Of a stretch of 64,000 nucleotides of DNA, positions 1-64,000 are shown piece by piece. The position numbers and the translations under genes were made by a program. The notes beneath the pieces are model-generated. The model was not told where the DNA came from. It did no database searches and saw only the letters and a list, made by a program, of their open reading frames with translations. The stretch lies in the NCBI GenBank assembly GCA_022709365.1, contig JAKLIY010000020.1, forward strand, positions 1-64,000, written 5' to 3'. Source of the stretch: Pseudomonadota bacterium. GTDB lineage: Bacteria; Pseudomonadota; Gammaproteobacteria; Competibacterales; Competibacteraceae. How positions within the stretch are numbered: position 1 is the first letter of the stretch; each line of letters opens with the position of its first letter.

Positions 1-67
1 GCAAGATTCGTGCACGTATAATTGACTGGCGTGCTAATCAAATATTGAACGTATTGCTGTTTGGTTA

Positions 68-3000
68 TCATGTCGAGATTATACCAAAACAATCAACAAC
101 CTGGAACTCCAAGCGAAAGTCCTGTAAAAGAGTCAATACCATTACTGCAACATAATCCTCTGTTTCTTCTGGAAATTCATTTGCTAATGCTAAAATTGCA
201 TGGACAGCTGCTTCAACTCCATCACTAATTTGGTAAGCGTAGTTATCTGCAAAAAGATTAGATATTGTTGCAAGAACTATTTCTTTGCAAAATATTTTAT
301 CTTCTTTTGATAGTTTTTCTTTATATTCAAGTAATAATTTAGAACACGAAAACGCAGGTATAGAATAATCAAACATGACTGTTCCGTTTCGTCCTGATTT
401 CAGTTCTTCAACAAGTTGTTTTGTTTCTGATAAAGCTAAAAGTGGATTGTTATCATATTCCTCTTGTTTTGCGGTTTTGGTTTGATTTCTCGCACCAATC
501 AAAAAATCAGCCCATATTCTTAGTGAAGAATATTTGAAAAAGTCTTGATATTTATTTAATGCTTCTTCGCTTTCCTTTTTAAGTTCGTCAGAAAGTTCTT
601 TAGGCGTAAATTCTATTTGTAAATGGTTGTCGTCATACTGTGATACTTTTGGTATTAAATTACATCTATCCATTCTTGCCAACAATATACCAAACGATAT
701 ACTTGTTGAAGCATTTGATTTATGTTGGTCAATAATATCGTATAATTTTCCGATGAATTCAGTATTTTGTTCTTCGGTAAATCCTTTGACACCCAAAAGC
801 TGATAATTCAAAAACAATGATTCCAAACTTGAGTTTCTATGTTTATCCTCGCAAGTTTTCAATCTTTCATCTGTATATAAAATGTCTCTTATTTTATCCA
901 TTCCATATCCTATTGAATACAGCGATTTCGCTTGAAATTCATTTGCGCACCTAAAAGTGTCAAATTGAAACAATTCTATTGTTTTGAATAAAATCAAAGC
1001 AACATCATAGAATTTATTAGGATTTGCAAGCACAACGCTACAAACAATAGAAGTAAGAGAGGCAGATTTTGATTGAATAAGAATTCTTTGAAGTATGTCC
1101 AGAATTATTTCTGATTTTAAGATTTGAGAGAATTCTAAAAGAGTTTTTTCTAACGCCATGTGCATCGACTGTAATATGCTGGGAACAACAGGACTTCCGT
1201 TGCCGCGATACATACTCCAAATAGCACCACTCAAATACTGCGTTACTACCAATTTGTTTATGTGTAATGTGATTTTTTTAACGTCTTGTTGTCCATAGTC
1301 AGATTTACTATAAAATTCAACAGCCCTATTTATAAACATAATTATAAATTCAAGTGTTTCGTAAAAGGCTATTTGTAATAACCATTTTATTGGTGTTTGA
1401 TTGGCACTTGAAGGGAAATAATCAAATTTATGTTCTTCAGACAAGCCATAACGACTTTCCATTGAATCTCTTTCATATCCAAATCCAAATTTGTCGTGTT
1501 TTTGGGGCTGTTTTTGCCAAAACAAGTCACATAATTGAATAACAGATGACGGAAGTGTCTTAATTAATTCAATTGCTATGTATGGTTTTTCTAAGATTTT
1601 AGAGCAAAGTCCTTCGTATGGGTCTCTGTGGTCAGTCCATTTATTAGAAACAACTTTATCAAATATTTCTTTTAGTTCTGACTGCAGTTCATTGGCTGTA
1701 TTGAAAACCACTTTCAAAATATTTTCTTCTGCAACATCATGCATATAGATGTTTTGGTCGGTTTCGGTTTTTTTTATTACGCTTAATGTTAACAATCCTG
1801 CGTATCTTGTTGTTAGTCCCTTTTTATTGAATTCGCACCAATTAGTTAAAACAGGTAAAATAAGTTTCACATTGCCATCAAAAAAGTCAGCTTTATGTTT
1901 ATAAATAAGGGCAATGACTTCTTCCCAACCTTTGCCTTTAGGTTTTATAATTTCAATATCTTGAATTGCCGAAATATCAGTGCAGGCAATTCTTAATAGA
2001 AATAAAACTCGTTTTAGTATTTTAAAATCATTTGCAATGATTTCTTTCTCAAAGAACATAAAGAAACTTTCTGAATAATCTGAAAGTAAAACGGAAACTA
2101 AAATTTCATCTTTCCAAAATTGAGAGACATCAGTACTTGTAAAAGCACTTTGAATAAAAGTTTCTATTTCTTTACTGTTCTCAGATAAATGATCAGATAA
2201 CCACAACCTAAATGCTCTGCGAATGGGTAATGAATTACCTAAGTCGTCAAAAAAATCTTTTGTGGTTGATGTGTTTGAAAAACTTCGGGAAACGATTTTA
2301 TCCAACGTCCATTCTTCATAGATGTCGTGAGTAATAAAATATCCGCTATGAGTCTCATCGTAGCCAAGTATTTCGTCTTGCTTTAATTGAAACAATGCGG
2401 ATTGTGGCAAATCGTCTGAAATGATATAAAATAGTCCGGTGTCGCACCTTTTTTTAGCAATACTGATAATGCACTTCTCTCGTTCAAGATGCAAATTGTC
2501 CATTTGAACAGTATTATTTTGTATTCGCTTTTTCCAAAGCAAGTCAATAAATCCTTTATAGTTTCCTTTTTTGTCAATGTTAGAATATTGGCGAACATAT
2601 TCTCGTAGATAAAACAAATTTCTAAGTCGCTCTATGAATTTTTGATTGTCGGGAAGTGAGAATTTGAATTTGTCTGCTATTGACTTTAATTCGTCGATAC
2701 CAATCAGAGAAACATCATTCACGTCGAATGGTAACTGATAATTCTCTTTTATATGAAAAGTTAAATCATTAAGATAAGCGTAACGTGTTGTAAAGATGAT
2801 ATTCCAAGCATTCTCTTTTAACTTTTGTATTAATGTCGTAAGAATATCGTTGTTAGAAATCTCTGCAAGTTTTTCTGCGGAATCAATTGCAAATATTTTA
2901 AGAGGTTCGTCCTTGTAGGCATTGAGAAACTGTGCAAATGTAAATTCGTGGTCTAGATGGAATATGTTGTTAATGTGGTTTACATTAAGTTCATTTGCTT

Positions 3001-3718
3001 TAAAAACACAAATTGGTGTTTTCTTAAAATAGGAGTTATAAAATTCCTTAAAAATTGCGGTTTTACCGCAACCGCCTTCGCCTGAAATAATTATGTTTTT
3101 TTTCTTTTGAGAAGCATTTGCTATTGATTCAACAACAGAACTTCGGTCAATTTTAATTTGTTTTTCTCCGAATGATATTTCTGTTTGAATTGCTTGTAGA
3201 ATATTTTCGTTATGTTTAGAAATTTCATCAAGTAAATCTCCTTCGTTCGGGTCAAGGTTGAAAAATATATCATTGATGTATTTGTTGTCAGGCAAAGACA
3301 ATTGTAATTCAAAATAACTTGGAACTCGCCATTTAATATTTACGCCTTCTGCCTTAGCGGTTTTCTCAATGTCTAATTGATATTGAGGTTTCTTTTTACG
3401 TTTGGTGGTGCTTTCGGAAAGTTCTTGGTTGGTGTAGAGAAATATTTCATCTAATTGTTTGTTTTTTGATTTAGCTTTTTTGATTGAATCAATAATGTCA
3501 TCTTTATTGTTTGCGATTGAGTTTGTGTAGAATTTTGATTGAAAACCGAAATATTTCCCATCTTTTTCAATTGGCTCTGTCTCAATACCTGTTTGATTTT
3601 TGTAGCGAAATAGTCCAACACGATTGTTGAACTCTGCACAAAACAGCAAATAAGACATTTGTTCAAATGCCCAAGTCTCTCGATTATCGTATTTTATACC
3701 AAATATTTTCCAATTCAT
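68..3718 (-). CDS. Large STAND-type P-loop NTPase with nuclease-like N-terminus (Avs-like, predicted antiphage)
   Basis: The protein is 1216 aa when started at ATG 3718, which has an AGGAGG Shine-Dalgarno (complement of 3727-3732) directly upstream. The open frame extends 77 codons further, but only through repeat DNA. Residues about 15-70 carry an FE-x-M start followed by a GFQSK (Q60-x-K62) element with acidic residues before it, like the QxK form of Mrr/PD-(D/E)xK nucleases. A Walker A motif (GEGGCGKT) lies near residue 210, followed by a Walker-B-like stretch (KIFAIDSAEKL) and a sensor-like IIFTTR. The remaining ~700 residues look helical without a repeat I can name. This order (nuclease, STAND ATPase, long sensor) matches Avs-family antiphage proteins, in which the C-terminus recognises a phage protein and the NTPase activates the effector. 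The gene is very AT-rich compared with the GC-rich chromosome, indicating transfer. Function is inferred from architecture only. Confidence 0.7.
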   Translation of the reverse strand: MNWKIFGIKYDNRETWAFEQMSYLLFCAEFNNRVGLFRYKNQTGIETEPIEKDGKYFGFQSKFYTNSIANNKDDIIDSIKKAKSKNKQLDEIFLYTNQELSESTTKRKKKPQYQLDIEKTAKAEGVNIKWRVPSYFELQLSLPDNKYINDIFFNLDPNEGDLLDEISKHNENILQAIQTEISFGEKQIKIDRSSVVESIANASQKKKNIIISGEGGCGKTAIFKEFYNSYFKKTPICVFKANELNVNHINNIFHLDHEFTFAQFLNAYKDEPLKIFAIDSAEKLAEISNNDILTTLIQKLKENAWNIIFTTRYAYLNDLTFHIKENYQLPFDVNDVSLIGIDELKSIADKFKFSLPDNQKFIERLRNLFYLREYVRQYSNIDKKGNYKGFIDLLWKKRIQNNTVQMDNLHLEREKCIISIAKKRCDTGLFYIISDDLPQSALFQLKQDEILGYDETHSGYFITHDIYEEWTLDKIVSRSFSNTSTTKDFFDDLGNSLPIRRAFRLWLSDHLSENSKEIETFIQSAFTSTDVSQFWKDEILVSVLLSDYSESFFMFFEKEIIANDFKILKRVLFLLRIACTDISAIQDIEIIKPKGKGWEEVIALIYKHKADFFDGNVKLILPVLTNWCEFNKKGLTTRYAGLLTLSVIKKTETDQNIYMHDVAEENILKVVFNTANELQSELKEIFDKVVSNKWTDHRDPYEGLCSKILEKPYIAIELIKTLPSSVIQLCDLFWQKQPQKHDKFGFGYERDSMESRYGLSEEHKFDYFPSSANQTPIKWLLQIAFYETLEFIIMFINRAVEFYSKSDYGQQDVKKITLHINKLVVTQYLSGAIWSMYRGNGSPVVPSILQSMHMALEKTLLEFSQILKSEIILDILQRILIQSKSASLTSIVCSVVLANPNKFYDVALILFKTIELFQFDTFRCANEFQAKSLYSIGYGMDKIRDILYTDERLKTCEDKHRNSSLESLFLNYQLLGVKGFTEEQNTEFIGKLYDIIDQHKSNASTSISFGILLARMDRCNLIPKVSQYDDNHLQIEFTPKELSDELKKESEEALNKYQDFFKYSSLRIWADFLIGARNQTKTAKQEEYDNNPLLALSETKQLVEELKSGRNGTVMFDYSIPAFSCSKLLLEYKEKLSKEDKIFCKEIVLATISNLFADNYAYQISDGVEAAVHAILALANEFPEETEDYVAVMVLTLLQDFRLEFQVVDCFGIIST

Positions 3719-3730
3719 TTCTACAGCCTC

Positions 3731-3761
3731 CTTGTCATATATAGTGAATATTGTTGACAAG
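3731..3761 (-). promoter_or_regulatory. 7-bp dyad in the AT-rich leader of the STAND gene
   Basis: CTTGTCA (3731-3737) and TGACAAG (3755-3761) form a perfect dyad around a TATATA-containing stretch. The proximal arm touches the AGGAGG ribosome-binding site of the STAND gene. It could be an operator or an mRNA hairpin limiting translation. No clear -35/-10 pair with normal spacing was found. Confidence 0.3.
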
Positions 3762-3789
3762 TCTTTATTAGCGCCGAAGGCGTCCGCCC

Positions 3790-4014
3790 AACGGGGCGCG
3801 AGTTGAGCGTCGTCCCGCACGGAGCGGACCTGCCGCCCGACCGAGGAACTGTCAAGTTCCACGAGTCGTGGTGGGCGGCTGGGATGCGAGTACGGGACGA
3901 CGAAGTCGCCCCGAAGGGGTGACGTTCCAACGAGGGTTCGACGGCGCAAAGCGCCGAGAACCCGACGTTGGACTCAACTCGCGCCCCGTTCGTCGGCGCA
4001 AAGCGCCGACGAAC
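3790..4014. repeat. 225-bp multi-branched foldable repeat, copy 1
   Basis: Copy 1 differs from the copy at 5298-5522 by one base (G at 3812, A at 5320). It is built of nested inverted repeats. An 18-bp outer stem pairs 3790-3807 with 3973-3990. Further stems are 3808-3817/3893-3902, 3832-3838/3873-3879, 3845-3850/3855-3860, 3909-3912/3916-3919 and a long arm 3926-3947/3951-3972. A separate 12-bp hairpin with an AAA loop follows (3988-3999/4003-4014). On the minus strand the unit begins and ends with GTT, and the end reads GTTGGGC, the GTTRRRY form of an attC R' box. It may be a gene-less cassette, an oversized attC or a structured RNA. No credible ORF lies in it. Confidence 0.8.
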
Positions 4015-4067
4015 GACTCGCTTCACCTGCCCGCCGTAGGCGGGTCAGGTGCAAGCCCCAGTTAGGC
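4008..4067 (-). other. attC-like integron recombination site (degenerate R' box)
   Basis: Read on the minus strand this starts with GCCTAAC (R'', complement of 4061-4067). It continues with L'' GCTTGCACCTG, a CCCGCC-TAC-GGCGGG hairpin and L' CAGGTGAAGC, and reaches GTT at 4012-4014. L'' carries one extra G relative to L', the extrahelical base that sets attC orientation. The expected GTTRRRY end is GTTCGTC, because the next unit starts directly with the 225-bp repeat. It is nearly the same as the intact site at 4581-4640 and follows the toxin gene, as expected for a cassette. Confidence 0.75.
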
Positions 4068-4072
4068 TGATT

Positions 4073-4339
4073 TTACGGAAAAAACCTATAAATATCTTTT
4101 CGATCCATGACGATTTGTAAAATCAAGGTGTCATCTTCGACTTTCATGCCTACGCGATATGAACCAAAGCGGCTCTTATAATATCCTCGGTGTCCTTGCA
4201 TTTTCTCGACAACCCCTAACTCAGCGATAGATTCTGCATTCGGTAGCTGTTCAAAGGCGAAGATTTCTACTTGAGTTCGAGTAGTCGAAGGTAGGCTTGC
4301 AAGCTGTTTAAGAAACTTCTTGCGATAGCTGACTTTCAC
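4073..4339 (-). CDS. RelE/ParE-superfamily toxin
   Basis: This 88-aa protein has the compact RelE/ParE layout: basic N-terminal helices (SYRKKFLKQLASLP), then GHRGYYKSRFGSYRVGMKV, a hydrophobic strand (LILQIVMDRKDIYRFFP) and the typical short end. RelE-type toxins cleave ribosome-bound mRNA and ParE-type toxins poison gyrase; the sequence does not decide which. Its ATG overlaps the antitoxin stop by 4 bp (ATGA), so the two are translationally coupled. It is directly followed by an attC-like site, a common arrangement in chromosomal integron cassettes, where such pairs stabilise the array. Confidence 0.85.
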   Translation of the reverse strand: MKVSYRKKFLKQLASLPSTTRTQVEIFAFEQLPNAESIAELGVVEKMQGHRGYYKSRFGSYRVGMKVEDDTLILQIVMDRKDIYRFFP

Positions 4340-4539
4340 CGCGTCGTTTCCAGGGTTCGGTAATATAATTGAGCTTGTTCGAGGTTAAATACCTCATTAT
4401 CGGGTTCTTCTGCCTCCATGAGTCGGATAAGACCATAGTTTTCTAAAGTCTCTTCTATTTTTGTGAAAGTCTCTATGTCAAGTTGAACAGCAACCTTACG
4501 GTTTAATTCATCGACGATATACTGACGCTTAATCTGCAT
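4336..4539 (-). CDS. Antitoxin partner of the RelE/ParE toxin
   Basis: This 67-aa acidic protein (MQIKRQYIVDELNRKVAVQL...) lies directly upstream of the toxin and overlaps it by 4 bp. The N-terminus resembles the short DNA-binding/dimerisation part of small antitoxins that follow the pattern 'DE-x-N-R-K-VAVQLD'. The acidic C-terminus (MEAEEPDNEVFNLEQAQLYYRTLE) would wrap the toxin. An AAGGTG ribosome-binding site stands just before the ATG. The leader from the attC boundary is only about 40 bp. The antitoxin role is inferred from position, size and the partner. Confidence 0.75.
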   Translation of the reverse strand: MQIKRQYIVDELNRKVAVQLDIETFTKIEETLENYGLIRLMEAEEPDNEVFNLEQAQLYYRTLETTR

Positions 4540-4580
4540 GTTTCACCTTAATGTGTATAGCTGATAGCTAGGGGATTGAA

Positions 4581-4640
4581 GCCTAACGACTCGCTTCACC
4601 TGCCCCGCGTCGCGGGGTCAGGTGCAAGCTACAGTTAGGC
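4581..4640 (-). other. attC integron recombination site (canonical, 60 bp)
   Basis: On the minus strand R'' is GCCTAAC (4634-4640) and R' is GTTAGGC (4581-4587), which fit RYYYAAC and GTTRRRY exactly and are complementary. Between them lie L'' GCTTGCACCTG, a CCCCGC-GAC-GCGGGG hairpin and L' CAGGTGAAGC. The extra G in L'' is the extrahelical base of attC sites. The site lies between the zinc-finger gene and the antitoxin gene, both read in the R''-to-R' direction, as cassette structure requires. Confidence 0.88.
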
Positions 4641-4693
4641 AGTTAGCTGAATTTTAGTGGCTAAAAAGGCGCAGTTAGAGTTCACTTTCAAAA

Positions 4694-5269
4694 TTATCGA
4701 CGCTTTCCAAGGCTAGGTAAACCACCAGAAACTATGGTTACCCTAATTGATTTGTGTTTACTTGAGTTATGGTCATGCCGAGCTTCAATTGTCGAAAATT
4801 TTCTTTTGCAAATTCTACATTGATATTTTTTATTACTAATTTTTTTGTTTATTTTATTAGTGCTAGGCTCTGCTGGAGATAAAGATTGAGTATCTAGTAA
4901 CTGTACATCTTTTAGTGAGCTGTCCAACAAAAAATTTTCTGATATGTGCCATTTTGCTATTTCGTAACGATGAATTGTAGAAAAAGTTTCAATTTCTTTA
5001 TTATTATAAAGATTATCTATAATAATTCTTATCTTATGTATGTATAATTCTTCCTCTTGTGAAATTCTTCTCGTTTTTTCTTTAAATTTAATGAGTAGTA
5101 CTCTTAATTTGAAAGAATACCAATCATAAGGAAATTGATAATTATTTCTATTCCTGAAAAAATTAAAAATTTCATTTGTTTCAGCACCATTAGGCTTACT
5201 TAATAAATAATTTAACACTTCATCTTTTAGTGAAGCTTCATCATCAAGATATTTTGAAACTGGTTCCAT
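4694..5269 (-). CDS. Cassette-borne protein with C-terminal C2H2 zinc finger
   Basis: This 191-aa protein is not a family I recognise. Its C-terminus (about residues 149-172) contains C-x2-C-x12-H-x4-H (YQCRICKRKFSTIEARHDH then SSKH), a textbook C2H2 zinc finger, which is uncommon in bacteria. The preceding 110 residues look helical and charged and may form a winged-helix-like fold (LKDEVLNYLLSKPNGAETNEIFNFF). A low-complexity S/N/K linker joins the parts. The gene is strongly AT-rich and starts about 25 bp after the GTTAGGC end of the upstream repeat, so it probably relies on outside transcription. A DNA- or RNA-binding role is plausible but unproven. Confidence 0.65.
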   Translation of the reverse strand: MEPVSKYLDDEASLKDEVLNYLLSKPNGAETNEIFNFFRNRNNYQFPYDWYSFKLRVLLIKFKEKTRRISQEEELYIHKIRIIIDNLYNNKEIETFSTIHRYEIAKWHISENFLLDSSLKDVQLLDTQSLSPAEPSTNKINKKISNKKYQCRICKRKFSTIEARHDHNSSKHKSIRVTIVSGGLPSLGKRR

Positions 5270-5297
5270 AGTCTTGCATTTAGCCTTAGTAGAGCCT

Positions 5298-5522
5298 AAC
5301 GGGGCGCGAGTTGAGCGTCATCCCGCACGGAGCGGACCTGCCGCCCGACCGAGGAACTGTCAAGTTCCACGAGTCGTGGTGGGCGGCTGGGATGCGAGTA
5401 CGGGACGACGAAGTCGCCCCGAAGGGGTGACGTTCCAACGAGGGTTCGACGGCGCAAAGCGCCGAGAACCCGACGTTGGACTCAACTCGCGCCCCGTTCG
5501 TCGGCGCAAAGCGCCGACGAAC
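5298..5522. repeat. 225-bp multi-branched foldable repeat, copy 2
   Basis: This unit is the same as 3790-4014 shifted by 1508 bp, with the single change G to A at 5320. The change lies in the stem formed with 5401-5410. On the minus strand it turns a C-G pair into a U-G wobble, so RNA pairing would survive. The minus-strand end reads GTTAGGC (5294-5300), a perfect GTTRRRY. Its other end borders unrelated DNA (5523 onward) rather than an attC site. Confidence 0.8.
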
Positions 5523-5663
5523 ATGAAGTAGGCCTCATAAATGACGCCTTATCTTACGTCGAATTTGACACCTAATCCAGCGAGCTTCAATCAACCTATT
5601 GATTAATTTAAGCCGTTGTGCGATAGCAACAGCACTAACATGCTGAGCATTAGCGTCAACATC
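5523..5663. other. Junction between cassette cluster and cob region, no gene seen
   Basis: These 141 bp contain no convincing ORF. They join the second 225-bp repeat to the broken cobS copy. No intI gene and no clear attI site could be recognised, so the cassette cluster has no visible integrase here. Confidence 0.5.
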
Positions 5664-5981
5664 TTAATGATCCTTCGATCCGTGCTGCTTCCAAGAAGCA
5701 GCACGTTTTCTGAAGAACCCATAAGCAAAATCGGCTAAACCATCCAAATGCAGACCGCCCGTTAGTAGCACCCAGACCATCAGCACCAGCGCTGCCAATA
5801 CCCCGGGATCGACCAGCCACAAAGCGGTGTGCATCCCCGTTAACAGCGCGCCGATCAGCAGTCCCACCCCGGGAAAGAACAGCACCGACAACCCCAGTTC
5901 CCGAGGTTGCGGCGGCGTGGTCAGAGACGGGACCGGCAACCAGGTCAGCAATTGCAGAGCCAGGGCAAGAGCGCGAATCAT
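5664..5981 (-). pseudogene. Truncated duplicate of cobS (N-terminal part only)
   Basis: The 105-aa frame matches the first ~85 residues of the intact cobS at 8219-8977 closely (MIRAxxLALQLLT through GGLHLDGLAD). It then leaves homology and ends in an unrelated tail (FAYGFFRKRAAS...) encoded by the hairpin at 5681-5705. It lacks the short LLAGA tandem duplication of the intact copy. Without the rest of the membrane domain it cannot be a working adenosylcobinamide-GDP ribazoletransferase. It is one half of a duplicated cobC/cobS junction. Confidence 0.85.
5681..5705 (+). terminator. Hairpin with T-run, terminator-like
   Basis: CGTGCTGCTTC (5681-5691) and GAAGCAGCACG (5695-5705) form an 11-bp perfect stem with a CAA loop, followed by TTTTC on the plus strand. 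It sits exactly where the broken cobS copy loses homology, so it may instead be a scar of the rearrangement. Confidence 0.45.
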
Positions 5982-6111
5982 GCCAGGCGGCCGTTATGAA
6001 ACACTAGATGGGGTTCGGATTCCGGATGGCGATGCACCCGCATCCGACTGAGCGACGCAAAGGGGGCTTCCATCCGCCAAATGCGCCGCACAGGCATCTC
6101 CAGCAAGCCGC
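5978..6111 (-). pseudogene. 3' fragment of a duplicated cobC (histidine phosphatase)
   Basis: About 40 in-frame codons ([20 protein letters not shown] ... HNGRLA stop) match the C-terminus of the intact phosphatase at 8974-9579. It keeps the same 4-bp ATGA overlap with the following cobS copy. Homology stops right at the end of the DUF779 gene (stop at 6113-6115), and the frame is closed by a stop upstream, so only the tail survives. It was not maintained as a gene. Confidence 0.8.
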
Positions 6112-6112
6112 A

Positions 6113-6481
6113 TTAGATAATCCCAATAATCGCCCATTCCTCATCGCTGTACAATCGGGAACGGGTTAAAAAGCGCTTACCTTCTGGCCCTTCTAAAGAA
6201 AACATCCCACCACGCCCCGGCACCACATCGATGATCAATTGTGTGTGTTGCCAATATTCAAACTGCGCCGCGCCCATGTAGAACGGACAACTACCTATTT
6301 CGCCCAGCAGCACATCCTGACCGCCAACACGAAATTCACCTAGCTGATAACACATCGGGGAACTGCCATCACAACAGCCGCCGGATTGATGAAACATCAG
6401 GTCGCCATGCTGCGCTTTGAGCGATTCAATAAGTTCCAGCGCCGCTGGAGTTGCTACAACCCGTGCTACTTTTGCTGTCAT
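6113..6481 (-). CDS. DUF779 family protein
   Basis: This 122-aa protein has the family's cysteine-rich patch (HQSGGCCDGSSPMCY near residues 32-46) and GEIGSCPFYMG, followed by a strand-rich C-terminus ending in a conserved acidic/aromatic tail (SDEEWAIIGII). DUF779 proteins are found almost always beside acetaldehyde-type aldehyde dehydrogenases, as here (dehydrogenase upstream on the same strand, 105 bp gap). Their role is not established; a metal- or redox-linked helper function is a guess from the cysteines. The stop codon abuts the cobC fragment, marking a rearrangement boundary. Confidence 0.85.
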   Translation of the reverse strand: MTAKVARVVATPAALELIESLKAQHGDLMFHQSGGCCDGSSPMCYQLGEFRVGGQDVLLGEIGSCPFYMGAAQFEYWQHTQLIIDVVPGRGGMFSLEGPEGKRFLTRSRLYSDEEWAIIGII

Positions 6482-6586
6482 GAGATGATCACTGTGGAAG
6501 AGGGCGATGAGTGAAGTAGCCAGAGAGCGAGCAGGGACCCGCTGCGCTATCCGGCTACCTCCGGATTTCCTTATCTCACCGGGTGT

Positions 6587-8107
6587 TCAGAAGAAACCCA
6601 GCGCCTTGGGGCTATAGCTCACCAGCATATTCTTGGTCTGCTGGTAATGATCGAGCATCATCTTGTGCGTCTCCCGCCCGATGCCCGACTGCTTGTAACC
6701 GCCAAAAGCGGCATGTGCGGGATAGGCGTGATAGCAGTTCATCCACACCCGCCCGGCCTGAATGCCGCGCCCGAAGCGATAGGCGCGATTCACGTCACGG
6801 GTCCACACACCGGCACCCAGACCGTACAGTGTGTCATTCGCAATACTCAGCGCCTCGGCCTCATCCTTGAACGTCGTGACCGCCAGTACCGGCCCGAAGA
6901 TTTCCTCTTGGAAAATCCGCATCTTGTTATGACCTTGGAATAGGGTCGGCTGGATGTAGTAGCCCCGCGCTAAATCACCGCCCAATTCGTTGCGTTCACC
7001 ACCGATCAGACATTTCGCCCCTTCCTGCCGGCCAATATCCAGATAGCTGAGGATTTTCTCCATCTGCTCACTGGAGACCTGCGCACCGATCATGGTGTCG
7101 GTATCCAGCGGATTGCCCTGTTTGATTTTGCTGACCCGCTCCACCGCCCGGGCGATGAAGGCGTCATAGATGGATTCCTGAATCAGCGCCCGCGACGGGC
7201 AAGTGCAGACCTCACCCTGATTAAGAGCGAACATCGCCAGCCCTTCCAGGGATTTGTCGAAGAAGTCGTCATCCTGGGCCATGACATCGGCGAAGAACAG
7301 GTTGGGCGACTTCCCCCCCAGTTCCAGCGTTACCGGGATGATGTTCTCGGTGGCGTACTGCATGATCAGCCGCCCGGTTGTAGTCTCGCCAGTGAAGGCG
7401 ATCTTGGCGATGCGCTTATTGGTCGCCAGTGGCTTGCCGGCTTCTAGGCCGAATCCGTTAACCACATTCAACACGCCTAGCGGCAGCAGATCCCCGATCA
7501 ATTCCAGCAACACCAGGATCGAAGCCGGGGTCTGCTCCGCCGGTTTCAGCACGACGCAATTGCCAGCAGCCAGCGCCGGGGCCAGTTTCCAAACCGCCAT
7601 CAGAATTGGGAAATTCCAGGGAATGATCTGCCCGACCACGCCCAGTGGTTCATGGAAATGGTAAGCGACGGTGTCATCGTCAATTTGCGAAATTGCACCT
7701 TCCTGAGCGCGGATACAGCCAGCAAAATAGCGGAAATGGTCAATCGCCAAAGGCAAGTCGGCGGCCAGGCATTCGCGAATCGACTTGCCATTGTCCCAGG
7801 TTTCAGCGACCGCGAGCATTTCCAGATTCGCTTCCATGCGGTCGGCGATTTTCAGCAACCGATTTGACCGTTCGGTGGGGGACGTCCGACCCCAGGCATC
7901 CTTGGCGGCATGAGCGGCGTCCAGCGCCTTTTCAATATCGGTGGCGGACGAACGGGGAATTTCACAGAAGACCTTGCCATTAACAGGGCTGACATTTTCG
8001 AAGTAGCGGCCTTCGACCGGCGGGGTCCATTCGCCGCCAATGAAGTTCGCGTAACGGGATTTGAAAGCGACTTTCGCGTCAGGCTGACCCGGTTGAGCGT
8101 AAAGCAT
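6587..8107 (-). CDS. NAD(P)-dependent aldehyde dehydrogenase (acetaldehyde type, ExaC/AldB-like)
   Basis: The start at 8107 ([10 protein letters not shown]) has a GGAGG-type site a few bases upstream and gives 506 aa, the usual length for the acetaldehyde dehydrogenase II group. The longer open frame has no such signal. Family motifs present are the [11 protein letters not shown] substrate-channel region, the LELGGKSP motif with the general-base Glu, and GEVCTCPSR with the catalytic Cys. It oxidises short aldehydes such as acetaldehyde to acids in the cytoplasm. The DUF779 partner downstream is typical for this group. The pair interrupts the duplicated cob sequences. Confidence 0.92.
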
Positions 8108-8218
8108 GGCGACTTCCTCCTTACATTTTGGTGATCTACCGTGCGGCAGGGCGGGAAAAAATGATGCCTGCTTTGATTCACTATAGCCCGTCATTGACGA
8201 GCGACAAGCTGCTGATCC

Positions 8219-8977
8219 CTAATCCGCCAGCAACGCCGGAACCAGCAAAGCAACCATTTCCGTCAACTCGCAGACCGCGCCGAGCGTGTCGCCGGTCACG
8301 CCGCCCAGCCGGGTCATCAGGCTGTGGCGCAGTCCGATAAAATTGATGGTCAAGACCGCCAGCAATATTCCGCCCAGCCCTTCCAGCAACGCTGCTGTCG
8401 CCACGGCAATCAGCAAGACCAGCACACTACAACTCCACCGGGGCAAATAAGTCGCGTAGGGCGAACCCAGTCCATCGGGCCGCACATAAGGCGTAGTGAT
8501 GAGCAGTAAAACAATCACGGTGCGACCCAGCACCGGGGCCAGCAACAACACCAAAACCGCATCCCCGGCCAGTAAAACCTGCAACGCCGCGAACTTGGTC
8601 AATAACAACAGCACGATGACCACAATAGCGATGGGGCCACTGCGCGGGTCTTTCATAATCGCCATTGTGCGCTCCCGGTCGCCCTGTCCCCCGATCCAGG
8701 CATCGGCGGTATCGGCCAAACCATCCAGATGCAGACCACCGGTCAGCAGCACCCAGACCATAAGCACTAATGCCGCCAATACGCCGGGATCGATCAGCCA
8801 CAGGGCCGTGTGCATTCCGGCCAACAACGCACCGGCCAACAACGCACCGATCAACAGTCCCACTCCGGGAAAGAACAGCACCGACAACCCCAGTTCCCGA
8901 GGTTGCGGCGGGGTAGTCAGGGACGGAATCGGCAGTCGGGTCAGCAGTTGCAGGGCCAGGACAAAGGCGCGAATCAT
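8219..8977 (-). CDS. cobS: Adenosylcobinamide-GDP ribazoletransferase (cobalamin synthase)
   Basis: This 252-aa polytopic membrane protein joins adenosylcobinamide-GDP with alpha-ribazole, the last assembly step of cobalamin. It has the family signature GGLHLDGLADTADA around residues 80-93, with metal-binding Asp residues, followed by GQGDRERTMAIMKDPRSGP. Several hydrophobic segments follow. A short 15-bp tandem duplication near 8820-8850 gives LLAGALLAGA, which the truncated copy lacks. Its ATG overlaps the cobC stop by 4 bp. It is the last gene of the cobU-cobT-cobC-cobS run. Confidence 0.95.
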   Translation of the reverse strand: MIRAFVLALQLLTRLPIPSLTTPPQPRELGLSVLFFPGVGLLIGALLAGALLAGMHTALWLIDPGVLAALVLMVWVLLTGGLHLDGLADTADAWIGGQGDRERTMAIMKDPRSGPIAIVVIVLLLLTKFAALQVLLAGDAVLVLLLAPVLGRTVIVLLLITTPYVRPDGLGSPYATYLPRWSCSVLVLLIAVATAALLEGLGGILLAVLTINFIGLRHSLMTRLGGVTGDTLGAVCELTEMVALLVPALLAD

Positions 8978-9579
8978 GCGAGGCGGCCGTTATGAAACAC
9001 CAGATGCGGTTCGGATTCTGGATCGCGATGCACACGCATCCGACTGAGCGACGCAAACGGCGCTTCCATCCGCCAGATGCGCTGCATCGGGATTTCCAGC
9101 AGTTGGCGCAACACCATGCGAATCACCCCGCCATGAGTCACCAACAGCACATGTCGGCCTCGATATTCTTCCAGCAGCGCTGTCCAAGCGAGATTAATCC
9201 GTCGGTCGAAATCCACGACGGGTTCACCGCCGGGGATGGGATAGGTAATCGGGTCACGCCAGAACTGACCCAGCGCCAAGGGGTCGGTTTCATGCACCTC
9301 AGCCACCGAACGCCCTTCCCAAACGCCGAAGCCAATTTCGCTGAAGGCCTGGACAATTTTCAGGGGACGATCCAGCCGTTCAGCCAATTCATGGGCGAAA
9401 GCGGCGCAGCGGATCAGCGGCGAGCTGATGATGACCTCCCACTCCCGATAGTTGCCCACCGCGGTGCGCATCTGTTCCCAACCCCGCACATTGAGCGGAT
9501 CATCAACGGAACCCCGGAATTTCTGGCCACCGTCCGGCTCGCCATGCCGCAATAGATCAACGACGGTGAACTCGCTCAT
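8974..9579 (-). CDS. cobC: Histidine phosphatase family, likely alpha-ribazole phosphatase
   Basis: This 201-aa protein contains LLRHGEPD near the N-terminus (RHG phosphohistidine motif), SSPLIRC, and [12 protein letters not shown] (second catalytic His) near residue 148. It belongs to the phosphoglycerate-mutase-like phosphatases. Its position between cobT and cobS, with 4-bp overlaps on both sides, points to dephosphorylation of alpha-ribazole phosphate (CobC). The C-terminal ~40 residues were duplicated at 5978-6111. Confidence 0.88.
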
Positions 9580-10619
9580 GCCGACGAAACTCCCGCTTCA
9601 GCAAAAGTGGCCATGCGGGCGTGTAGCGCCGCCGCCGCGCGCAATACCGGCACTGCGACTGCCGCGCCGCTGCCTTCGCCCAAGCGCATCCCCAAATCAA
9701 GCAGGGGCTGAACTTCCAGTGCTTCCAGCAACCGACGATGCCCCTGTTCGGCGGAGCAGTGCGCATAGAACAGCCAGGCCGCCAGTTCCGGTCGTAGCCG
9801 CACCGCGACTAGCGCTGCTACCGTCGTGATGAAGCCATCGACCAGCGCCGGCAGCCCCAATTGTCCACAACGCAGGTAGGCGCCGGTCAATGCGGCTATC
9901 TCGAACCCGCCCAGCCGTTGCAAAGCCTCAAGCGGCTGGTCGCTGCGCTGTTTGGCTAACGCCCGTTCGATCACCAGGGCCTTGCGCTGAACGCCCACGG
10001 TGTCCAATCCAGTGCCGGAACCTGCCAGGTGAGCCGCCGGTCGATTCAGCAGTGAACAGGCCACCGCCGTCGCGCTGGTGGTATTACCGATGCCCATCTC
10101 ACCGCCGATAAATAGATGCGCACCATCGATCGCCGCCCGATCCGCTGCATGGCAACCCGCGGCCAGCGCCTCCTGCAACTGATCAACGGTCATCGCCGGC
10201 TCGTGGACGAAATTAGCCGTGCCGGGGCCAATCCGGTGATGCATCACGCCGGGCAAATCCTCCATCGGCTCAACCGTGCCGACATTTACCACTTCCAGCC
10301 GCGCTCCCCATTCCTGAGCCAACACACTGATCGCCGCGCCGCCTCGGGCAAAGTTGCGCACCATTTCCGCGGTCACCACCTGCGGGAAGGCGGATACGCC
10401 TTCAGCGACGACGCCGTGATCGCCAGCGAACACGGTGATCCAGATGTGCTCGACCCGGGGATGCTGGGTGTTTTGCATCGCAGCCAGAGTGATGCCGAGT
10501 TCTTCCAGCCGGCCCAGTGAGCCGGGCGGTTTGGTCAATTGCGTCTGCCGTTCACGGGCAGCGGTGAGCGTCGCAGCGTCCGGAGCGGAAATCGGCTCGT
10601 TAAACCAGTGATGATTCAT
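9576..10619 (-). CDS. cobT: Nicotinate-nucleotide--dimethylbenzimidazole phosphoribosyltransferase
   Basis: The start at ATG 10619 overlaps the cobU stop (ATGA); a TTG three codons upstream is a less likely start. The 347-aa protein has the CobT signatures: [15 protein letters not shown] near the N-terminus, [31 protein letters not shown], and a late glycine/alanine-rich [14 protein letters not shown] with the conserved Glu near the C-terminus. It makes alpha-ribazole phosphate, activating the lower ligand base for cobalamin. Length and order fit a standard cobUTCS assembly cluster. Confidence 0.95.
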
Positions 10620-11134
10620 GAAGGACAATCCTTAAGGATGAGGGGTAGGCCAGCCATGATAAAGATAGCTCGGTCGCACCGATCAGCGATTTTTTGATGC
10701 AGGCGTCCGGCCTCGTCGCGGAAGCGCCGGGCCAGTGGATTCGCCGGAACAATGCCCTGTCCGACTTCGTTACTGACCAGCAGAATATGTCCAGGCAAGG
10801 TCGGGAGTGTGTCCAGGAGGGCGTCAATTTCCATCGTCAGTCGATCATCGCCGGCAGCCAGCAGATTGCTCAGCCATAGAGTTAAACAGTCGATTAGCAG
10901 ACAACGGTTTGAATGCGCATGAGCGCGCAGGGCAGCGGCGAGCGCCAGAGGTTCTTCCACTAACCCCCAATCCGCCGGGCGTTCCGTGCGATGGCGGGCG
11001 ATGCGCTCGACCATTTCAGTATCACCCGCCTGGGCCGTGGCTAGATAGAAAACGTCCAGGCCGCTAGCGATGGCTTGGTGTTGGGCGAAGGCGCTTTTGC
11101 CGGAGCGAGCGCCGCCTAAAATGAATTCTTTCAC
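10616..11134 (-). CDS. cobU: Adenosylcobinamide kinase / adenosylcobinamide-phosphate guanylyltransferase
   Basis: I prefer the GTG start at 11134 ([14 protein letters not shown]), which puts the P-loop GGARSGKS at the usual N-terminal place; 172 aa is close to the family length. An earlier GTG at 11170 is possible. Further motifs are RHRTERP, the [11 protein letters not shown] segment and [10 protein letters not shown] with the guanylyl-accepting region. The enzyme phosphorylates adenosylcobinamide and transfers GMP to it. No cobalamin riboswitch could be recognised in the 56 bp before it or before argE upstream. Confidence 0.92.
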
Positions 11135-11190
11135 GGTTTTTCCACGTCCTCCGTCTGCGGTTGATCCCACTCAGTTAAAAAATCCAATAC

Positions 11191-12108
11191 TCACACTACC
11201 CACACCAGCACGAATGGCAGTGTGATCAGCGCCAGCGCCGTTTCAACGGTGATAATCGCCGCCATTAACGACGCATCGCCGCCCATGTGCCGCGCCAGGA
11301 TGTAAGCAGCAGTCGCGCCCGGCAAGGCGGCAAAGGTGATCAATACCGCCGCTTCCAGCCGTCCCGGCTGGACGATCCAGCAGAACAACGCGGCCAGTGC
11401 CGGCAGGGCCAGCAGTTTCAAACCACTGGTCGCTACCAGCAAGCCAGGTCGCGCTAATCCATCGAGCTGTAACCCCGCGCCGACCGCCAGCAGGCCCAAC
11501 GGCAACGCGGCTCGCGCCAGAATTTCCAGCACCGCTGCTGAACCCCACGGCAGACCGATGCCGCTCACATTCAGCCCAATTCCGATGAGACACCCCAGGA
11601 TCAGCGGATTCGTCAGCAACCCCCGCAACACACCGCTAACCGTCACCATGCGATGGGCGTGGGCGCTCAGCACCAGCACGCACAACACGTTAATCATAGG
11701 AATCATGATCGCCATGACCAACGCCGCCACCGTGCCGCCCTCGGCATGAAACACCGCCAGCACCACCGCCAGTCCTACATAGGTATTGAAGCGAATGACT
11801 CCCTGATAGACTGAAGTAAACGCCGGTCCATCCACGTTCAGCCAGGATCGCAAGGCATAAACCAGCGCGGTCATGGTCAGCAACAGCGCGACGATGATTA
11901 ACGCCACCGGCAGCACCGCATAATCGCCTAATCGGGACAACGCCAACCGATGCACCAGCAGCGCCGGAAACAGGATGAAATAGGTAAAACGCTCCGCCGT
12001 GGGCCAGAATCCATCACCGGGAAAGCCGAACTGCCGTAAACCCAGTCCTAACAAAATCAACGTAAAAATGGGTCCCAGAGCGCCGAGGATCAGGGACAGA
12101 TTGTTCAT
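11191..12108 (-). CDS. AEC-family (auxin efflux carrier type) permease
   Basis: This 305-aa, highly hydrophobic protein has about ten membrane segments and starts MNNLSLILGALGPIFTLILLG. It resembles the AEC/malonate-type transporters, with a central break between two five-helix halves, and PGATAAYILARHMGGD near the end is typical of the family. Substrates in this family range from auxins to organic acids, so none can be named. Its ATG overlaps the argE stop by 4 bp, which suggests co-translation with argE. The cob genes follow on the same strand. Confidence 0.85.
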   Translation of the reverse strand: MNNLSLILGALGPIFTLILLGLGLRQFGFPGDGFWPTAERFTYFILFPALLVHRLALSRLGDYAVLPVALIIVALLLTMTALVYALRSWLNVDGPAFTSVYQGVIRFNTYVGLAVVLAVFHAEGGTVAALVMAIMIPMINVLCVLVLSAHAHRMVTVSGVLRGLLTNPLILGCLIGIGLNVSGIGLPWGSAAVLEILARAALPLGLLAVGAGLQLDGLARPGLLVATSGLKLLALPALAALFCWIVQPGRLEAAVLITFAALPGATAAYILARHMGGDASLMAAIITVETALALITLPFVLVWVV

Positions 12109-13265
12109 ACCGATTGCACACACAACCGCCGGATCAGTCCCTGCAAGATGTCCAGCGTCGGCTGAATCGCCGCCAGCGGCAGAAATTCATCCGGCTGATG
12201 CGCACAATCCACGCTGCCGGGACCGAGAATCACCGTTTCCATACCCAGTGCGTTCAGATACGGCCCCTCGGTGCCGAACCCGACAACGCCTGCCGGCGTG
12301 CCAGTCAATTCTTCCGTCGCCCGGACAATGGCGGCGGACGCCGGCGTCTCCATGGCCTCGATGCCCGGAAACAGCGGCAGGAAACTTAATTGCAATTCGC
12401 TGTCGGCGAGCCGGCGCTGCAATCGACTTTGCAATTCCTCGCGTAAGCCGTCCAGCGTCATCCCTGGCAAGGGTCGAATATCGATATGCAGTTCGCAATC
12501 GGCGCAAATCCGGTTGGGATTGTCACCGCCGTGAATGTGTCCCAAATTAAGCGTGGGTACTTCAATCTCAAACAATGGATTGCGATAACGCGCCTGCAAT
12601 TCTGCCCGCCAGCGCAGCAACTCACCGATCACTGCATACATGCCTTCCAGCGCGTTCACGCCTAATGCCGGATTGCTGGAATGCCCGGAGCGGCCCTCCA
12701 GACGAATCGCTTCCATCAGAATGCCCTTATGCATTCGCACCGGTTTCAGCCCGGTCGGCTCACCGATCACCGCATGGCGTCCTAGTGGTTCACCCGCCGC
12801 CGCCAGCGCCCGTGCGCCGCACATACTGCTTTCCTCATCGGCGGTCGCCAGAATCACCAGTGGCTGGCGTAGATCACCGGCGGCAAACTCCCTGGTCGCT
12901 TCAATCGCCAGCGCCAGAAAGGACTTCATATCGGCGGAACCCAGCCCATACATCCGCTCATCGGCGATCACACCGCCAAATGGATCAAACCGCCAGCGAC
13001 CGGCATCGAACGGTACGGTATCGGTATGGCCGGCCAGCACCAATCCGCCCGGCCCGCTGCCCAGCGTCGCGATCAGGTTCGCCTTGCCCGGCCAATCCGG
13101 TAACGGCTCGATTCGCACGGCAAAACCGGCATCTTCCAACCAGTTTGCTAACAAGTCGATGACCGGCCGATTACTCTGATCAAATTGCGGCGACACACTG
13201 CTCACCGAAGGGGTGGCGATCAATTGGCGGATACGTTCCAACAGCAAGGATGACGGGGTTGACAT
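12105..13265 (-). CDS. argE: Acetylornithine deacetylase (M20 peptidase family)
   Basis: Started at MSTPSSLLLERIRQL (13265) the protein is 386 aa, the normal ArgE size. M20 metal-ligand motifs are visible: LAGHTDTVP (His and Asp), GSADMKSFLAL, ATADEESSMCGA (catalytic Glu pair) and VIGEPTGLKPV, with a final metal His at GSVDCAHQPDEFL. It removes the acetyl group from N-acetylornithine to give ornithine in arginine synthesis. It heads a minus-strand run leading through the AEC permease to the cob genes and faces the divergent GNAT/C39 gene across 160 bp. Confidence 0.92.
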   Translation of the reverse strand: MSTPSSLLLERIRQLIATPSVSSVSPQFDQSNRPVIDLLANWLEDAGFAVRIEPLPDWPGKANLIATLGSGPGGLVLAGHTDTVPFDAGRWRFDPFGGVIADERMYGLGSADMKSFLALAIEATREFAAGDLRQPLVILATADEESSMCGARALAAAGEPLGRHAVIGEPTGLKPVRMHKGILMEAIRLEGRSGHSSNPALGVNALEGMYAVIGELLRWRAELQARYRNPLFEIEVPTLNLGHIHGGDNPNRICADCELHIDIRPLPGMTLDGLREELQSRLQRRLADSELQLSFLPLFPGIEAMETPASAAIVRATEELTGTPAGVVGFGTEGPYLNALGMETVILGPGSVDCAHQPDEFLPLAAIQPTLDILQGLIRRLCVQSV

Positions 13266-13425
13266 AATGATTTTCACTGGCGATAGCGGTTGATACGAGC
13301 GATAATAACAACATTCGCTGATTGGTACCCCGCGCTTGTCCCCGGCCCTTGTCGCCAAGCCGTTTCGCCCATCCCCGCTGTTTCATCGCCTATGGCTTCC
13401 GCCGGTAGAATCGTCTTAAACCGCT

Positions 13426-14553
13426 ATGCTGCGCCACGCTACTCTGGATGATCTGTCGGCCCTGCTGGTCATTGAAAATCACTGTTTCAACACGGATCGA
13501 CTTTCCCGCCGCAGCTTTCGCCACCTGTTGACCCGAGGCCACGCCGTCACCCTACTCGAGGAAGATGTGGGGCGGATTCGCGGCTATGTGCTGCTGCTGT
13601 TCTCACGCGGCACGTCCATGGCGCGGTTGTACTCCATTGCGGTTCATCCCGACTTTGCCCGCCATAAGATCGGCGACCGCCTCCTGGAAGCGGCGGAAGC
13701 GGCGGCGCTGGAACGCGACTGCGTGTCGATGCGGCTGGAAGTACGCCGCGATAATCCCCCCTCACTCAAACTGTTCCATCGCCACGGCTACCGCCCGTTC
13801 AAGGAAGTACTGGACTATTACGAAGACCACATGGCCGCGCTGCGTTTCGAAAAGCGCCTGGCTCCGCAACTCGGACTCGATCTGGTCAAAGTCCCGTACT
13901 ATCAGCAAACCCTCGATTTCACCTGTGGGCCGGCGGCGTTGATGATGGCGATGAAGGCATTGGACCCGGCGCTCGAATTGAACCGCACGCTGGAACTGCG
14001 GCTTTGGCGCGAGGCTACTACCATTTTCATGACCTCCGGCCATGGTGGTTGTGGTCCCTACGGACTGGCGCTGTCGGCCTATCGGCGCGGTTTTGGTCTG
14101 GAAATCCACGTCAACGAAGATGGGACATTCCTGGTCGACTCAGTACGCAGCCCGGAAAAGAAGGAAGTCATGCGGCTCGTACAGGAGGACTGGATTGAAG
14201 AACTGCGCCAATTGCCGGTCGTACTGCGCTGCGGCAGCCTGGGCGTCGACGAATTGCGGCAAAAGTTCGAGGCGGGCGGCATTCCCCTGGTGCTGATCAG
14301 TTCCTATCGCATCTACGGCGAACGCTTCCCACACTGGGTGGTCGTCACCGGCTTCGACGATCATTACATCTATGTCCATGATCCCTTGGTCGATACCGAG
14401 GAAGGCGAAACCGTTGCCGACTCGGTCAACATGCCGATCCCGCACCGCGAATTTCAGCGCATGGCCCGTTACGGCAAGGCCGCGCAAAAAGCCGTCCTCA
14501 TTCTCTATCGATCCAACCGCCGATGCGAATCGGCGGCGCCATCACTGTCTTAA
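13426..14553 (+). CDS. GNAT acetyltransferase fused to a C39-like peptidase domain
   Basis: This is a two-domain 375-aa protein. Residues 1-150 form a RimI-like GNAT fold (ARLYSIAVHPDFARHKIGDRLLEAAE is the acetyl-CoA loop region, followed by LFHRHGYRPF). Residues ~155-365 form a C39-like cysteine peptidase fold, with Cys in DFTCGPAALMMAM and a His-Asp side in HWVVVTGFDDHYIYVHDP. The fusion suggests cleavage and acetylation of the same peptide or protein. It lies 37 bp before a RimK-type ATP-grasp ligase on the same strand, so the two likely act together in a peptide tailoring pathway. The substrate is unknown. Confidence 0.85.
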   Translation: MLRHATLDDLSALLVIENHCFNTDRLSRRSFRHLLTRGHAVTLLEEDVGRIRGYVLLLFSRGTSMARLYSIAVHPDFARHKIGDRLLEAAEAAALERDCVSMRLEVRRDNPPSLKLFHRHGYRPFKEVLDYYEDHMAALRFEKRLAPQLGLDLVKVPYYQQTLDFTCGPAALMMAMKALDPALELNRTLELRLWREATTIFMTSGHGGCGPYGLALSAYRRGFGLEIHVNEDGTFLVDSVRSPEKKEVMRLVQEDWIEELRQLPVVLRCGSLGVDELRQKFEAGGIPLVLISSYRIYGERFPHWVVVTGFDDHYIYVHDPLVDTEEGETVADSVNMPIPHREFQRMARYGKAAQKAVLILYRSNRRCESAAPSLS

Positions 14554-14590
14554 CTTCATTTTCTGGCGTCAGGAGCGCCGCTTCACCTCG

Positions 14591-16072
14591 ATGGCTGATC
14601 ACATTATTCTGGTGGAAAATCCCACCGACTGGAAAACCCATTTCCCTAAACTGCCTGTTGTCGCCGCCAAGGATTATCTGGCCAAGCCCGAATATTCTTC
14701 CGCTGGCCGCAGCTTGCGGGTGCTGAATCTGTGTCGCAGCTACCGCTACTTGAGCGTCGGGTATTACTGCTCGCTGCTGGCCGAAGCCCGCCGCCACCGG
14801 GTCATTCCCAGCGTGCGCACCCTCAATGACCTGAGCCGCAAGTCGATCTACAGTCTCGATATCGAGGACCTGGACGATCATGTCCAGCAGGTGTTGGGCA
14901 AACCCCGTCCCGGTTTCAACGCGACGGGGTTTGAGCTGGACATTTTCTTTGGTCAATGCGCGGTCAAGGAATTGCAGGAACTGGCCCGGCAACTGTTCGA
15001 TGCTTTCCGCTCGCCGTTGCTGCGGGTGGAATTCCGGCTGCAAGGCAAATGGCGCATCGCCACGCTCAAGGCCCTGCACCTGCACTCGCTGTCCGCCGAA
15101 CAGGACGAGATGTTTCTCGGTGCGCTGGCCACCTATCTCAGCCGGCGCTGGCGGCAACCCCGGGCGCGCAGCAACTACCGCTACGATTTGGCGGTGCTGC
15201 ACAATCCCAAGGAGGAAATGCCGCCCTCCAACCTCAAGGCCCTGCAACAGTTCATCAAGGCGGGCCGTGAAGGGGGGGTGAACGTCGAATTGATCGAGAA
15301 GAAGGATTACGGACGGCTGGCCGAGTTCGATGCGTTGTTTATCCGCGAAACCACCGGCATTGACCACTACACCTACCAGTTCGCCAAAAAGGCCGAAAGC
15401 GAAGGCATGGTGGTCATCGACGATTCAGATTCCATTCTCAAATGCACCAACAAGGTGTATCTGGATGAATTGCTGCGAATGCATCGCATCCGCACTCCCA
15501 AAACCGTGATCGTTCGCCGCGATAACCTGGAACGGGTGGACAGCGAGATTCACTATCCCATCGTGCTGAAAATTCCCGACGGTTCCTTCTCGCGCGGCGT
15601 TTTCAAAGTCAGCGACCGCGCCGAACTGCTGGAAATGGCTAGCAAGCTGTTCAAGTCCTCCGATCTGTTGCTGGCCCAGGAATTTCTCTACACCGAATTT
15701 GACTGGCGGGTGGGGATTCTCAATAAGACTCCACTGTTTGTTTGCCAGTACTTCATGTCCGGGGAGCACTGGCAAATCTATCATCATGAGTCGGGTCAGG
15801 GACGTGGCGTTCGCGAGGGCGACGCTAAAACCTTCCGGGTCGAGGATGCACCGGAGATTGTGGTCAAAAGCGCTGCTCGGGCGGCTAATCTGATTGGCAA
15901 CGGCTTTTACGGCGTGGACTTGAAGCAGACAGCCAAAGGCGTGGTGGTCATCGAAGTGAACGATAATCCCAACATCGATTACGGTGTTGAAGATGTTGTT
16001 CTCAAAGAGGAGCTTTACCGGAAGATCATTGAGGATTTCGTCTGGCGGTTGGATCGGAAGCGGGGGAAGTGA
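14591..16072 (+). CDS. RimK-family ATP-grasp ligase with extended N-terminal domain
   Basis: The start MADHIILVENPTDW at 14591 gives 493 aa. The first ~200 residues match the N-terminal domain found ahead of RimK-like ATP-grasp enzymes (NLCRSYRYLSVGYYCSLLAEARRHRVIPSV). The ATP-grasp core follows, with VVIDDSDSILKCTNKVYLDELL, the nucleotide-binding YPIVLKIPDGSFSRGVFKV and the metal-binding end VVVIEVNDNPNIDYG. Such enzymes add amino acids, often glutamate, to a carboxylate. Pairing with the upstream GNAT/C39 protein is probably functional. The acceptor is unknown. Confidence 0.88.
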   Translation: MADHIILVENPTDWKTHFPKLPVVAAKDYLAKPEYSSAGRSLRVLNLCRSYRYLSVGYYCSLLAEARRHRVIPSVRTLNDLSRKSIYSLDIEDLDDHVQQVLGKPRPGFNATGFELDIFFGQCAVKELQELARQLFDAFRSPLLRVEFRLQGKWRIATLKALHLHSLSAEQDEMFLGALATYLSRRWRQPRARSNYRYDLAVLHNPKEEMPPSNLKALQQFIKAGREGGVNVELIEKKDYGRLAEFDALFIRETTGIDHYTYQFAKKAESEGMVVIDDSDSILKCTNKVYLDELLRMHRIRTPKTVIVRRDNLERVDSEIHYPIVLKIPDGSFSRGVFKVSDRAELLEMASKLFKSSDLLLAQEFLYTEFDWRVGILNKTPLFVCQYFMSGEHWQIYHHESGQGRGVREGDAKTFRVEDAPEIVVKSAARAANLIGNGFYGVDLKQTAKGVVVIEVNDNPNIDYGVEDVVLKEELYRKIIEDFVWRLDRKRGK

Positions 16073-16142
16073 GCACATTCTATCTCTAGCGCCGCCCGAA
16101 CGCTGGCGGTGACGCGGCGCAAGTCTTTGTCAAGGAGAATTC

Positions 16143-16167
16143 CCCCTCTCCCCTTGCGGGAGAGGGG
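16143..16167. repeat. Dispersed GC-rich palindrome (CCCCTCTCCC type)
   Basis: CCCCTCTCCC (16143-16152) pairs with GGGAGAGGGG (16158-16167) around a CTTGC loop, in the gap between convergent genes. Related hairpins appear at 18823-18846, 20624-20645, 21429-21448, 39833-39865 and 42677-42710. Confidence 0.7.
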
Positions 16168-16176
16168 AAGAAGCGT

Positions 16177-18216
16177 TCAGGTAATGAACGGCACCAGGAT
16201 CAGGGACACAACCGACAGCAGCTTGATCAGGATATTCATGGCCGGGCCACTGGTGTCTTTGAACGGATCGCCGACGGTATCGCCGATCACCGCTGCCGCG
16301 TGCGCTTCACCGCCCTTGCGCTCGCCGGGCAGTTCGCCCGCTTCAATGGACTTCTTGGCGTTATCCCACGCACCGCCGGCGTTAGCCATCAGCAGGGCGA
16401 AGACGGTGCCAGTGAGCGTCGCGCCCAACAACATGCCACCCAGCGCGGCCGGGCCGAAGAAGAAGCCAACGATCACTGGGGCTAGCACTGCCATCATTCC
16501 CGGCGCAATCATCTCGCGTAGTGCAGCGTCGGTCGAGATCGCCACGCAGCGTGCAGTATCCGGTTTAGCCGTGCCTTGCAATAGACCGGGAATTTCGCGG
16601 AACTGGCGGCGGATTTCCGCCACCATCTCCATCGCCGCTCGGCCGACTGAACTCATGGTCATAGCCGCAGCCAGCAGCACGACGATGCCGCCCAGGAAAA
16701 CGCCGACGACGACGATCGGATCGGTGATGTCCATCGGCATTTTGCCAACCGCCAGTTCGACCGCTTGTTTATAAGAAACGAACAGCGCCAGTGCGGTCAG
16801 CGCGGCGGAACCAATGGCAAAGCCCTTGCCGGTAGCGGCGGTGGTGTTACCGATAGCGTCGAGGTGGTCGGTAATTTTGCGGACCTCGGGCGGCTGGTGC
16901 GACATCTCGGCGATACCGCCTGCGTTGTCAGAAATCGGCCCCGAGGCGTCGATGGTCATCGTGACGCCGGCAGTCGCCAACATGCCGACCGCTGCGAGCG
17001 CGATGCCGTACTGGCCGGCCACATGATGAGAGACGAAGATCGCAATGACGATGACCAGGATCGGCACCGCGCAACTTTCCAGTCCGACGGCCAGTCCGGT
17101 GATAATGTTGGTCGCCGCGCCAGTTTTGCAGGATTGGATGATCCGCGTCACCGGCTTGGACGAGGTGTAGTACCAAGCCGCCCGACCGATGGCGATGCCA
17201 GCCAGGTTACCGGCCACGATGGCGAAAAACAGCGCCCAGCTGTAGCCGAACAGTACCATCATGATCATCGTCAGAAACAGGAACAGGCCGGCTGAGCTGA
17301 ACTCAGCGATGGCCAACGCTTTTTCCGGCCCGTACTTCTTGAAGGCGGTCATGCTGTAAATGCCGACCAGCGAGCAACCAAGGCCAATCACCGCCAGTAT
17401 CAGGGGCAGCGCCAGCAGCATGGGCCGGGTGACGCCTTCGCCAAAGTAGTGATTCAGTTCCGCAATCGAGGATGCAGCCGCCAGCGTGATGGCTGCGACC
17501 ATGGCGCCGACGTAGGATTCATAGATATCCGCGCCCATACCGGCGATGTCGCCGACGTTGTCACCGACATTGTCGGCAATCACGCCGGGATTGCGAGGGT
17601 CGTCTTCGGGAATGCCGGCTTCAATCTTGCCGACGAGATCAGAACCGACGTCTGCAGCCTTGGTGAAGATGCCGCCGCCCACCCGGGCGAACAGGGCAAT
17701 GGAAGAAGCGCCCATCGAAAAGCCCCAAATGATTGAGGCGGATTCAGGATGAATCGCGAACTGGGACGCCATGCCGGTGAAGAATATGCCCAAGCCCACC
17801 AGGCCAAAGCTGGCAACCGCAAGGCCCATGACTGCACCGCCGTTGAAACCGACCAGCAGGGCTTCGCCAGCCCCTTGATCCCGCGCGGCGGCAGTCACCC
17901 GGACATTCGCCTTGGTCGCGGCTTTCATGCCGACCAGCCCGGCCAGAGCCGACGTCAGCGCGCCAGTCAGGAACGCGATGCTGGTGCCGAAGCCGTGCTG
18001 GTCGGAGACTGCTAACAGCGTGGCGACGACCAGGGCGAAAATGCCGATCTTTGTATACTGGGCGCGCAGATAGGTCATGGCACCCAACTGGATTTCATTG
18101 CCAATCGCGATCATGAGGTCGTCCCCGCTGGGACGGCGCACAATCGATCTGTACAACATCGCGGCGACGACCAGTCCCAGCAGGCCCGCGACCAGCGATA
18201 TAATTCCAACAATCAT
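16177..18216 (-). CDS. hppA: Membrane-bound ion-pumping pyrophosphatase
   Basis: The ATG at 18216 has a GGAGG site and gives 679 aa with about 16 membrane segments. The pyrophosphate-binding signature runs from [13 protein letters not shown] to [10 protein letters not shown] near residue 200. The later [10 protein letters not shown] motif has Ala at the position where potassium-independent enzymes have Lys, which suggests the potassium-dependent class. The protein couples pyrophosphate hydrolysis to pumping of protons or sodium; the motifs I can see do not decide the ion. It lies convergent with the ATP-grasp gene and divergent from the CBS protein gene. Confidence 0.95.
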
Positions 18217-18389
18217 AGAGTTCCTCCGGAATAAACTTGCGGGTGCATTGCCCGCCATGCACGGCGGCCAAGGCTGCGCAATAATACCCGATCAAAGCCG
18301 CGCTAATCCGATATTCTTAACGCCGGCAGATTCGCCGCGATGGCCACTGTCGGCATCGCCGGTTTAAACCCAGCGGGAGAACCCCAATA

Positions 18390-18818
18390 ATGAAGTGCAA
18401 ACATTACATGCTATCTGCGCCCACCGCCGTGGTCGATACCGCGCCACTCTCGGAAGCACTGGCGATCATGATTCGCAAGCACATGCAGGACCTGATGGTG
18501 ATCAACGCCCAGGGTCAATTTATTGGTACGATCAATTCGTTCATGTTTTCCAAAATGCTCCTGCCGCTGGAGCCACAGTTGCCCGATGACGCCGAGAACG
18601 AGAGCGCGGAGGATGTCGACAACCGTCTGATCCCTCATTTGCATCGCAAAGTGGGCGATTTCGCTGTCAATCATCCGGTAGTCGATCCCGAGGCGCCACT
18701 GTCTGAGGCGCTGACGCTGCTGTCGGAGGGCTATATCCGCTTGCCGGTCGTCGATGAAAATCGCCAATTGGTCGGTGCGCTGTCGTCGCTGACCATCCTG
18801 CGGCGCTTCCGGTTCTGA
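18390..18818 (+). CDS. Tandem CBS-domain protein
   Basis: This 142-aa protein consists of two CBS motifs only: about residues 1-55 (VDTAPLSEALAIMIRKHMQDLMVINAQGQFIGTI) and 88-142 (VVDPEAPLSEALTLLSEGYIRLPVVDENRQLVGAL). They are joined by an acidic linker. Stand-alone CBS pairs bind adenine nucleotides and regulate partners. It is divergent from hppA across 173 bp; a role as an energy sensor is possible but not shown. Confidence 0.85.
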   Translation: MKCKHYMLSAPTAVVDTAPLSEALAIMIRKHMQDLMVINAQGQFIGTINSFMFSKMLLPLEPQLPDDAENESAEDVDNRLIPHLHRKVGDFAVNHPVVDPEAPLSEALTLLSEGYIRLPVVDENRQLVGALSSLTILRRFRF

Positions 18819-18822
18819 AACT

Positions 18823-18846
18823 CCTCTCGCCCGCTTGCGGGAGAGG
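18823..18846. repeat. Dispersed GC-rich palindrome
   Basis: CCTCTC-g-CCCGC pairs with GCGGG-AGAGG around TT, just after the CBS gene. It is the same family as 16143-16167. It could also help end transcription of the CBS gene, but no T-run follows. Confidence 0.55.
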
Positions 18847-18932
18847 GGTTGGGAGAGAGGGTCTATCAGCCTCGCCGACTGACCCCCTCGCCTTGATCCA
18901 GGGAATTGCTGTAAAAATGTTGAGGAGGAGCC

Positions 18933-19826
18933 ATGCAACGCAGAACCTTTCTGAAAGCACTCGGCGCCGGTTTAGCGGGTTCAACGGGTCGGCTGTCCGC
19001 CGGGGAAGTAGCGGCTGGCGTTCCCGATCTGGTCGCGGTCAAGAATGGTGACCCGGAAGTGTTGTTCGACCGGGGCATTGAAGCCTTGGGGGGCATGGGG
19101 CGCTTTGTCAAAAAGGGCCAGACCGTGGTGGTCAAGCCCAATATTGGCTGGAATGTCGCGCCGGAGCGGGCCGCGAACACCAACCCTCGGTTGGTGCGCC
19201 GCATTATCGAGCATTGCCGACAGGCCGGGGCCAAAGAGGTCTATGTGTTCGATCACACCTGCGACGCCTGGCGGGACAGTTACCGCACCAGTGGCATTGA
19301 GCAGGCGGTGAAGGAGGCCGGCGGCAAGATCGCTCCGGGCAACAGCGAAGGCTATTTTCAGACTGTCGCGGTGGACAAGGGGCAGCGGTTGCGCGAGGCC
19401 AAGGAACATGAGTTGATCTTGCAATCTGATGTATTCATCAACGTGCCGGTGTTGAAGAGTCATGGCGGCGCCCGGTTGACCGTGGCGATGAAGAATCTGA
19501 TGGGCATCGTCTGGGATCGCGGTGAATGGCACACCAATGATTTGCATCAGTGCATCGCCGATTTCGCCAGTTACCACAAGCCCGATTTAAATGTAGTGGA
19601 TGCGTATAACGTCATGATGCGCCATGGACCGCGCGGTGTGTCGGCGGCGGATGTCGTCAATATGCAGTCGCAGTTGCTATCAACCGATCTGGTGACGGCA
19701 GATGCGGCGGCGGCCAAGTTGTTTGGTTTGGAACCGGACGCGGTGGATTATATTCGCCTGGCCGGCGAGATGGGCGTTGGGCGTAGGGACTTGGAGAATC
19801 TCGCGATTCGGCGGATTGTGCTTTAG
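18933..19826 (+). CDS. DUF362 family protein with Tat-type leader
   Basis: This 297-aa protein has a strong GGAGGAG site before the ATG. The N-terminus QRRTFLKALGAGLAG looks like a twin-arginine export signal. The body has DUF362 features: VVVKPNIGWN, HTCDAWRDSYRTSGI, VFINVPVLKSHGGARLTVAMKNLMGI and a conserved end on NVVDAYNVM. DUF362 proteins often bind iron-sulfur clusters via extra ferredoxin domains, but this one has none and few Cys. The biochemical role is unknown. A Uma2-like gene follows 39 bp downstream. Confidence 0.85.
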   Translation: MQRRTFLKALGAGLAGSTGRLSAGEVAAGVPDLVAVKNGDPEVLFDRGIEALGGMGRFVKKGQTVVVKPNIGWNVAPERAANTNPRLVRRIIEHCRQAGAKEVYVFDHTCDAWRDSYRTSGIEQAVKEAGGKIAPGNSEGYFQTVAVDKGQRLREAKEHELILQSDVFINVPVLKSHGGARLTVAMKNLMGIVWDRGEWHTNDLHQCIADFASYHKPDLNVVDAYNVMMRHGPRGVSAADVVNMQSQLLSTDLVTADAAAAKLFGLEPDAVDYIRLAGEMGVGRRDLENLAIRRIVL

Positions 19827-19865
19827 GAAAAGTCGAAGAAACATCATCAACCGGGAGGAACATCA

Positions 19866-20462
19866 ATGTCTGCTCAACTCCAGCTTCGTTGGCTTTCCGT
19901 GGAAGATTATCTCGTCTTTGAGGAACGCAGCGAGATCAAGCACGAGTATATCAATGGTGAAATTTACGCAATGGCGGGCGCCAGCACCCGGCACAACCAG
20001 ATCGCCGGTAATCTGTTCGCCCGCCTGCTGAATCACCTTCGCGGTTCGCCTTGTCAAGCGTTCATTGCCGACGTTAAACTGCATCTCAAGGAACTGGGCG
20101 TTGAGATTTTTTACTACCCGGATCTCATGGTTTGCTGCGATCCTAATGATCGTGATCCCTATTACCGCACTCGTCCCTGTCTGATCGTCGAAGTGTTATC
20201 CGGTAGAACGGCCCGGACCGACCAGCAGGAAAAACTGTTTTCTTACAAACGGCTGGATAGCCTGCAAGATTATCTGCTTTTGGAGCAAGACCGGGTTGGC
20301 GCAACTCTGTATTGGCGGGAAAACAGCGAATGGCGACGGGCGGACTTCAACAATCCATCAGATGAATTAAACTTGCCTTGCGCTGGCCTGACCGTCCCAC
20401 TGGCGGAACTTTATGAAGGAACAGAATTAGCGGAGACGCCGCCAGTTGCAGCATCTCCGTAA
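19866..20462 (+). CDS. Uma2/DUF820 family PD-(D/E)XK protein
   Basis: This 198-aa protein starts after a GGGAGGAA site. The Uma2 fold is visible: KHEYINGEIYAMAGASTRHNQIAGNL near residues 26-50, FYYPDLMVCCD with the acidic active-site residue, LIVEVLSGRTARTDQQEK (E-V-L) and KLFSYKRLDSLQDYLLLEQD. These proteins are restriction-endonuclease-like, are widespread in multiple copies and have no settled biological role. A second full copy lies at 37900-38499 and a fragment near 31948. A strong terminator lies beyond its 3' end. Confidence 0.9.
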   Translation: MSAQLQLRWLSVEDYLVFEERSEIKHEYINGEIYAMAGASTRHNQIAGNLFARLLNHLRGSPCQAFIADVKLHLKELGVEIFYYPDLMVCCDPNDRDPYYRTRPCLIVEVLSGRTARTDQQEKLFSYKRLDSLQDYLLLEQDRVGATLYWRENSEWRRADFNNPSDELNLPCAGLTVPLAELYEGTELAETPPVAASP

Positions 20463-20526
20463 CTTGCTGCGCAGTAAGCGCTATAACCCTACATCCAGGA
20501 TCGCCTAATGGTGTTTGATAGAAAAT

Positions 20527-20645
20527 GCTGGCGAGGTTCCCGCCAGCGCCAAGGCACTATCCTATAGTGATCCTCAATGAGTCATGGAATCAGCGACTCG
20601 AACCACCCCGGCGCTGCGCACCACCCCTCCTTGGACAAGGAGGGG
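20527..20645. repeat. Two intergenic hairpins after the Uma2 gene
   Basis: The 301-bp gap 20463-20763 holds no gene. GCTGGCG (20527-20533) pairs with CGCCAGC (20541-20547). CCCCTCCTTG (20624-20633) pairs with CAAGGAGGGG (20636-20645), a member of the dispersed palindrome family. The strong terminator at 20705-20741 lies in the same gap. Confidence 0.6.
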
Positions 20646-20704
20646 AATTTCTATGACCTGGGTAGGATTGCTATAGCAACACATCACACTTGCCGCTCCC
20701 TGCC

Positions 20705-20741
20705 GATAAAAGAAACCCGGCAGAGCCGGGTTTCTTTTATC
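20705..20741. terminator. Strong bidirectional rho-independent terminator
   Basis: A 17-bp perfect stem (20705-20721 with 20725-20741) has an AGA loop. It carries an A-run before and a T-run after the GC core CCCGGC/GCCGGG, so it works in both directions. It separates the Uma2 gene (plus) from the hypothetical gene (minus, end 20764). Confidence 0.93.
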
Positions 20742-20763
20742 ATCGGAGGAAGCCTTCGTTGCT

Positions 20764-21213
20764 TTAGAAGGGGGTCTGCGCTGGCTGGCGGTCGGGGATC
20801 AGTGCGCAACCGTGACCATAGTGATACTGCAAGGTCTGCCAGACTTCGAAGAAATACTGGTGGGATTCTTCATCGCTCATTTCTGGGGGAGCCGCTTCGA
20901 CGCCGACCGGATCGAGTACGGCCAGAGTATTGCCAGGCGTAGGCAGGTGGCGGGCATCGAGCAGAGCAACTGCTTGGTGTGCATAGCCACCATTTTCCTG
21001 TTCGCCAACGCCGATCCGATACAGCCGAAATCCCTTCATCCGCGCCATCCGTGGGAGGTAGTGGAGCAGACGGCGAGCAGTGCCGTCGTCGGTGGTTGCG
21101 CTGTCATTAAAGCCAAAACTGGTGTAGACGTCATCAATCCGGCGCAGCTCATTGGCTTTATCGGGATCAATACTCTCAAACTGCTGGGCGATTTGCTGCA
21201 AAACACTGGGCAT
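20764..21213 (-). CDS. Conserved-looking hypothetical protein, 149 aa
   Basis: I do not recognise this family. The ATG at 21213 has a GAGG site at normal distance. The protein is soluble and mixed alpha/beta (LRRIDDVYTSFGF, KGFRLYRIGVGEQENGGYAHQAVALLD) and ends with an acidic helix (EMSDEESHQYFFEVWQTLQYHYG) and a short tail. Codon use is like the host's. It has its own terminator downstream (20705-20741) and is separated from grxD upstream by 255 bp, so it is probably transcribed alone. Confidence 0.65.
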   Translation of the reverse strand: MPSVLQQIAQQFESIDPDKANELRRIDDVYTSFGFNDSATTDDGTARRLLHYLPRMARMKGFRLYRIGVGEQENGGYAHQAVALLDARHLPTPGNTLAVLDPVGVEAAPPEMSDEESHQYFFEVWQTLQYHYGHGCALIPDRQPAQTPF

Positions 21214-21400
21214 GATGCTGTACCTCGCTCAACCGTGGCCCGGTGGCTGCACTCATTGCGCTGGGAAAATGCACTATGAGCACAGATTCAGACCGCGAGC
21301 GCCGATATTTCTTTTCTAGAGATTATTGCCACAGTCTGAATACTATTATTGTAATCTTTACCCAATATTTTGGTAGAGATCAGCGAAAAAAATTTCGCAT

Positions 21401-21448
21401 TGTGCAATTGCACAAAAACACGAAAAGTCCTCCCGCTTGCGAGGGAGG
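21401..21448. promoter_or_regulatory. 14-bp palindrome and adjacent hairpin between grxD and the hypothetical gene
   Basis: TGTGCAATTGCACA (21401-21414) is a perfect palindrome in an AT-rich stretch that may hold the promoter of the hypothetical gene at 20764-21213. CCTCCC (21429-21434) pairs with GGGAGG (21443-21448) next to it, after the grxD end. A regulator cannot be named. Confidence 0.3.
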
Positions 21449-21468
21449 GTTAGAGCGAGGCTGACCGC

Positions 21469-21804
21469 TCAGGATGGAGCCGTATTAGCCCGGGCCACGG
21501 CCTCTTCCATGAGTTTCTGCAATTCACCACTTTGGTATAGTTCCAGGGTAATGTCGCAACCGCCGACCAGCTCGCTATCGATGTAAATCTGCGGGAAAGT
21601 CGGCCAGTCAGCGTAGCGCGGCAGGTTGTCGAAGATGTCCGGGTCTTCCAGCACGTTGAAATAGGCGAATGGCAGACCGGTGGCGGCCAGCGCTTGGGAT
21701 GCGCGCAGCGAGAAACCACAGCGCGGTGCTTCCGGGGTACCCTTCATGTAGATCACGACCGGGTTGGATTCAACTTGTTGCTTGATGCGTTCCAAAGCGT
21801 CCAT
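21469..21804 (-). CDS. grxD: Monothiol glutaredoxin (CGFS type)
   Basis: This 111-aa protein has the defining MKGTPEAPRCGFS motif near residue 29, then WPTFPQIYIDSELVGGCDI with the glutathione-binding TFPQ and GGCD. CGFS glutaredoxins bind a bridging [2Fe-2S] cluster with glutathione and hand it on in iron-sulfur assembly. It lies 31 bp downstream of the amidotransferase on the same strand. Length is standard. Confidence 0.96.
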   Translation of the reverse strand: MDALERIKQQVESNPVVIYMKGTPEAPRCGFSLRASQALAATGLPFAYFNVLEDPDIFDNLPRYADWPTFPQIYIDSELVGGCDITLELYQSGELQKLMEEAVARANTAPS

Positions 21805-21835
21805 TGACTGACCTCGTGGTGAAAATTAAGGATGT

Positions 21836-23629
21836 TCAACCATTGACCCGCGTTGCCGGGTCGACGTTCAGTTGCAGCCACAGTTCCAGCAGCGCCGAAT
21901 GCCACAGCTTACTGCCCATCAGCCGGGTATGATGCGCCTCGGGTTCAGCCAGCAGTCGATCCAGGTAGTTCCGCTGGAACAGGCCGCGTTCCCGGCAGGC
22001 GCGTGAATTGACCGTATCGCGCATGAACTCCAGGAAGGACCCACGCACGAATTTAAGCGCTGGCACTGGAAAATAGCCTTTAGGCCGGTCGATCACCGCA
22101 TCGGGCAACAAGCCCTGGGCAATTTTTTTCAAGAGGTGCTTGCCGCCGCTGCCGATTTTCAGTTCCGGCGGCAGTTGCATGGCCAGTTCCACCAATTCGT
22201 GATCGAGGAACGGCACTCGCGCTTCCAGTCCCCAGGCCATCGTCATGTTATCCACTCGTTTAACCGGATCATCGACGATCAACGTGGTGACATCCAGCCG
22301 CAGCACTTGATCCAGGTAATCATCCGCGCCGGGTTCCGCCAGTCGTTGCGCGATCAATCCGGCGGTGTGGTCGGGACCGTGGTAAGCGGGTGCGACTGTT
22401 TCCAGAAACTCGGTATGATCGCGGTCGAAGTAATGCCGCCGGAATCGCTCCAGATCGCTCCCCGTTTCCGCCACCATGCGCGGATACCAGAAATAGCCGC
22501 CGAACACTTCATCGGCGCCCTGACCGCTCTGTACGACCTTGACAGTTTTTGACACTTGTTCGGCCAGCAGGAAAAACGCGACGGCATCTTGCCCAACCAT
22601 CGGTTCGGCCATGCAGGTCACCGCTTCCGGCAGGCGTTTCAGTACCTGATCATTGGGAATCAGATACTTGTGATGACGGGTCTGGTAGCGGGCGGCGACT
22701 GGATCGGAATATTCAAACTCGCTGCCCTTCTCCTCCGGCTGGTCCTCGAAACCGACTGAGAAGGTCAGCAAATCGCGCACCCCGGATTCAGCCAGCAGCG
22801 CGACCAACAGGCTGGAATCCAGCCCCCCGGACAGCAGCACACCGACCGGCACATCGGCGATGTCCAGTCGCCGCCGTACCGCCAGGCGCAGAGCGTCATG
22901 CACCACCTGGGTCCATTCCGCCTCGGTGCGCGGTTGCGCGGGACGCTGAGCGGTCAGTCGCCAATAGGTTCGACTCCGTTCATTCCCCTGGGCGTCAATC
23001 GTCAGAGTCGTAGCCGGAGCCAGCTTGCGAACGCCTTGCAGAAGGGTGCGCGGTGCGGGGATAACCGCATGGAGGGTCAACTGGTGATGCAACGCCACCG
23101 GATCGATGGCGGTATCGACATCGGGCGCAGCCAGCAGCGCCTGACTGTTGGAAGCGAAGCGGAAGGCGCACGGTGTCCGGCTGTAGTACAGCGGTTTGAT
23201 GCCCAGCCGGTCGCGGGCGAGAAACAGGGTGCGTTCGCACAGGTTCCAAAGAGCGAAGGCGAACATGCCGATGAGATGCTCAACACACTGTTCGCCCCAT
23301 TCCGCGTAGGCTTTGAGGATGACCTCGGTGTCGCCTTCGGAGAAAAAGCGGTAGCCCCGGCTTTGCAATTCCCGCCGCAGTTCCCGGTAGTTGTAAATGG
23401 CGCCGTTGAATACCAACGCCAGTCCCAGCTCGGCATCGATCATCGGCTGGTTGGAACGGTCGCTGAGGTCGATCACCGACAGCCGGCGATGGCCGAACAG
23501 CAGGGGACCGTCGGACCAGGTTCCTTCGTGATCGGGACCACGCCGGGCCAGTCGCGTCAGCATCCGCCCCATCAGGGCCAAGTCAGGTTCGCCGCCGTCC
23601 AGGCGCAATTCGCCGCTAATGCCGCACAT
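21836..23629 (-). CDS. AsnB-type glutamine amidotransferase, closest to the N-acetylglutaminylglutamine amide (AsnO) group
   Basis: This 597-aa protein begins MCGISGE, so Cys2 is the N-terminal glutaminase nucleophile. The class II domain (FNGAIYNYRELR, SEGDTEVILKAY) is followed by the synthetase domain with SGGLDSS (PP-loop), SGQGADEVFGGYFWYP and DNMTMAWGLEARVPFLDHELVELA. The late part (RPKGYFPVPALKFVRG, MGSKLWHSALLELWLQ) reminds me more of AsnO, which amidates an N-acetylated dipeptide osmolyte, than of plain asparagine synthetase. The usual partner genes (GNAT/ATP-grasp synthetase, peptidase) are not adjacent, so asparagine synthesis remains possible. Confidence 0.8.
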   Translation of the reverse strand: MCGISGELRLDGGEPDLALMGRMLTRLARRGPDHEGTWSDGPLLFGHRRLSVIDLSDRSNQPMIDAELGLALVFNGAIYNYRELRRELQSRGYRFFSEGDTEVILKAYAEWGEQCVEHLIGMFAFALWNLCERTLFLARDRLGIKPLYYSRTPCAFRFASNSQALLAAPDVDTAIDPVALHHQLTLHAVIPAPRTLLQGVRKLAPATTLTIDAQGNERSRTYWRLTAQRPAQPRTEAEWTQVVHDALRLAVRRRLDIADVPVGVLLSGGLDSSLLVALLAESGVRDLLTFSVGFEDQPEEKGSEFEYSDPVAARYQTRHHKYLIPNDQVLKRLPEAVTCMAEPMVGQDAVAFFLLAEQVSKTVKVVQSGQGADEVFGGYFWYPRMVAETGSDLERFRRHYFDRDHTEFLETVAPAYHGPDHTAGLIAQRLAEPGADDYLDQVLRLDVTTLIVDDPVKRVDNMTMAWGLEARVPFLDHELVELAMQLPPELKIGSGGKHLLKKIAQGLLPDAVIDRPKGYFPVPALKFVRGSFLEFMRDTVNSRACRERGLFQRNYLDRLLAEPEAHHTRLMGSKLWHSALLELWLQLNVDPATRVNG

Positions 23630-23654
23630 GGCTGATGATATCGTCAGGAACGGG

Positions 23655-24002
23655 TTAAAACTTCAAATTAGCGGCCACCGGCGGGCGACCGGTGACGCTG
23701 CGCGCCATGGAAATCGCCCGATTGTAAGCTTGGGCGCTGGGAACGTTGCCGCTGAGAGTGACGATGCCCTGGTTGGCGTTGACGTTAATGCCGGCGCTGG
23801 CGAGTTGCTCATCCTGCTTAAAGGCGTCCTTGATGGCCGAAACGATATCGGAATCACTCATTTTAGGGCCACTGCGCCCGCTGTCACTGAGGCTGGCAGT
23901 GCTGGCGACGCTGTCATCGCTGGAACTGCCGCTACCCATGCTGGCACAGCCAGCGGTGGTCAGCGCGGCTAGAAAGGCAAGCGTGAGATAGAGTTTGTGC
24001 AT
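23655..24002 (-). CDS. BON-domain lipoprotein
   Basis: Started at MHKLYLTLAFL (24002) it is 115 aa with a lipoprotein signal ending in LTTAGC, a good lipobox (Cys at residue 19). A Ser/Asp-rich linker follows, then a single BON domain (SDSDIVSAIKDAFKQDEQL, INVNANQGIVTLSGNVPSAQAYNRAISMARSV). BON domains bind phospholipid surfaces and proteins; OsmY-like members respond to envelope stress. It lies 25 bp upstream of the amidotransferase on the same strand. If that enzyme makes an osmolyte, an osmotic-stress theme would fit; this is inference. Confidence 0.85.
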   Translation of the reverse strand: MHKLYLTLAFLAALTTAGCASMGSGSSSDDSVASTASLSDSGRSGPKMSDSDIVSAIKDAFKQDEQLASAGINVNANQGIVTLSGNVPSAQAYNRAISMARSVTGRPPVAANLKF

Positions 24003-24251
24003 GGTCTCGACCCTCGGTAGTAGGCTGGGATGATGATGGAGCGCGTAAAGCGGCGTGAACCGCTCCGACACCCGATTCGGCGGCAAGAATAACATACCCC
24101 TTGGCGTTTCCAGCCCGCGTTGCATCACCAAGGGGCGGGGACTAGACTTGCCCGGCTTGGCGCGTCCAGCGCCTGCTGGCGAAACTTCATCCTGCTGGCG
24201 GGTTCCAATCGGGCGCAATATCTTTTATGACCTCCAAGGAGAATATGAATC

Positions 24252-24830
24252 ATGGTTCACGAACTGCCTGCTTTGCCCTATGCCAAAAATGCCCTGGAGC
24301 CGTACATCTCGGCGGAAACCGTGGAGTTTCACTACGGCAAACATCATCAGACCTATGTGACCAATCTGAACAACCTGATCAAGGGTACGGAATTCGAGAA
24401 TCTGCCACTGGAAGAGATCGTGTTGAAGTCTTCCGGCGGTATGTTCAACAACGCGGCCCAGGTGTGGAACCACACGTTTTACTGGAATTGCCTGAAACCG
24501 AACGGCGGCGGTGAACCCAGTGGGGCGCTGGCGGCGGCGATTAACCAGAAGTTCGGTTCGTTCGCAACATTCAAGGAGGAATTCGCCAAAGTGGCAATAG
24601 GCACCTTCGGTTCCGGCTGGGGCTGGCTGGTGAAGAATGCCGATGGTTCGGTGGAATTGATGAGTACCAGTAACGCCGGTACGCCCGCGACTTCCGGCAA
24701 AAGGGCGCTGCTGACCTGCGATGTCTGGGAACATGCCTATTACATCGACTATCGCAACCTGCGCCCGAAGTACGTTGAGGCGTTCTGGAATTTGGTCAAC
24801 TGGGATTTCGTTGCGCAGCAATACGCCTAA
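24252..24830 (+). CDS. sodB: Superoxide dismutase, iron type
   Basis: This 192-aa protein has the metal ligands and signatures of Fe/Mn [15 protein letters not shown] (His), [12 protein letters not shown] (His), and [11 protein letters not shown] (Asp, His). The [19 protein letters not shown] segment with FGSGWGWLV matches the bacterial Fe-type. It converts superoxide to hydrogen peroxide and oxygen in the cytoplasm. A rho-independent terminator follows at 24856. Confidence 0.97.
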
Positions 24831-24855
24831 CCGGCGGGATTAACAGGTCATTCAG

Positions 24856-24891
24856 GGCCAGCGTTGCTTCAAGGGCGCTGGCCTTTTCTTT
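24856..24891 (+). terminator. Rho-independent terminator after sodB
   Basis: GGCCAGCG (24856-24863) pairs with CGCTGGCC (24876-24883), followed by TTTTCTTT. It lies 25 bp after the sodB stop and just before the YbaK-type gene. Confidence 0.9.
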
Positions 24892-24908
24892 GGGAAGGCG
24901 GATCAAAG

Positions 24909-25466
24909 ATGTCGATGGATAGCCCACAATTGATGACCCTGCTCGACGATCTGGGCATTGCCCACCCGACCGTCGACCATCCGCCATTACGCACGGTGGA
25001 AGACAGTCGGCGATTGCGCGGCAACCTGGCGGGAGGACACGTCAAGAACCTGTTTCTCAAAGACAAGAAGGGCGGGTACTGGTTGCTGGCGGCGCTGGAA
25101 CACACCACGGTCGATTTGCGGGTCGCCGCCGCCCTGCTCGGCGCGCCGCGCTTCTCCTTCGCCAAGGCCGAGGATTTGGCGGAAATCCTGGGCATTATCC
25201 CCGGCGCAGTATCACCCCTTGCAGTTGTCAATGACCCCGAGGGCCGGGTCGCAGTCGTTCTCGATCAACGCTTGCTGGAACTTTCGCTGTTAAACTTCCA
25301 TCCGCTGCGAAACGACCGCACGACCACCATCGCTTCCACCGATTTGCTGAAGTTTCTTGAAGCGGTCGATCATCCCCCGCAGATGATTCACCTGCCCGAC
25401 CGAACAGATGAGTCAACGGGAACCCAGCGCAACGCCAACAGCGTGATGTCATCGCTTTGCGGATGA
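24909..25466 (+). CDS. YbaK/ProX-type aminoacyl-tRNA deacylase (prolyl-tRNA editing)
   Basis: The start MSMDSPQLMTLLDDLGI (24909) gives 185 aa. Family features are HPPLRTVEDSRRLRGNLAGGHVKNLFLKDKKGGYWLL with the catalytic Lys, then GVxP-like IPGAVSPLAVVND and VVLDQRLLE. It resembles ProXp-ala, which clears Ala from mischarged tRNA-Pro. The family core ends near residue 165. The last ~20 residues run through the 3' end of the convergent phosphatase gene (79-bp overlap), so the tail may be dispensable or the result of a lost stop. Confidence 0.88.
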   Translation: MSMDSPQLMTLLDDLGIAHPTVDHPPLRTVEDSRRLRGNLAGGHVKNLFLKDKKGGYWLLAALEHTTVDLRVAAALLGAPRFSFAKAEDLAEILGIIPGAVSPLAVVNDPEGRVAVVLDQRLLELSLLNFHPLRNDRTTTIASTDLLKFLEAVDHPPQMIHLPDRTDESTGTQRNANSVMSSLCG

Positions 25467-27373
25467 CCGCCGACGAAGCCGCGCACCGCACTCATTACGC
25501 TGTCGGTTACTACACGGGCCGAAGATTCGGGACCCAAACCGCGCAAAACATCCAGCAGGCGTGAGGAGCCGAACATCTGGTTCTCCGCGTTCATCGCTTC
25601 GCTAACGCCGTCGGTATAAACCACCAGCCCTTCGCCCGGCGCTAACTGAATCGTCCATTCCCGATAGGGGACATCAGCGAAGAGGCCCAGCGCCATGCCG
25701 CCCTTTTTCTCGATGGTTTCCACACCGCCCTGCCGCAATGCTAAGGGCGCATCATGGCCACCGTCGCTACCGATAATCGCTCCAGTGCGCACATCCAGAA
25801 TCCCAATGAAGACAGTCACGAACATGCCTTCGGGATTGTTTTGGCAAAGCGCGGTATTTACCCGCTCCATGATGCCACTCACGGATGTGGAATCCCGTTG
25901 TGCCTCGGTCGTGAACAAGGTTTTCGTCACTGCCATGAACAAGGCGGCGGGTACGCCCTTGTCGGATACGTCGCCGATCAGGAAGAACAGGCGATGGTCA
26001 TCCAGCATGAAGAAATCAAACAGGTCGCCGCCAACCGCTTTGGCCGGCTCCAGCACCGCGTATAAGTCACACCCGGTGGAGGGCGTGAAATCGCGGGGCA
26101 ACAGGCCCATCTGGATACTGCGCGCCGCCGCCAGTTCGCCTTCAATGCGCTCCTTGGCCGCCGTGGTTTCCTTGAGATCGGCAATATAGGTTTTCAGCGT
26201 CGCCACCATGGAACGCAGCGCCCCGCCCAGATAGGCGACTTCATCGCGGCGACCCGTGCTGATCCGGGTCAGTTCTGTCTCCATTTCCGGGTCGGCGTCA
26301 AAATTGCGCGCCGCCAGCCGGTGGGTTTGCACAGTCAAGCGGGCGAGGGGCTGGACCACCCGGTTGAGGAACGGCAGGGCCAGAGCCAGGCCCAGCGCCA
26401 GCAGCACCACGGTTAACCCGCCGCCCAGCGCCAACTGGGTCTGGAGACTGTCGCGCATATCGATGGTCAGATTGACCAGCGTCGCACCCTCCGGCAGACC
26501 ATCGGCACCGAAAATCGGTCCAGCGACTTGCAATTGGGTATGGCCGAGCAGGGCGTCACCCATCTGCCGGTTTTCGAGATAGGTCGCGGGCGCACCGGTA
26601 TTGAGTACCTCTTCGAGTAAACGGTGTTCGTTGATCGTCAGCGCTGTCGTCTCGTCTACACCTTTGATGGAGGTCACGGCCAATGTCTGCAGGTCGTCAT
26701 CGAACACCCGAATCGTGTCGATGGATGTGCTGGACAAGGTGCCGGACATCACGGCTTCCATCATCCGTTTGAGACCAATCCGGTTAGTGGATTCGTTGGA
26801 GCGACCCGGTTGACGGGCGATCAGCACCATCCCGCTCCGATCCGGCATCGCGACGCCGACGTAATAAATCTCCCGGCCTTCCAGATCGCGGCGCACCAGG
26901 TCAGTGACTATGGTGTATCGGTGTCCTTCCAGCACCGGGCGAAACAGGGGTTGTCGGGTCAAGCCGCTCTTGATGCTGAGGGTGGCGTCGATGTCGGGAA
27001 GCGACCAGAACCGGGGAACGCCCTGACGATCCGTGACCCATATTTCGGCGATCTCCTCGCGGGCGGCGACATGGTGCAAGCTGCGATTGATCTCTCTCTG
27101 TGAAACTTTTTGCTTTTGTGCCAGTTGGATCAGGTGCGCCACCATGTTCGCCTGGGCCAGCACCGCATCGCTGACCAAATCTTCCACCACCGCCGGCATT
27201 TGCTGATTGAAGCTGATGGATTGCGCCAGCAGTCGGGTCAACAGCATCCCGTTATGCTGGGTGCGCTCCAGAATCGATTGCCAGTAGCCATAGGCGAACA
27301 CCGCCGCCGTGCCAGGAATGCTGGTGATAATGAGCAGGGTGACCAACAGGAACAAGCGACCGCGCAGCGTCAT
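25388..27373 (-). CDS. Membrane receptor with HAMP and SpoIIE/RsbU-type PP2C phosphatase domain
   Basis: This 661-aa protein has an N-terminal membrane segment (LFLLVTLLIITSIPGTAAVFAYGYW), a ~270-residue periplasmic sensor part (ITDRQGV-like WVTDRQGVPRFWSLPDID), and a second membrane segment near residue 325. A HAMP-like region with a coiled linker (LAAARSIQMGLLPRDF) leads to a PP2C/SpoIIE domain (VGGDLFDFFMLDD, FLIGDVSDKGVPAALFMA, VVYTDGVSEAMN, SDDITLLAL). Such proteins dephosphorylate anti-sigma-factor antagonists in partner-switching pathways. It is last in an operon with receptors and permeases, which may feed it a ligand signal. No anti-sigma partner is in the window. Confidence 0.88.
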   Translation of the reverse strand: MTLRGRLFLLVTLLIITSIPGTAAVFAYGYWQSILERTQHNGMLLTRLLAQSISFNQQMPAVVEDLVSDAVLAQANMVAHLIQLAQKQKVSQREINRSLHHVAAREEIAEIWVTDRQGVPRFWSLPDIDATLSIKSGLTRQPLFRPVLEGHRYTIVTDLVRRDLEGREIYYVGVAMPDRSGMVLIARQPGRSNESTNRIGLKRMMEAVMSGTLSSTSIDTIRVFDDDLQTLAVTSIKGVDETTALTINEHRLLEEVLNTGAPATYLENRQMGDALLGHTQLQVAGPIFGADGLPEGATLVNLTIDMRDSLQTQLALGGGLTVVLLALGLALALPFLNRVVQPLARLTVQTHRLAARNFDADPEMETELTRISTGRRDEVAYLGGALRSMVATLKTYIADLKETTAAKERIEGELAAARSIQMGLLPRDFTPSTGCDLYAVLEPAKAVGGDLFDFFMLDDHRLFFLIGDVSDKGVPAALFMAVTKTLFTTEAQRDSTSVSGIMERVNTALCQNNPEGMFVTVFIGILDVRTGAIIGSDGGHDAPLALRQGGVETIEKKGGMALGLFADVPYREWTIQLAPGEGLVVYTDGVSEAMNAENQMFGSSRLLDVLRGLGPESSARVVTDSVMSAVRGFVGGHPQSDDITLLALRWVPVDSSVRSGR

Positions 27374-27382
27374 GACGACGAC

Positions 27383-28285
27383 CTAACGAAGCCAGATGAC
27401 CGAGGCGGCCAGCCGCTGGGCGGTCGCATAGTCCAGAGGAAAATACACGACGCCCCGGGGACCGAACCAGCGCTCGTAGATTTCCATATAGGCACCCCGG
27501 TATTCATCGACGCCGGCCAGCAGTTCGGCCAGGGTCTGGTTGACAAAATCCCGCCAGGCGGAGTCATTCTGGGGCAGGATGCAAGCCATGGTTTCGTAGG
27601 AAAACATTCCGCTGCGGGGTAACAGAATCACCTTGCTTTTTAGCGGACTGCCCTCGACCATAGCGCGCAGCACGATGCCGATGTTCGCCAGTCCATCCAG
27701 TTTACCTTGGCTGAATTGGGCGAAGCCGGTCGCCATATCCGGCACTTCGACCGGGATCGCCTCGGGGACATGCTCAGCGAGAATAGCGGCAGTGGTGGTG
27801 CCCGCCGCGACGCCGATATGCTTGCCCTTTAAATCCTGAAGCTGGGTAGCCGTCTTTTGAAGGGTCATGATCCGGGTCCCGTTGCCGAAAAACGGGATCG
27901 AAAAATCCACTTGCGCCTCGCGTGTCCAGGTGGGCGTGGTGACGCCGCACTCGATGTCGATCGTTGCGTTGCTCACCAATTCGATGCGATTGACCGGGGT
28001 GACCTCATGCAATTGCTGTTTCAACGGACGGCCAAAGCGTTGTTCAAGCCGCCGGTGGATTTCGCCCAACAGATCGACCGAGAATCCGGCTAACTGACCC
28101 TTCTTGTTGCGGTAGCCGAAGGGTAAGGTATCCATCCGGGTTCCCGCATTGAAAACACCGGTGCGCTCAATGCGGTCGAGAACTGGCTCCGCCCGGACGG
28201 CAGGTAACCCGCCGAGAATCAGCAGAGCCATGATCACCAGACCGCACTGGAACAACACCCGCATCAATTGCCAAGCCTTCGCCAT
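27383..28285 (-). CDS. Amino-acid-type periplasmic solute-binding protein (family 3)
   Basis: The start MAKAWQLMRVLFQCG (28285) overlaps the permease stop by one base (TAATG). The 300-aa protein begins with a signal peptide ending near VRAEP. The body is a type 3 solute-binding fold (LDRIERTGVFNAGTRMDTLPFGYRNKKGQLAGFSVDLLGEI; IDIECGVTTPTWTREAQVDFSIPFF; HIGVAAGTTTAAILAEHVP). It likely binds an amino acid such as glutamate/aspartate or a related acid. Ten bases separate it from the phosphatase gene, so it may present ligand to that receptor. Confidence 0.87.
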   Translation of the reverse strand: MAKAWQLMRVLFQCGLVIMALLILGGLPAVRAEPVLDRIERTGVFNAGTRMDTLPFGYRNKKGQLAGFSVDLLGEIHRRLEQRFGRPLKQQLHEVTPVNRIELVSNATIDIECGVTTPTWTREAQVDFSIPFFGNGTRIMTLQKTATQLQDLKGKHIGVAAGTTTAAILAEHVPEAIPVEVPDMATGFAQFSQGKLDGLANIGIVLRAMVEGSPLKSKVILLPRSGMFSYETMACILPQNDSAWRDFVNQTLAELLAGVDEYRGAYMEIYERWFGPRGVVYFPLDYATAQRLAASVIWLR

Positions 28286-28968
28286 TAACTTTCTCTCTTC
28301 TTTTTGGATAACGCCGAGCTGGCCCGCGTCTGCATCCGGTTTTTCACCGCTTCCATAGCCCGGCTGAGCGGGAAACAGAACAGCACGAAATAGCTGATCG
28401 CGTACAGGTAAATCCACAGCATCAATTCATCGCGACCCACGGCGGCGATGATGACATTACAGCGCGCCACGATTTCATCGACGCCGATGACCGATGCGGT
28501 GCTGGACGCCATCACGATGATGAGTAAATACGAGGTCCAACTGGGAATGAACAGCAGCGCGGCGGCGTGATCGCCCTCCCGCCAGTGCCGCCAGGCGGCA
28601 TGGAGATTATCGGAAACAAAGCCCACTACCGCGACCGACAGCGCCAGCGCCGCTTTCAGCCAGGCCGGGAAGGCGTAGACCTGACCGGAAAATTCAAACT
28701 CTACCGGGATGAGAAACGCCAGATAGAACAGAAAAACGAAGGTTGGGATATTCCGCATCAGTTCAGTCACGACCAGGCTGGCGTGAACCAGAGATTGATG
28801 TTTCGCCAAACGCATCCGCGCTAGGATGATGCCGGGCAGGGTGCCGATGAGCATGGCCGCCAGCGAAATGAGAATGTTCCAGACGAAGCCACTCGCCAGA
28901 AACGGCGTCCAGACCCACAATGTTTCGAGAATCTCAGTGGACGTCACGTTGAAGTACCCGGCGTTCAA
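28285..28968 (-). CDS. ABC-type amino acid permease subunit
   Basis: This 227-aa protein has about five membrane segments. It carries the conserved N-terminal start of polar amino acid permeases (GFVWNILISLAAMLIGTLPGIILARMR), the TELMRNIPTFVFLFYLAFLIP segment, and the cytoplasmic loop region near SSTASVIGVDEIVARCN. No ATPase gene is nearby. It overlaps the fused receptor/permease gene by 35 bp upstream and the binding protein by one base downstream. It probably pairs with the permease half of the fusion. Confidence 0.85.
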   Translation of the reverse strand: MNAGYFNVTSTEILETLWVWTPFLASGFVWNILISLAAMLIGTLPGIILARMRLAKHQSLVHASLVVTELMRNIPTFVFLFYLAFLIPVEFEFSGQVYAFPAWLKAALALSVAVVGFVSDNLHAAWRHWREGDHAAALLFIPSWTSYLLIIVMASSTASVIGVDEIVARCNVIIAAVGRDELMLWIYLYAISYFVLFCFPLSRAMEAVKNRMQTRASSALSKKKRES

Positions 28969-30538
28969 GGGCGGCGAACAGGCGCACCACCAGCAGCACC
29001 AGCAAAAAGTAGGTGATCATCAACACATTCATCATGACCCCGGTATTGCCGTGTTCAGCCACAATGGCGGTCGAGGCGGAGATGAGTTCCGGGACGGCAA
29101 TGACACTGGCCATGCCGGTCGCTTTGACCACGTTGACCAGGATGGCGACCACCGGTGTGTAAGCCAGCCGTAGAGCTTGCGGCAGGGTCTTCCAACGCAG
29201 GGCGAAATCGGGTTGTCGTCCCTTGAGTACTACGCTGGCGTCGAGCAGGGCAAAGACGGTGGAACATCCCGCGTACAGCGAGAGACAGGCAGTCGCCACT
29301 AGGAAACCATCGACGGGCCAGCCAAAGCGTGTGACGATCAGATGACCCAGGCCGAAGAACACCAAATAAATCAACAGGAGCGGGGGAGTCATGCGCCCGA
29401 TGGCCGCCGTGGCCCGTACCCATCCGCCTAGCAAGGGAATACCCGATTCTGCAGTCAGTGCGCCCAGACACCCAACCAGTAAGCTGCCAAGAGTACAGGC
29501 GACCAGCAGTTGCACCGTGAGCCAGAGGCCCGTCAGGAATTGGCCGCGATCATAAGCGTCGTACACAAAGGTTAGATCGAAACCGGTGCGTTCGCGGATC
29601 AGCAGGCCGAAATGGCGCAGTCCGCTGACCTCGGTTGAAGTCAACCGCGAGGCGTCGCGGCATTCCGCCGGCCATTCGCCGCTGGCCAAGCGGGCGCACA
29701 CTGGTTGGCCGTCGGTTCCAATCCGTGTCCAGCGCTGATGAGCCTCGGCCAGGAACGAACTGGGCGGGAGGTTCCAGCGTTGCTCGGCAGCGATCAGCCA
29801 ACCGCTGCGATGGGCGTCGGCGACAACGTCGGCGATGGCGTGTTCCAGACGGGAACCCGATTCCGCCGCGGCAATGGCGATGGCCCAAGGCGAAACCAGC
29901 GTCGAAGGCAGCGGCGTCCGATAATTGGCCCACTCGGGATCGAGTCGGAGGCTGACCAGGGCGGTGTCATCGTAAAGCCAGGCGATGCAGCGGCCATCGC
30001 GCAGGGCCAGTCGCGCATCGCGGATGCCGTTAAAAATTTGTAAATCGAGGAGATAACGCTCAGCCATTTCCCGGTTGAAATAGGCCCCTTGAGTAGCGCA
30101 CACCTTACGACCGCGCAGATCAGTCCAGCGGGACAGGCGGGTATCAGCCGGGGCCAGCACGGTCACGCCGCTGGCGTAATAATGGGGTTCGATGAGGGTG
30201 GCGATGCGACGGCGCTGCGGGGTATCACCCAGAGTGGCGATCACCATGTCAATCGCACCTTCTTCAAGTTTTTGCAGACGGTTGGCGGAGGTGACGGCGG
30301 TCAATTGCAGGCCCACGCTTAGCCGGCGAGCCAATTCGGCGGCTAAATCAGGTTCAAAACCGACTAGTTGGCCGTTGGCGTCGCGCATCCCGAGCGGTGG
30401 ATAATCGGCTTTGACACCGACGATCAGAGTTCCGCGTTTGTGGATGAGGTCCAGCCGATCCGCTCGCGCCTCACCGCTTGCCAGGATGCTGGTCAACGCA
30501 AGCAGGCAGACCAGGCCCCAACCCCGCGCTTGATGCAT
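28934..30538 (-). CDS. Fused solute-binding protein and ABC permease
   Basis: This 534-aa protein starts with a signal peptide (residues 1-26). Next is a type 3 solute-binding domain (LDLIHKRGTLIVGVKADYPPLGMRDANGQLVGFEPDLAAELARRL; IDMVIATLGDTPQRRR) to about residue 265. An acidic linker leads to a permease half (GQFLTGLWLTVQLLVACTLGSLLVGCLGAL ... TGMASVIAVPELISASTAIV) with about five membrane segments. Binding-protein/permease fusions occur in some glutamine-type transporters. Together with the next two genes it gives two receptors and two permease halves but no ATPase. The methyltransferase gene ends 4 bp upstream. Confidence 0.88.
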   Translation of the reverse strand: MHQARGWGLVCLLALTSILASGEARADRLDLIHKRGTLIVGVKADYPPLGMRDANGQLVGFEPDLAAELARRLSVGLQLTAVTSANRLQKLEEGAIDMVIATLGDTPQRRRIATLIEPHYYASGVTVLAPADTRLSRWTDLRGRKVCATQGAYFNREMAERYLLDLQIFNGIRDARLALRDGRCIAWLYDDTALVSLRLDPEWANYRTPLPSTLVSPWAIAIAAAESGSRLEHAIADVVADAHRSGWLIAAEQRWNLPPSSFLAEAHQRWTRIGTDGQPVCARLASGEWPAECRDASRLTSTEVSGLRHFGLLIRERTGFDLTFVYDAYDRGQFLTGLWLTVQLLVACTLGSLLVGCLGALTAESGIPLLGGWVRATAAIGRMTPPLLLIYLVFFGLGHLIVTRFGWPVDGFLVATACLSLYAGCSTVFALLDASVVLKGRQPDFALRWKTLPQALRLAYTPVVAILVNVVKATGMASVIAVPELISASTAIVAEHGNTGVMMNVLMITYFLLVLLVVRLFAALERRVLQRDVH

Positions 30539-30541
30539 GAC

Positions 30542-31342
30542 CTAAGTCTCGACTACGGCGAGAAATCCGTAAGCATAGCGCAGCGGCGTCACGGGAATTA
30601 GCAGCCGGTCGAGCCAGTGCAGCGGCATGGATTTGACGACGCCGCTTTCCGGCAACACACTTTCGGCCCGCAGGCGCACGAGATGGAATCCGGTCTGTTC
30701 GAGTTCCTGCTGGAATTCTTCGAGGGTATAGAGGTGGTAGTACATATTGATGGTTCGATCATTAGCCCGGCGTCGGTAGAGGATGTCACCGGGTTCCAGA
30801 CCTCGCCGCCGGGCTACGGCCTGTTCCTTGAGAAATCGTCGCCCGGCGTTGGGCACAGTGACTATCAGCCGACCGCCAGGCCGCAGCAGGTCGCGAAGGG
30901 TCGTCAGTGCTTCCTGGCGCAGCGTTTGGGGGAAAATGTGGCCGAGCACTCCGAACATCATGATCGCCAGATCAAAGCGTTTGCTGGATTCGGTAGCTTG
31001 GCGCAACGCGGTCAGATCGCCGAGCACCGGTTGCAACCGACCGGATTCGATGTGTGAAGCCTGCCGCTGTGACAGTTCACGAATCGCCTCCGGGCTGATG
31101 TCGTAGGCGACGAGGGTTGCGTCGGTGCGTTCCAGCAGGGGCGCAGTATAGCGGCCATTGCCGCAGCCAAAATCCAGGATCCGGTTTCCCTGTTGGCGCA
31201 TTTCATCCATGATCAGGGCGAGACAGGACGGATTTGGGCGAGGGTAGCGTTGGTCATACAGTTGGCTGGCGAAGTATTGATCATAATTCTCTGCAATATC
31301 AAAGGGCAATGGATGTTTCCTTCTTCGTGGAACCAAAACCAC
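30542..31342 (-). CDS. Class I SAM-dependent methyltransferase
   Basis: This 266-aa protein has motif I ILDFGCGNGRYTAPLL near residue 55, DATLVAYDISPEAI (motif II acidic end), FDLAIMMFGVLGHIF (motif IV) and LRPGGRLIVTVPNAGRRFL (motif VI). The fold is of the ubiquinone/menaquinone-type methyltransferases, but the substrate is not evident. The start is uncertain: the frame opens at GTG 31342, while TTG 31309 with a GAAGGAAA site upstream fits better. It ends 4 bp before the fused receptor gene and is probably first in that operon. It is divergent from dsbB. Confidence 0.82.
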   Translation of the reverse strand: MVLVPRRRKHPLPFDIAENYDQYFASQLYDQRYPRPNPSCLALIMDEMRQQGNRILDFGCGNGRYTAPLLERTDATLVAYDISPEAIRELSQRQASHIESGRLQPVLGDLTALRQATESSKRFDLAIMMFGVLGHIFPQTLRQEALTTLRDLLRPGGRLIVTVPNAGRRFLKEQAVARRRGLEPGDILYRRRANDRTINMYYHLYTLEEFQQELEQTGFHLVRLRAESVLPESGVVKSMPLHWLDRLLIPVTPLRYAYGFLAVVET

Positions 31343-31395
31343 GGATCAGCATTCTCTATGCTCTCCATCTCTCAACATTACAATGGGAATTTCTC

Positions 31396-31932
31396 ATGCA
31401 GGATTCACCGATAATCGATCCCTTGGCGGGAGGTCGCTGGGGATGGGCGTCCCGCCGGATGTTTAATGGGCTGGGGGTGCTGATTTGTGCTGTGGGGTTG
31501 GGTTTCGCCTATTACGCGCAATTTTACCTGGGGTTAGCACCCTGTCCGCTGTGTATTTTCCAGCGGCTGACGCTGTTTGTTGTCGGGCTGGCGTTTTTGG
31601 CGGCGACCGTACACAACCCGCGTGACGGAGGGGCTAAGGTGTATGGGGTGCTGATCGGTTTGATAGCAGCAATGGGCGCAGGCATCGCGGCCCGACATGT
31701 CTGGTTGCAGCATCTGCCGCCGGAAGCAGCGCCGCGTTGCGGACCAGGGCTGGATTATATGCTGGAAACCCTGCCGTTAAACGAAACTCTGCGCGAGGTG
31801 CTGACCGGTTCTGGTGAATGCGCCGAGGTGGATTGGACGTTGCTGGGGTTCAGTATCCCGGAATGGACATTGTTGTTGTTTATTATCTTGGGCGTCGCTG
31901 GAGTGTGGGCGAACTGGCGATTGCGGCGCTGA
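31396..31932 (+). CDS. dsbB: Disulfide bond formation protein B
   Basis: The start MQDSPIIDPLAGG (31396) gives 178 aa with four membrane segments. The first periplasmic Cys pair is in APCPLCIFQR (C-x2-C) and the second pair in APRCGPGLDY and GSGECAEVDW, as in DsbB. The protein reoxidises DsbA and passes electrons to quinones in the inner membrane. No dsbA is in the window. Longer starts upstream would run into the divergent methyltransferase gene. Confidence 0.94.
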   Translation: MQDSPIIDPLAGGRWGWASRRMFNGLGVLICAVGLGFAYYAQFYLGLAPCPLCIFQRLTLFVVGLAFLAATVHNPRDGGAKVYGVLIGLIAAMGAGIAARHVWLQHLPPEAAPRCGPGLDYMLETLPLNETLREVLTGSGECAEVDWTLLGFSIPEWTLLLFIILGVAGVWANWRLRR

Positions 31933-31947
31933 AGTGGGATGTGCGGC

Positions 31948-32072
31948 TTACGCGGGACGATCGATGTTCCCGGCCTCCGGAAATGTGACCCGTTCATACA
32001 CTTCCGCTAACTGGTAGTTCATCGATTTTTCATAAACTCTTTCGAGCGTATCCAGCCAGGATAAATTTCCTC
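31948..32072 (-). pseudogene. 3' remnant of a Uma2-type gene
   Basis: The minus-strand frame LAEVYERVTFPEAGNIDRPA-stop (31948 to about 32005) matches the C-terminus of the Uma2 protein at 37900-38499 (LAEVYERVAFPEVGKTDRP). Upstream it continues as an unrelated open stretch (WLDTLERVYEKSMNYQ) until it hits the inverted-repeat element. The rest of the gene is gone. It begins a ~800-bp gene-free debris region (31933-32733). Confidence 0.75.
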
Positions 32073-32207
32073 CTGTAAATTTTCCTGTGATCCGAACGAT
32101 GGGGTGAGCAGGTGAAGCAAAAATCGCTTAGCAGGATCAAGGGGTTGGATGCGGTTGACGCCCTAGCCCCGCGCTGCCAACCCTCGCCATCACAGGAAAA
32201 TTTACAG
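32073..32207. mobile_element. 135-bp MITE-like element with 19-bp perfect terminal inverted repeats
   Basis: CTGTAAATTTTCCTGTGAT (32073-32091) and its exact complement (32189-32207) bound a 135-bp unit with no gene inside. No target-site duplication is obvious. The element separates two gene fragments. A non-autonomous transposable element is the simplest reading; a related transposase was not recognised in the window. Confidence 0.6.
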
Positions 32208-32322
32208 TACCAATTACTTCACGCATCGATTCACGACGAGCATCATCGAAGGTATTAATAATTCCATAAAAACAGTGAAGCGTATGGGGTACGGTTTTCG
32301 CAATTTCGCTAATTTTAAGCAA
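32206..32322 (-). pseudogene. Orphan gene fragment next to the inverted-repeat element
   Basis: The frame MLKISEIAKTVPHTLHCFYG... to ...RRESMREVIGT (about 39 codons) is protein-like up to the edge of the 135-bp element and then runs into it. I do not recognise the family. It may be the N-terminal end of a gene broken by the insertion. Confidence 0.35.
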
Positions 32323-32407
32323 CGGGCGTTAATCAGTTTCGCCTAGCTCCACAAGAACAGTCGAAGAACCCAAAAATATATCCATCTGTGAATAGTGGTA
32401 GTGTCCT

Positions 32408-32644
32408 TCAACTGCTATGGTAAATCAGGGCGAAGTCGGGAAACACCTGTTCGAGTTTCGGCAGTTGATCGATGAATTCAGCGGGGACACGATAGGAGAA
32501 CAATGCTGCGGTGGTCCAGACATGATCGGTCATGCCCGCCGCTAGACGGGCATTACGGGTGACCATCGACGCGGGGTTCCGTGTCCGCGCAGCGGTACGG
32601 GCGGTACGGGCGGTTGTCGCAAGCTGTTGTGGGGTAACATCCAA
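32408..32644 (-). pseudogene. Short ORF resembling a transposase C-terminal tail
   Basis: This 78-aa frame contains RLAAGMTDHVWTTAALFSYRVP. It resembles the 'R-TPAMAAG-TDHxWT-ELL' tail seen at the end of several DDE transposases. The N-terminal part (TTARTARTAARTRNP) is low-complexity from a short GC-rich tandem repeat around 32580-32625. No catalytic region is present. It is probably a transposase scrap. Confidence 0.35.
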
Positions 32645-32733
32645 TGATCATTGGCTAATGAAACCCATCATTGCTTCTCACACGCCATACAAGCTCAAAA
32701 CACTATAAGCTCAAGACCCCAGAGGAAAAGAAA

Positions 32734-33708
32734 ATGGATGATTACGTGCTCTCGGTTCGGGCAGTCCGCAACGGCGCGTTCGTCGCCGATGTCGGTCCCA
32801 GCAAATTTCTGGTGGTTCCTCCCGGCCAATCGCCTGCGCCTTCTCAAGCGATCACTCAATCCGCCTGGTATAAAGCGGTTCGCGCCGCCGCCGCCTGGCA
32901 AAACGAGCGGGGTGAGGCGCGCGGCGATCTGCTGTTCGTCGTCCACGGTTACAACATGAGCGTGGCTGACGTCATCCAACGCCATCGCCGCTTGAAGGAG
33001 GATTTGATCGCGCTGGGCTTCAAGGGCGTCATCGCTTCGTTCGACTGGCCGAGCGACGATAAAGCCCTGGCTTATCTGCCTGACCGCCACCGGGCTAAGG
33101 ACGCGGCGTTCCGGCTGGTGTCCGATGGGATCGCTTATCTGTCGGCGGAACAAACGCCGTCATGCCGGATCAACATCCACGTTTTCGGGCATTCCACGGG
33201 TGCTTATGTGATTCGGGAAGCGTTCGACGACGCCGACGACAACGAACTCCCCAACATGAGCTGGACCGTGAGTCAGGTCCTTTTTGCAGCGGGCGACGTT
33301 TCCGCGCTGTCCATGGTGGCCGGCGACGGCAAATCCGAATCCCTGTACCGGCATTGTATCCGCCTCACCAACTACGCCAGCCGCTACGACCAAGCGCTGG
33401 ATTTATCGAACGTCAAACGGCTGGGCGTCTCGCCGCGCGTCGGGCGCATCGGCTTGCCCGGCGACGCCCCGCAACAGGCGGTGAACGTCGATTGCACGGC
33501 GTACTACGAAAAGCTGGCTGACCCAGCTTCCGGTATCGCCGCGCAAGACTCGCCAAATGGTTTTATGGGCATCCAAAGCCATTCTTGGTACTTCGGCAAC
33601 CTCACGTTTACCCGCGATCTTTTCGGGGTGGTGATTGGAGAGGAACGCACCGTCATTCCAACGCGGGCGGTCGCGCCGGATGGAAGAGTCGCTCTCAAAA
33701 AACCCTAA
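32734..33708 (+). CDS. Alpha/beta hydrolase of the DUF900 type
   Basis: The ATG at 32734 follows GAGGAAAAGAAA and gives 324 aa. Motifs are LLFVVHGYNMSVADV (oxyanion strand), GVIASFDWPSDDKALAYLPDRHRA and HVFGHSTGAYVIREAF (nucleophile Ser in G-H-S-T-G). A later His is likely in SHSWYFGN. DUF900 proteins are serine hydrolases, probably esterases, with unknown substrates. It has no signal peptide, so it is cytoplasmic. The upstream region is transposon debris and a hypothetical gene follows 39 bp downstream on the same strand. Confidence 0.82.
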   Translation: MDDYVLSVRAVRNGAFVADVGPSKFLVVPPGQSPAPSQAITQSAWYKAVRAAAAWQNERGEARGDLLFVVHGYNMSVADVIQRHRRLKEDLIALGFKGVIASFDWPSDDKALAYLPDRHRAKDAAFRLVSDGIAYLSAEQTPSCRINIHVFGHSTGAYVIREAFDDADDNELPNMSWTVSQVLFAAGDVSALSMVAGDGKSESLYRHCIRLTNYASRYDQALDLSNVKRLGVSPRVGRIGLPGDAPQQAVNVDCTAYYEKLADPASGIAAQDSPNGFMGIQSHSWYFGNLTFTRDLFGVVIGEERTVIPTRAVAPDGRVALKKP

Positions 33709-33747
33709 TCGCCGGCATCGATTCTCGACTGCGGCCGGAGTGACCGC

Positions 33748-34239
33748 TTGACCCTCGGCACTCACGTTGCTTTTGCGTCCGTCCTGTACCAGGACCAGCC
33801 CCGCGCAGTCGGCCAGAGCGAGGCGCAGCATAACCTGCTGCCGATTGCCGCCCGGCTGATCCAGGGCGAGCCGCTGCGGGTGGTGGCGGAACGGGTGGAC
33901 CTGCAGGGCCACATGCTGCGCTGGCTGTTGAACCGCATCGACCCAAGCCGCCCGTATTACCTGCTGGGCGAGGTGGAGATCGCCGATGGCCAGGAGCCAG
34001 CCCGAGCCGGGCGTCTGGACAGCGTGGAGAGCTACAACCCGGCCAGCTACCGGGGCGGAATTTTCCGCCTGCACTACGCCCGCGCCCCGGAACTGGGGCC
34101 GTGGCTCGATCTCGTGGCCGTCCGGGACGAGGTGGTGGTGCAGTTCTGGCTCCGGCCGGGTGAGGCGGCGGTGACGCTGGAGAAGGGAAAGGAGCGGGAG
34201 GTGGAGCGGATACCGGCGCAGTTGAGGAGGTTTTTGTGA
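33748..34239 (+). CDS. Hypothetical protein, 163 aa
   Basis: No recognisable family. It is mixed alpha/beta with a hydrophobic/aromatic middle (RPYYLLGEVEIADGQEPARAG, YRGGIFRLHYARAPELGPWLDLVAV) and a charged end (LEKGKEREVERIPAQLRRFL). GC-rich codon use is like core genes. The reading frame is long and ordered enough to be real. It follows the hydrolase at 39 bp, possibly in one transcript. After it comes a 563-bp gap with an inverted repeat and only a small ORF. Confidence 0.55.
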   Translation: MTLGTHVAFASVLYQDQPRAVGQSEAQHNLLPIAARLIQGEPLRVVAERVDLQGHMLRWLLNRIDPSRPYYLLGEVEIADGQEPARAGRLDSVESYNPASYRGGIFRLHYARAPELGPWLDLVAVRDEVVVQFWLRPGEAAVTLEKGKEREVERIPAQLRRFL

Positions 34240-34359
34240 GAGCGAATATACGATCACTTTGACCCTTGTTTTATTTTGGCTGGGCCAACTTGACTCAATA
34301 GCTCGCTCAAAATAACCACTCTGAAATTATATGTTAAAAAATTATCCTATAAAAAACCA

Positions 34360-34453
34360 TCAGGACTTTCGCTCGGAAGGGTTTTAACCACCATATGTAG
34401 TAGCTAACTTGGCAACCATACCACTATGCGTAGGGTGTAAGCGAAAGTCCTGA
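34360..34453. repeat. 94-bp AT-rich inverted-repeat element
   Basis: TCAGGACTTTCGCT (34360-34373) is the exact complement of 34440-34453. Both ends lie in AT-rich sequence (TATAAAAAACCA before, CCATATAAAAA after), so the flanks are also partly symmetric. It holds no ORF and could be a small transposable element or a regulatory structure. The rest of 34240-34802 holds only the small ORF at 34532, short hairpins at 34674-34689 and 34742-34758, and no other gene. Confidence 0.5.
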
Positions 34454-34531
34454 CCATATAAAAATTGGCACTACTAATACTATCTATTTCTAAAAGCCCA
34501 ATCAATATTATGGTTTTAAGGAGTTAACATC

Positions 34532-34651
34532 ATGGGTATCTTGATTCCACGTCAACAGATAGACCGCAGGAACTCGGAAAATTGGGCAATTGCTCTGTCG
34601 GCTCTGGTGGTGCGATTGTCAGCTTCGTCATCTTCGATCTGGTTAACCTAA
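34532..34651 (+). CDS. Possible 39-aa small protein
   Basis: The ATG follows AAGGAG at ideal distance. The frame encodes 39 residues (MGILIPRQQIDRRNSENWAI...), with a hydrophobic, Ser-rich end. Another frame of the same DNA encodes a glycine-rich hydrophobic stretch (GSGGAIVSFVIFDLVNL) reminiscent of small bacteriocin-like peptides, so a frameshift is possible. There is no homology I can recall. Low confidence. Confidence 0.3.
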   Translation: MGILIPRQQIDRRNSENWAIALSALVVRLSASSSSIWLT

Positions 34652-34802
34652 CCACGCGACGCGGCCTCCAACCGGGTCAAGATTGACCCACTCTCCGCAG
34701 TTTTCAAATTAGAAAACAAATTAAATTTAATGCGATAACCAATGCCATTTTATGGCATGAGCTTTGCCATCTATACCCTGCCGCTGCCTTTGAGGTCGTC
34801 CG

Positions 34803-35576
34803 ATGGGCCAGCAAGACCCGTTAGACGGCTCGGGGAGCCTAGAATCGAAAAACCCAGATTGGAGAAACGATATAAGTTTTCTTGCTGTTGAATTTCCTCT
34901 CACTACAAACGACTACGCCAACAGTGATCGTCTGGCCCGCTGGATCGTTAGCGTGGTTCCCTGCTTCGACACCGGCTATGTTCCGACCAGGTACACCCAA
35001 GCCTTGCTGAAGCTCTTCCGAGACAATGGCGTACCGGCGAAAGTAGTCGCCGAAGCCTTCTCCAAGTTGTTATTTAAGGGAATGGTATTCGACTCTTACC
35101 CTTATGAGTATAATCCGACGATCCCCGAATCAATCGAGAGTCCGTGGAGCGTCCCACCAGAGAATATGCGCGCTGTCTCCGAGGTGGAAAGATGGCGGAG
35201 CGTAAAGCACACGTTCGAGGAACTCGAATCTAAATACACATTGGCTCTCCGCACGAACAATGTCGCGGGTGCTGAAGCTGTAATTGCGGCGACGCTACAA
35301 CTTCTCTGGGATGTGTTCAAGGGCTACTCCAAAACAAAGGAGGCACAGCGGAACATCAAGATGGTCGAGTGGGAAGAACTGAACGCGGCGGTCGACCAAG
35401 CAATGGAGCGAGCGCGAACGCTGCAAACTCACTTGAGAACTCTGTCGCGGGAGGAGTTCAACAGAATGCGGGAAGCACCGACGCCCGATGCGTTCCGGGA
35501 GGTGACGTTCCAGATTGCTACCCGTATCATAATCAGAGTCATGCCGGCGGCGCGTGCGCGCCGCGTTCGGAAGTAG
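34803..35576 (+). CDS. Hypothetical protein, 257 aa
   Basis: I recognise no family. The N-terminal half has an aromatic/hydrophobic region (FLAVEFPLTTNDYANSDRLARWIVSVVPCFDTGY) and a winged-helix-like stretch (YTQALLKLFRDNGVPAKVVAEAFSKLLFKG). The C-terminal half is charged and helical (KEAQRNIKMVEWEELNAAVDQAMERARTLQTHLRTLSREEF) and probably coiled-coil. It stands alone in the accessory patch, next to a broken integrase that points at it, so it may be cargo of an old mobile element. Confidence 0.6.
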   Translation: MGQQDPLDGSGSLESKNPDWRNDISFLAVEFPLTTNDYANSDRLARWIVSVVPCFDTGYVPTRYTQALLKLFRDNGVPAKVVAEAFSKLLFKGMVFDSYPYEYNPTIPESIESPWSVPPENMRAVSEVERWRSVKHTFEELESKYTLALRTNNVAGAEAVIAATLQLLWDVFKGYSKTKEAQRNIKMVEWEELNAAVDQAMERARTLQTHLRTLSREEFNRMREAPTPDAFREVTFQIATRIIIRVMPAARARRVRK

Positions 35577-35617
35577 GCGGTATCCGGCTCACCCACCAGA
35601 TCAGGTACACCCGGCGC

Positions 35618-36151
35618 CTACAACCGCGCCACCACCTGCTCCATCCGCTCCTGCCCGACGTGGGGGTCAATTTGGGTGGTGGCGATACTCTCGTGGCCGA
35701 GCAGGGCCTTGATGTCCACCAGTTCTGCCCCGGTGTTGAGCAGGTTGGTCGCGTAAGTATGGCGCAATTTGTGCGGACTGATCTTCTTCTCGATGCCGGC
35801 CTTCTGGAGCATCCCCCGCAGGTAGGCCTGCGCCGCCTGCGCCGACACTGGTTGGCCGTTCGCCTTGGCAAAAATTGCCTCCGCTCGATTTCGGTCTTTC
35901 AACCAGAACCCGAATATCTGACCGAACTTCTTGGGCAGCGGCACCAGCCGTTCCTTGTCGCCCTTGCCGATCACCCGCACCGCCAGCGCCACGCCGTCGC
36001 GCAGCCGCATGTCCCGCACCTTCAGCCCGAGGGCCTCGGAGATGCGGAGTCCCGAGTTCAGCAGCAGGCCGAATAGCAGCTCATAGCGCTGACGGATCGT
36101 CCGCAGGTGCGCCCGCCGCTGCCCAAAGATATTCTCCGGGATGTTGTCCAC
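35618..36151 (-). pseudogene. Tyrosine recombinase (XerC/phage integrase type), truncated and without catalytic tyrosine
   Basis: The catalytic domain is recognisable: LLNSGLRISEALGLKVRD (first Arg), HKLRHTYATNLLN (H-x-x-R) and LLGHESIATTQI. The usual motif there is TTQI-Y-x-HV, but here the tyrosine codon is GAC (Asp), so strand cleavage should be impossible. The N-terminal core-binding domain is missing; upstream of about 36151 the frame reads through an IS3 orfA remnant. A full enzyme would be near 300 aa. It is a decayed integrase, probably from a lost mobile element. Confidence 0.82.
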
Positions 36152-36168
36152 CCGCCGCACCACCGCTT

Positions 36169-36318
36169 CCAGCGCCGTAGCGTTTCGGCGGTGCAGCCGA
36201 TCTGGGTGGCGATGGAGCATTTGGCTGCCCATTACGATTCATGCTCACCTTGATGCTCTCGCACCCTGCGCCCCGCTCACTCCCTGACTTTCGGTGAAAA
36301 GTTTGTCGATGTCTTCAT
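36169..36318 (-). pseudogene. IS3-family transposase OrfA remnant
   Basis: From ATG 36318, which has a GAGAGGAGGGA site, the frame reads MKTSTNFSPKVRE-stop-AGRRVREHQGEHES-stop-WAAKCSIATQIGCTAETLRRW. This is the start of an IS3-type OrfA (usually ...KVRERAVRMVREHQGE..SQWAAI.SIA.KIGCT..TLR.W) with two in-frame stop codons. The helix-turn-helix is cut off after TLRRW and joins the integrase remnant. No OrfB or terminal repeats were found. Confidence 0.78.
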
Positions 36319-36367
36319 AGTCCCTCCTCTCAGAAGTCGGAGCCTCCGGGAAAGTCGGGGCGATTCA

Positions 36368-37903
36368 CTAACTGAGTCGCTGCCACTCAAAGCCGACCAA
36401 ATTACGCTCCACAGAGCTGAATTCCATGCCCATCAGCGTCATCGGCTGGCCGGCGTACTTCTGGGCATAGTTCCGCCTGAGAATTTGCTCCAACGCCCGG
36501 CCCGGTCCGCTGAGTTCGACGACCTTGAATTCCAGCAGATACGCCCGGCCCGGCCAGAGAATCGTCAGGTCGATGCGTCCATGATTCGTGACATCCTCCG
36601 GGATCACCGTCAGCCCCAAGGCAGCGAAATAGCAATACACGACCGAAGCCCAATAGCCTTCATAGTCGGCAATGTCGTTGCGGCGATGCCAATCATGAGG
36701 GATGGAAGCGAAGAAGGCATGAAACGCCTGATGCAATCCTTCCGGGTCATCCGCTTCCAGGGCAGCGTAAATCCGACTCTCAGTGCGTAATCGCTCCTGC
36801 ACACTGGGAATATAGGCGTTCAGAATCGCCGCCGGCAGGCTGGTGCGCACCTCGAAGTTGGGATAGCGCAGCCGGTAGCGAGACAGACCGCCGCGTTGGT
36901 AGCGTTCCTGGATGGTCAGATAGCCGGTCTGGAACAGCAGGGTCTCGGGTTCAATGGCGTCCACATCAAAACTGCTCAGGAGTTCCTCACCGGCTTCCAG
37001 CGTTTCAATCGCCGGAATGCTGTAGCGTCGAGCCTTCAGCAGGTTGATCAGGAAGGTGGGCGTACCAGTCTCGAACCAGTAACTGCGAAATTGACGGGAG
37101 TCGAGATACAACAGCACATCGAAGGGGTTGTAGACCGGCTCGTCGAGGAAGTTGTAACCGTTGTACCACTGGCGCAGTTCCGCCAAATTCACTCCGTCCA
37201 GCCAGTCGGTAAAAGTACTTTCCAACTCGCTTTGGGTGTAGCCGCACAGCGTACCGAATCGCTCATCCAAGGTAATGTCCTTGAGATTGTTCAACCCGGA
37301 GAACAGCGAAACCTTGGAGAATTTGCTGACTCCGGTAAGCAGCACGAAGCGCAATCGGGCGTCCTGACTCTTCAACACTGAGTAGAGATTGCGCAATCCC
37401 TCGCGTAATGCCAGCGCCCGTTCCGGTTGGTGCAGATGGTCGAGAATCGGCTTGTCGTACTCGTCGACCAAGACTACTACTCGCTCGCCCGTTGCCGCGT
37501 GCAGTTTCAAAATCAGTTCTTCCAACCGGTCGCTGGCTTCCGCCTGTTGCAGGTTGAGGCCTTGCGCCTCCGCCTGAATATCCAGCATTCGCCGAATCCG
37601 CTGATCCAGACGCTGGCGGGAATCGAGAATTCCCTCGCCAAAATCCAGGATGATCACTGGAGCGCGGCGACTCCAGTCCCAATGATTCTCCAGATGCAGT
37701 CCGGTAAACAGTTCCCGCTGACCGGCAAAGGCGGCGGCCAGGGTGCTGACCAGCAGGCTTTTGCCGAAGCGCCGGGGGCGGGACAGGAAATAGTACTTGC
37801 CTTCGTCCGCCATCCGGGCGATCAGTGGAGTTTTATCAACATAGCAATAACCTTCCTCGCGGATTTCCCGGAAGGTCTGGATACCGATGGGGAGTTTGTT
37901 CAT
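36368..37903 (-). CDS. AAA-ATPase-like / PD-(D/E)XK nuclease family protein
   Basis: This 511-aa protein has the layout of the large AAA-ATPase-like plus PDDEXK_9 family. The N-terminus is IGIQTFREIREEGYCYVDKTPLIARMA, followed by the Walker-A-like YFLSRPRRFGKSLLVSTLAAAF and VVVLVDEYDKPILDHL (Walker B). The C-terminal nuclease-like domain has HGRIDLTILWPGRAYLLEFKVVE (D, E-x-K). Such proteins are frequent in many copies in bacteria and have no agreed function; defence or transposon-linked roles have been proposed. Its start overlaps the Uma2 stop by 4 bp, so the two are coupled. Confidence 0.92.
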   Translation of the reverse strand: MNKLPIGIQTFREIREEGYCYVDKTPLIARMADEGKYYFLSRPRRFGKSLLVSTLAAAFAGQRELFTGLHLENHWDWSRRAPVIILDFGEGILDSRQRLDQRIRRMLDIQAEAQGLNLQQAEASDRLEELILKLHAATGERVVVLVDEYDKPILDHLHQPERALALREGLRNLYSVLKSQDARLRFVLLTGVSKFSKVSLFSGLNNLKDITLDERFGTLCGYTQSELESTFTDWLDGVNLAELRQWYNGYNFLDEPVYNPFDVLLYLDSRQFRSYWFETGTPTFLINLLKARRYSIPAIETLEAGEELLSSFDVDAIEPETLLFQTGYLTIQERYQRGGLSRYRLRYPNFEVRTSLPAAILNAYIPSVQERLRTESRIYAALEADDPEGLHQAFHAFFASIPHDWHRRNDIADYEGYWASVVYCYFAALGLTVIPEDVTNHGRIDLTILWPGRAYLLEFKVVELSGPGRALEQILRRNYAQKYAGQPMTLMGMEFSSVERNLVGFEWQRLS

Positions 37904-38499
37904 GTTGGGCGATCCGTTTTCCCAACCTCCGGGAATGCGACCCGTTCATACACTTCCGCCAGCCGCAATACGCAGTCGATCGTCGCGATTTCGGTCTCGG
38001 CCTCCAGTCCATCAGCGACGGAATACCGCCATGACCGATCTGTTTGTCGAGCAAAGTGTTCAATACGTGGTTGATTCTGGGCGACCAGCAGATAATCGGT
38101 CAGGGATTCCAGCGCCCGGTAATGGGCAAATTTGCCGCTCCGGTCATACGCCTCGGTGCTGTCTGACAGGACTTCGATAATGACCTTGGGATTGAGGAGG
38201 GTGTCAACATCAGCGTCCTCGAATTGGGGTTCACCGCAGACGACGATGACATCGGGATAGGTGTATAGGCCGGTCGGATTGACTTTGACCCGCATATCGT
38301 TGACGAAAGGCTCGCATGGACTACCACTCAACTGATTACCCAGTCGCCGCGCCAGATTAATGGTAATTCGGTTATGGCTGCGGCTGGCGCCGCTCATCGC
38401 ATAGATGCGGCCGTTCAGATACTCGCTTTTGGTTTCCGCCTGACGTTCCAGCGCCAGGTAGTCAGTGGCGGTAATGAACTGTTCAGCAGGTCGGGACAT
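37900..38499 (-). CDS. Uma2/DUF820 family PD-(D/E)XK protein
   Basis: This 199-aa protein contains TKSEYLNGRIYAMSGASRSHNRITINLARRL, YTYPDVIVVCGEPQFED (acidic residue), PKVIIEVLSDSTEAYDRSGKFAHYRAL and DYLLVAQNQPRIEHF, the standard Uma2 set. It overlaps the AAA/PD-(D/E)XK gene by ATGA. Its C-terminal end was also found as a remnant near 31948. It lies 15 bp downstream of hemL, so these genes may be read from the hemL promoter. Confidence 0.9.
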   Translation of the reverse strand: MSRPAEQFITATDYLALERQAETKSEYLNGRIYAMSGASRSHNRITINLARRLGNQLSGSPCEPFVNDMRVKVNPTGLYTYPDVIVVCGEPQFEDADVDTLLNPKVIIEVLSDSTEAYDRSGKFAHYRALESLTDYLLVAQNQPRIEHFARQTDRSWRYSVADGLEAETEIATIDCVLRLAEVYERVAFPEVGKTDRPT

Positions 38500-38513
38500 G
38501 GCGAATCCTCCAT

Positions 38514-39791
38514 TTAGATACGGCTGAACACTCGTCGGACGGCGGTAACAGTTGCCTCGATATCGTCGTCACTGTGCGCCGCCGACATGAATCCGGCTTC
38601 GAACGCCGAGGGCGCAAAGTAGAAACCCTCGGCCAGCATGGCATGGAAAAAAGCCTTGAAGCGCGCGACATCGCAGGCCATCGCTTGGGCGTAGGTTGTC
38701 ACCGGTTCCGCCGAGAAGAACAGACCGAACATGCCGCCCACTGAATTCGCGGTCAGAGCAACACCGTTATCGCGGGCGGCAGCTACTAATTCTTCACACA
38801 ACCGCTGGGTCTTGGCGGTCAGCCGATCATGAAAACCTGGCGTGGAAATCAGATCCAGCGTCACCAGTCCGGCGGTCATGGCGACTGGATTGCCTGACAG
38901 CGTACCGGCTTGATAGATCGGTCCCAGCGGCGCCAGTTTTTCCATAATCGCCCGCTGGCCGCCGAACGCTCCGACCGGCATTCCGCCACCGATAACCTTG
39001 CCGAGCGTCGTCAGGTCCGGTTTGACGTTATACAATTCCTGTGCGCCGCCGCACGCCACCCGAAATCCCGTCATCACCTCATCGAAAATCAGCACACAGC
39101 CGTAGCGGTCGCACAGTTGCCGCAACCCGGTCAGGAAACCTGGCGCGGGCGGGATACAGTTCATGTTTCCGGCGACCGGTTCGACGATGACCCCGGCAAT
39201 TTCTTCACCGATATCCGCAAACACCTTTCGGGCCTGCAACAGATCGTTATAGGTCAAGGTCACGGTATAGGCCGCCAGCGCCGCGGGAACGCCAAGCGAA
39301 GTCGGGATGCCCAAAGTCAGCGCCCCGGAACCGGCTTTGACGAGCAGCGAGTCGGAATGACCGTGGTAACAGCCCTCGAATTTGACGATCTTGTTGCGTC
39401 CGGTGAAGCCGCGCGCCAGCCGGATGGCGCTCATGGTGGCCTCGGTGCCGGAATTGCACATCCGCACCAGTTCCATCGAGGGCATCAGTTCGTTGATCCG
39501 GCGCGCCATGACCGTTTCCAGCTCAGTCGGCGCACCGAAGCTCAGTCCACGCCCCACGGCTTCCCGCACGGCGCGAACCACTGCCGGATGGGCATGACCG
39601 ACAATCATCGGTCCCCAGGAACCCACATAGTCGAGGTAACGGTGATCGTCCTCATCATGTAAATACGCGCCTTCGCCGCGCTTGAAGAAGATCGGTGTCC
39701 CGCCCACCCCGCGAAAAGCGCGCACCGGCGAATTGACGCCGCCGGGAATGTAGTGTTGGGCTTCAGCAAACAGTTGTTCGGAACGGGTCAT
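38514..39791 (-). CDS. hemL: Glutamate-1-semialdehyde 2,1-aminomutase
   Basis: The start [26 protein letters not shown] (39791) has a GAGGA site and gives 425 aa. The PLP lysine is in [17 protein letters not shown], and other motifs are [18 protein letters not shown] (as [10 protein letters not shown]) and [10 protein letters not shown]. The enzyme makes 5-aminolevulinate from glutamate-1-semialdehyde in haem synthesis (C5 pathway). It is in a minus-strand run behind thiD-thiE; the 63-bp gap contains a hairpin at 39833-39865. Confidence 0.97.
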
Positions 39792-39832
39792 ATGGGGTAT
39801 TTCCTCGGAGCGCAATCTTGAATCGTTCGATT

Positions 39833-39865
39833 CCCTCACCTTGGGTGAGAAGGTCAGGGTGAGGG
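39833..39865. repeat. Dispersed palindrome at the thiE 3' end
   Basis: CCCTCACC (39833-39840) pairs with GGTGAGGG (39858-39865), related to the CCCTCTCCC family. It lies in the thiE/hemL gap and reaches into the last thiE codons. Confidence 0.5.
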
Positions 39866-40492
39866 CGGGATAAACAGAGTGGCATAGCGGGCGGCGGCGG
39901 CCCGGATGTCCGGTTGGCCGAACACGCCGCTGACCACGGCCAGCGCATCAGCACCGACGTCCAGGAGCAGCGGTGCATTGTCCGGGGTGATGCCGCCGAT
40001 AGCGACGATGGGAATCCGCAAGGCGGCGCGGGCTTCCCGCAGCAGGGCAATCGACGCACGAATTTCAGTCGGTTTAGTCGGCGACGGGAAAATCGCGCCG
40101 AAGGCGACATGATCCGCACCAGCCTGTTCCGCTGCCAGCGCCAAGTCCAGCCGGTTGTAGCAAGACACGCCGATCAGGGCGTTTTCACCCAACCGGGTGC
40201 GGGCGGTGGTGAGCGCCGGGTCGTCCTTGCCGAGATGCACGCCAGCAGCGCCAACCTCGGCAGCTAACTCAACATCATCATTGATGATGAGCGGAATTTG
40301 ATAACGCTGGCACAGGGCGTTGAGCATCCGGGCCTGGGTCAGCCGCCGCGCCGCATCGCCGCTCTTGTCGCGGTACTGGATCAGGCGAGCGCCGCCCAGC
40401 AGCGCTTGTTCAACAGCATCCAGCAAACGGCCATCGGGAATCAGCAGCGCGTCAGTGATAGCGTACAGGCCCTGACAGGGCGGTTTGTTCAT
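39854..40492 (-). CDS. thiE: Thiamine-phosphate synthase
   Basis: This 212-aa TIM-barrel protein contains [92 protein letters not shown] and [11 protein letters not shown], all standard ThiE motifs. It couples HMP-pyrophosphate with thiazole phosphate. Its start overlaps the thiD end by 41 bp, so the two are co-translated. The C-terminal end partly lies in a dispersed palindrome, which may have changed the last residues. Confidence 0.95.
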
Positions 40493-41324
40493 GGTTCACC
40501 TCATGAGCCGCTGTCCAGTACAGTCGATGGGGCAGCCACTGTCCCCCGCCTGCCCGGTAGCCAGCTTGTAAAGAGCGCCAGGCATAATCCTGGGCGCGAT
40601 AGACGATGGAGAAGATGGATTCATCCAGCGGGGAGAGTTCATGGCTCTGGGCCAGCAGGCCGGCAATGGCGGCGGCCAGCGTACAGCCGGAACCGTGATA
40701 GGAATGCGGTAAACGCGGCCAGCGGTGAGTTTCCAGCAACCGGTTATTACCATACAGTCGGTTGACGACTTCGGTAAACGGTTCGGTTTCGTGGCCGCCG
40801 GTGATGAGTACATAACGGCAACCTCGCGCCAGCAACGCCATGGCGCAGGCTTCGAGGGTATCCGCTTCCGGAGCCAAGCGGCGGGCTTCCAGGCTGTTGG
40901 GGGTGAGTACGGTGGTCAGCGGTAGCAGCAGGGTTTGGATCGCGGCAATCAGCTCGGCGCTGGCTAACTCGGTTCCACCGCCAGCCGCCAGCACCGGGTC
41001 GAGGATCACCGGGATATGGGGACATGCATTGAGCAGAGTGTGCAGTGCGACGGCGTTGTCCGCGCTGCCAATGACGCCGATCTTGATGGCTGCCACCGGC
41101 ATATCGGCCAGCACCGTCCGCGCCTGGGCCAGCACCAGATCCGCTTCGACCGGGAGCAGGGCACGGACATTGCGCGTGTCCTGCACGGTCAGTGCGGTGA
41201 TCACTGGCGCGGGGTGGCAGCCCAGACTGATCAACGTTTCAATGTCGGCAGCGATACCAGCCCCACCCGTGGGGTCGTTGCCGGCTAGAGTCATGACCAC
41301 CGGTGGGGAAACAGGATCACTCAA
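40452..41324 (-). CDS. thiD: Hydroxymethylpyrimidine/phosphomethylpyrimidine kinase
   Basis: I place the start at TTG 41324 (LSDPVSPPVVMTLAG), 7 bp after GGAG; a longer frame to 41429 has no good signal. The 290-aa protein has VVMTLAGNDPTGGAGIAADIETL near the N-terminus, VIKIGVIGS-like AAIKIGVIG, LDPVLAAGGG, and the anion-hole HSYHGSGCTLAAAIAG near the end. It phosphorylates HMP twice for thiamine synthesis. It overlaps thiE by 41 bp. It is divergent from the rubredoxin gene. Confidence 0.93.
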   Translation of the reverse strand: MSDPVSPPVVMTLAGNDPTGGAGIAADIETLISLGCHPAPVITALTVQDTRNVRALLPVEADLVLAQARTVLADMPVAAIKIGVIGSADNAVALHTLLNACPHIPVILDPVLAAGGGTELASAELIAAIQTLLLPLTTVLTPNSLEARRLAPEADTLEACAMALLARGCRYVLITGGHETEPFTEVVNRLYGNNRLLETHRWPRLPHSYHGSGCTLAAAIAGLLAQSHELSPLDESIFSIVYRAQDYAWRSLQAGYRAGGGQWLPHRLYWTAAHEVNHEQTALSGPVRYH

Positions 41325-41449
41325 AGCGTTGCTCCAGATAACGAGTGTTCGGGACTGAGAGATTCTAACAAAACCTGTGGGTTTTTCAGGATGCGCTAAC
41401 ATGGGACAATTACAGTCATTCCGTCGCAACCCGGGGAAAGTTTACGCTG

Positions 41450-41614
41450 ATGAAAAAATATATGTGTTTAATCTGTGGATGGATTTATGACGAGGAAAAA
41501 GGTTGGCCCGAGGACGGCATTCCACCCGGAACCCCTTGGGATGATGTGCCAGTGACTTGGGTTTGTCCGGAGTGTGGCGCGATCAAGGAAGATTTTGAGA
41601 TGGTGGAAATTTAA
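41450..41614 (+). CDS. Rubredoxin
   Basis: This 54-aa protein has the two iron-binding motifs CLICG (residues 6-10) and CPECG (39-43), plus the typical [25 protein letters not shown] middle segment, trimmed here to the family pattern. The single iron with four Cys carries one electron between flavin or diiron enzymes. The ATG follows GGGGAAAG at ordinary spacing. It is 18 bp upstream of the macrodomain gene on the same strand. Confidence 0.96.
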
Positions 41615-41632
41615 GGCGAGGCAAACAGCGAT

Positions 41633-42151
41633 ATGAGCGCGAATTCCAGCCGGATCCAGATTGTTGCCGAAGATATTACCCAATTGCGGGTGGATGCTAT
41701 TGTCAACGCCGCTAACCGTTCACTGCTGGGCGGCGGCGGGGTGGATGGAGCCATTCATCGCGCTGCCGGGCCAGAGTTGCTGGCGGAGTGCCGCACCCTC
41801 GGCGGTTGCGAGACCGGTCAGGCCAAGCTGACTCGGGGTTATCGATTGCCGGCCCGCTGGGTCATCCACACGGTCGGGCCGATTTGGCAGGGCGGCGATC
41901 GCGGCGAACCGGAGTTATTAGCCGCCTGTTATCGTAACAGTTTGCGCGTGGCGGTGGAGCAGGGTGTGCGGACTATTGCTTTTCCCGCCATCAGTTGCGG
42001 GGTGTATGGCTATCCGCTGGATCAGGCAGCGCAGATTGCCGTGCGGGAGGTGCGGAGCTTCCTGGCCGGCGATGACCGGATTCAGATCGTTGATCTGGTC
42101 TGTTTTGGCGGGGAAGTGCGCCAGGCTTACGAGCAGGCGATGGGGACATGA
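41633..42151 (+). CDS. Macrodomain protein, likely O-acetyl-ADP-ribose deacetylase
   Basis: This 172-aa single macrodomain contains [27 protein letters not shown] (ADP-ribose loop with catalytic Asp), [25 protein letters not shown] and [17 protein letters not shown]. It resembles YmdB/MacroD enzymes, which remove ADP-ribose or acetyl groups from ADP-ribose derivatives. It probably shares a transcript with rubredoxin. The protein has no signal peptide. Confidence 0.93.
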
Positions 42152-42195
42152 ACGGATAGCGAGTAGGCAATCGTCCTCGCTATCGCGCTGAACGT

Positions 42196-42504
42196 TCAGA
42201 GTCGAATCAGGACCGGACGCCCCGACTCGCCCGTCGGTAATGGCTCGGCGTACATCAGCGTCCGCGCCTGGGTTTCCCGGGCCTCCTGACTTTGGCGCAG
42301 GGCATCGGCCAGCAGTACCAGAAACATCGCCTCGGCATGGGCCTGCCAGTAGGATTCGTCCATGATCACTATGGGCTGGGCGGGCTGGGCAACCGGCGAT
42401 GGGGAGTAGAGCAGGGTGGTAAGCAGGATGCCACACAGGATCAGCAACGAGGCGGGCAGCAGGTAAAAACCGAACTTTTGGAAACTGCGAATGGCGTTGC
42501 GCAT
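42196..42504 (-). CDS. Small membrane-anchored hypothetical protein, 102 aa
   Basis: I do not recognise it. An N-terminal positively charged end (MRNAIRSFQKFGFY) is followed by one membrane segment (LLPASLLILCGILLTTLLY). A short periplasm-facing domain of mixed composition follows (ESYWQAHAEAMFLVLLADALRQSQEARETQARTLMY). It stands between the macrodomain gene (convergent) and a 219-bp gap. Confidence 0.6.
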   Translation of the reverse strand: MRNAIRSFQKFGFYLLPASLLILCGILLTTLLYSPSPVAQPAQPIVIMDESYWQAHAEAMFLVLLADALRQSQEARETQARTLMYAEPLPTGESGRPVLIRL

Positions 42505-42676
42505 TATTGACCCTCGACCATACGGATGAAAGTATCAAATTTTTGTACAAGTTTGTTGTAATAAATTATACGAATTCTATGCAAATATCCAGTGCTATCC
42601 CCAAAATTATTGTACAACTCTTATAACCAAGCATAACACAAGGATTTTGGAACACAAGCCAGCGCTTGTCTATTCT

Positions 42677-42710
42677 GATCCCTCTCCCAACAGGTAACGG
42701 GAGAGGGATC
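42677..42710. repeat. 12-bp-stem palindrome after the EF-G-like gene
   Basis: GATCCCTCTCCC (42677-42688) is the exact complement of 42699-42710, with a 10-nt loop. It is the strongest member of the dispersed CCCTCTCCC family. No T-run follows on either strand, so its role as terminator is uncertain. Confidence 0.65.
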
Positions 42711-42723
42711 ACGGTTGACGCGC

Positions 42724-44769
42724 TCAGTTTTCCTGCTGCTTCTTATGAGCCGTGTGCAGCTTCTGCTGAATATCGGCGGGCACCGGGTCATAGTGACTCA
42801 GTTCCACACCATAGGAGCCGAGACCGCCGGTCATGGACTTGAGTTGTGACTCATAACCGTCCAGTTCGGCCATCGGCACTTGAGCTTTGATGATGCTCAT
42901 ACCGTGTGGCCCGGCGTCCGTCCCGGCGATGCGTCCGCGCCGGCTGGATAAATCGCCCGTGATCGCGCCGACGCAATCACCCGGCGCGCGCACTTCCAGA
43001 TTGACAATCGGTTCCAGAATGATCGGCTTGGCCTTGCTGACCGCATCCAGGAACGCTTCACGCCCGGCAGTGACGAAGGCGATTTCCTTGGAATCCACCG
43101 GGTGATATTTGCCATCGTAGGCGATGGCGCGCACATCCTGCATCGGGTAACCGGCAATTGCGCCTTCCTGCAGCGCTTCGCGGACGCCCTTTTCCACTGC
43201 GGGCAGGAACGAGGTCGGAATGGTGCCGCCGACCACCGCGCTGACGAACTCAAAGCCGGCATCGCGCGGCAGCGGTTCGATGCGCATGAACACTTCGCCG
43301 AACTGACCCGCGCCGCCGGTCTGTTTCTTGTGGCGATGATGCCCTTCAGCATTCTGGCTGACCGTTTCCTTGTAAGCGATCTTGGGTGGCTGGGTCTCGA
43401 CTTGCAGGTTATAGCGCTGCTGCATCTTCTCCAGGGTGATGCGCAGATGCAGGTCGCTCAGGCCGCGCAGCACAGTTTGTTTGGTGTGAGCGTTGTGTTC
43501 CAGCGATAAACAGGGGTCTTCTTCCAGCAGTTTGTGAACAGTGTCGGATAGCTTCTGCTCATCGCCCCGTGTGGAGGCGCGGATGGCTAGCCCAAACAGG
43601 GGAGTGGGAAAATGCAGGGGCCGTAAATGGAGCTGATCCTCGTCGTGGGCCTCATGCAGTACGACGTCACGGTGGATGTCGTCGATCTTGGCAACGGCGC
43701 AAATATCGCCGGGAATGCCGGTCGCTACTTCGGGGTGTTCCTTGCCGTGCATCTGGAAGAGATGACTGACCTTGAACGGCTTGCGCCCATCGCCGATCAA
43801 CAGTTGACTATCCTTGGTGATGGTGCCCTGGTGGATGCGGAAGATGCCCAACTTGCCGATGAACGGGTCTATCAGCACTTTAAACACGTGGGCGATCGCA
43901 TGTTTTTGGGGATCGGGAACGGCAGACAGTTCCGCACTATCGTCGCCTTCGCCCTTCAGGAACGGTTCGGGATTACCTTCCAGGGGATTGGGTAACAGCT
44001 TGACGAAGGTTTCCAGCAGTTCCTTGACTCCAGCGCCGGTGCGGGCGGAAACAAAGCAGATCGGGATCAAGTGGCCTTCCCGCAGCGCCTTTTCGAAAGG
44101 CGTGTGGAGCTGTTCAGGCTGCAAATCCTCGCCCTGTTCCAGGTACAACGCCATCAGGTCTTCGTCCATCTCGACCACCTGATCGATCAGGGCCGAGTGG
44201 GCGGCGGCAACGCTGGAAAAATCACTGTCCCCGGCAGGATTGAAGAAGCAATCCACCACGCCGGCGCCGTTGTTGGTCGGCAGGTTGATGGGCAAGCATT
44301 CCCGACCGAAGATTTCCTGAATTTGTTCCAGCAGGCCGGGTAAATCCAGATTTTCAGCATCGATTTTGTTAACGATGATCATCCGGCACTGTCGGCGTTC
44401 GGCGGCGCGTTCCATCAGTCGTTGCGTCACTGCTTCGATGCCGCTTTGGGCGTTGATGACCACCGCCACCGTTTCCACTGCCGGCATCACGGCGAGGGCT
44501 TGGCCGATGAAATCCGGGAAGCCGGGGGTGTCGATCAGATTAATGTGAGCGCCGTTGTAGTCGAGATTGACCAGCGCCGCATCCAGCGAGTGTTGATGAG
44601 CCTTTTCTTGCGGATCAAAGTCGCAAACGGTGTTGCCTTTTTCCACAGCGCCGGGCGTGGCAAGTTTCCCGGCGTGAAACAGGATGGATTCGACCAGGGT
44701 CGTTTTACCTGCTGCGCCATGCCCAACCAGGGCAATGTTACGGATGGATTCGGTCGTGTAGCTGACCAT
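42724..44769 (-). CDS. EF-G-like translational GTPase
   Basis: This 681-aa protein has G1 GHGAAGKTTLVES, G3 INLIDTPGFPDF and G4 IVNKIDAENLD. The four further EF-G domains follow (e.g. TLEKMQQRYNLQVETQPPKIAYKET, YPMQDVRAIAYDGKYHPVDSKEIAF, GRIAGTDAGPHGMSIIKAQVPMAEL). It is shorter than canonical EF-G and matches the accessory EF-G-like group present beside the main fusA. A role in ribosome recycling or stress translation is possible but not shown. It has a GGAGG site at its start. Confidence 0.9.
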   Translation of the reverse strand: MVSYTTESIRNIALVGHGAAGKTTLVESILFHAGKLATPGAVEKGNTVCDFDPQEKAHQHSLDAALVNLDYNGAHINLIDTPGFPDFIGQALAVMPAVETVAVVINAQSGIEAVTQRLMERAAERRQCRMIIVNKIDAENLDLPGLLEQIQEIFGRECLPINLPTNNGAGVVDCFFNPAGDSDFSSVAAAHSALIDQVVEMDEDLMALYLEQGEDLQPEQLHTPFEKALREGHLIPICFVSARTGAGVKELLETFVKLLPNPLEGNPEPFLKGEGDDSAELSAVPDPQKHAIAHVFKVLIDPFIGKLGIFRIHQGTITKDSQLLIGDGRKPFKVSHLFQMHGKEHPEVATGIPGDICAVAKIDDIHRDVVLHEAHDEDQLHLRPLHFPTPLFGLAIRASTRGDEQKLSDTVHKLLEEDPCLSLEHNAHTKQTVLRGLSDLHLRITLEKMQQRYNLQVETQPPKIAYKETVSQNAEGHHRHKKQTGGAGQFGEVFMRIEPLPRDAGFEFVSAVVGGTIPTSFLPAVEKGVREALQEGAIAGYPMQDVRAIAYDGKYHPVDSKEIAFVTAGREAFLDAVSKAKPIILEPIVNLEVRAPGDCVGAITGDLSSRRGRIAGTDAGPHGMSIIKAQVPMAELDGYESQLKSMTGGLGSYGVELSHYDPVPADIQQKLHTAHKKQQEN

Positions 44770-45008
44770 GATGGCCTCCTTACTCGATTCAATCAGTGAT
44801 TTTTTTCATGTTCGCGTTTGCAATAAAGAGTCGCAAAGTCTACAGGAACAGGCTGGGTTTCTCAGCGGAGTCGGTCATTTTTTTGCAACTTGCGAGGTCT
44901 ACCGCGAGGATGGATGCTACCGAAGATCGGAAAAACCGGCCTGGCTGGCATTGCGGGCCAAAACTGCTTAGCATGTTGCATCACATCATTGCAGCGGAGA
45001 GTGACTTG

Positions 45009-45887
45009 ATGAAGCGATATGGGCGTTTTGGAGGGTGGCTCCTGGGCGTGTGCAGCATCGGCGCGTGGGCGGCAGATCCTGGTCCCAATTGGCTCAAGCT
45101 GATCAAGGACACCCCTGCGGCTCAGGTGGAGTGGGCTACGCGCTATGAGCATGGCGAGGGTATCGCTCAGAATTATGACCGGGCCATGCAATTGTATTGC
45201 GCCGCCGCCCGGCGCGGTCATATCCAGGCTCAGTATCAGTTAGGCTGGATGTACGCCAATGGTCGCGGCGTGATGCGCAATGACGCTCAGGCCGCGGCGT
45301 GGTTCCGGTTAGCGGCGGCCAAAGGCGATACACTCGCGCAACGGATGTTGGCGATGGTGGAAGATCCGGCCAAGGTCGACAAAGCCAATTGCACAGAGCC
45401 GGTCGATCCAACGCCTAAGCCGCCGGCGCCGGTGATAGTTCGCACCCGACCCCGTTCGCCGGAGCAAGCTCAGGTTGTGGCGTTGGTGAATCGTTTAGCG
45501 CCGAATTACGGTCTGCAACCGGCATTGGTGATGGCGGTGATCGACGCAGAGTCCGGCTTTAACAGTCAGGCGCGTTCCGTGAAAAACGCCCAGGGATTAA
45601 TGCAACTGATTCCTGAGACCGCTGAGCGGTTCGGGGTGCGCGATCCCTTTGATCCGGTGCAGAACCTGCAGGGTGGGATGGCCTATTTGCGCTGGTTGCT
45701 GGCCTATTTTCAGGGCGATGTGCGCTTGACGCTGGCGGGTTATAACGCTGGCGAGGGTGCAGTGGTTCGCTATGGCGGGGTGCCGCCCTACGCTGAGACT
45801 AGGGCCTATGTTGATAAAATCGTTCGAGATTATGGACAGTTGGTGCATCCACTGGCAACGCTGACCCCGGTGGGCGGAATCAAATAG
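45009..45887 (+). CDS. Sel1-repeat protein with SLT lytic transglycosylase domain
   Basis: The start MKRYGRFGGWLLGVCSIGAWA (45009), after GGAGAG, gives 292 aa with a signal peptide cut near AWAADP. Two Sel1-like repeats follow (AAQVEWATRYEHGEGIAQNYDRAMQLYCAAARRGHIQAQYQLGWMYANGRGV, as two units). The C-terminal SLT domain has the catalytic Glu in VIDAESGFNSQARS, plus AQGLMQLIPETAERFGV and LAGYNAGEGAV. It cleaves peptidoglycan glycans in the periplasm. Its 3' end overlaps rsmJ (opposite strand) by 58 bp. Confidence 0.92.
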   Translation: MKRYGRFGGWLLGVCSIGAWAADPGPNWLKLIKDTPAAQVEWATRYEHGEGIAQNYDRAMQLYCAAARRGHIQAQYQLGWMYANGRGVMRNDAQAAAWFRLAAAKGDTLAQRMLAMVEDPAKVDKANCTEPVDPTPKPPAPVIVRTRPRSPEQAQVVALVNRLAPNYGLQPALVMAVIDAESGFNSQARSVKNAQGLMQLIPETAERFGVRDPFDPVQNLQGGMAYLRWLLAYFQGDVRLTLAGYNAGEGAVVRYGGVPPYAETRAYVDKIVRDYGQLVHPLATLTPVGGIK

Positions 45888-46660
45888 AGATCAAAACGGG
45901 TGTGAGGAGCGATGATTTGCGCGTCGGGCGGCGAGCCAGTGAGCGCCAGTGCGAGTCTAGGCCGTTTCACTACCACTCGTCGCCGGGCGCAAGCCAGCGC
46001 TGCTGCCAGCAGTTCCGAGGCGTCGTGGTCATCACCGACCAGTTGCCGCAACAGGCGCATTTCTTTCCCGGCCAGCGCCGTTTTCCGCCGGTGCGGGTAC
46101 ATGGGATCGAGATATATAACTTCGGGCCGCTGGTTTTCACTCAGCCCCCGCAGGTATTCCTGTCCATCCGCCTGGCAAAGGCTCAGTCGTTCCCTGACCC
46201 ACGGGCCAATCTCTGGATCCTGCGCGGCGCGGCGCAATCCATCGCGCAGCAAAGCGCTGATGATCGGTGAACGTTCCACCAACTGCACCCGGCAACCCAG
46301 ACTGGCCAGTACAAAGGCATCCTGGCCCAGTCCGGCAGTCGCGTCGATCACGGTCGGCATCGCGCTACCTTTTAACCCGACTGCCCGCGCCAGAGGCTGA
46401 CGGCGTCCGCCGCCGAATTGCCGACGATGCGCGGCGGTTCCTGCAGTGAAGTTGACAGACACGGGGCCAGGCGCGTCGGCCCCGAGTTGGCGTAATTCCA
46501 GCCGTTGCTCGGTCAAAACCAGCAGATGCGTTGGCGAGATGGTGAGGTCAGCGACGAGCGGCAGCGCCAGTTCAGCAGCCAGTGCAGCCGCTTCCGCCAA
46601 GTGAGCGGACGATTCCACGGCGACAGCGATAGTCGGCGGGATGAGACAGGCGATAGTCAT
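45830..46660 (-). CDS. rsmJ: 16S rRNA (guanine1516-N2)-methyltransferase
   Basis: Started at MTIACLIPPTIAVAVESS (46660) it is 276 aa. RsmJ signatures are VNFTAGTAAHRRQFGGGRRQPLARAVG, the SAM-binding VIDATAGLGQDAFVLASLGCRVQLVERSP and VIYLDPMYPHRRKTALAGKEMR. It methylates G1516 in 16S rRNA. The last ~20 codons overlap the convergent Sel1/SLT gene. The window has no other rRNA modification genes. Confidence 0.95.
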   Translation of the reverse strand: MTIACLIPPTIAVAVESSAHLAEAAALAAELALPLVADLTISPTHLLVLTEQRLELRQLGADAPGPVSVNFTAGTAAHRRQFGGGRRQPLARAVGLKGSAMPTVIDATAGLGQDAFVLASLGCRVQLVERSPIISALLRDGLRRAAQDPEIGPWVRERLSLCQADGQEYLRGLSENQRPEVIYLDPMYPHRRKTALAGKEMRLLRQLVGDDHDASELLAAALACARRRVVVKRPRLALALTGSPPDAQIIAPHTRFDLYLIPPTGVSVASGCTNCP

Positions 46661-46708
46661 CGGAAACACGACCGCTCCGCGCAGGCGGGGCGGCAGGGGG
46701 CAGAGGGT

Positions 46709-47062
46709 TCATGCGGCTTTGGGGAGTACGTCTTTCAACGTGGCCCGGTTCAAAGTTTCCATGTCAACCTTGAAGCGGGCGTTCATATCCGACAGGACCC
46801 GCATATCGTTCAGCATTTTGTACTGCATAGTCTGGGCGATTTGCGCCTGACGTTTGCAGAAGTCCTGAAAGCTCTGGACATCGGTGATTTCCGCGGCAGC
46901 GCGCATCTGGTTCAGACCGATGTCCAGATAGGACTTAAGCGCACTCATCTGAAAAAGCAGCATCTTTTCCATATTTTCGGCGAACAGTTGATTCGCCTTG
47001 ACCAAGGGATCGGGTAGGACTTGTCGGGTTTTCAGTGCCTTGCTGAACAGATCGATGACCAT
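46709..47062 (-). CDS. Phasin-family protein
   Basis: The start MVIDLFSKALKTRQVLPDP (47062), with GAGGA before it, gives 117 aa. The protein is almost fully helical and amphipathic (NQLFAENMEKMLLFQMSALKSYLDIGLNQMRAAAEITDVQSF, FCKRQAQIAQTMQYKMLNDMRVLSDM), as in phasins that coat polyhydroxyalkanoate granules. No PHA synthase is in the window, so function rests on the sequence pattern. It lies convergent with nothing and is 49 bp upstream of rsmJ on the same strand. Confidence 0.75.
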   Translation of the reverse strand: MVIDLFSKALKTRQVLPDPLVKANQLFAENMEKMLLFQMSALKSYLDIGLNQMRAAAEITDVQSFQDFCKRQAQIAQTMQYKMLNDMRVLSDMNARFKVDMETLNRATLKDVLPKAA

Positions 47063-47197
47063 GGTGCGTTCCTCATGCTGGATGTTTGCCAACTTTGCTG
47101 CAATGCAATATAGCGGGATTGATGTTGCAAGGCAACATTAAAAACGGGATTTTCTGGCGCTGGAAAAATTCACCATGCGAAATCAACAAACTGAACT

Positions 47198-48181
47198 ATG
47201 CTGGTCTATCAATTCGATAGCATTTTACAGTCAATGGTAACGGTGATAACGGAGCGGAGCAGGATCTTGATCAACACGACCATTCCTGGACGAGTTATTC
47301 GATTGCGCGATGAGGATTGGCTGCCATGCCATGATATTGGCTCGTGGGAGCGCACACCCCGGTTGGCCCTGGTGGCCAACCTGCACGGTAACGACTTGAA
47401 CGGTATGTTTGTGCTGTCGCGGTTAGCGACCTTTCTGCGGAGCGTAGAGGCCGGTCGACGACGGGGTTTGCAGTTGCGGGAACGGGTGGTGATCGTTCCG
47501 ACGGTCGATGGATTGCGCACCAGCAGCATGCAGCGGGCTACCCGGTGGGCGAGAGGTCGCCGTCCCGTGGCGGGCAGGGTGACCGATCGGGTGATGGAGA
47601 TGACCCGCACCGCCTATTATCGGGTGGAAGTACGCACGGCGGGTTGCGAAATCGAAGAGTTGCCGCAAGTGTGGCTCTATGCACCCAGCGATGATGAGCG
47701 GGCCAGCGCCTGTTTGTTCGGATTACCGGCGGTGATCGAACAACCGGTTGACGATGAGAAGGTGGGTGAACTGCTGCACGCCTGGCGACCGGAGGGGGGT
47801 GAGAATTTCGTCATTCACGCCGGTCAATCCGGCAATTTGCAGACCCGGCATTGCGAAACCCTGTTTCGAGCGCTGGCGGCGTTTCTCGACCGTACCGGGG
47901 TAATCGGCGGGTTGCGGCTGGTCGAAGACGAGGAAGATTTGCATTATTTCGACCAGCGACAGGTGTGTGACGTGCGGGCGGAACAGTCCGGCCTGTTTTC
48001 CTCTATTCTGGATGTGGGGCGCTGGGTTCGGGCAGGTGAAGAATTGGGTCAGATTTACGACAGCTTTACTGGCGAGGTGCAGATGCGGATTACCGCGCCG
48101 GTTGCGGGTCTATTGGCGGGTTTGCGCCGACAACCGCTGTTGTGTGAAGGGGATATGGTTGCCCGGATCCTGGCCTTGTAA
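47198..48181 (+). CDS. Succinylglutamate desuccinylase/aspartoacylase-type zinc peptidase
   Basis: This 327-aa protein has the family's N-terminal metal motif in a variant form (LVANLHGNDLNGMFVLSRLATFL), then VVIVPTVDGLRT and a later Cys/His-poor middle. The C-terminal lipoyl/barrel-sandwich-like part (AGEELGQIYDSFTGEVQMRITAPVAGLLAGLRRQPLLCEGDMVARIL) is typical of the AstE/AspA group. It probably hydrolyses an N-acyl amino acid. A few start codons are possible; 47198 was chosen as the first. It is 27 bp upstream of pcm. Confidence 0.8.
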   Translation: MLVYQFDSILQSMVTVITERSRILINTTIPGRVIRLRDEDWLPCHDIGSWERTPRLALVANLHGNDLNGMFVLSRLATFLRSVEAGRRRGLQLRERVVIVPTVDGLRTSSMQRATRWARGRRPVAGRVTDRVMEMTRTAYYRVEVRTAGCEIEELPQVWLYAPSDDERASACLFGLPAVIEQPVDDEKVGELLHAWRPEGGENFVIHAGQSGNLQTRHCETLFRALAAFLDRTGVIGGLRLVEDEEDLHYFDQRQVCDVRAEQSGLFSSILDVGRWVRAGEELGQIYDSFTGEVQMRITAPVAGLLAGLRRQPLLCEGDMVARILAL

Positions 48182-48208
48182 GTAAGCGTTGTGATTAAGA
48201 GGTGGGGT

Positions 48209-48898
48209 ATGAGCGACCGTTGGATGAGCGATGACCAGCATCAGCAAGCGCGCCAGCGGTTGTTGGAGCGGGTTGTCACGGAAACCCGCGAGACGGGCAG
48301 ATCAACCGGTCTTGATGAATTGAGCGGACGGGTGATGCAGGCGATGGCAACGGTTCCCCGGCATCGCTTTGTGCCACCCGAGCAGTGCGAGTGGGCCTAT
48401 GCCGATCGGCCGTTACCCATCGGGCGCGGCCAGACCATTTCCCAGCCGTTTATCGTGGCGCTGATGACCGAGTTGCTCGCGCTGGGACCGGAGGACGTGG
48501 TATTGGAGATCGGCACGGGATCGGGCTATCAAACGGCGGTGCTGGCTAGCCTGGCGCGGCAGGTTTACTCACTGGAGCGGATTCCTGAACTGGCGGATGC
48601 GGCCACGCAGCGCTTGCAGGAACTGGGATTTGCCAATGTCGCGGTGCGCGCTGGCGATGGTTGCCTGGGCTGGGAAGAGCAAGCGCCCTTTGATGGGATT
48701 ATGGTCACAGCAGCGGCGGCGACCGTACCGGAAGCGCTGGTGCGGCAGTTAAAGCCGGGGGGCCGGCTGGTCATACCGGTGGGTCCGCCGCAATGGACGC
48801 AGGATTTGCAGGTGCTGGACAAGGATGAGCAGGGCCGGGTGCACGTCCGGAGTGTGTTGCCGGTGGTGTTTGTGCCGTTGATTAGCAATTTTGGGTGA
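48209..48898 (+). CDS. pcm: Protein-L-isoaspartate O-methyltransferase
   Basis: The start MSDRWMSDDQHQQ (48209) follows GAGGTGGGG and gives 229 aa. Motifs are FVPPEQCEWAYADRPLPIGRGQTISQPFIVALMTELL, the SAM loop VLEIGTGSGYQTAVLASLA, and PFDGIMVTAAAATVPEAL. It repairs isoaspartyl residues in damaged proteins. It is the last gene of a plus-strand pair with the zinc peptidase and ends only 3 bp before dgt (convergent). Confidence 0.95.
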   Translation: MSDRWMSDDQHQQARQRLLERVVTETRETGRSTGLDELSGRVMQAMATVPRHRFVPPEQCEWAYADRPLPIGRGQTISQPFIVALMTELLALGPEDVVLEIGTGSGYQTAVLASLARQVYSLERIPELADAATQRLQELGFANVAVRAGDGCLGWEEQAPFDGIMVTAAAATVPEALVRQLKPGGRLVIPVGPPQWTQDLQVLDKDEQGRVHVRSVLPVVFVPLISNFG

Positions 48899-48901
48899 AA
48901 T

Positions 48902-50254
48902 CTAGCCGGTCGGCAGGGAAATCCCGGTCAGTTTTTTGAACAGCGCCACCGCGTAGGAATCGGTCATGCCGGACACGAAATCGGTGATGGCCAGCACCCG
49001 GCGATAAGGATCATCGACTGGGCAGCGACCCGGTCCGGCGAATGGCTCCGGGATCAGGTGAATCAGCATCCGGCTTTTGGGCGAAGCCTGTGAACCGTGA
49101 GCGGCGAGGTCGTTGACCGTAGTTACGAACGTTTCCAGCAATCCGCCTAACACTTCAAAACCTGCCGCTTCCACTTCCACGACGGGCCGGGAGATATAGA
49201 TCTGCGCTTCCCCACATTCCTTCAATGCGCGCATGGCAGCGGCGGCGGGGATGATGTCGAGCAGCTCTTCCTGAAGCGTGCCGGCCAGAATGGCGTCCTC
49301 GTGATCCATGAAACACTGATGCGCCTGATCGATGATCGCGCCAATCGCTTTAGCGCGCAGGTATTCGATCTTTTCCCTGGTCCGGGTGATGTGCGCCATT
49401 TTGCGTTCGGCGCGATGCGCTTCCCCGGTCAGCGGTAGCAGCAGATCGCGGACTTGATCAAAGGGCAGTTGCTGGAGCCGGAAGGCGTCTTCCACGTCGA
49501 TGATCCGATAGCAGATGTCATCCGCTGCTTCGACCAGATAAGCGAGCGGATGACGGCTCCAGGCCCCCGGCAGCGTTGATTCCAGTCCCAGTTGTTGGGC
49601 CGTTTCGGCAAATAGAGCAGCGTCGTCCTGATAGAAGCCGAACTTTTTGAACGCAATGCCGGGCGGCGGATCAGCGGGGAGCCACGAAGCACGGGGGTAT
49701 TTGGTAAATGCGCCTAGTGTCGCGCAGGTCAGTTGCATCCCGCCGGGATTGTCGGGGCTTTGCAGGCGGGTGATGATGCGGAAGCCCTGGGCGTTGCCCT
49801 CAAAATTGAGGAGGTCCTGTCGCTGGGACTCCGAAAGGGGTTCCAAAGCCTGCTGGCCGGTGGGAGAACGGGCGAACCAGAGCCGGATAGCGTCCTCGCC
49901 CGCATGGCCGAAGGGTGGATTGCCGATGTCGTGGGCCAGGCAGGCGGCGGCAACGGCGGCACCGAAATCCTGGGGATAAACGCCCTTGAGGTCATGATTT
50001 TTGATGACGCTGTCACCGACCATTGTGCCAAGAGAGCGCCCGACGCTGGACACTTCGAGGCTGTGGGTCAGGCGGGTGCGGACATAATCGCTCCGCGAGA
50101 GGGGAAAGACCTGGGTCTTGTCCTGGAGCCGGCGAAAGGCCGAGGAAAAGACGATGCGGTCGAAATCGCGCTGAAAATCAGTGCGCGCTTCGTTGTCGGG
50201 GTGGGGGTGAGGCAGTCCGGGACGAGTACGGGACAGCAGATGGTTCCAGTTCAT
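48902..50254 (-). CDS. dgt: dGTP triphosphohydrolase family (deoxyguanosinetriphosphate triphosphohydrolase-like)
   Basis: This 450-aa HD-domain protein has FSSAFRRLQDKTQVFPL, VRTRLTHSLEVSSVGR (His of the metal site), CLAHDIGNPPFGHAGEDAI (HD motif) and YLVEAADDICYRIIDVEDA. It cleaves dNTPs, mainly dGTP, to nucleoside and triphosphate. Members can also deplete nucleotides in phage defence; the housekeeping place argues for a core role here. The C-terminal end has the expected helical part (RRVLAITDFVSGMTDSYAVALFKKL). Confidence 0.94.
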   Translation of the reverse strand: MNWNHLLSRTRPGLPHPHPDNEARTDFQRDFDRIVFSSAFRRLQDKTQVFPLSRSDYVRTRLTHSLEVSSVGRSLGTMVGDSVIKNHDLKGVYPQDFGAAVAAACLAHDIGNPPFGHAGEDAIRLWFARSPTGQQALEPLSESQRQDLLNFEGNAQGFRIITRLQSPDNPGGMQLTCATLGAFTKYPRASWLPADPPPGIAFKKFGFYQDDAALFAETAQQLGLESTLPGAWSRHPLAYLVEAADDICYRIIDVEDAFRLQQLPFDQVRDLLLPLTGEAHRAERKMAHITRTREKIEYLRAKAIGAIIDQAHQCFMDHEDAILAGTLQEELLDIIPAAAAMRALKECGEAQIYISRPVVEVEAAGFEVLGGLLETFVTTVNDLAAHGSQASPKSRMLIHLIPEPFAGPGRCPVDDPYRRVLAITDFVSGMTDSYAVALFKKLTGISLPTG

Positions 50255-50349
50255 ACCGTGCGGTTAGTAGTGGGAAATCCGCCTTAAAGCATAGTCTTCT
50301 TTTCCGCGCTTTCCGTGTTTTCGGTGGACGATAAAGCTTGTGTCCCGTA

Positions 50350-52269
50350 TCAGCTATCGCCGGTCAGCGCCTCAATTGCTTCCTGAATCTCCAGCCAGTC
50401 GGTTTCCAGCGCCGCCAAGTCCCGATCCACTTCACCCTTACGCAACAACCATTCCTTGAGCCGGTTTTTATTAGCCCCGTCGTAACTGGCTGAGTCGGCG
50501 AGGGCAACGTCCAGCGTTTTCTGTTCCTGATGCAGCGTACTCATACGCTGTTCGATCTGGCGAATTTGCTGATCCAGCGGTTTGCGCTGAATGGCGAATT
50601 GCTGGCGACGTTCCGCATCCAGGCGTTTCTGCTCGCGACGTGCGATGATGCTATTACCGTTACCATCATTGCGTGATGGGATGTCGCGGTTGATAGCGCG
50701 TTGTTGTTCATTCAGCCAGTTGCGGTAGTCGTCCAGATCGCCGTCGAAGGGTTGCGCCCGACCGTCGGCGACCAGCAGGAATTCGTCAGTGACCGTGCGC
50801 AGCAGATGCCGGTCGTGGGAGACCACGATCAACGCTCCCTGATAATCCTGCAAGGCCAAGGTCAGGGCGTGGCGCATGTCGAGATCGAGATGGTTGGTCG
50901 GCTCGTCCAGCAGCAACAGGTTAGGTCGTTGCCAAACCAGCAGCGCCAGCGCCAGCCGGGCTTTTTCGCCGCCGGAGAAGGGCGCAACCGGGTCCAGCGC
51001 CCGGTCGCCGGGGAAACCGAAGCCGCCGAGGAAATTGCGCAGTTCCTGATCGCTGGCGCGTTCCTCCGGTTTCTGCAAATGCCGCAGCGGACTCCAGTCA
51101 GGTCGCAACTGTTCCAGTTGGTGCTGGGCGAAGTAACCCAGGGTCAGCCCCAGGCCGGGTTCAATCCGTCCGGTCAACGGCGGTAAGACCCCGGCCAGCA
51201 GTTTGATCAGCGTCGATTTGCCCGCACCGTTGCGACCGAGCAGGCCCAGACGGCTGCCAGGATGGAGCGTCAGCTTGATCCGCTCCAGCACCGGCCGGTC
51301 GGCATAGCCCGCGGCGGCGTTGTCCACTGTCAGGAGCGGATTGGGCAGCCGCTCCGGTGGGGCGAACTGGAAATCAAAGGGTGAATCGACATGGGCGGCA
51401 GCAATGCGCTCCATCCGTTCCAACGCCTTGATCCGACTCTGTGCCTGCCGGGCCTTGGTCGCCTTGGCGCGGAAACGGGTAATAAAGCTTTCCAGATGGG
51501 CGATTTCCCGCTGCTGCTTGTCATACGCCGCCTGTTGCAAGGCCAGTCGGGCGGCGCGCTGGTCCTCGAAATCGGCATAGCCTCCGGAGTAAAGAGTGAT
51601 GCGCTGCTGGTCAATATGGGCGATGTGGCTGACTACGCTGTCGAGTACGTCGCGGTCGTGAGAGATCAGCAGTAGGGTGCCGGGATAGGTGCGCAGCCAT
51701 TGTTCCAGCCACAGCACCGCGTCGAGGTCGAGATGGTTGGTCGGTTCGTCCAGCAGCAACAGATCGGAGCGGCACATCAGCGCCTTGGCCAGATTCAGCC
51801 GCACCCGCCAGCCGCCGGAGAATTCCGCAACGGGCCGTTCCAGTTGATCAGGGGCGAAACCCAGTCCCGCCATGAGCTTGCCGGCGCGGGCGCGGGCGCT
51901 GTAACCACCGATAGCGTCAAAACGGGCGTGGAGTTCGGCCTGGCGAGTTCCATCATGCGCGGCTTCAGCAGCGTGCAAATCATGCTCGATCTGCCGCAAT
52001 TCGGCGTCGCCATCCAGTACGAATTCCAGGGCCGGATGGGGTAGCGCCGGCGTTTCCTGGGCGACATGGGCGACGGTCCAGCGCGCCGGTAGATCGAGAT
52101 TGCCGGTGTCTGGATGCAGTTCGTCGCGCAGCAAGGCGAACAGGCTGGATTTGCCGCAGCCGTTGGCGCCGATTAACCCGACTTTCCAGCCGGGATGGAC
52201 GGTGAGCGAAACGTTGTCAAACAGCGACTTACCGCCGCGTTGCAGGGAGAGTTGGTTGAGGGAAATCAA
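50350..52269 (-). CDS. ABC-F family ATPase (YheS/Uup-like)
   Basis: This 639-aa protein has two ABC modules with P-loops GANGCGKSSLF (N-terminal) and GRNGAGKSTLIKLL (about residue 350). The signature loops are EFSGGWRVRLNLAKAL and PFSGGEKARLALALL, and both modules have LLLDEPTNHLDLDA/M. The charged linker between them (ARLALQQAAYDKQQREIAHLESFITRFRAKATKARQAQSRIKALERM) and the coiled-coil C-terminus fit ABC-F. These proteins act on ribosomes, not membranes. It is divergent from the MoeB/ThiF gene across 178 bp. Confidence 0.95.
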   Translation of the reverse strand: MISLNQLSLQRGGKSLFDNVSLTVHPGWKVGLIGANGCGKSSLFALLRDELHPDTGNLDLPARWTVAHVAQETPALPHPALEFVLDGDAELRQIEHDLHAAEAAHDGTRQAELHARFDAIGGYSARARAGKLMAGLGFAPDQLERPVAEFSGGWRVRLNLAKALMCRSDLLLLDEPTNHLDLDAVLWLEQWLRTYPGTLLLISHDRDVLDSVVSHIAHIDQQRITLYSGGYADFEDQRAARLALQQAAYDKQQREIAHLESFITRFRAKATKARQAQSRIKALERMERIAAAHVDSPFDFQFAPPERLPNPLLTVDNAAAGYADRPVLERIKLTLHPGSRLGLLGRNGAGKSTLIKLLAGVLPPLTGRIEPGLGLTLGYFAQHQLEQLRPDWSPLRHLQKPEERASDQELRNFLGGFGFPGDRALDPVAPFSGGEKARLALALLVWQRPNLLLLDEPTNHLDLDMRHALTLALQDYQGALIVVSHDRHLLRTVTDEFLLVADGRAQPFDGDLDDYRNWLNEQQRAINRDIPSRNDGNGNSIIARREQKRLDAERRQQFAIQRKPLDQQIRQIEQRMSTLHQEQKTLDVALADSASYDGANKNRLKEWLLRKGEVDRDLAALETDWLEIQEAIEALTGDS

Positions 52270-52447
52270 GCGAGGGGTTCCTTGTGAGCCGATACTGAAA
52301 ACCCCAGACTATGGGAGAGTGGGTATTGAAATGATACCCAAAAGTAGCGCAGGGTGCTTGACTCCGACTATCAAAAACGGCGGCGATTCAATAGTCCGGT
52401 TCGGTACTGGTACTATTCATCTACCCTCTCTCACGCGCTGAAATCCC

Positions 52448-53197
52448 ATGACCGACGACGAGCTTTTGCGCTACAGCCGGCAAATCCTGCTGCCGGAATT
52501 CGACATTGACGGTCAGGAACGACTCGATCAATCCCATGCGCTGATCATCGGCCTGGGCGGACTGGGATCACCCGTCGCCATGTACTTGGCTGCGGCTGGC
52601 GTTGGCAGACTCACTCTGGTCGATTTCGACACCGTGGACTTGTCTAACCTGCAACGGCAGATTATCCATCGCACCGCAGATATTGGCCGGCCCAAGGTTG
52701 AATCAGCCCGCGATACTTTGCGGGCGCTGAATCCACTGGTCGAGGTTACGACTATCCCTCGGGTGCTGGACGCAGTGGAATTGCAGGAACAGGTCGGACA
52801 GGCGGATGTCGTAGTGGACGCCTGTGATAATTTAGCGACTCGACTGGCCATCAATGCCGCCTGTGTCCAGGCGGGGACGCCACTGGTGACGGGGGCGGCG
52901 ATCCGTCTGGAAGGGCAAGTGCTGGTGTGGCGGCCCGGCGGGGAGGGCGCTTGTTATCGCTGCCTGTACCGGGACACGGCCATGGACCCGGAAACCTGCG
53001 CACAAACCGGGGTCCTTGCGCCAGTGGTCGGGATTATCGGCAGTGTCCAGGCGATGGAAGCGATCAAGGTATTGACGCACCTCGGCGAACCGCTCGATGG
53101 TCGCCTGCTGTTGCTGGACGCCGCACGCATGGAATGGCGGACGATGCGGGTCGGGCGTTGGCCGGGATGTCCGATATGTGGCGGTGAACGGTCATAA
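52448..53197 (+). CDS. MoeB/ThiF-type ubiquitin-like protein adenylyltransferase
   Basis: This 249-aa protein has RYSRQILLPEFDIDGQERL, the nucleotide-binding ALIIGLGGLGSPVAMYLAAAGVGRLTLVDFDTVDLSNLQRQI, VVVDACDNLATRLAIN and EGACYRCLYRD. The zinc site is C-x2-C (CYRC) and WPGCPICGG. It adenylates the C-terminus of MoaD or ThiS. Both partners are absent nearby, so either cofactor pathway is possible; thiamine genes at 40 kb are not adjacent. It ends in a 6-bp overlap with the decarboxylase gene (opposite strand). Confidence 0.93.
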   Translation: MTDDELLRYSRQILLPEFDIDGQERLDQSHALIIGLGGLGSPVAMYLAAAGVGRLTLVDFDTVDLSNLQRQIIHRTADIGRPKVESARDTLRALNPLVEVTTIPRVLDAVELQEQVGQADVVVDACDNLATRLAINAACVQAGTPLVTGAAIRLEGQVLVWRPGGEGACYRCLYRDTAMDPETCAQTGVLAPVVGIIGSVQAMEAIKVLTHLGEPLDGRLLLLDAARMEWRTMRVGRWPGCPICGGERS

Positions 53198-54346
53198 ATA
53201 ATAGGTTTTCAATGGCGGGAAGCCATTGAATTCGACTGCACTATAAGATGCGGTGTAGGCCCCAGTGGAAATCCAGTAAATTCGGTCACCGATTTCTAAC
53301 GATAAGGGGAGTTCATATTTAAAATGCTCATAAATAATATCCAAGCTATCACAAGTAGGACCTGCCAGAATAACATCTCCATTTTCGCCGTCTTTCTCGG
53401 TATAAATCGGATATTTAATCGACTCATCAATAGTTTCCATCAGACCATTAAAGATACCGACATCAGTATAAACCCAGCGTTTTAAATCAGTCCGTGATTT
53501 TTTGGAAATCAGAACGACTTCACTGACCAGTATGCCGGCTTCTCCAGTGAGACCACGTCCCGGTTCAAGGTAAATTTCCGGGATGGATTCGCCGAAATGA
53601 AAGCTGAGGTAGCGATTGATTTCTTCCGCATATACCGATAGTGGATTAGATTTAATCAGATAATCTGCTGGGAAACCACCTCCCATGTTCATCGCTTTCA
53701 AGTGAATTTTTTGTTTCTCCAGTTGCTCGAACAGACTTTTCACTTGAGCAATCGCCGTATCCCAAGCCGGGATTTCACGCTGCTGCGAACCGACATGAAA
53801 AGAAATGCCATACGGTTCGAGTCCGAGATCAGCAGCTAGTGATACCAATTCCACCAACATGCGTGGCTGACAGCCGAATTTCCGCGACAAGGGCCAATCA
53901 GAATCCGAAGTCACCGCATCCATTAACAGACGAAAGAATATCCGCGAACCCGGCGCTTCCTTGGCCAAATGACGAATATCCACTTCGCTATCACTGGCGA
54001 AAAGCCGGACGCCTTTTTCATAGGCTTCCCGAACATGCTTTGCTTTCTTAATGGTGTTGCCGAAGCTAACACGATCAGGCGATACACCAAGGTCCAAAAC
54101 TTGATCAAGTTCGTAAATGGAAGCGATATCGAAATAGGAACCCATATCTCGAAGCAAGGTTAGTACTTCCCTACCGGGACTCGCTTTGACGGCGTAATAA
54201 ATTTTCGCTTGGGGAAAGTTCTTGCGGAATCCTTCAAATTTTTCCTGAATCCTGTCCAGCAGAACAACTAAAAAGGGCGTCTCTTTCTTTTCAGAGAATT
54301 TGATGATTTTTTCCCATTCAGCAGGCGAATAGTAGCTACGATACAT
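53192..54346 (-). CDS. Ornithine/lysine-type decarboxylase, alanine-racemase fold (PLP)
   Basis: The start MYRSYYSPAEWEKI (54346) gives 384 aa. It has the fold-III PLP lysine in KIYYAVKASPGREVL, a GSYFDIASIYELDQVL segment, FHVGSQQ, NMGGGFPADY, YLEPGRGLTGEAG, and the C-terminal active-site CDS in GPTCDSLDIIYEHF. This matches eukaryotic-like ornithine decarboxylases. It would make putrescine from ornithine, feeding the next two genes. Diaminopimelate or lysine decarboxylase activity cannot be excluded. It is third in the polyamine operon, after an 83-bp gap with a hairpin. Confidence 0.9.
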   Translation of the reverse strand: MYRSYYSPAEWEKIIKFSEKKETPFLVVLLDRIQEKFEGFRKNFPQAKIYYAVKASPGREVLTLLRDMGSYFDIASIYELDQVLDLGVSPDRVSFGNTIKKAKHVREAYEKGVRLFASDSEVDIRHLAKEAPGSRIFFRLLMDAVTSDSDWPLSRKFGCQPRMLVELVSLAADLGLEPYGISFHVGSQQREIPAWDTAIAQVKSLFEQLEKQKIHLKAMNMGGGFPADYLIKSNPLSVYAEEINRYLSFHFGESIPEIYLEPGRGLTGEAGILVSEVVLISKKSRTDLKRWVYTDVGIFNGLMETIDESIKYPIYTEKDGENGDVILAGPTCDSLDIIYEHFKYELPLSLEIGDRIYWISTGAYTASYSAVEFNGFPPLKTYYL

Positions 54347-54387
54347 GATTGGACTCTTTTGTAAATGGGATAGATGCCGATAGCTCA

Positions 54388-54407
54388 AGGCCGGTTAAAA
54401 CCGGCCT
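54388..54407. terminator. Hairpin between the two polyamine genes
   Basis: AGGCCGGTT (54388-54396) pairs with AACCGGCCT (54399-54407). It lies in the 83-bp gap between the carboxynorspermidine synthase-like gene and the decarboxylase. There is no T-run in the transcribed direction, so it may trim or attenuate the message rather than end it. Confidence 0.45.
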
Positions 54408-54429
54408 GATTTGCTGAAGGAGTGAACCG

Positions 54430-55767
54430 CTATTTTTTAGGCGCCAAGGCAATCATCGGATTAGCCGCGGAAATAGTCACGGTTGCAGTGGATTTCGCCA
54501 GTTCCGTCTCTAAATCTCTGACTGCTCCATCGAAGGATTCTGCGCTGCCGGGCTGAATTTCCTTGACATCCGTCGGCAAGCCAATCTGATCAAGAAGGGC
54601 AATGAACGGTTCCGGATCCAGTTCCTCGACGTTCACCATCGTTTTTGGATCCCAAATGTCCTGGGCAACGAGCATAGCCGCCGCAACCGGAGGAACGCCA
54701 GCGGTGTAGCTGATGCCCTGCGACTCAACTTCTTCAAAGCACTTTTTGTGATCTGAAACCTGATAAATGAACACTTCCCGCGCCTTCCCATCTTTCGAAC
54801 CCTTGACGAAGTTACCAATGCAGGTTTTACCAGTATAACCGGGGGCTAAAGTTTGCGGATCGGGCAACAATGCTTTAACTACCTTGAGGGGCACGACTTC
54901 TTGACCGGTTGTCAGGGTCACGGGCAGGTGCGACAGAAACCCGAGAGTGCGCAGTACGGTGAAGACATTAATGTAATGATCGCCGAAGCCCATCCAGAAA
55001 CGAATGCTGTTTGCATCGATATTTTTCGACAGCGAATGCAATTCGTCATGTCCATTCAAATAGATCGGGCAAGGACCAGCCACCGGGAAATTGTAGATGC
55101 GCTTGACGGAATGCGTGGGATACTCTTTCCACTGGCGGTCGATCCAGGTCCAGACCTTGATAAATTCGCGGAAGTTAATTTCTGGATCGAAGTTGGTAGC
55201 AAAATATTTACCATGACTTCCGGCATTGACATCTAAAATATCAATGGTATCGATCTTGTCAAAATAGCGTTTGACAGCTAATGCACAGTAGGCGTTGACG
55301 ACGCCGGGATCAAATCCAGCGCCAAGAATAGCGGTTAGCCCTTTCTCCGTGCAGCGGTCTTTACGTTTCCATTCATAATTGGCATACCAGGGCGGAGTTT
55401 CGCAGACCTTATCTGGTTCTTCATGAATTGCGGTGTCAATATAGACAGCTCCAGTTTCAAGACAGGCTTCCAGAACTGACATATTAATAAAAGCATTACC
55501 GAGATTGATAACAATCTGTGAATGGGTTTCGTGAATCAGCTTGACCGTGGCAGGAATATCGAGTGCGTCGATTTGCTTTGAATAAAGTTTCTTAGCCGGA
55601 TCTTTGATATGCCCTTTCCGTTTAACGCTATCGATGATCTGATCACACTTCTCCAATGTCCGCGAGGCAATGCAAATATCGCCCAGCACATCGTTATTCA
55701 TGGCGGCTTTGTGGGCCGCGACATGGGCAACCCCGCCTGCGCCGATGATCAATACATTGTTTTTCAT
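54430..55767 (-). CDS. Saccharopine dehydrogenase-family carboxynorspermidine synthase-like protein
   Basis: This 445-aa protein starts with a NAD(P) Rossmann motif NVLIIGAGGVAHVAAHKAA. It also has IDTAIHEEPDKV, GLTAILGAGFDPGVVNAYCALAV and GKYFATNFDPEINFREF, like carboxynorspermidine dehydrogenases. The family condenses a diamine with aspartate semialdehyde and reduces the imine to carboxynorspermidine or carboxyspermidine. A GGAG site precedes the ATG. With ornithine decarboxylase in the operon, putrescine and carboxyspermidine are the likely substrate and product. Confidence 0.92.
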   Translation of the reverse strand: MKNNVLIIGAGGVAHVAAHKAAMNNDVLGDICIASRTLEKCDQIIDSVKRKGHIKDPAKKLYSKQIDALDIPATVKLIHETHSQIVINLGNAFINMSVLEACLETGAVYIDTAIHEEPDKVCETPPWYANYEWKRKDRCTEKGLTAILGAGFDPGVVNAYCALAVKRYFDKIDTIDILDVNAGSHGKYFATNFDPEINFREFIKVWTWIDRQWKEYPTHSVKRIYNFPVAGPCPIYLNGHDELHSLSKNIDANSIRFWMGFGDHYINVFTVLRTLGFLSHLPVTLTTGQEVVPLKVVKALLPDPQTLAPGYTGKTCIGNFVKGSKDGKAREVFIYQVSDHKKCFEEVESQGISYTAGVPPVAAAMLVAQDIWDPKTMVNVEELDPEPFIALLDQIGLPTDVKEIQPGSAESFDGAVRDLETELAKSTATVTISAANPMIALAPKK

Positions 55768-55785
55768 CCAAGTAACTCCATGAAC

Positions 55786-56892
55786 TTATGAAAGATTGCG
55801 TTTGAAATCTTTATAGCCGAATTTTCGGACGATTTCCACTGTTCCATCCAACCGGCGGACGACAATAGCGGGCATGGAGATGCCATTGAACCAGTTTTTC
55901 TTAACCATCGTGTATCCCGCTGCGTCGGCGATATGGACTTCACTGCCAATCTTTAATCGGGTTTTCAGGCGATACTCACCAAAGATATCCCCGGCCAGAC
56001 AGGTTCGACCTGCAATCATGATGCGATGACGGCCTGACTCGGGGAAGGTAATTTTGGGCGAGGTGTGATAAATCAAATGATCCAGCATGTGGGCTTCAAC
56101 GGAAGCGTCGATAATCGCAATATCGATCTCATTATGCAGGATGTCCAAAACGGTCGTGACCAGCTCGGCGCAACCGGTAATCGCCGCTTCACCCGGCTCC
56201 AGATAGACTTGAATGCCGAATTTTTCACTGAAGTTTTTTAATTTTTCGCAGAATTGATCCAGTGGATAACCGTCTTTGGTAAAGAAAAGACCCCCACCAA
56301 GACTGACCCATTCCATTTTTTCCAGTAGATTTCCATATTTTTGACTGATCAGGTCAATAGCTGCGGAAATATTTTTAAAATTGTCATTTTCGCAGTTAAA
56401 ATGAAACATAACTCCACTCAGAATTGGCGAGACTTTCATGATTTCCGCGTGGTAGGAAACACCCAGTCGCGAGTATTTTCTGGCTGGATCAGCGAGGTCA
56501 AAGTGTGAATAACTGATTCCTGGATTAACTCGCAACCCTAGTTTCATGGTGTGAATATCATCATAGTGAGTCATTAATTGCGAGATCGAATTGAAAATTA
56601 CCTTATCAGCAAACTTTCTGACCGATTTGATGTCTTTTTTAGAAAATCCGACGCTATAAGCATGAACTTCTTTACCAAATTTCTCATGACCCAGGCGAGC
56701 TTCAAATAAAGAACTACTGGTGGTTCCATCCAGATAGCGCTGCATCAAGCCAAAAACACCCCAAGTTGAAAAACACTTGAGTGCCAATACCGATTTTGCG
56801 CCGGAAATATCGCGCACTTTTTCAATAATCTTGAGGTTCTTTTCCAGTAAAGTTTCGTCGATCAAGTAATAGGGTGTGGTTAATTTTTTCAT
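55786..56892 (-). CDS. nspC: Carboxynorspermidine/carboxyspermidine decarboxylase
   Basis: The ATG at 56892 (MKKLTTPYYLIDETLL) gives 368 aa; a TTG one codon earlier is less likely. It is a PLP fold-III decarboxylase with VLALKCFSTWGVFGLMQRYLDGTTSSSLFEARLG, GVMFHFNCEND, VSLGGGLFFTKDGYPLDQF and AGRTCLAGDIFGEY. It removes the carboxyl group from the condensed triamine to give spermidine or norspermidine. It is the first gene of the minus-strand polyamine operon, 18 bp before the synthase. The upstream gap of 306 bp contains an inverted repeat. Confidence 0.94.
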   Translation of the reverse strand: MKKLTTPYYLIDETLLEKNLKIIEKVRDISGAKSVLALKCFSTWGVFGLMQRYLDGTTSSSLFEARLGHEKFGKEVHAYSVGFSKKDIKSVRKFADKVIFNSISQLMTHYDDIHTMKLGLRVNPGISYSHFDLADPARKYSRLGVSYHAEIMKVSPILSGVMFHFNCENDNFKNISAAIDLISQKYGNLLEKMEWVSLGGGLFFTKDGYPLDQFCEKLKNFSEKFGIQVYLEPGEAAITGCAELVTTVLDILHNEIDIAIIDASVEAHMLDHLIYHTSPKITFPESGRHRIMIAGRTCLAGDIFGEYRLKTRLKIGSEVHIADAAGYTMVKKNWFNGISMPAIVVRRLDGTVEIVRKFGYKDFKRNLS

Positions 56893-56991
56893 CAATTATA
56901 AATCTCTTGGGACATTAGAATCAGCGGATGCCAAGATTGACGAAACAGGAAATTAGCGAAGAGAAAAATTTTTGACTACTCAGATTTCGCC

Positions 56992-57079
56992 GTCTGAATC
57001 ACGGATTAGCGGATTAACGGATTACACGAAAGGCTTCATCCGTGAAATCGGTGTCATCCGGCGAATCCGTGATTCAGAC
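56992..57079. repeat. 88-bp inverted-repeat element with 16-bp arms
   Basis: GTCTGAATCACGGATT (56992-57007) is the exact complement of 57064-57079. Short direct repeats (GGATTA and ATCCG units) lie inside. The rest of the gap 56893-57198 has no gene. The pattern resembles the dispersed 'CCGTGATTCAG' repeats found in many bacterial genomes. It may also serve as end structure for phoU. Confidence 0.6.
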
Positions 57080-57198
57080 CATGAGCAATGTGCAATTCAC
57101 CCAGCGCTTGGCCCGCACACCATAACTCGATTCAAACCGGTGCTGATTAGTTACAAAAATTTTATCTACCGCATCTCCCTGTTTCCCTGTCTCCTCAA

Positions 57199-57924
57199 TC
57201 ACTCTTCTTCAAGCGCATCCTGAACCAGCACATCCATTTTAACATGCCGCACATCCTTGCCCTTCACCAGATAAATGATGTATTCAGCGATGTTTTTGGA
57301 ATGATCGCCAATCCGTTCCAGCGCCTTAATGATGAACAGGACGTTGATCGCGTGACCGATGGTGCGCTGGTCTTCCATCATGTAGGTCATGAGTCGCCGC
57401 AACGCCGATTGAAACTCCTGATCCAGTTCATCATCGCCCTTAGCGACTTCGACCGCTTTTTCTACATCCAACCGCGCCAAAGCATCGAGACAGCCGTGCA
57501 ACATATTCGCCGCCAGCTTGGACATGGGATGCACATCGCGGAGCAGTTTGGCGCTGGGTGAGCTGCTAACGCCATCGTAGGTCTTGACGGTCATCCGGGC
57601 AATTTTCTCGGCCTCATCACCGATCCGCTCCAGATCGGTGACGATCTTGGACAGCGACATGATCAGCCGCAGGTCGCTACCGAGCGGCTGGCGCAGAGCA
57701 ATCAGGCTGACGCTGTCTTCATCGACTTTGACCTGCATCCCATTGATGATCTGGTCACGGGCGATCACCTCGCGGGCGGCAGCGACATCCTCGTTATCCA
57801 GCGCCTGGATGGCGTTTTTAATCTGATCTTCCACCAGCCCGCCCATTTCCAGCACCAGATTGCGCAGGTTGGCCAGTAGTACATCGAACTGCTTGACGGT
57901 ATGAGCATCGTGGCTGATGGCCAT
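57199..57924 (-). CDS. phoU: Phosphate transport system regulator
   Basis: The ATG at 57924 (MAISHDAHTVKQFDVLLANL), with GGAG before it, gives 241 aa. It consists of two three-helix PhoU domains: GGLVEDQIKNAIQALDN with ERIGDEAEKIARM, and YMMEDQRTIGHAINVLFIIKALERIGDHSKNIAEYIIYLV. The E-R-I-G-D-x motifs bind metal. PhoU links PstB to the PhoR kinase and dampens Pho regulon output. It is last in the pst operon. Confidence 0.97.
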   Translation of the reverse strand: MAISHDAHTVKQFDVLLANLRNLVLEMGGLVEDQIKNAIQALDNEDVAAAREVIARDQIINGMQVKVDEDSVSLIALRQPLGSDLRLIMSLSKIVTDLERIGDEAEKIARMTVKTYDGVSSSPSAKLLRDVHPMSKLAANMLHGCLDALARLDVEKAVEVAKGDDELDQEFQSALRRLMTYMMEDQRTIGHAINVLFIIKALERIGDHSKNIAEYIIYLVKGKDVRHVKMDVLVQDALEEE

Positions 57925-57961
57925 GAGTAAATACTCCAGTAGTAACGCAAGTGAGGGCGTG

Positions 57962-58852
57962 TCAGCCAAAGCGGCCGGTGATGTAGTCTTCGGTCAATTT
58001 GTGTTTAGGATTGGTGAAGATTTGATCGGTCTCACCAATTTCAATCAAGTCGCCTAGGTGAAAATAAGCCGTGCGTTGGGAAACGCGGGCAGCCTGTTGC
58101 ATAGAGTGGGTAACGATGACGATAGTATAGTTTTCTCGCAGTTCGTCGATCAGTTCCTCGATTTTAGCGGTGGCGATGGGATCAAGCGCTGAACAGGGTT
58201 CGTCCATCAAGATCACTTCAGGATTAACCGCGATAGCGCGGGCGATGCACAGCCGCTGTTGCTGGCCGCCGGATAGACTGGTGCCCGGCTCGCTCAGTCG
58301 ATTCTCGACTTCCTTGAGCAACCCTGCCCGCTCCAGACTGGCGCGCACCAGTTCGTCCATCTCCGCTTTGCCATCGACCATACCGTGAATTCGCGGCCCA
58401 TAGGCGACATTTTCATAGATGGATTTGGGAAAGGGGTTGGGTTTTTGGAACACCATGCCGACCCGCGCCCGTAGTTGCACCACATCAATGCTCTTATCGT
58501 AGATATCGTCTTGATCAAGTTTGATCTCACCGATGACCTGGCAAAAAGGAATGGTATCGTTCATACGATTCAGGCAGCGCAGAAAAGTCGATTTTCCGCA
58601 ACCTGATGGACCGATAAAAGCGATGACTTCATTCGCACCAATATCGATGCTGACATGTTTTAATGCCTGTTTTCCAGTGTAATAAACATTGACGTCGCGG
58701 CAAATCATTTTGGGGTTATCCACCGTGATTTTGCCGACCGTTTGCCGGTGATCGTAGTCGGTGATCTGGACACTGGACAGCGGGATTTGTCGGCCTTCAG
58801 CATTCAGTGCATTATCCAGGTTCGCTTTAGCTTCAATTATCGTTGTACTCAT
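57962..58852 (-). CDS. pstB: Phosphate ABC transporter ATP-binding protein
   Basis: This 296-aa protein has Walker [22 protein letters not shown], the signature [17 protein letters not shown], and Walker [18 protein letters not shown]. The PstB-specific [25 protein letters not shown] is present. The ~35-residue N-terminal extension before the usual PstB start is common in this group. It powers phosphate import with PstSCA. It lies 31 bp downstream of pstA. Confidence 0.98.
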
Positions 58853-58883
58853 ACCAATGAATCCTCGGGGATTTTAGGGGATC

Positions 58884-60194
58884 TTACCAGCGGCGCTCGA
58901 AGCGCTTGCGAAGAATAATCGCTAGGCCATTCATGACGATCATGAACGCCAGTAACACCATAATCGCCGCCGAGGTGCGCTCTACAAACGCTCGTTCCGG
59001 CAGGTCAGACCAGAGAAAAATCTGCACTGGCAGCACGGTGGCCGGGTCGGTGAAACTCTTTGGCACATCGACAATGAAGGCCACCATACCGATCATCAGT
59101 AGTGGGGCGGATTCACCCAGGGCGCGGGCCATGCCAATAATCGAGCCGGTCAACATGCCCGGCATCGCCAGTGGCAGGACGTGGTGGCCGACCATCTGCA
59201 ATTTGGAGGCGCCAACCCCCAACGCGGCTTCGCGGATCGATGGCGGCACCGAGGTCAACGCGGCGCGACCGGCAATGATAATTACCGGTAGCGTCATTAA
59301 ACTCAAGACCAGTCCACCCACCAGGGGCGCGGAACGCGGCAGGCCGAAGAAGTTGATGAACACCGCCAAGCCCAACAGGCCAAACACGATGGAGGGCACC
59401 GCCGCCAGGTTGTTGATATTGACTTCGATCAAATCGGTCCAGCGGTTCTTCGGCGCGAACTCCTCCAGATACACTGCCGTCGCCACGCCAATCGGGAACG
59501 ACAGCAGGAAGGTGATCAGCAGGGTGTAGAACGAACCCATCAAAGCGCCGCGAATACCGGCCTGTTCCGGTTCGCGGGAATCGCCACTGCTGAAGAGAAT
59601 CGTGTTGAACTGCTTCTCGATCTGCCCTGCGGCCTGCAATTGATCGACCCAGCCGATTTGATTGTCCTTGATCGGACGTTCCGTCTCGTCGAGCGACCGT
59701 TCAATGTTGCCCTTGATCAGAGTATCCACGTTGGCGCTGGCTAACAGCCAAATTTCCTGTTCGGCGCCGATCAGTTCCGGGTTCTGGAGTACCCGGTTTT
59801 GCAGTTCCAGCGCCCCATCGGAACTGACCAGACCATAGAGCGCGCGCAGTTCCAGCCGCCCCTCTACCGCAGGAAACATGCGGCGCATCCCGGCGCGCAC
59901 CAGCGCCGCGTAATCGGCGCTCTGCAAGGCCTGCGGGTCCCGGTTGCCCTGGGGATCGATCACGGCGGGATCGAACTGGATAGGCACCTGGATATAAGTT
60001 TGCCAAAAAGCCGGATAGCCTTTGCTGATGATGTTGCCGAACATCAAAACGACGAAGGCCAGACCCAGGCTGACCGCAATCAGCCCGTACCAGCGGAAAC
60101 GCCGTTCAGCGGCATGGCGGCGCGGGAGACTGGCGTTGACGATGGTTTTAATGTTGCGTTGCAGCGGGTCAGGGGAAGAGATCACTTTATTCAT
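58884..60194 (-). CDS. pstA: Phosphate ABC transporter permease PstA
   Basis: The start MNKVISSPDPLQRNIK (60194) gives 436 aa and overlaps the pstC stop by 8 bp. An N-terminal membrane segment is followed by a long extra periplasmic part (~residues 60-210: FDPAVIDPQGNRDPQALQSAD, REPEQAGIRGALMGS). The permease core follows, with FLLSFPIGVATAVYLEEFAPKNRWTDLIEVNINNLAAVPSIVFGLLGLAVF and the EAA loop REAALGVGASKLQMVGHHVLPLAMPG. The extra domain is also seen in other gammaproteobacterial PstA proteins. Confidence 0.96.
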   Translation of the reverse strand: MNKVISSPDPLQRNIKTIVNASLPRRHAAERRFRWYGLIAVSLGLAFVVLMFGNIISKGYPAFWQTYIQVPIQFDPAVIDPQGNRDPQALQSADYAALVRAGMRRMFPAVEGRLELRALYGLVSSDGALELQNRVLQNPELIGAEQEIWLLASANVDTLIKGNIERSLDETERPIKDNQIGWVDQLQAAGQIEKQFNTILFSSGDSREPEQAGIRGALMGSFYTLLITFLLSFPIGVATAVYLEEFAPKNRWTDLIEVNINNLAAVPSIVFGLLGLAVFINFFGLPRSAPLVGGLVLSLMTLPVIIIAGRAALTSVPPSIREAALGVGASKLQMVGHHVLPLAMPGMLTGSIIGMARALGESAPLLMIGMVAFIVDVPKSFTDPATVLPVQIFLWSDLPERAFVERTSAAIMVLLAFMIVMNGLAIILRKRFERRW

Positions 60195-61566
60195 ACTGCT
60201 CCCGGTATTTGCGCACCACCTGCAGGGCAATGATATTGAGAATCAGCGTGACGATAAACAGCATCAGACCGAGGGCAAAGGCGGCCAGGGTCTTGGGGCT
60301 GTCGAATTCCTGATCGCCGGTCAACAGCGTCACGATTTGCACGGTGACCGTGGTGACCGCTTCCAATGGATTGGCGGTCAGATTAGCCGACAGTCCGGCC
60401 GCCATGACCACAATCATCGTTTCACCGATGGCACGGGAGACGGCCAGCAGGATGCTGCCGACAATACCCGGCAGCGCCGCCGGCAGCAGGACGCGCTTGA
60501 TCGTTTCGGATTTGGTTGCGCCCAGGGCGTAGGAACCATCGCGCATCGACTGCGGCACGGCATTGATCACGTCATCGGACAGCGAGGAAACGAAGGGGAT
60601 GATCATGATGCCCATGACCAGTCCGGCCGCCAGTGCGCTTTCCGAAGCGACGTGCAAACCCATAGATGTGCCGATTTCGCGAATCAGCGGTGCGACAGTC
60701 AGTGCGGCGAAAAAGCCGTAGACCACGGTGGGAATGCCGGCCAGCACTTCCAGCGCCGGCTTGGCGACCGCACGAAACTTCGGCGTCGCGTACTCGGACA
60801 GGAATAATGCGGACATCAGGCCAATTGGCACGGCGATCACCATGGCGATGCCGGAGATCAGCAACGTTCCGGCGAACAGCGGCACTGAGCCGAAGGCTCC
60901 GGAAGAACCGGTCTGATCAGCGCGCAAGGCGGTTTGCGGACTCCATTGCAGGCCAAACAGGAATTCACTGATGGGCACTTTCTGGAAGAAGAGAATGGAC
61001 TCGAACACCACCGACAGCACGATCCCGAGCGTGGTGAAAATAGCGATCGTCGAGCTGGCGATCAGAAATACGTTGACCACCCTTTCGACCCGGTTGCGGG
61101 CGCGCAGGGTCGGCGAAATCGCCCGCCATGCATGAACGACGCCCAGGATCGCCAGGCTCAGCACGGTCACCCAGAGCGCGGCGTTGCCGACCGTGCGTAG
61201 ATGCCGATAGTGATCGGCGGCGGCCAGCATGGCGGGGTTCGGCGCACTGGATACGAAGTTACCGCCGACCAGATTTTTCAGGTCATTGACCACCAGATTC
61301 AACTGATCCGGCGGCAAATTGCGCAGTTCCGGCGGCATACCGGCCACAACCAGGTCAATGATGAAACCTTGTTGAAACGTTATCCAGAGGCCGAAGACGA
61401 TCAGCGCCGGCAAAAAACACCACAAGGCAGTGTAGGAACCGTAGAAACTGGGCAGAGAATGCAGTTTGCGAATATGGCCGTTCGCCACGACGAAGGCGCG
61501 TTTCCGGCCCAGGTGATAGGCGCCGGCGCTCAGCAAGAGCAGGCTCAAAAAAAGGTAGATAAACAT
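60187..61566 (-). CDS. pstC: Phosphate ABC transporter permease PstC
   Basis: The start MFIYLFLSLLLLSAGAYHLG (61566) gives 459 aa. Like PstA it has an additional N-terminal part (a first membrane segment, a 100-residue periplasmic region with FGLWITFQQGFIIDLVV and ADHYRHLRTVGN). The permease core follows (VPLFAGTLLISGIAMVIAVPIGLMSALFLSEYATPKFRAVAKPALEVLAGIPTVVYGFFA) and the EAA loop MRDGSYALGATKSETIKRVLLPAALPGIV. It pairs with PstA in the inner membrane. Confidence 0.96.
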   Translation of the reverse strand: MFIYLFLSLLLLSAGAYHLGRKRAFVVANGHIRKLHSLPSFYGSYTALWCFLPALIVFGLWITFQQGFIIDLVVAGMPPELRNLPPDQLNLVVNDLKNLVGGNFVSSAPNPAMLAAADHYRHLRTVGNAALWVTVLSLAILGVVHAWRAISPTLRARNRVERVVNVFLIASSTIAIFTTLGIVLSVVFESILFFQKVPISEFLFGLQWSPQTALRADQTGSSGAFGSVPLFAGTLLISGIAMVIAVPIGLMSALFLSEYATPKFRAVAKPALEVLAGIPTVVYGFFAALTVAPLIREIGTSMGLHVASESALAAGLVMGIMIIPFVSSLSDDVINAVPQSMRDGSYALGATKSETIKRVLLPAALPGIVGSILLAVSRAIGETMIVVMAAGLSANLTANPLEAVTTVTVQIVTLLTGDQEFDSPKTLAAFALGLMLFIVTLILNIIALQVVRKYREQYE

Positions 61567-61592
61567 AGCGCGCAATGACCGGGGATGCGAAA

Positions 61593-61634
61593 CGCCGCCA
61601 GCGATCGAACTCAGAGGTTCAGACGCTGGCAGCG
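61593..61634 (-). promoter_or_regulatory. Intercistronic hairpin between pstS and pstC
   Basis: CGCCGCCAGCG (61593-61603) and CGCTGGCAGCG (61624-61634) pair over 11 bp with one G-T wobble. It lies 16 bp after the pstS stop. Such hairpins between a binding-protein gene and its permeases commonly stabilise the upstream mRNA end and reduce downstream expression. No T-run follows. Confidence 0.6.
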
Positions 61635-61650
61635 TTGGTAAATGGCCCGA

Positions 61651-62697
61651 TTAGGGGGTCATCGTCTTCAGGTTTTTGGCGTCCGCCGCGACCTGCTTGC
61701 GCTTGGCGTCCGGCAGCGGGATCAATCCTTTCTTGCTTAGATAGCCGTCGTCGCCCACGGCCTTTTCGCTGGTGAACTCGGCAATAAATTCCTTGATGCC
61801 AGGAATCACGCCGACATGGGCCTTCTTGACGTAAATGAACAGCGGCCGCGACACCGGATATTTGCCATCGGCGATGTTCTCGAAGTTGGGCGTGACGCCG
61901 TTGATGGTCTCACCTTGAATCTTGTCGAGGTTTTCTTCCAGGAAGCTAAAGCCGAAAATGCCCAGCGCATTCGGATTCGCCACCAGCTTCTGTACGATCA
62001 GATTATCATTTTCGCCGGCTTCGATGAACACGCCATCCTCGCGGATGGTCTGGCAGACGGCCTTCGCCTTTTTCTCATCGGTCTTTTCCAGTTCCTTGAT
62101 GGTCGCGAATTCCTTACAGCCATGATCCATGACCAATTCGACGAAAGCGTCGCGGGTGCCCGACGTCGGCGGCGGTCCCAGCACCTCGATCTTTTTCGCG
62201 GGCAGTTCGGGGTTGACCTCCTGCCAGGTCTTGAACGGGTTGGCGACCAGCTTGCCTGTCCCTGGTTCCGGGACTTCCTTGGCCAGCGCCAGCCAGAGGT
62301 CCTTGATGGTCAATGGCATGGGCTTGGTTTTTTTGGAGGAGGCGACCACGATGCCGTCGAAGCCAATGTTGATTTCAACGATATCCGTGACGCCGTTCTT
62401 GGCGCAACTTTCGATCTCGGACTTTTTGATGGCGCGGGACGCATTGCTCACGTCGGGATGCTGGACGCCGACACCGCCGCAGAACAGCTTGAAACCGCCG
62501 CCGGTGCCCGTGGATTCAACCTTGGGCGTCTTGAAGCTGGCGTTGGCTTTGCCGAACTGTTCCGCTACGGTCGTGGTGAACGGGTAGACGGTGGACGAAC
62601 CCACGATGCTGATATAGTCGCGGGCGGATTGGGCATGGGCCACACCTGCCAGAGTGAGCGTCGCGGCGACGGCGAGGGCCAGTTTCTGCTTGAGCAT
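61651..62697 (-). CDS. pstS: Periplasmic phosphate-binding protein
   Basis: The start MLKQKLALAVAATLTLAGVAHA (62697), with GGAGG before it, gives 348 aa with a signal peptide cut after AHA. Phosphate-site motifs are ISIVGSSTVYPFTTTVAEQF, VESTGTGGGFKLFCGG and the substrate segment GPPPTSGTRDAFVELV. It delivers phosphate to PstCA. A Pho box lies about 130 bp upstream (62824-62841). It is the first gene of the operon. Confidence 0.97.
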   Translation of the reverse strand: MLKQKLALAVAATLTLAGVAHAQSARDYISIVGSSTVYPFTTTVAEQFGKANASFKTPKVESTGTGGGFKLFCGGVGVQHPDVSNASRAIKKSEIESCAKNGVTDIVEINIGFDGIVVASSKKTKPMPLTIKDLWLALAKEVPEPGTGKLVANPFKTWQEVNPELPAKKIEVLGPPPTSGTRDAFVELVMDHGCKEFATIKELEKTDEKKAKAVCQTIREDGVFIEAGENDNLIVQKLVANPNALGIFGFSFLEENLDKIQGETINGVTPNFENIADGKYPVSRPLFIYVKKAHVGVIPGIKEFIAEFTSEKAVGDDGYLSKKGLIPLPDAKRKQVAADAKNLKTMTP

Positions 62698-62823
62698 GTA
62701 AAACCTCCAGGATCGGTGTTGGCGTGAGGTGAGAAAGCGTTTCGGCAACAACTTTCAGAAGCGATGGTCGCTTCATGCGATTTCAACGTTACTACGGCAA
62801 AGCGGCATTTATAGGGCGGTAAG

Positions 62824-62841
62824 ATGTCAGTTTTATGACAC
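62824..62841 (-). promoter_or_regulatory. Pho box (PhoB-binding site) upstream of pstS
   Basis: Read on the minus strand the 18 bp are GTGTCATAAAACTGACAT, which match the consensus CTGTCATAAATCTGTCAT at 15 of 18 positions, with the two 7-bp direct repeats spaced by 4. It stands about 127 bp before the pstS ATG, so the operon is likely phosphate-starvation induced through PhoB. phoB and phoR are not in the window. Confidence 0.75.
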
Positions 62842-62924
62842 CGCCGGGCAAAAAGCCGGAAAATAGTGCAATTAATTGATTTTAAAAATTTATTTTTATT
62901 GTGCAGCGCCACAGGAAAAGATTG

Positions 62925-63770
62925 ATGAACGATCGGGTCATCCTCATCACTGGCTGTTCTTCCGGCATCGGTCATTGCGTCGCCCATGGCCTGAAGGCGC
63001 GGGGTTGGCGGGTTTTCGCCACGGCGCGGCAACCCGCCGATGTAGAGCGGCTGCGGGCCGAAGGGTTGGAAAGTCTACCTCTGGATTTGTGTGACGCTAC
63101 GTCGATCCAGGCTGCGGTCGCGGAGGTTTTAGCGCAGACCGGTGGACGACTGGATGCGTTGTTCAATAACGCGGGCTATGGTCAACCGGGCGCTATGGAA
63201 GATGTAAGCCGGGCCGCGTTGCGGGAGCAGTTGGAAACCAATGTGTTGGGTGCGCACGAATTGACTGGCCTGGTGATCCCGGTCATGCGCCGGCAAGGCC
63301 GGGGGCGGATTCTCTACAATAGTTCAGTGCTGGGGTTGGTGGCGTTTCCCTACCGGGGTGCTTATGTTGCCAGCAAATTCGCACTGGAAGGATTAGCGGA
63401 TACGTTGCGTCTGGAGTTGACCGGGACGGGCATTCAAGTCAGCCTGATTGAACCGGGTCCCATTCTCAGCCGGTTCCGCGACAACGCTCATGCGGCTTAC
63501 CAACGGCATATCCACGCCGAGAGCAGTCCGCATCGGGAGCAGTACGCCGTGATGGAAGCCCGCTTGCGCAAAAAAGGACCGGCAGCGCCGTTTACCTTAC
63601 CGCCGGAGGCGGTGTTGAAGCGGGTGATTCATGCACTGGAAAGTCCCCGGCCCCGCGCCCGCTACCCGGTGACCGTACCGACGTACCTGTTCAGTGTACT
63701 AAGGCGGTTGTTGCCTACCCGGATGCTGGACGCGATCCTGCGACGGGCTGGCGGCGACGGACGGCGGTAG
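62925..63770 (+). CDS. Short-chain dehydrogenase/reductase
   Basis: The start MNDRVILITGCSSGIGHCVA (62925), after AGGAAAAG, gives 281 aa. It has the classical SDR features TGCSSGIG (cofactor), LFNNAGYG (NNAG), an active-site Ser in YNSSVLGLVAFP and Y-x3-K (YVASKFALEG). The C-terminal part (RYPVTVPTYLFSVLRRLLPTRMLDAILRR) is hydrophobic and resembles membrane-associated SDRs of the retinol-dehydrogenase type. The substrate is unknown. It is divergent from pstS across 227 bp, which holds the Pho box. Confidence 0.92.
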   Translation: MNDRVILITGCSSGIGHCVAHGLKARGWRVFATARQPADVERLRAEGLESLPLDLCDATSIQAAVAEVLAQTGGRLDALFNNAGYGQPGAMEDVSRAALREQLETNVLGAHELTGLVIPVMRRQGRGRILYNSSVLGLVAFPYRGAYVASKFALEGLADTLRLELTGTGIQVSLIEPGPILSRFRDNAHAAYQRHIHAESSPHREQYAVMEARLRKKGPAAPFTLPPEAVLKRVIHALESPRPRARYPVTVPTYLFSVLRRLLPTRMLDAILRRAGGDGRR

Positions 63771-63790
63771 ATCAGCGTTGGCCGGCCTGC

Positions 63791-64000
63791 CTACGGTTGC
63801 GCCAAGGCGTGCAGCACCGAGCGCAGTTCCAGCCACCACTGTTCCAGCGGCCGCCGGTTGGCGGTATCGACCATATCCGGCATCTGTTTGATTGGGAACG
63901 TGGTCAACTTGCCTTCGGCCAGGCCGGCAAAGACGCCTGCTGCCGAGCCGCGCTCCATCTCCCCCGTGAGAAAATCGATGCCATAGGCCGCCAGCCGGGT
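63791..64000 (-). CDS. C-terminal end of an unidentified protein (cut by the window)
   Basis: The minus-strand frame open from the right edge to the TAG at 63791-63793 gives the last 69 residues of a protein (TRLAAYGIDFLTGEMERG ... LELRSVLHALAQP). The segment is well-ordered and uses host-like codons, and includes FAGLAEGKLTTFPIKQMPDMVDTANRRPLEQWW in parts. I do not recognise the family. It is convergent with the SDR gene. Confidence 0.65.
   Translation of the reverse strand, partial: TRLAAYGIDFLTGEMERGSAAGVFAGLAEGKLTTFPIKQMPDMVDTANRRPLEQWWLELRSVLHALAQP

Follow-up and report, generated by a model that had tools for sequence, protein, structure and literature searches.

The window considered here, a stretch of 64,000 nucleotides that forms part of a 72.5-kb contig in a 4.16-Mb genome of the Competibacteraceae, carries two adjacent genes whose products are designated P0001 and P0002. 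The genes lie on the forward strand at 13426-14553 and 14591-16072 with 37 bp between them, exactly the coordinates, strand and gap given in an earlier note on this DNA, and the genome holds a single copy of the pair. The features of the locus are as follows:

12105-13358, minus strand: argE (acetylornithine deacetylase), a divergent neighbour not claimed as a component
13426-14553, plus strand: GNAT–DUF3335 (C39-like) fusion protein P0001, 375 aa (ORF, Pfam, AlphaFold model)
13426-13863, plus strand: GNAT domain of P0001, residues 1-146 by fold match, in which the Glu of 'LEVR' and both Tyr of the YY motif are present and the acetyl-CoA loop reads ARHKIG
13891-14505, plus strand: DUF3335 papain-like/C39-like domain, residues 156-360, with Gln161, Cys167 and His303 invariant and Asp or Glu at Asp319
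14554-14590, plus strand: intergenic gap of 37 bp (direct reading)
14591-16072, plus strand: RLAN–RimK-type ATP-grasp ligase P0002, 493 aa (ORF, Pfam, AlphaFold model)
14666-15118, plus strand: RLAN domain (PF14401), residues 26-176 (Pfam)
15302-15976, plus strand: ATP-grasp ligase domain, with Lys288, Lys327, Arg373, Asp443, Glu455 and Asn457 unchanged across all 40 homologues

The earlier note had read the first gene as an acetyltransferase joined to a C39-like peptidase, and profile searches bear out both halves. P0001 matches the GNAT family PF00583 over residues 31-122 (E 2.5e-14; 54.0 bits against a Pfam cut-off of 20.7) and DUF3335, PF11814 'Peptidase_C39 like', over residues 156-360 (E 2.7e-86; 288.8 bits against a cut-off of 25), and with 35.2 bits it also exceeds the cut-off of 24 for PF13529, Peptidase_C39_2. 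Among 36 aligned homologues of the DUF3335 domain, Gln161, Cys167 and His303 are invariant (36/36) and position 319 is either Asp or Glu; as judged from this alignment, the expected C39 catalytic residues are retained in P0001. A sequence search found no solved structure of DUF3335. In the AlphaFold model of P0001 (mean pLDDT 91.3), the GNAT half superposes on Ard1/RimI-type Nα-acetyltransferases with Z scores of 22-23, the best match in the fold search, whose listed matches cover residues 1-149, being Ard1 itself (Z 23.3, rmsd 1.2 over 143 positions).

Downstream of the 37-bp gap, the ATP-grasp ligase with a special N-terminal domain was also correctly recognized, and that domain can be named as RLAN (PF14401, E 4.2e-52; 176.2 bits against a cut-off of 25, residues 26-176), presumed to be a substrate-recognition domain. 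A sequence search likewise found no solved structure of RLAN, and residues 125-207 of P0002 give weak matches to AAC(3) GNATs (E 0.002 in one search, 0.13 in another). The remainder of P0002 is a RimK-type ATP-grasp domain (PF08443, 31.2 bits against a cut-off of 21) that, in an AlphaFold model with a mean pLDDT of 87.2, superposes on ArgX, LysX and RimK with Z scores of 26-28. The best fold matches reach Z 27.9, with rmsd 2.5 over 266 and 2.2 over 265 positions (residues 198-490), among listed matches that cover residues 194-492. The ATP and Mg ligands and the catalytic Arg, namely K288, K327, R373, D443, E455 and N457, are invariant in all 40 ligase homologues, and D443, E455 and N457 align with the LysX/ArgX chain. 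P0001 scores 63.7 bits against TIGR01575 (RimI, the S18 acetyltransferase), under the NCBIfam cut-off of 86.4, and P0002 scores 76.2 bits against TIGR00768 (rimK_fam, the RimK α-L-glutamate ligase), under the cut-off of 143.4; because neither cut-off is reached, a substrate cannot be transferred to the pair from RimI or RimK. The two-gene unit is real, conserved and probably catalytic, of a kind already known but uncharacterised. A 2009 treatment by Iyer et al. reportedly covers RLAN ligases and related operons, and for this reason the RLAN–DUF3335 pairing is not claimed here as new.

The association between the two genes extends well beyond the window. An even draw of 299 Pseudomonadota genomes, used for both searches, contains RLAN in 56 genomes, DUF3335 in 47 and both in 46 (Fisher p 4e-43, uncorrected for kinship), and in 44 of these 46 the two genes are adjacent. 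The adjacent pairs comprise 27 with the GNAT-C39 gene ahead of RLAN, 3 with RLAN ahead of GNAT-C39, 13 divergent and 1 convergent. Because adjacency is kept in four arrangements, chance synteny is unlikely, and functional coupling of the two genes is supported. Separation of the pair is not a regular occurrence among relatives, being confined to G006 and G193. The earlier description of the set as core-like is borne out in part, RLAN being found in 29 of 39 genomes from the family of the window but in 56 of 299 from the phylum sample. The closest named records to P0001, at 82-89% identity, are from Competibacteraceae. Other carriers of the pair include a laboratory strain of Azospirillum brasilense (L154) and Marichromatium (L086), and DUF3335 occurs in Methanosarcina acetivorans as well. 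Plasmid copies are represented by 13 records, 11 of them covering at least 80% of the query; a link to phages was set aside, the 16 phage records matching the ATP-grasp half only.

Which part of P0001 accompanies the ligase was addressed with a profile built from the GNAT halves of the fusions (excluding three DUF3335 paralogues and L126) and searched against the flanks of every one of the 59 RLAN matches that the phylum survey yielded. A GNAT of the P0001 subfamily adjoins RLAN in 57 of the 59 loci, 43 of them C39-fused and 14 stand-alone, the latter matching the profile with E values of 1e-35 to 1e-52. In the remaining two, the G201 contig begins inside the DUF3335 domain, leaving its GNAT unscored, and in G193 RLAN stands alone, the GNAT-C39 gene being on a different contig. 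Each of the ten genomes that have RLAN and lack DUF3335 possesses the stand-alone GNAT. Where DUF3335 is unlinked from RLAN, in G006 and G193, the GNAT is still fused to it by profile match, and the DUF3335 proteins found away from RLAN in G008, G274 (one) and G197 (two) give no GNAT profile match. These RLAN-distant proteins lie at L127 9748-10839, L128 4636-5694 and 13689-14894, and L126 9620-10318, and three of them are extended at the N terminus by about the length of a GNAT. The ligase thus has the GNAT, and not the peptidase, as its constant partner: the presence of a GNAT in 57 of 59 loci, 14 of them without C39, defines a core of GNAT and RLAN-ligase to which the papain-like domain is an optional addition that comes and goes.

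Natural fusions display the same components in other combinations. In G247 (L113), a second GNAT is fused ahead of RLAN-RimK, with a GNAT-C39 gene adjoining, and in the contig L083 of a metagenome-assembled genome, GNAT, C39, RLAN and RimK occupy one frame because the stop and the gap are missing, although this is a single such genome in which an assembly error is possible. An 876-codon frame in G315 is likewise continuous and may come from the same genome as L083. Outside the survey set, RLAN occurs without a neighbouring GNAT on a P. aeruginosa plasmid (L152), in Legionella adelaidensis (L153) and in G310 (L188). In the Legionella locus (L153 1-3232), a diverged RLAN ligase is followed by a GCS2-type carboxylate-amine ligase and then by an N-formylglutamate-amidohydrolase-like gene (FGase), with no GNAT seen. 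The genome G310, which belongs to the family of the window, measures 1.2 Mb and is listed as 100% complete, carries its RLAN at L188 6192-7856, on a 14.7-kb contig without GNAT or DUF3335.

The GNATs themselves differ in the loop that binds the pyrophosphate of acetyl-CoA, the motif of which is [RQ]xxGx[GA]. All 16 stand-alone or RLAN-fused GNATs have this motif intact, as do 34 of 51 C39-fused GNATs; 17 of the 51 depart from it, the window protein with its ARHKIG loop among them (Fisher p 0.007 for departure from the motif in C39-fused versus other GNATs, the rows being related and kinship uncorrected). Of the 67 GNATs, all have the Glu of 'LEVR' and 66 have the second Tyr of the YY pair. Both proteins of the window look active, with the exception of this loop, and acetylation may therefore be weak or lost here. 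More broadly, the loop sequences suggest that the C39-fused GNAT may be changing role in some lineages, perhaps toward substrate reading. The set of cutting, acetylating and ligating described in the earlier note is not supported as a fixed trio, since 14 of 59 RLAN loci have a GNAT without C39 and the loop in the window is off consensus; the obligatory steps therefore differ from that scheme.

Quick trees, in which L155, L113 and L153 form long branches and which include three of the 26 Competibacteraceae-type loci other than the window, trace how the two forms of GNAT are distributed. The RLAN tree, with its 67 rows, demands at least eight changes of the stand-alone label, six of them forced by starred branches; the GNAT tree demands four. 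Most stand-alone and RLAN-fused GNATs fall apart from the C39-fused GNATs (94% SH-aLRT, a branch that is not starred), three of family f31 being placed elsewhere. In clade tests from which L155 was excluded, neither a single clade of stand-alone and RLAN-fused GNATs (p-AU 0.77) nor a grouping of L114 with L094 (p-AU 0.28) was rejected. Across 64 loci, distances in the RLAN and GNAT trees are correlated (r 0.72, uncontrolled for species kinship), above all 2000 permutations (maximum 0.52). Candidate histories are an exchange of partners, the loss of one or the other of two ancient GNATs in different lineages, and loss of C39 on several occasions.

Clustering of ORFs of at least 45 codons across 45 loci (blastp E 1e-6, half coverage) identified no third conserved partner gene and, consistent with the earlier statement that no precursor gene is adjacent, no recurring precursor or other ORF of that size beside the pair, barring frames that overlap both genes and families of few lineages. 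Tailoring of a ribosomally made peptide in the manner of RiPP pathways, with the precursor gene elsewhere, would draw on the occurrence of ATP-grasp and C39 enzymes in RiPP loci, as described in the accessible text of PMC8939145. This possibility is very improbable given that no ORF of at least 45 codons recurs as a precursor candidate, the lack of an ABC exporter fused to or beside the pair among the neighbouring ORFs of the window (read by eye), and the identity of the domain, which is DUF3335 and scores only 15.8 bits, under the cut-off of 22, against PF03412, the double-glycine leader peptidase of MEROPS C39.

Neighbours that do recur are limited to lineages: DUF155 in families f33, f34 and f3, DUF2817 in f33 and f34, and argE in the family of the window and at L084 and L092. 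Most Competibacteraceae loci have argE running divergently from the pair, as do L084 and L092 (G001, another family). Genes for DUF155 (RMND1/Sif2-like) and DUF2817 lie beside the pair at L104 11341-12126, L115 11600-12409 and 10392-11561, L093 11479-12270 and L096 11448-12626. The DUF2817 neighbour is what would be expected if the pair wrote and erased the tail of a protein in the manner of RimK and RimB, the ATP-grasp enzyme adding residues, the GNAT capping or reading them and the C39-like domain removing them, because a gene with M14-like motifs adjoins the pair in f33 (beta-like) and f34 as a tail-removing carboxypeptidase would. Such a role would also suit the nearest folds, which act on protein ends (LysX/ArgX on LysW, RimK on RpsF, RimI/Ard1 on N-termini), and has parallels in existing ligase-peptidase pairs, RimK-RimB and RloC-RloA (accessible text of PMC12239564). 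However, assignment of DUF2817 as a peptidase depends on the motifs HGVE and DLNRN and on a weak match with MpaA (E 0.074), no target protein recurs, and the small-molecule enzyme Ngg has the same two folds, with profile hits that include rimI and rimK_fam; fold therefore does not discriminate between a protein end and a small-molecule substrate. A tail writer and eraser is judged rather unlikely.

Ngg, which with AsnO belongs to the NAGGN pathway, provides a further lead. AsnO, the N-acetylglutaminylglutamine amidotransferase, is encoded in the window at 21836-23629 on the minus strand (TIGR03104, 969.6 bits against a cut-off of 570), 5.8 kb from the pair, and the window genome gives no match to Ngg (TIGR03103). 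The presence of AsnO and the missing Ngg raised the possibility that the pair is Ngg in split form, with the GNAT and RLAN-ligase performing the same chemistry to make an N-acetyl dipeptide for AsnO to amidate. In the phylum sample of 299, 31 genomes score above the cut-off for AsnO and 27 above that for Ngg; the four genomes with AsnO and without Ngg are G000, G069, G141 and G270, and of these only G000 has RLAN. AsnO is present in just 8 of 56 RLAN genomes of the sample, 7 of which have Ngg as well. Of the 39 genomes of the family, 30 exceed the cut-off for AsnO and 9 that for Ngg; five genomes (G299, G306, G319, G321 and G322) have AsnO without Ngg and without RLAN, and four others (G324, G325, G316 and G336) carry AsnO on a different contig from the pair. 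As a general rule the split pathway is ruled out, since it is common for genomes of the family to have AsnO but lack both Ngg and RLAN, and in none of the four genomes used for comparison does AsnO lie close to the pair; even for the window it is most improbable. A solitary AsnO is found repeatedly in the family, and downstream of it, in the same orientation, come conserved small ORFs of 111 codons (window 21469-21804) and 149 codons (20764-21213). G006 carries a complete AsnO-Ngg operon (L115 1396-4964) about 4 kb from its GNAT-C39 gene.

That the genes act in peptide or protein tailoring, as the earlier note proposed, is retained in the form of end-tailoring, the most economical reading of two genes so consistently coupled (adjacent in 44 of 46 genomes, in four arrangements). 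The reading preferred here, held tentatively and at somewhat less than even confidence, is that the GNAT and RLAN/ATP-grasp module makes a short product of peptide type, one end of which is blocked by Nα-acylation. By the chemistry and order of steps that we infer, the ATP-grasp enzyme would activate a carboxylate as an acyl-phosphate and join an amino acid to it, RLAN would pick the acceptor, and the GNAT would cap the α-amine with an acetyl group; in most lineages, though not all, the papain-like domain would hydrolyse or remodel the amide, in trimming, editing or turnover. Since Ngg, in the NAGGN pathway, manages with these two folds, we lean by analogy toward a small intracellular peptide as the substrate rather than a ribosomal precursor, with a protein end as a close rival. 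In favour of a blocked peptide-type product are the linkage, the GNAT in 57 of 59 loci, the fusions of G247 and L083, the invariant sites, the RimI/Ard1 and ArgX/LysX/RimK folds, the Ngg precedent and the tree correlation; against it are the departures in the acetyl-CoA loop, the finding of no recurring gene for a substrate, carrier or product near the pair, the RLAN loci without GNAT (G193, L152, L153 and L188) and the scores below the rimI and rimK_fam cut-offs.

A bolder and decidedly unlikely reading is that Pseudomonadota possess a hitherto unrecognised system for tagging in two directions: a loop-intact stand-alone or RLAN-fused GNAT would write together with the ligase, and the GNAT of the GNAT-C39 paralogue, in several lineages including that of the window, would be a reader guiding a papain-like eraser. 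If so, G247, with GNAT-RLAN and GNAT-C39, and G006, with both GNATs, would be the genomes that retain both halves. The pair is present in 44 of 299 sampled Pseudomonadota genomes with its active sites kept and no known product. A core of GNAT and RLAN-ligase that also occurs in natural fusions reduces what has to be sought to a single acetylation and a single ATP-dependent amide bond, assayable with two purified proteins.

The ligase domain of P0002 finds its best structural matches in LysX/ArgX, systems that use the carrier LysW, whereas the window genome gives no match to LysW (TIGR01206). RimK–RimB and RloC–RloA, described as pairs of ATP-grasp ligase and peptidase in the accessible text of PMC12239564, resemble the pair in coupling a ligase to a peptidase, but their protease is aspartic (retropepsin-like) rather than papain-like, and they have neither GNAT nor RLAN. 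Ngg, which according to the accessible text of PMC8070244 acetylates one glutamine and joins a second to it, and has a peptidase gene in its operon, is like the pair in both folds, there GNAT and ATP-grasp in one chain, and in the nearby peptidase; unlike the pair, it lacks RLAN, belongs to another ATP-grasp branch and has an amidotransferase partner. Among the RLAN–RimK-like ATP-grasp ligases (PF14401), P0002 is a full RLAN and ATP-grasp protein with every catalytic residue; literature searches, with most subscription papers outside their reach, found no member with a known substrate and no functional study of the pair. According to a survey that cites Iyer et al. 2009 (PMC10318531), proteins with DUF3335 (PF11814), from cluster I of the papain-like superfamily, frequently carry a fused GNAT domain, which might act as a peptide ligase or as an acetylating enzyme, and P0001 is the same, already published fusion; the GNAT-RLAN core, the stand-alone GNATs and the GNAT-RLAN fusion do not appear in the accessible text of PMC10318531. 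Thus, with the GNAT-DUF3335 fusion already in print, the additions made here are the GNAT-RLAN core and the optional nature of its C39 domain.
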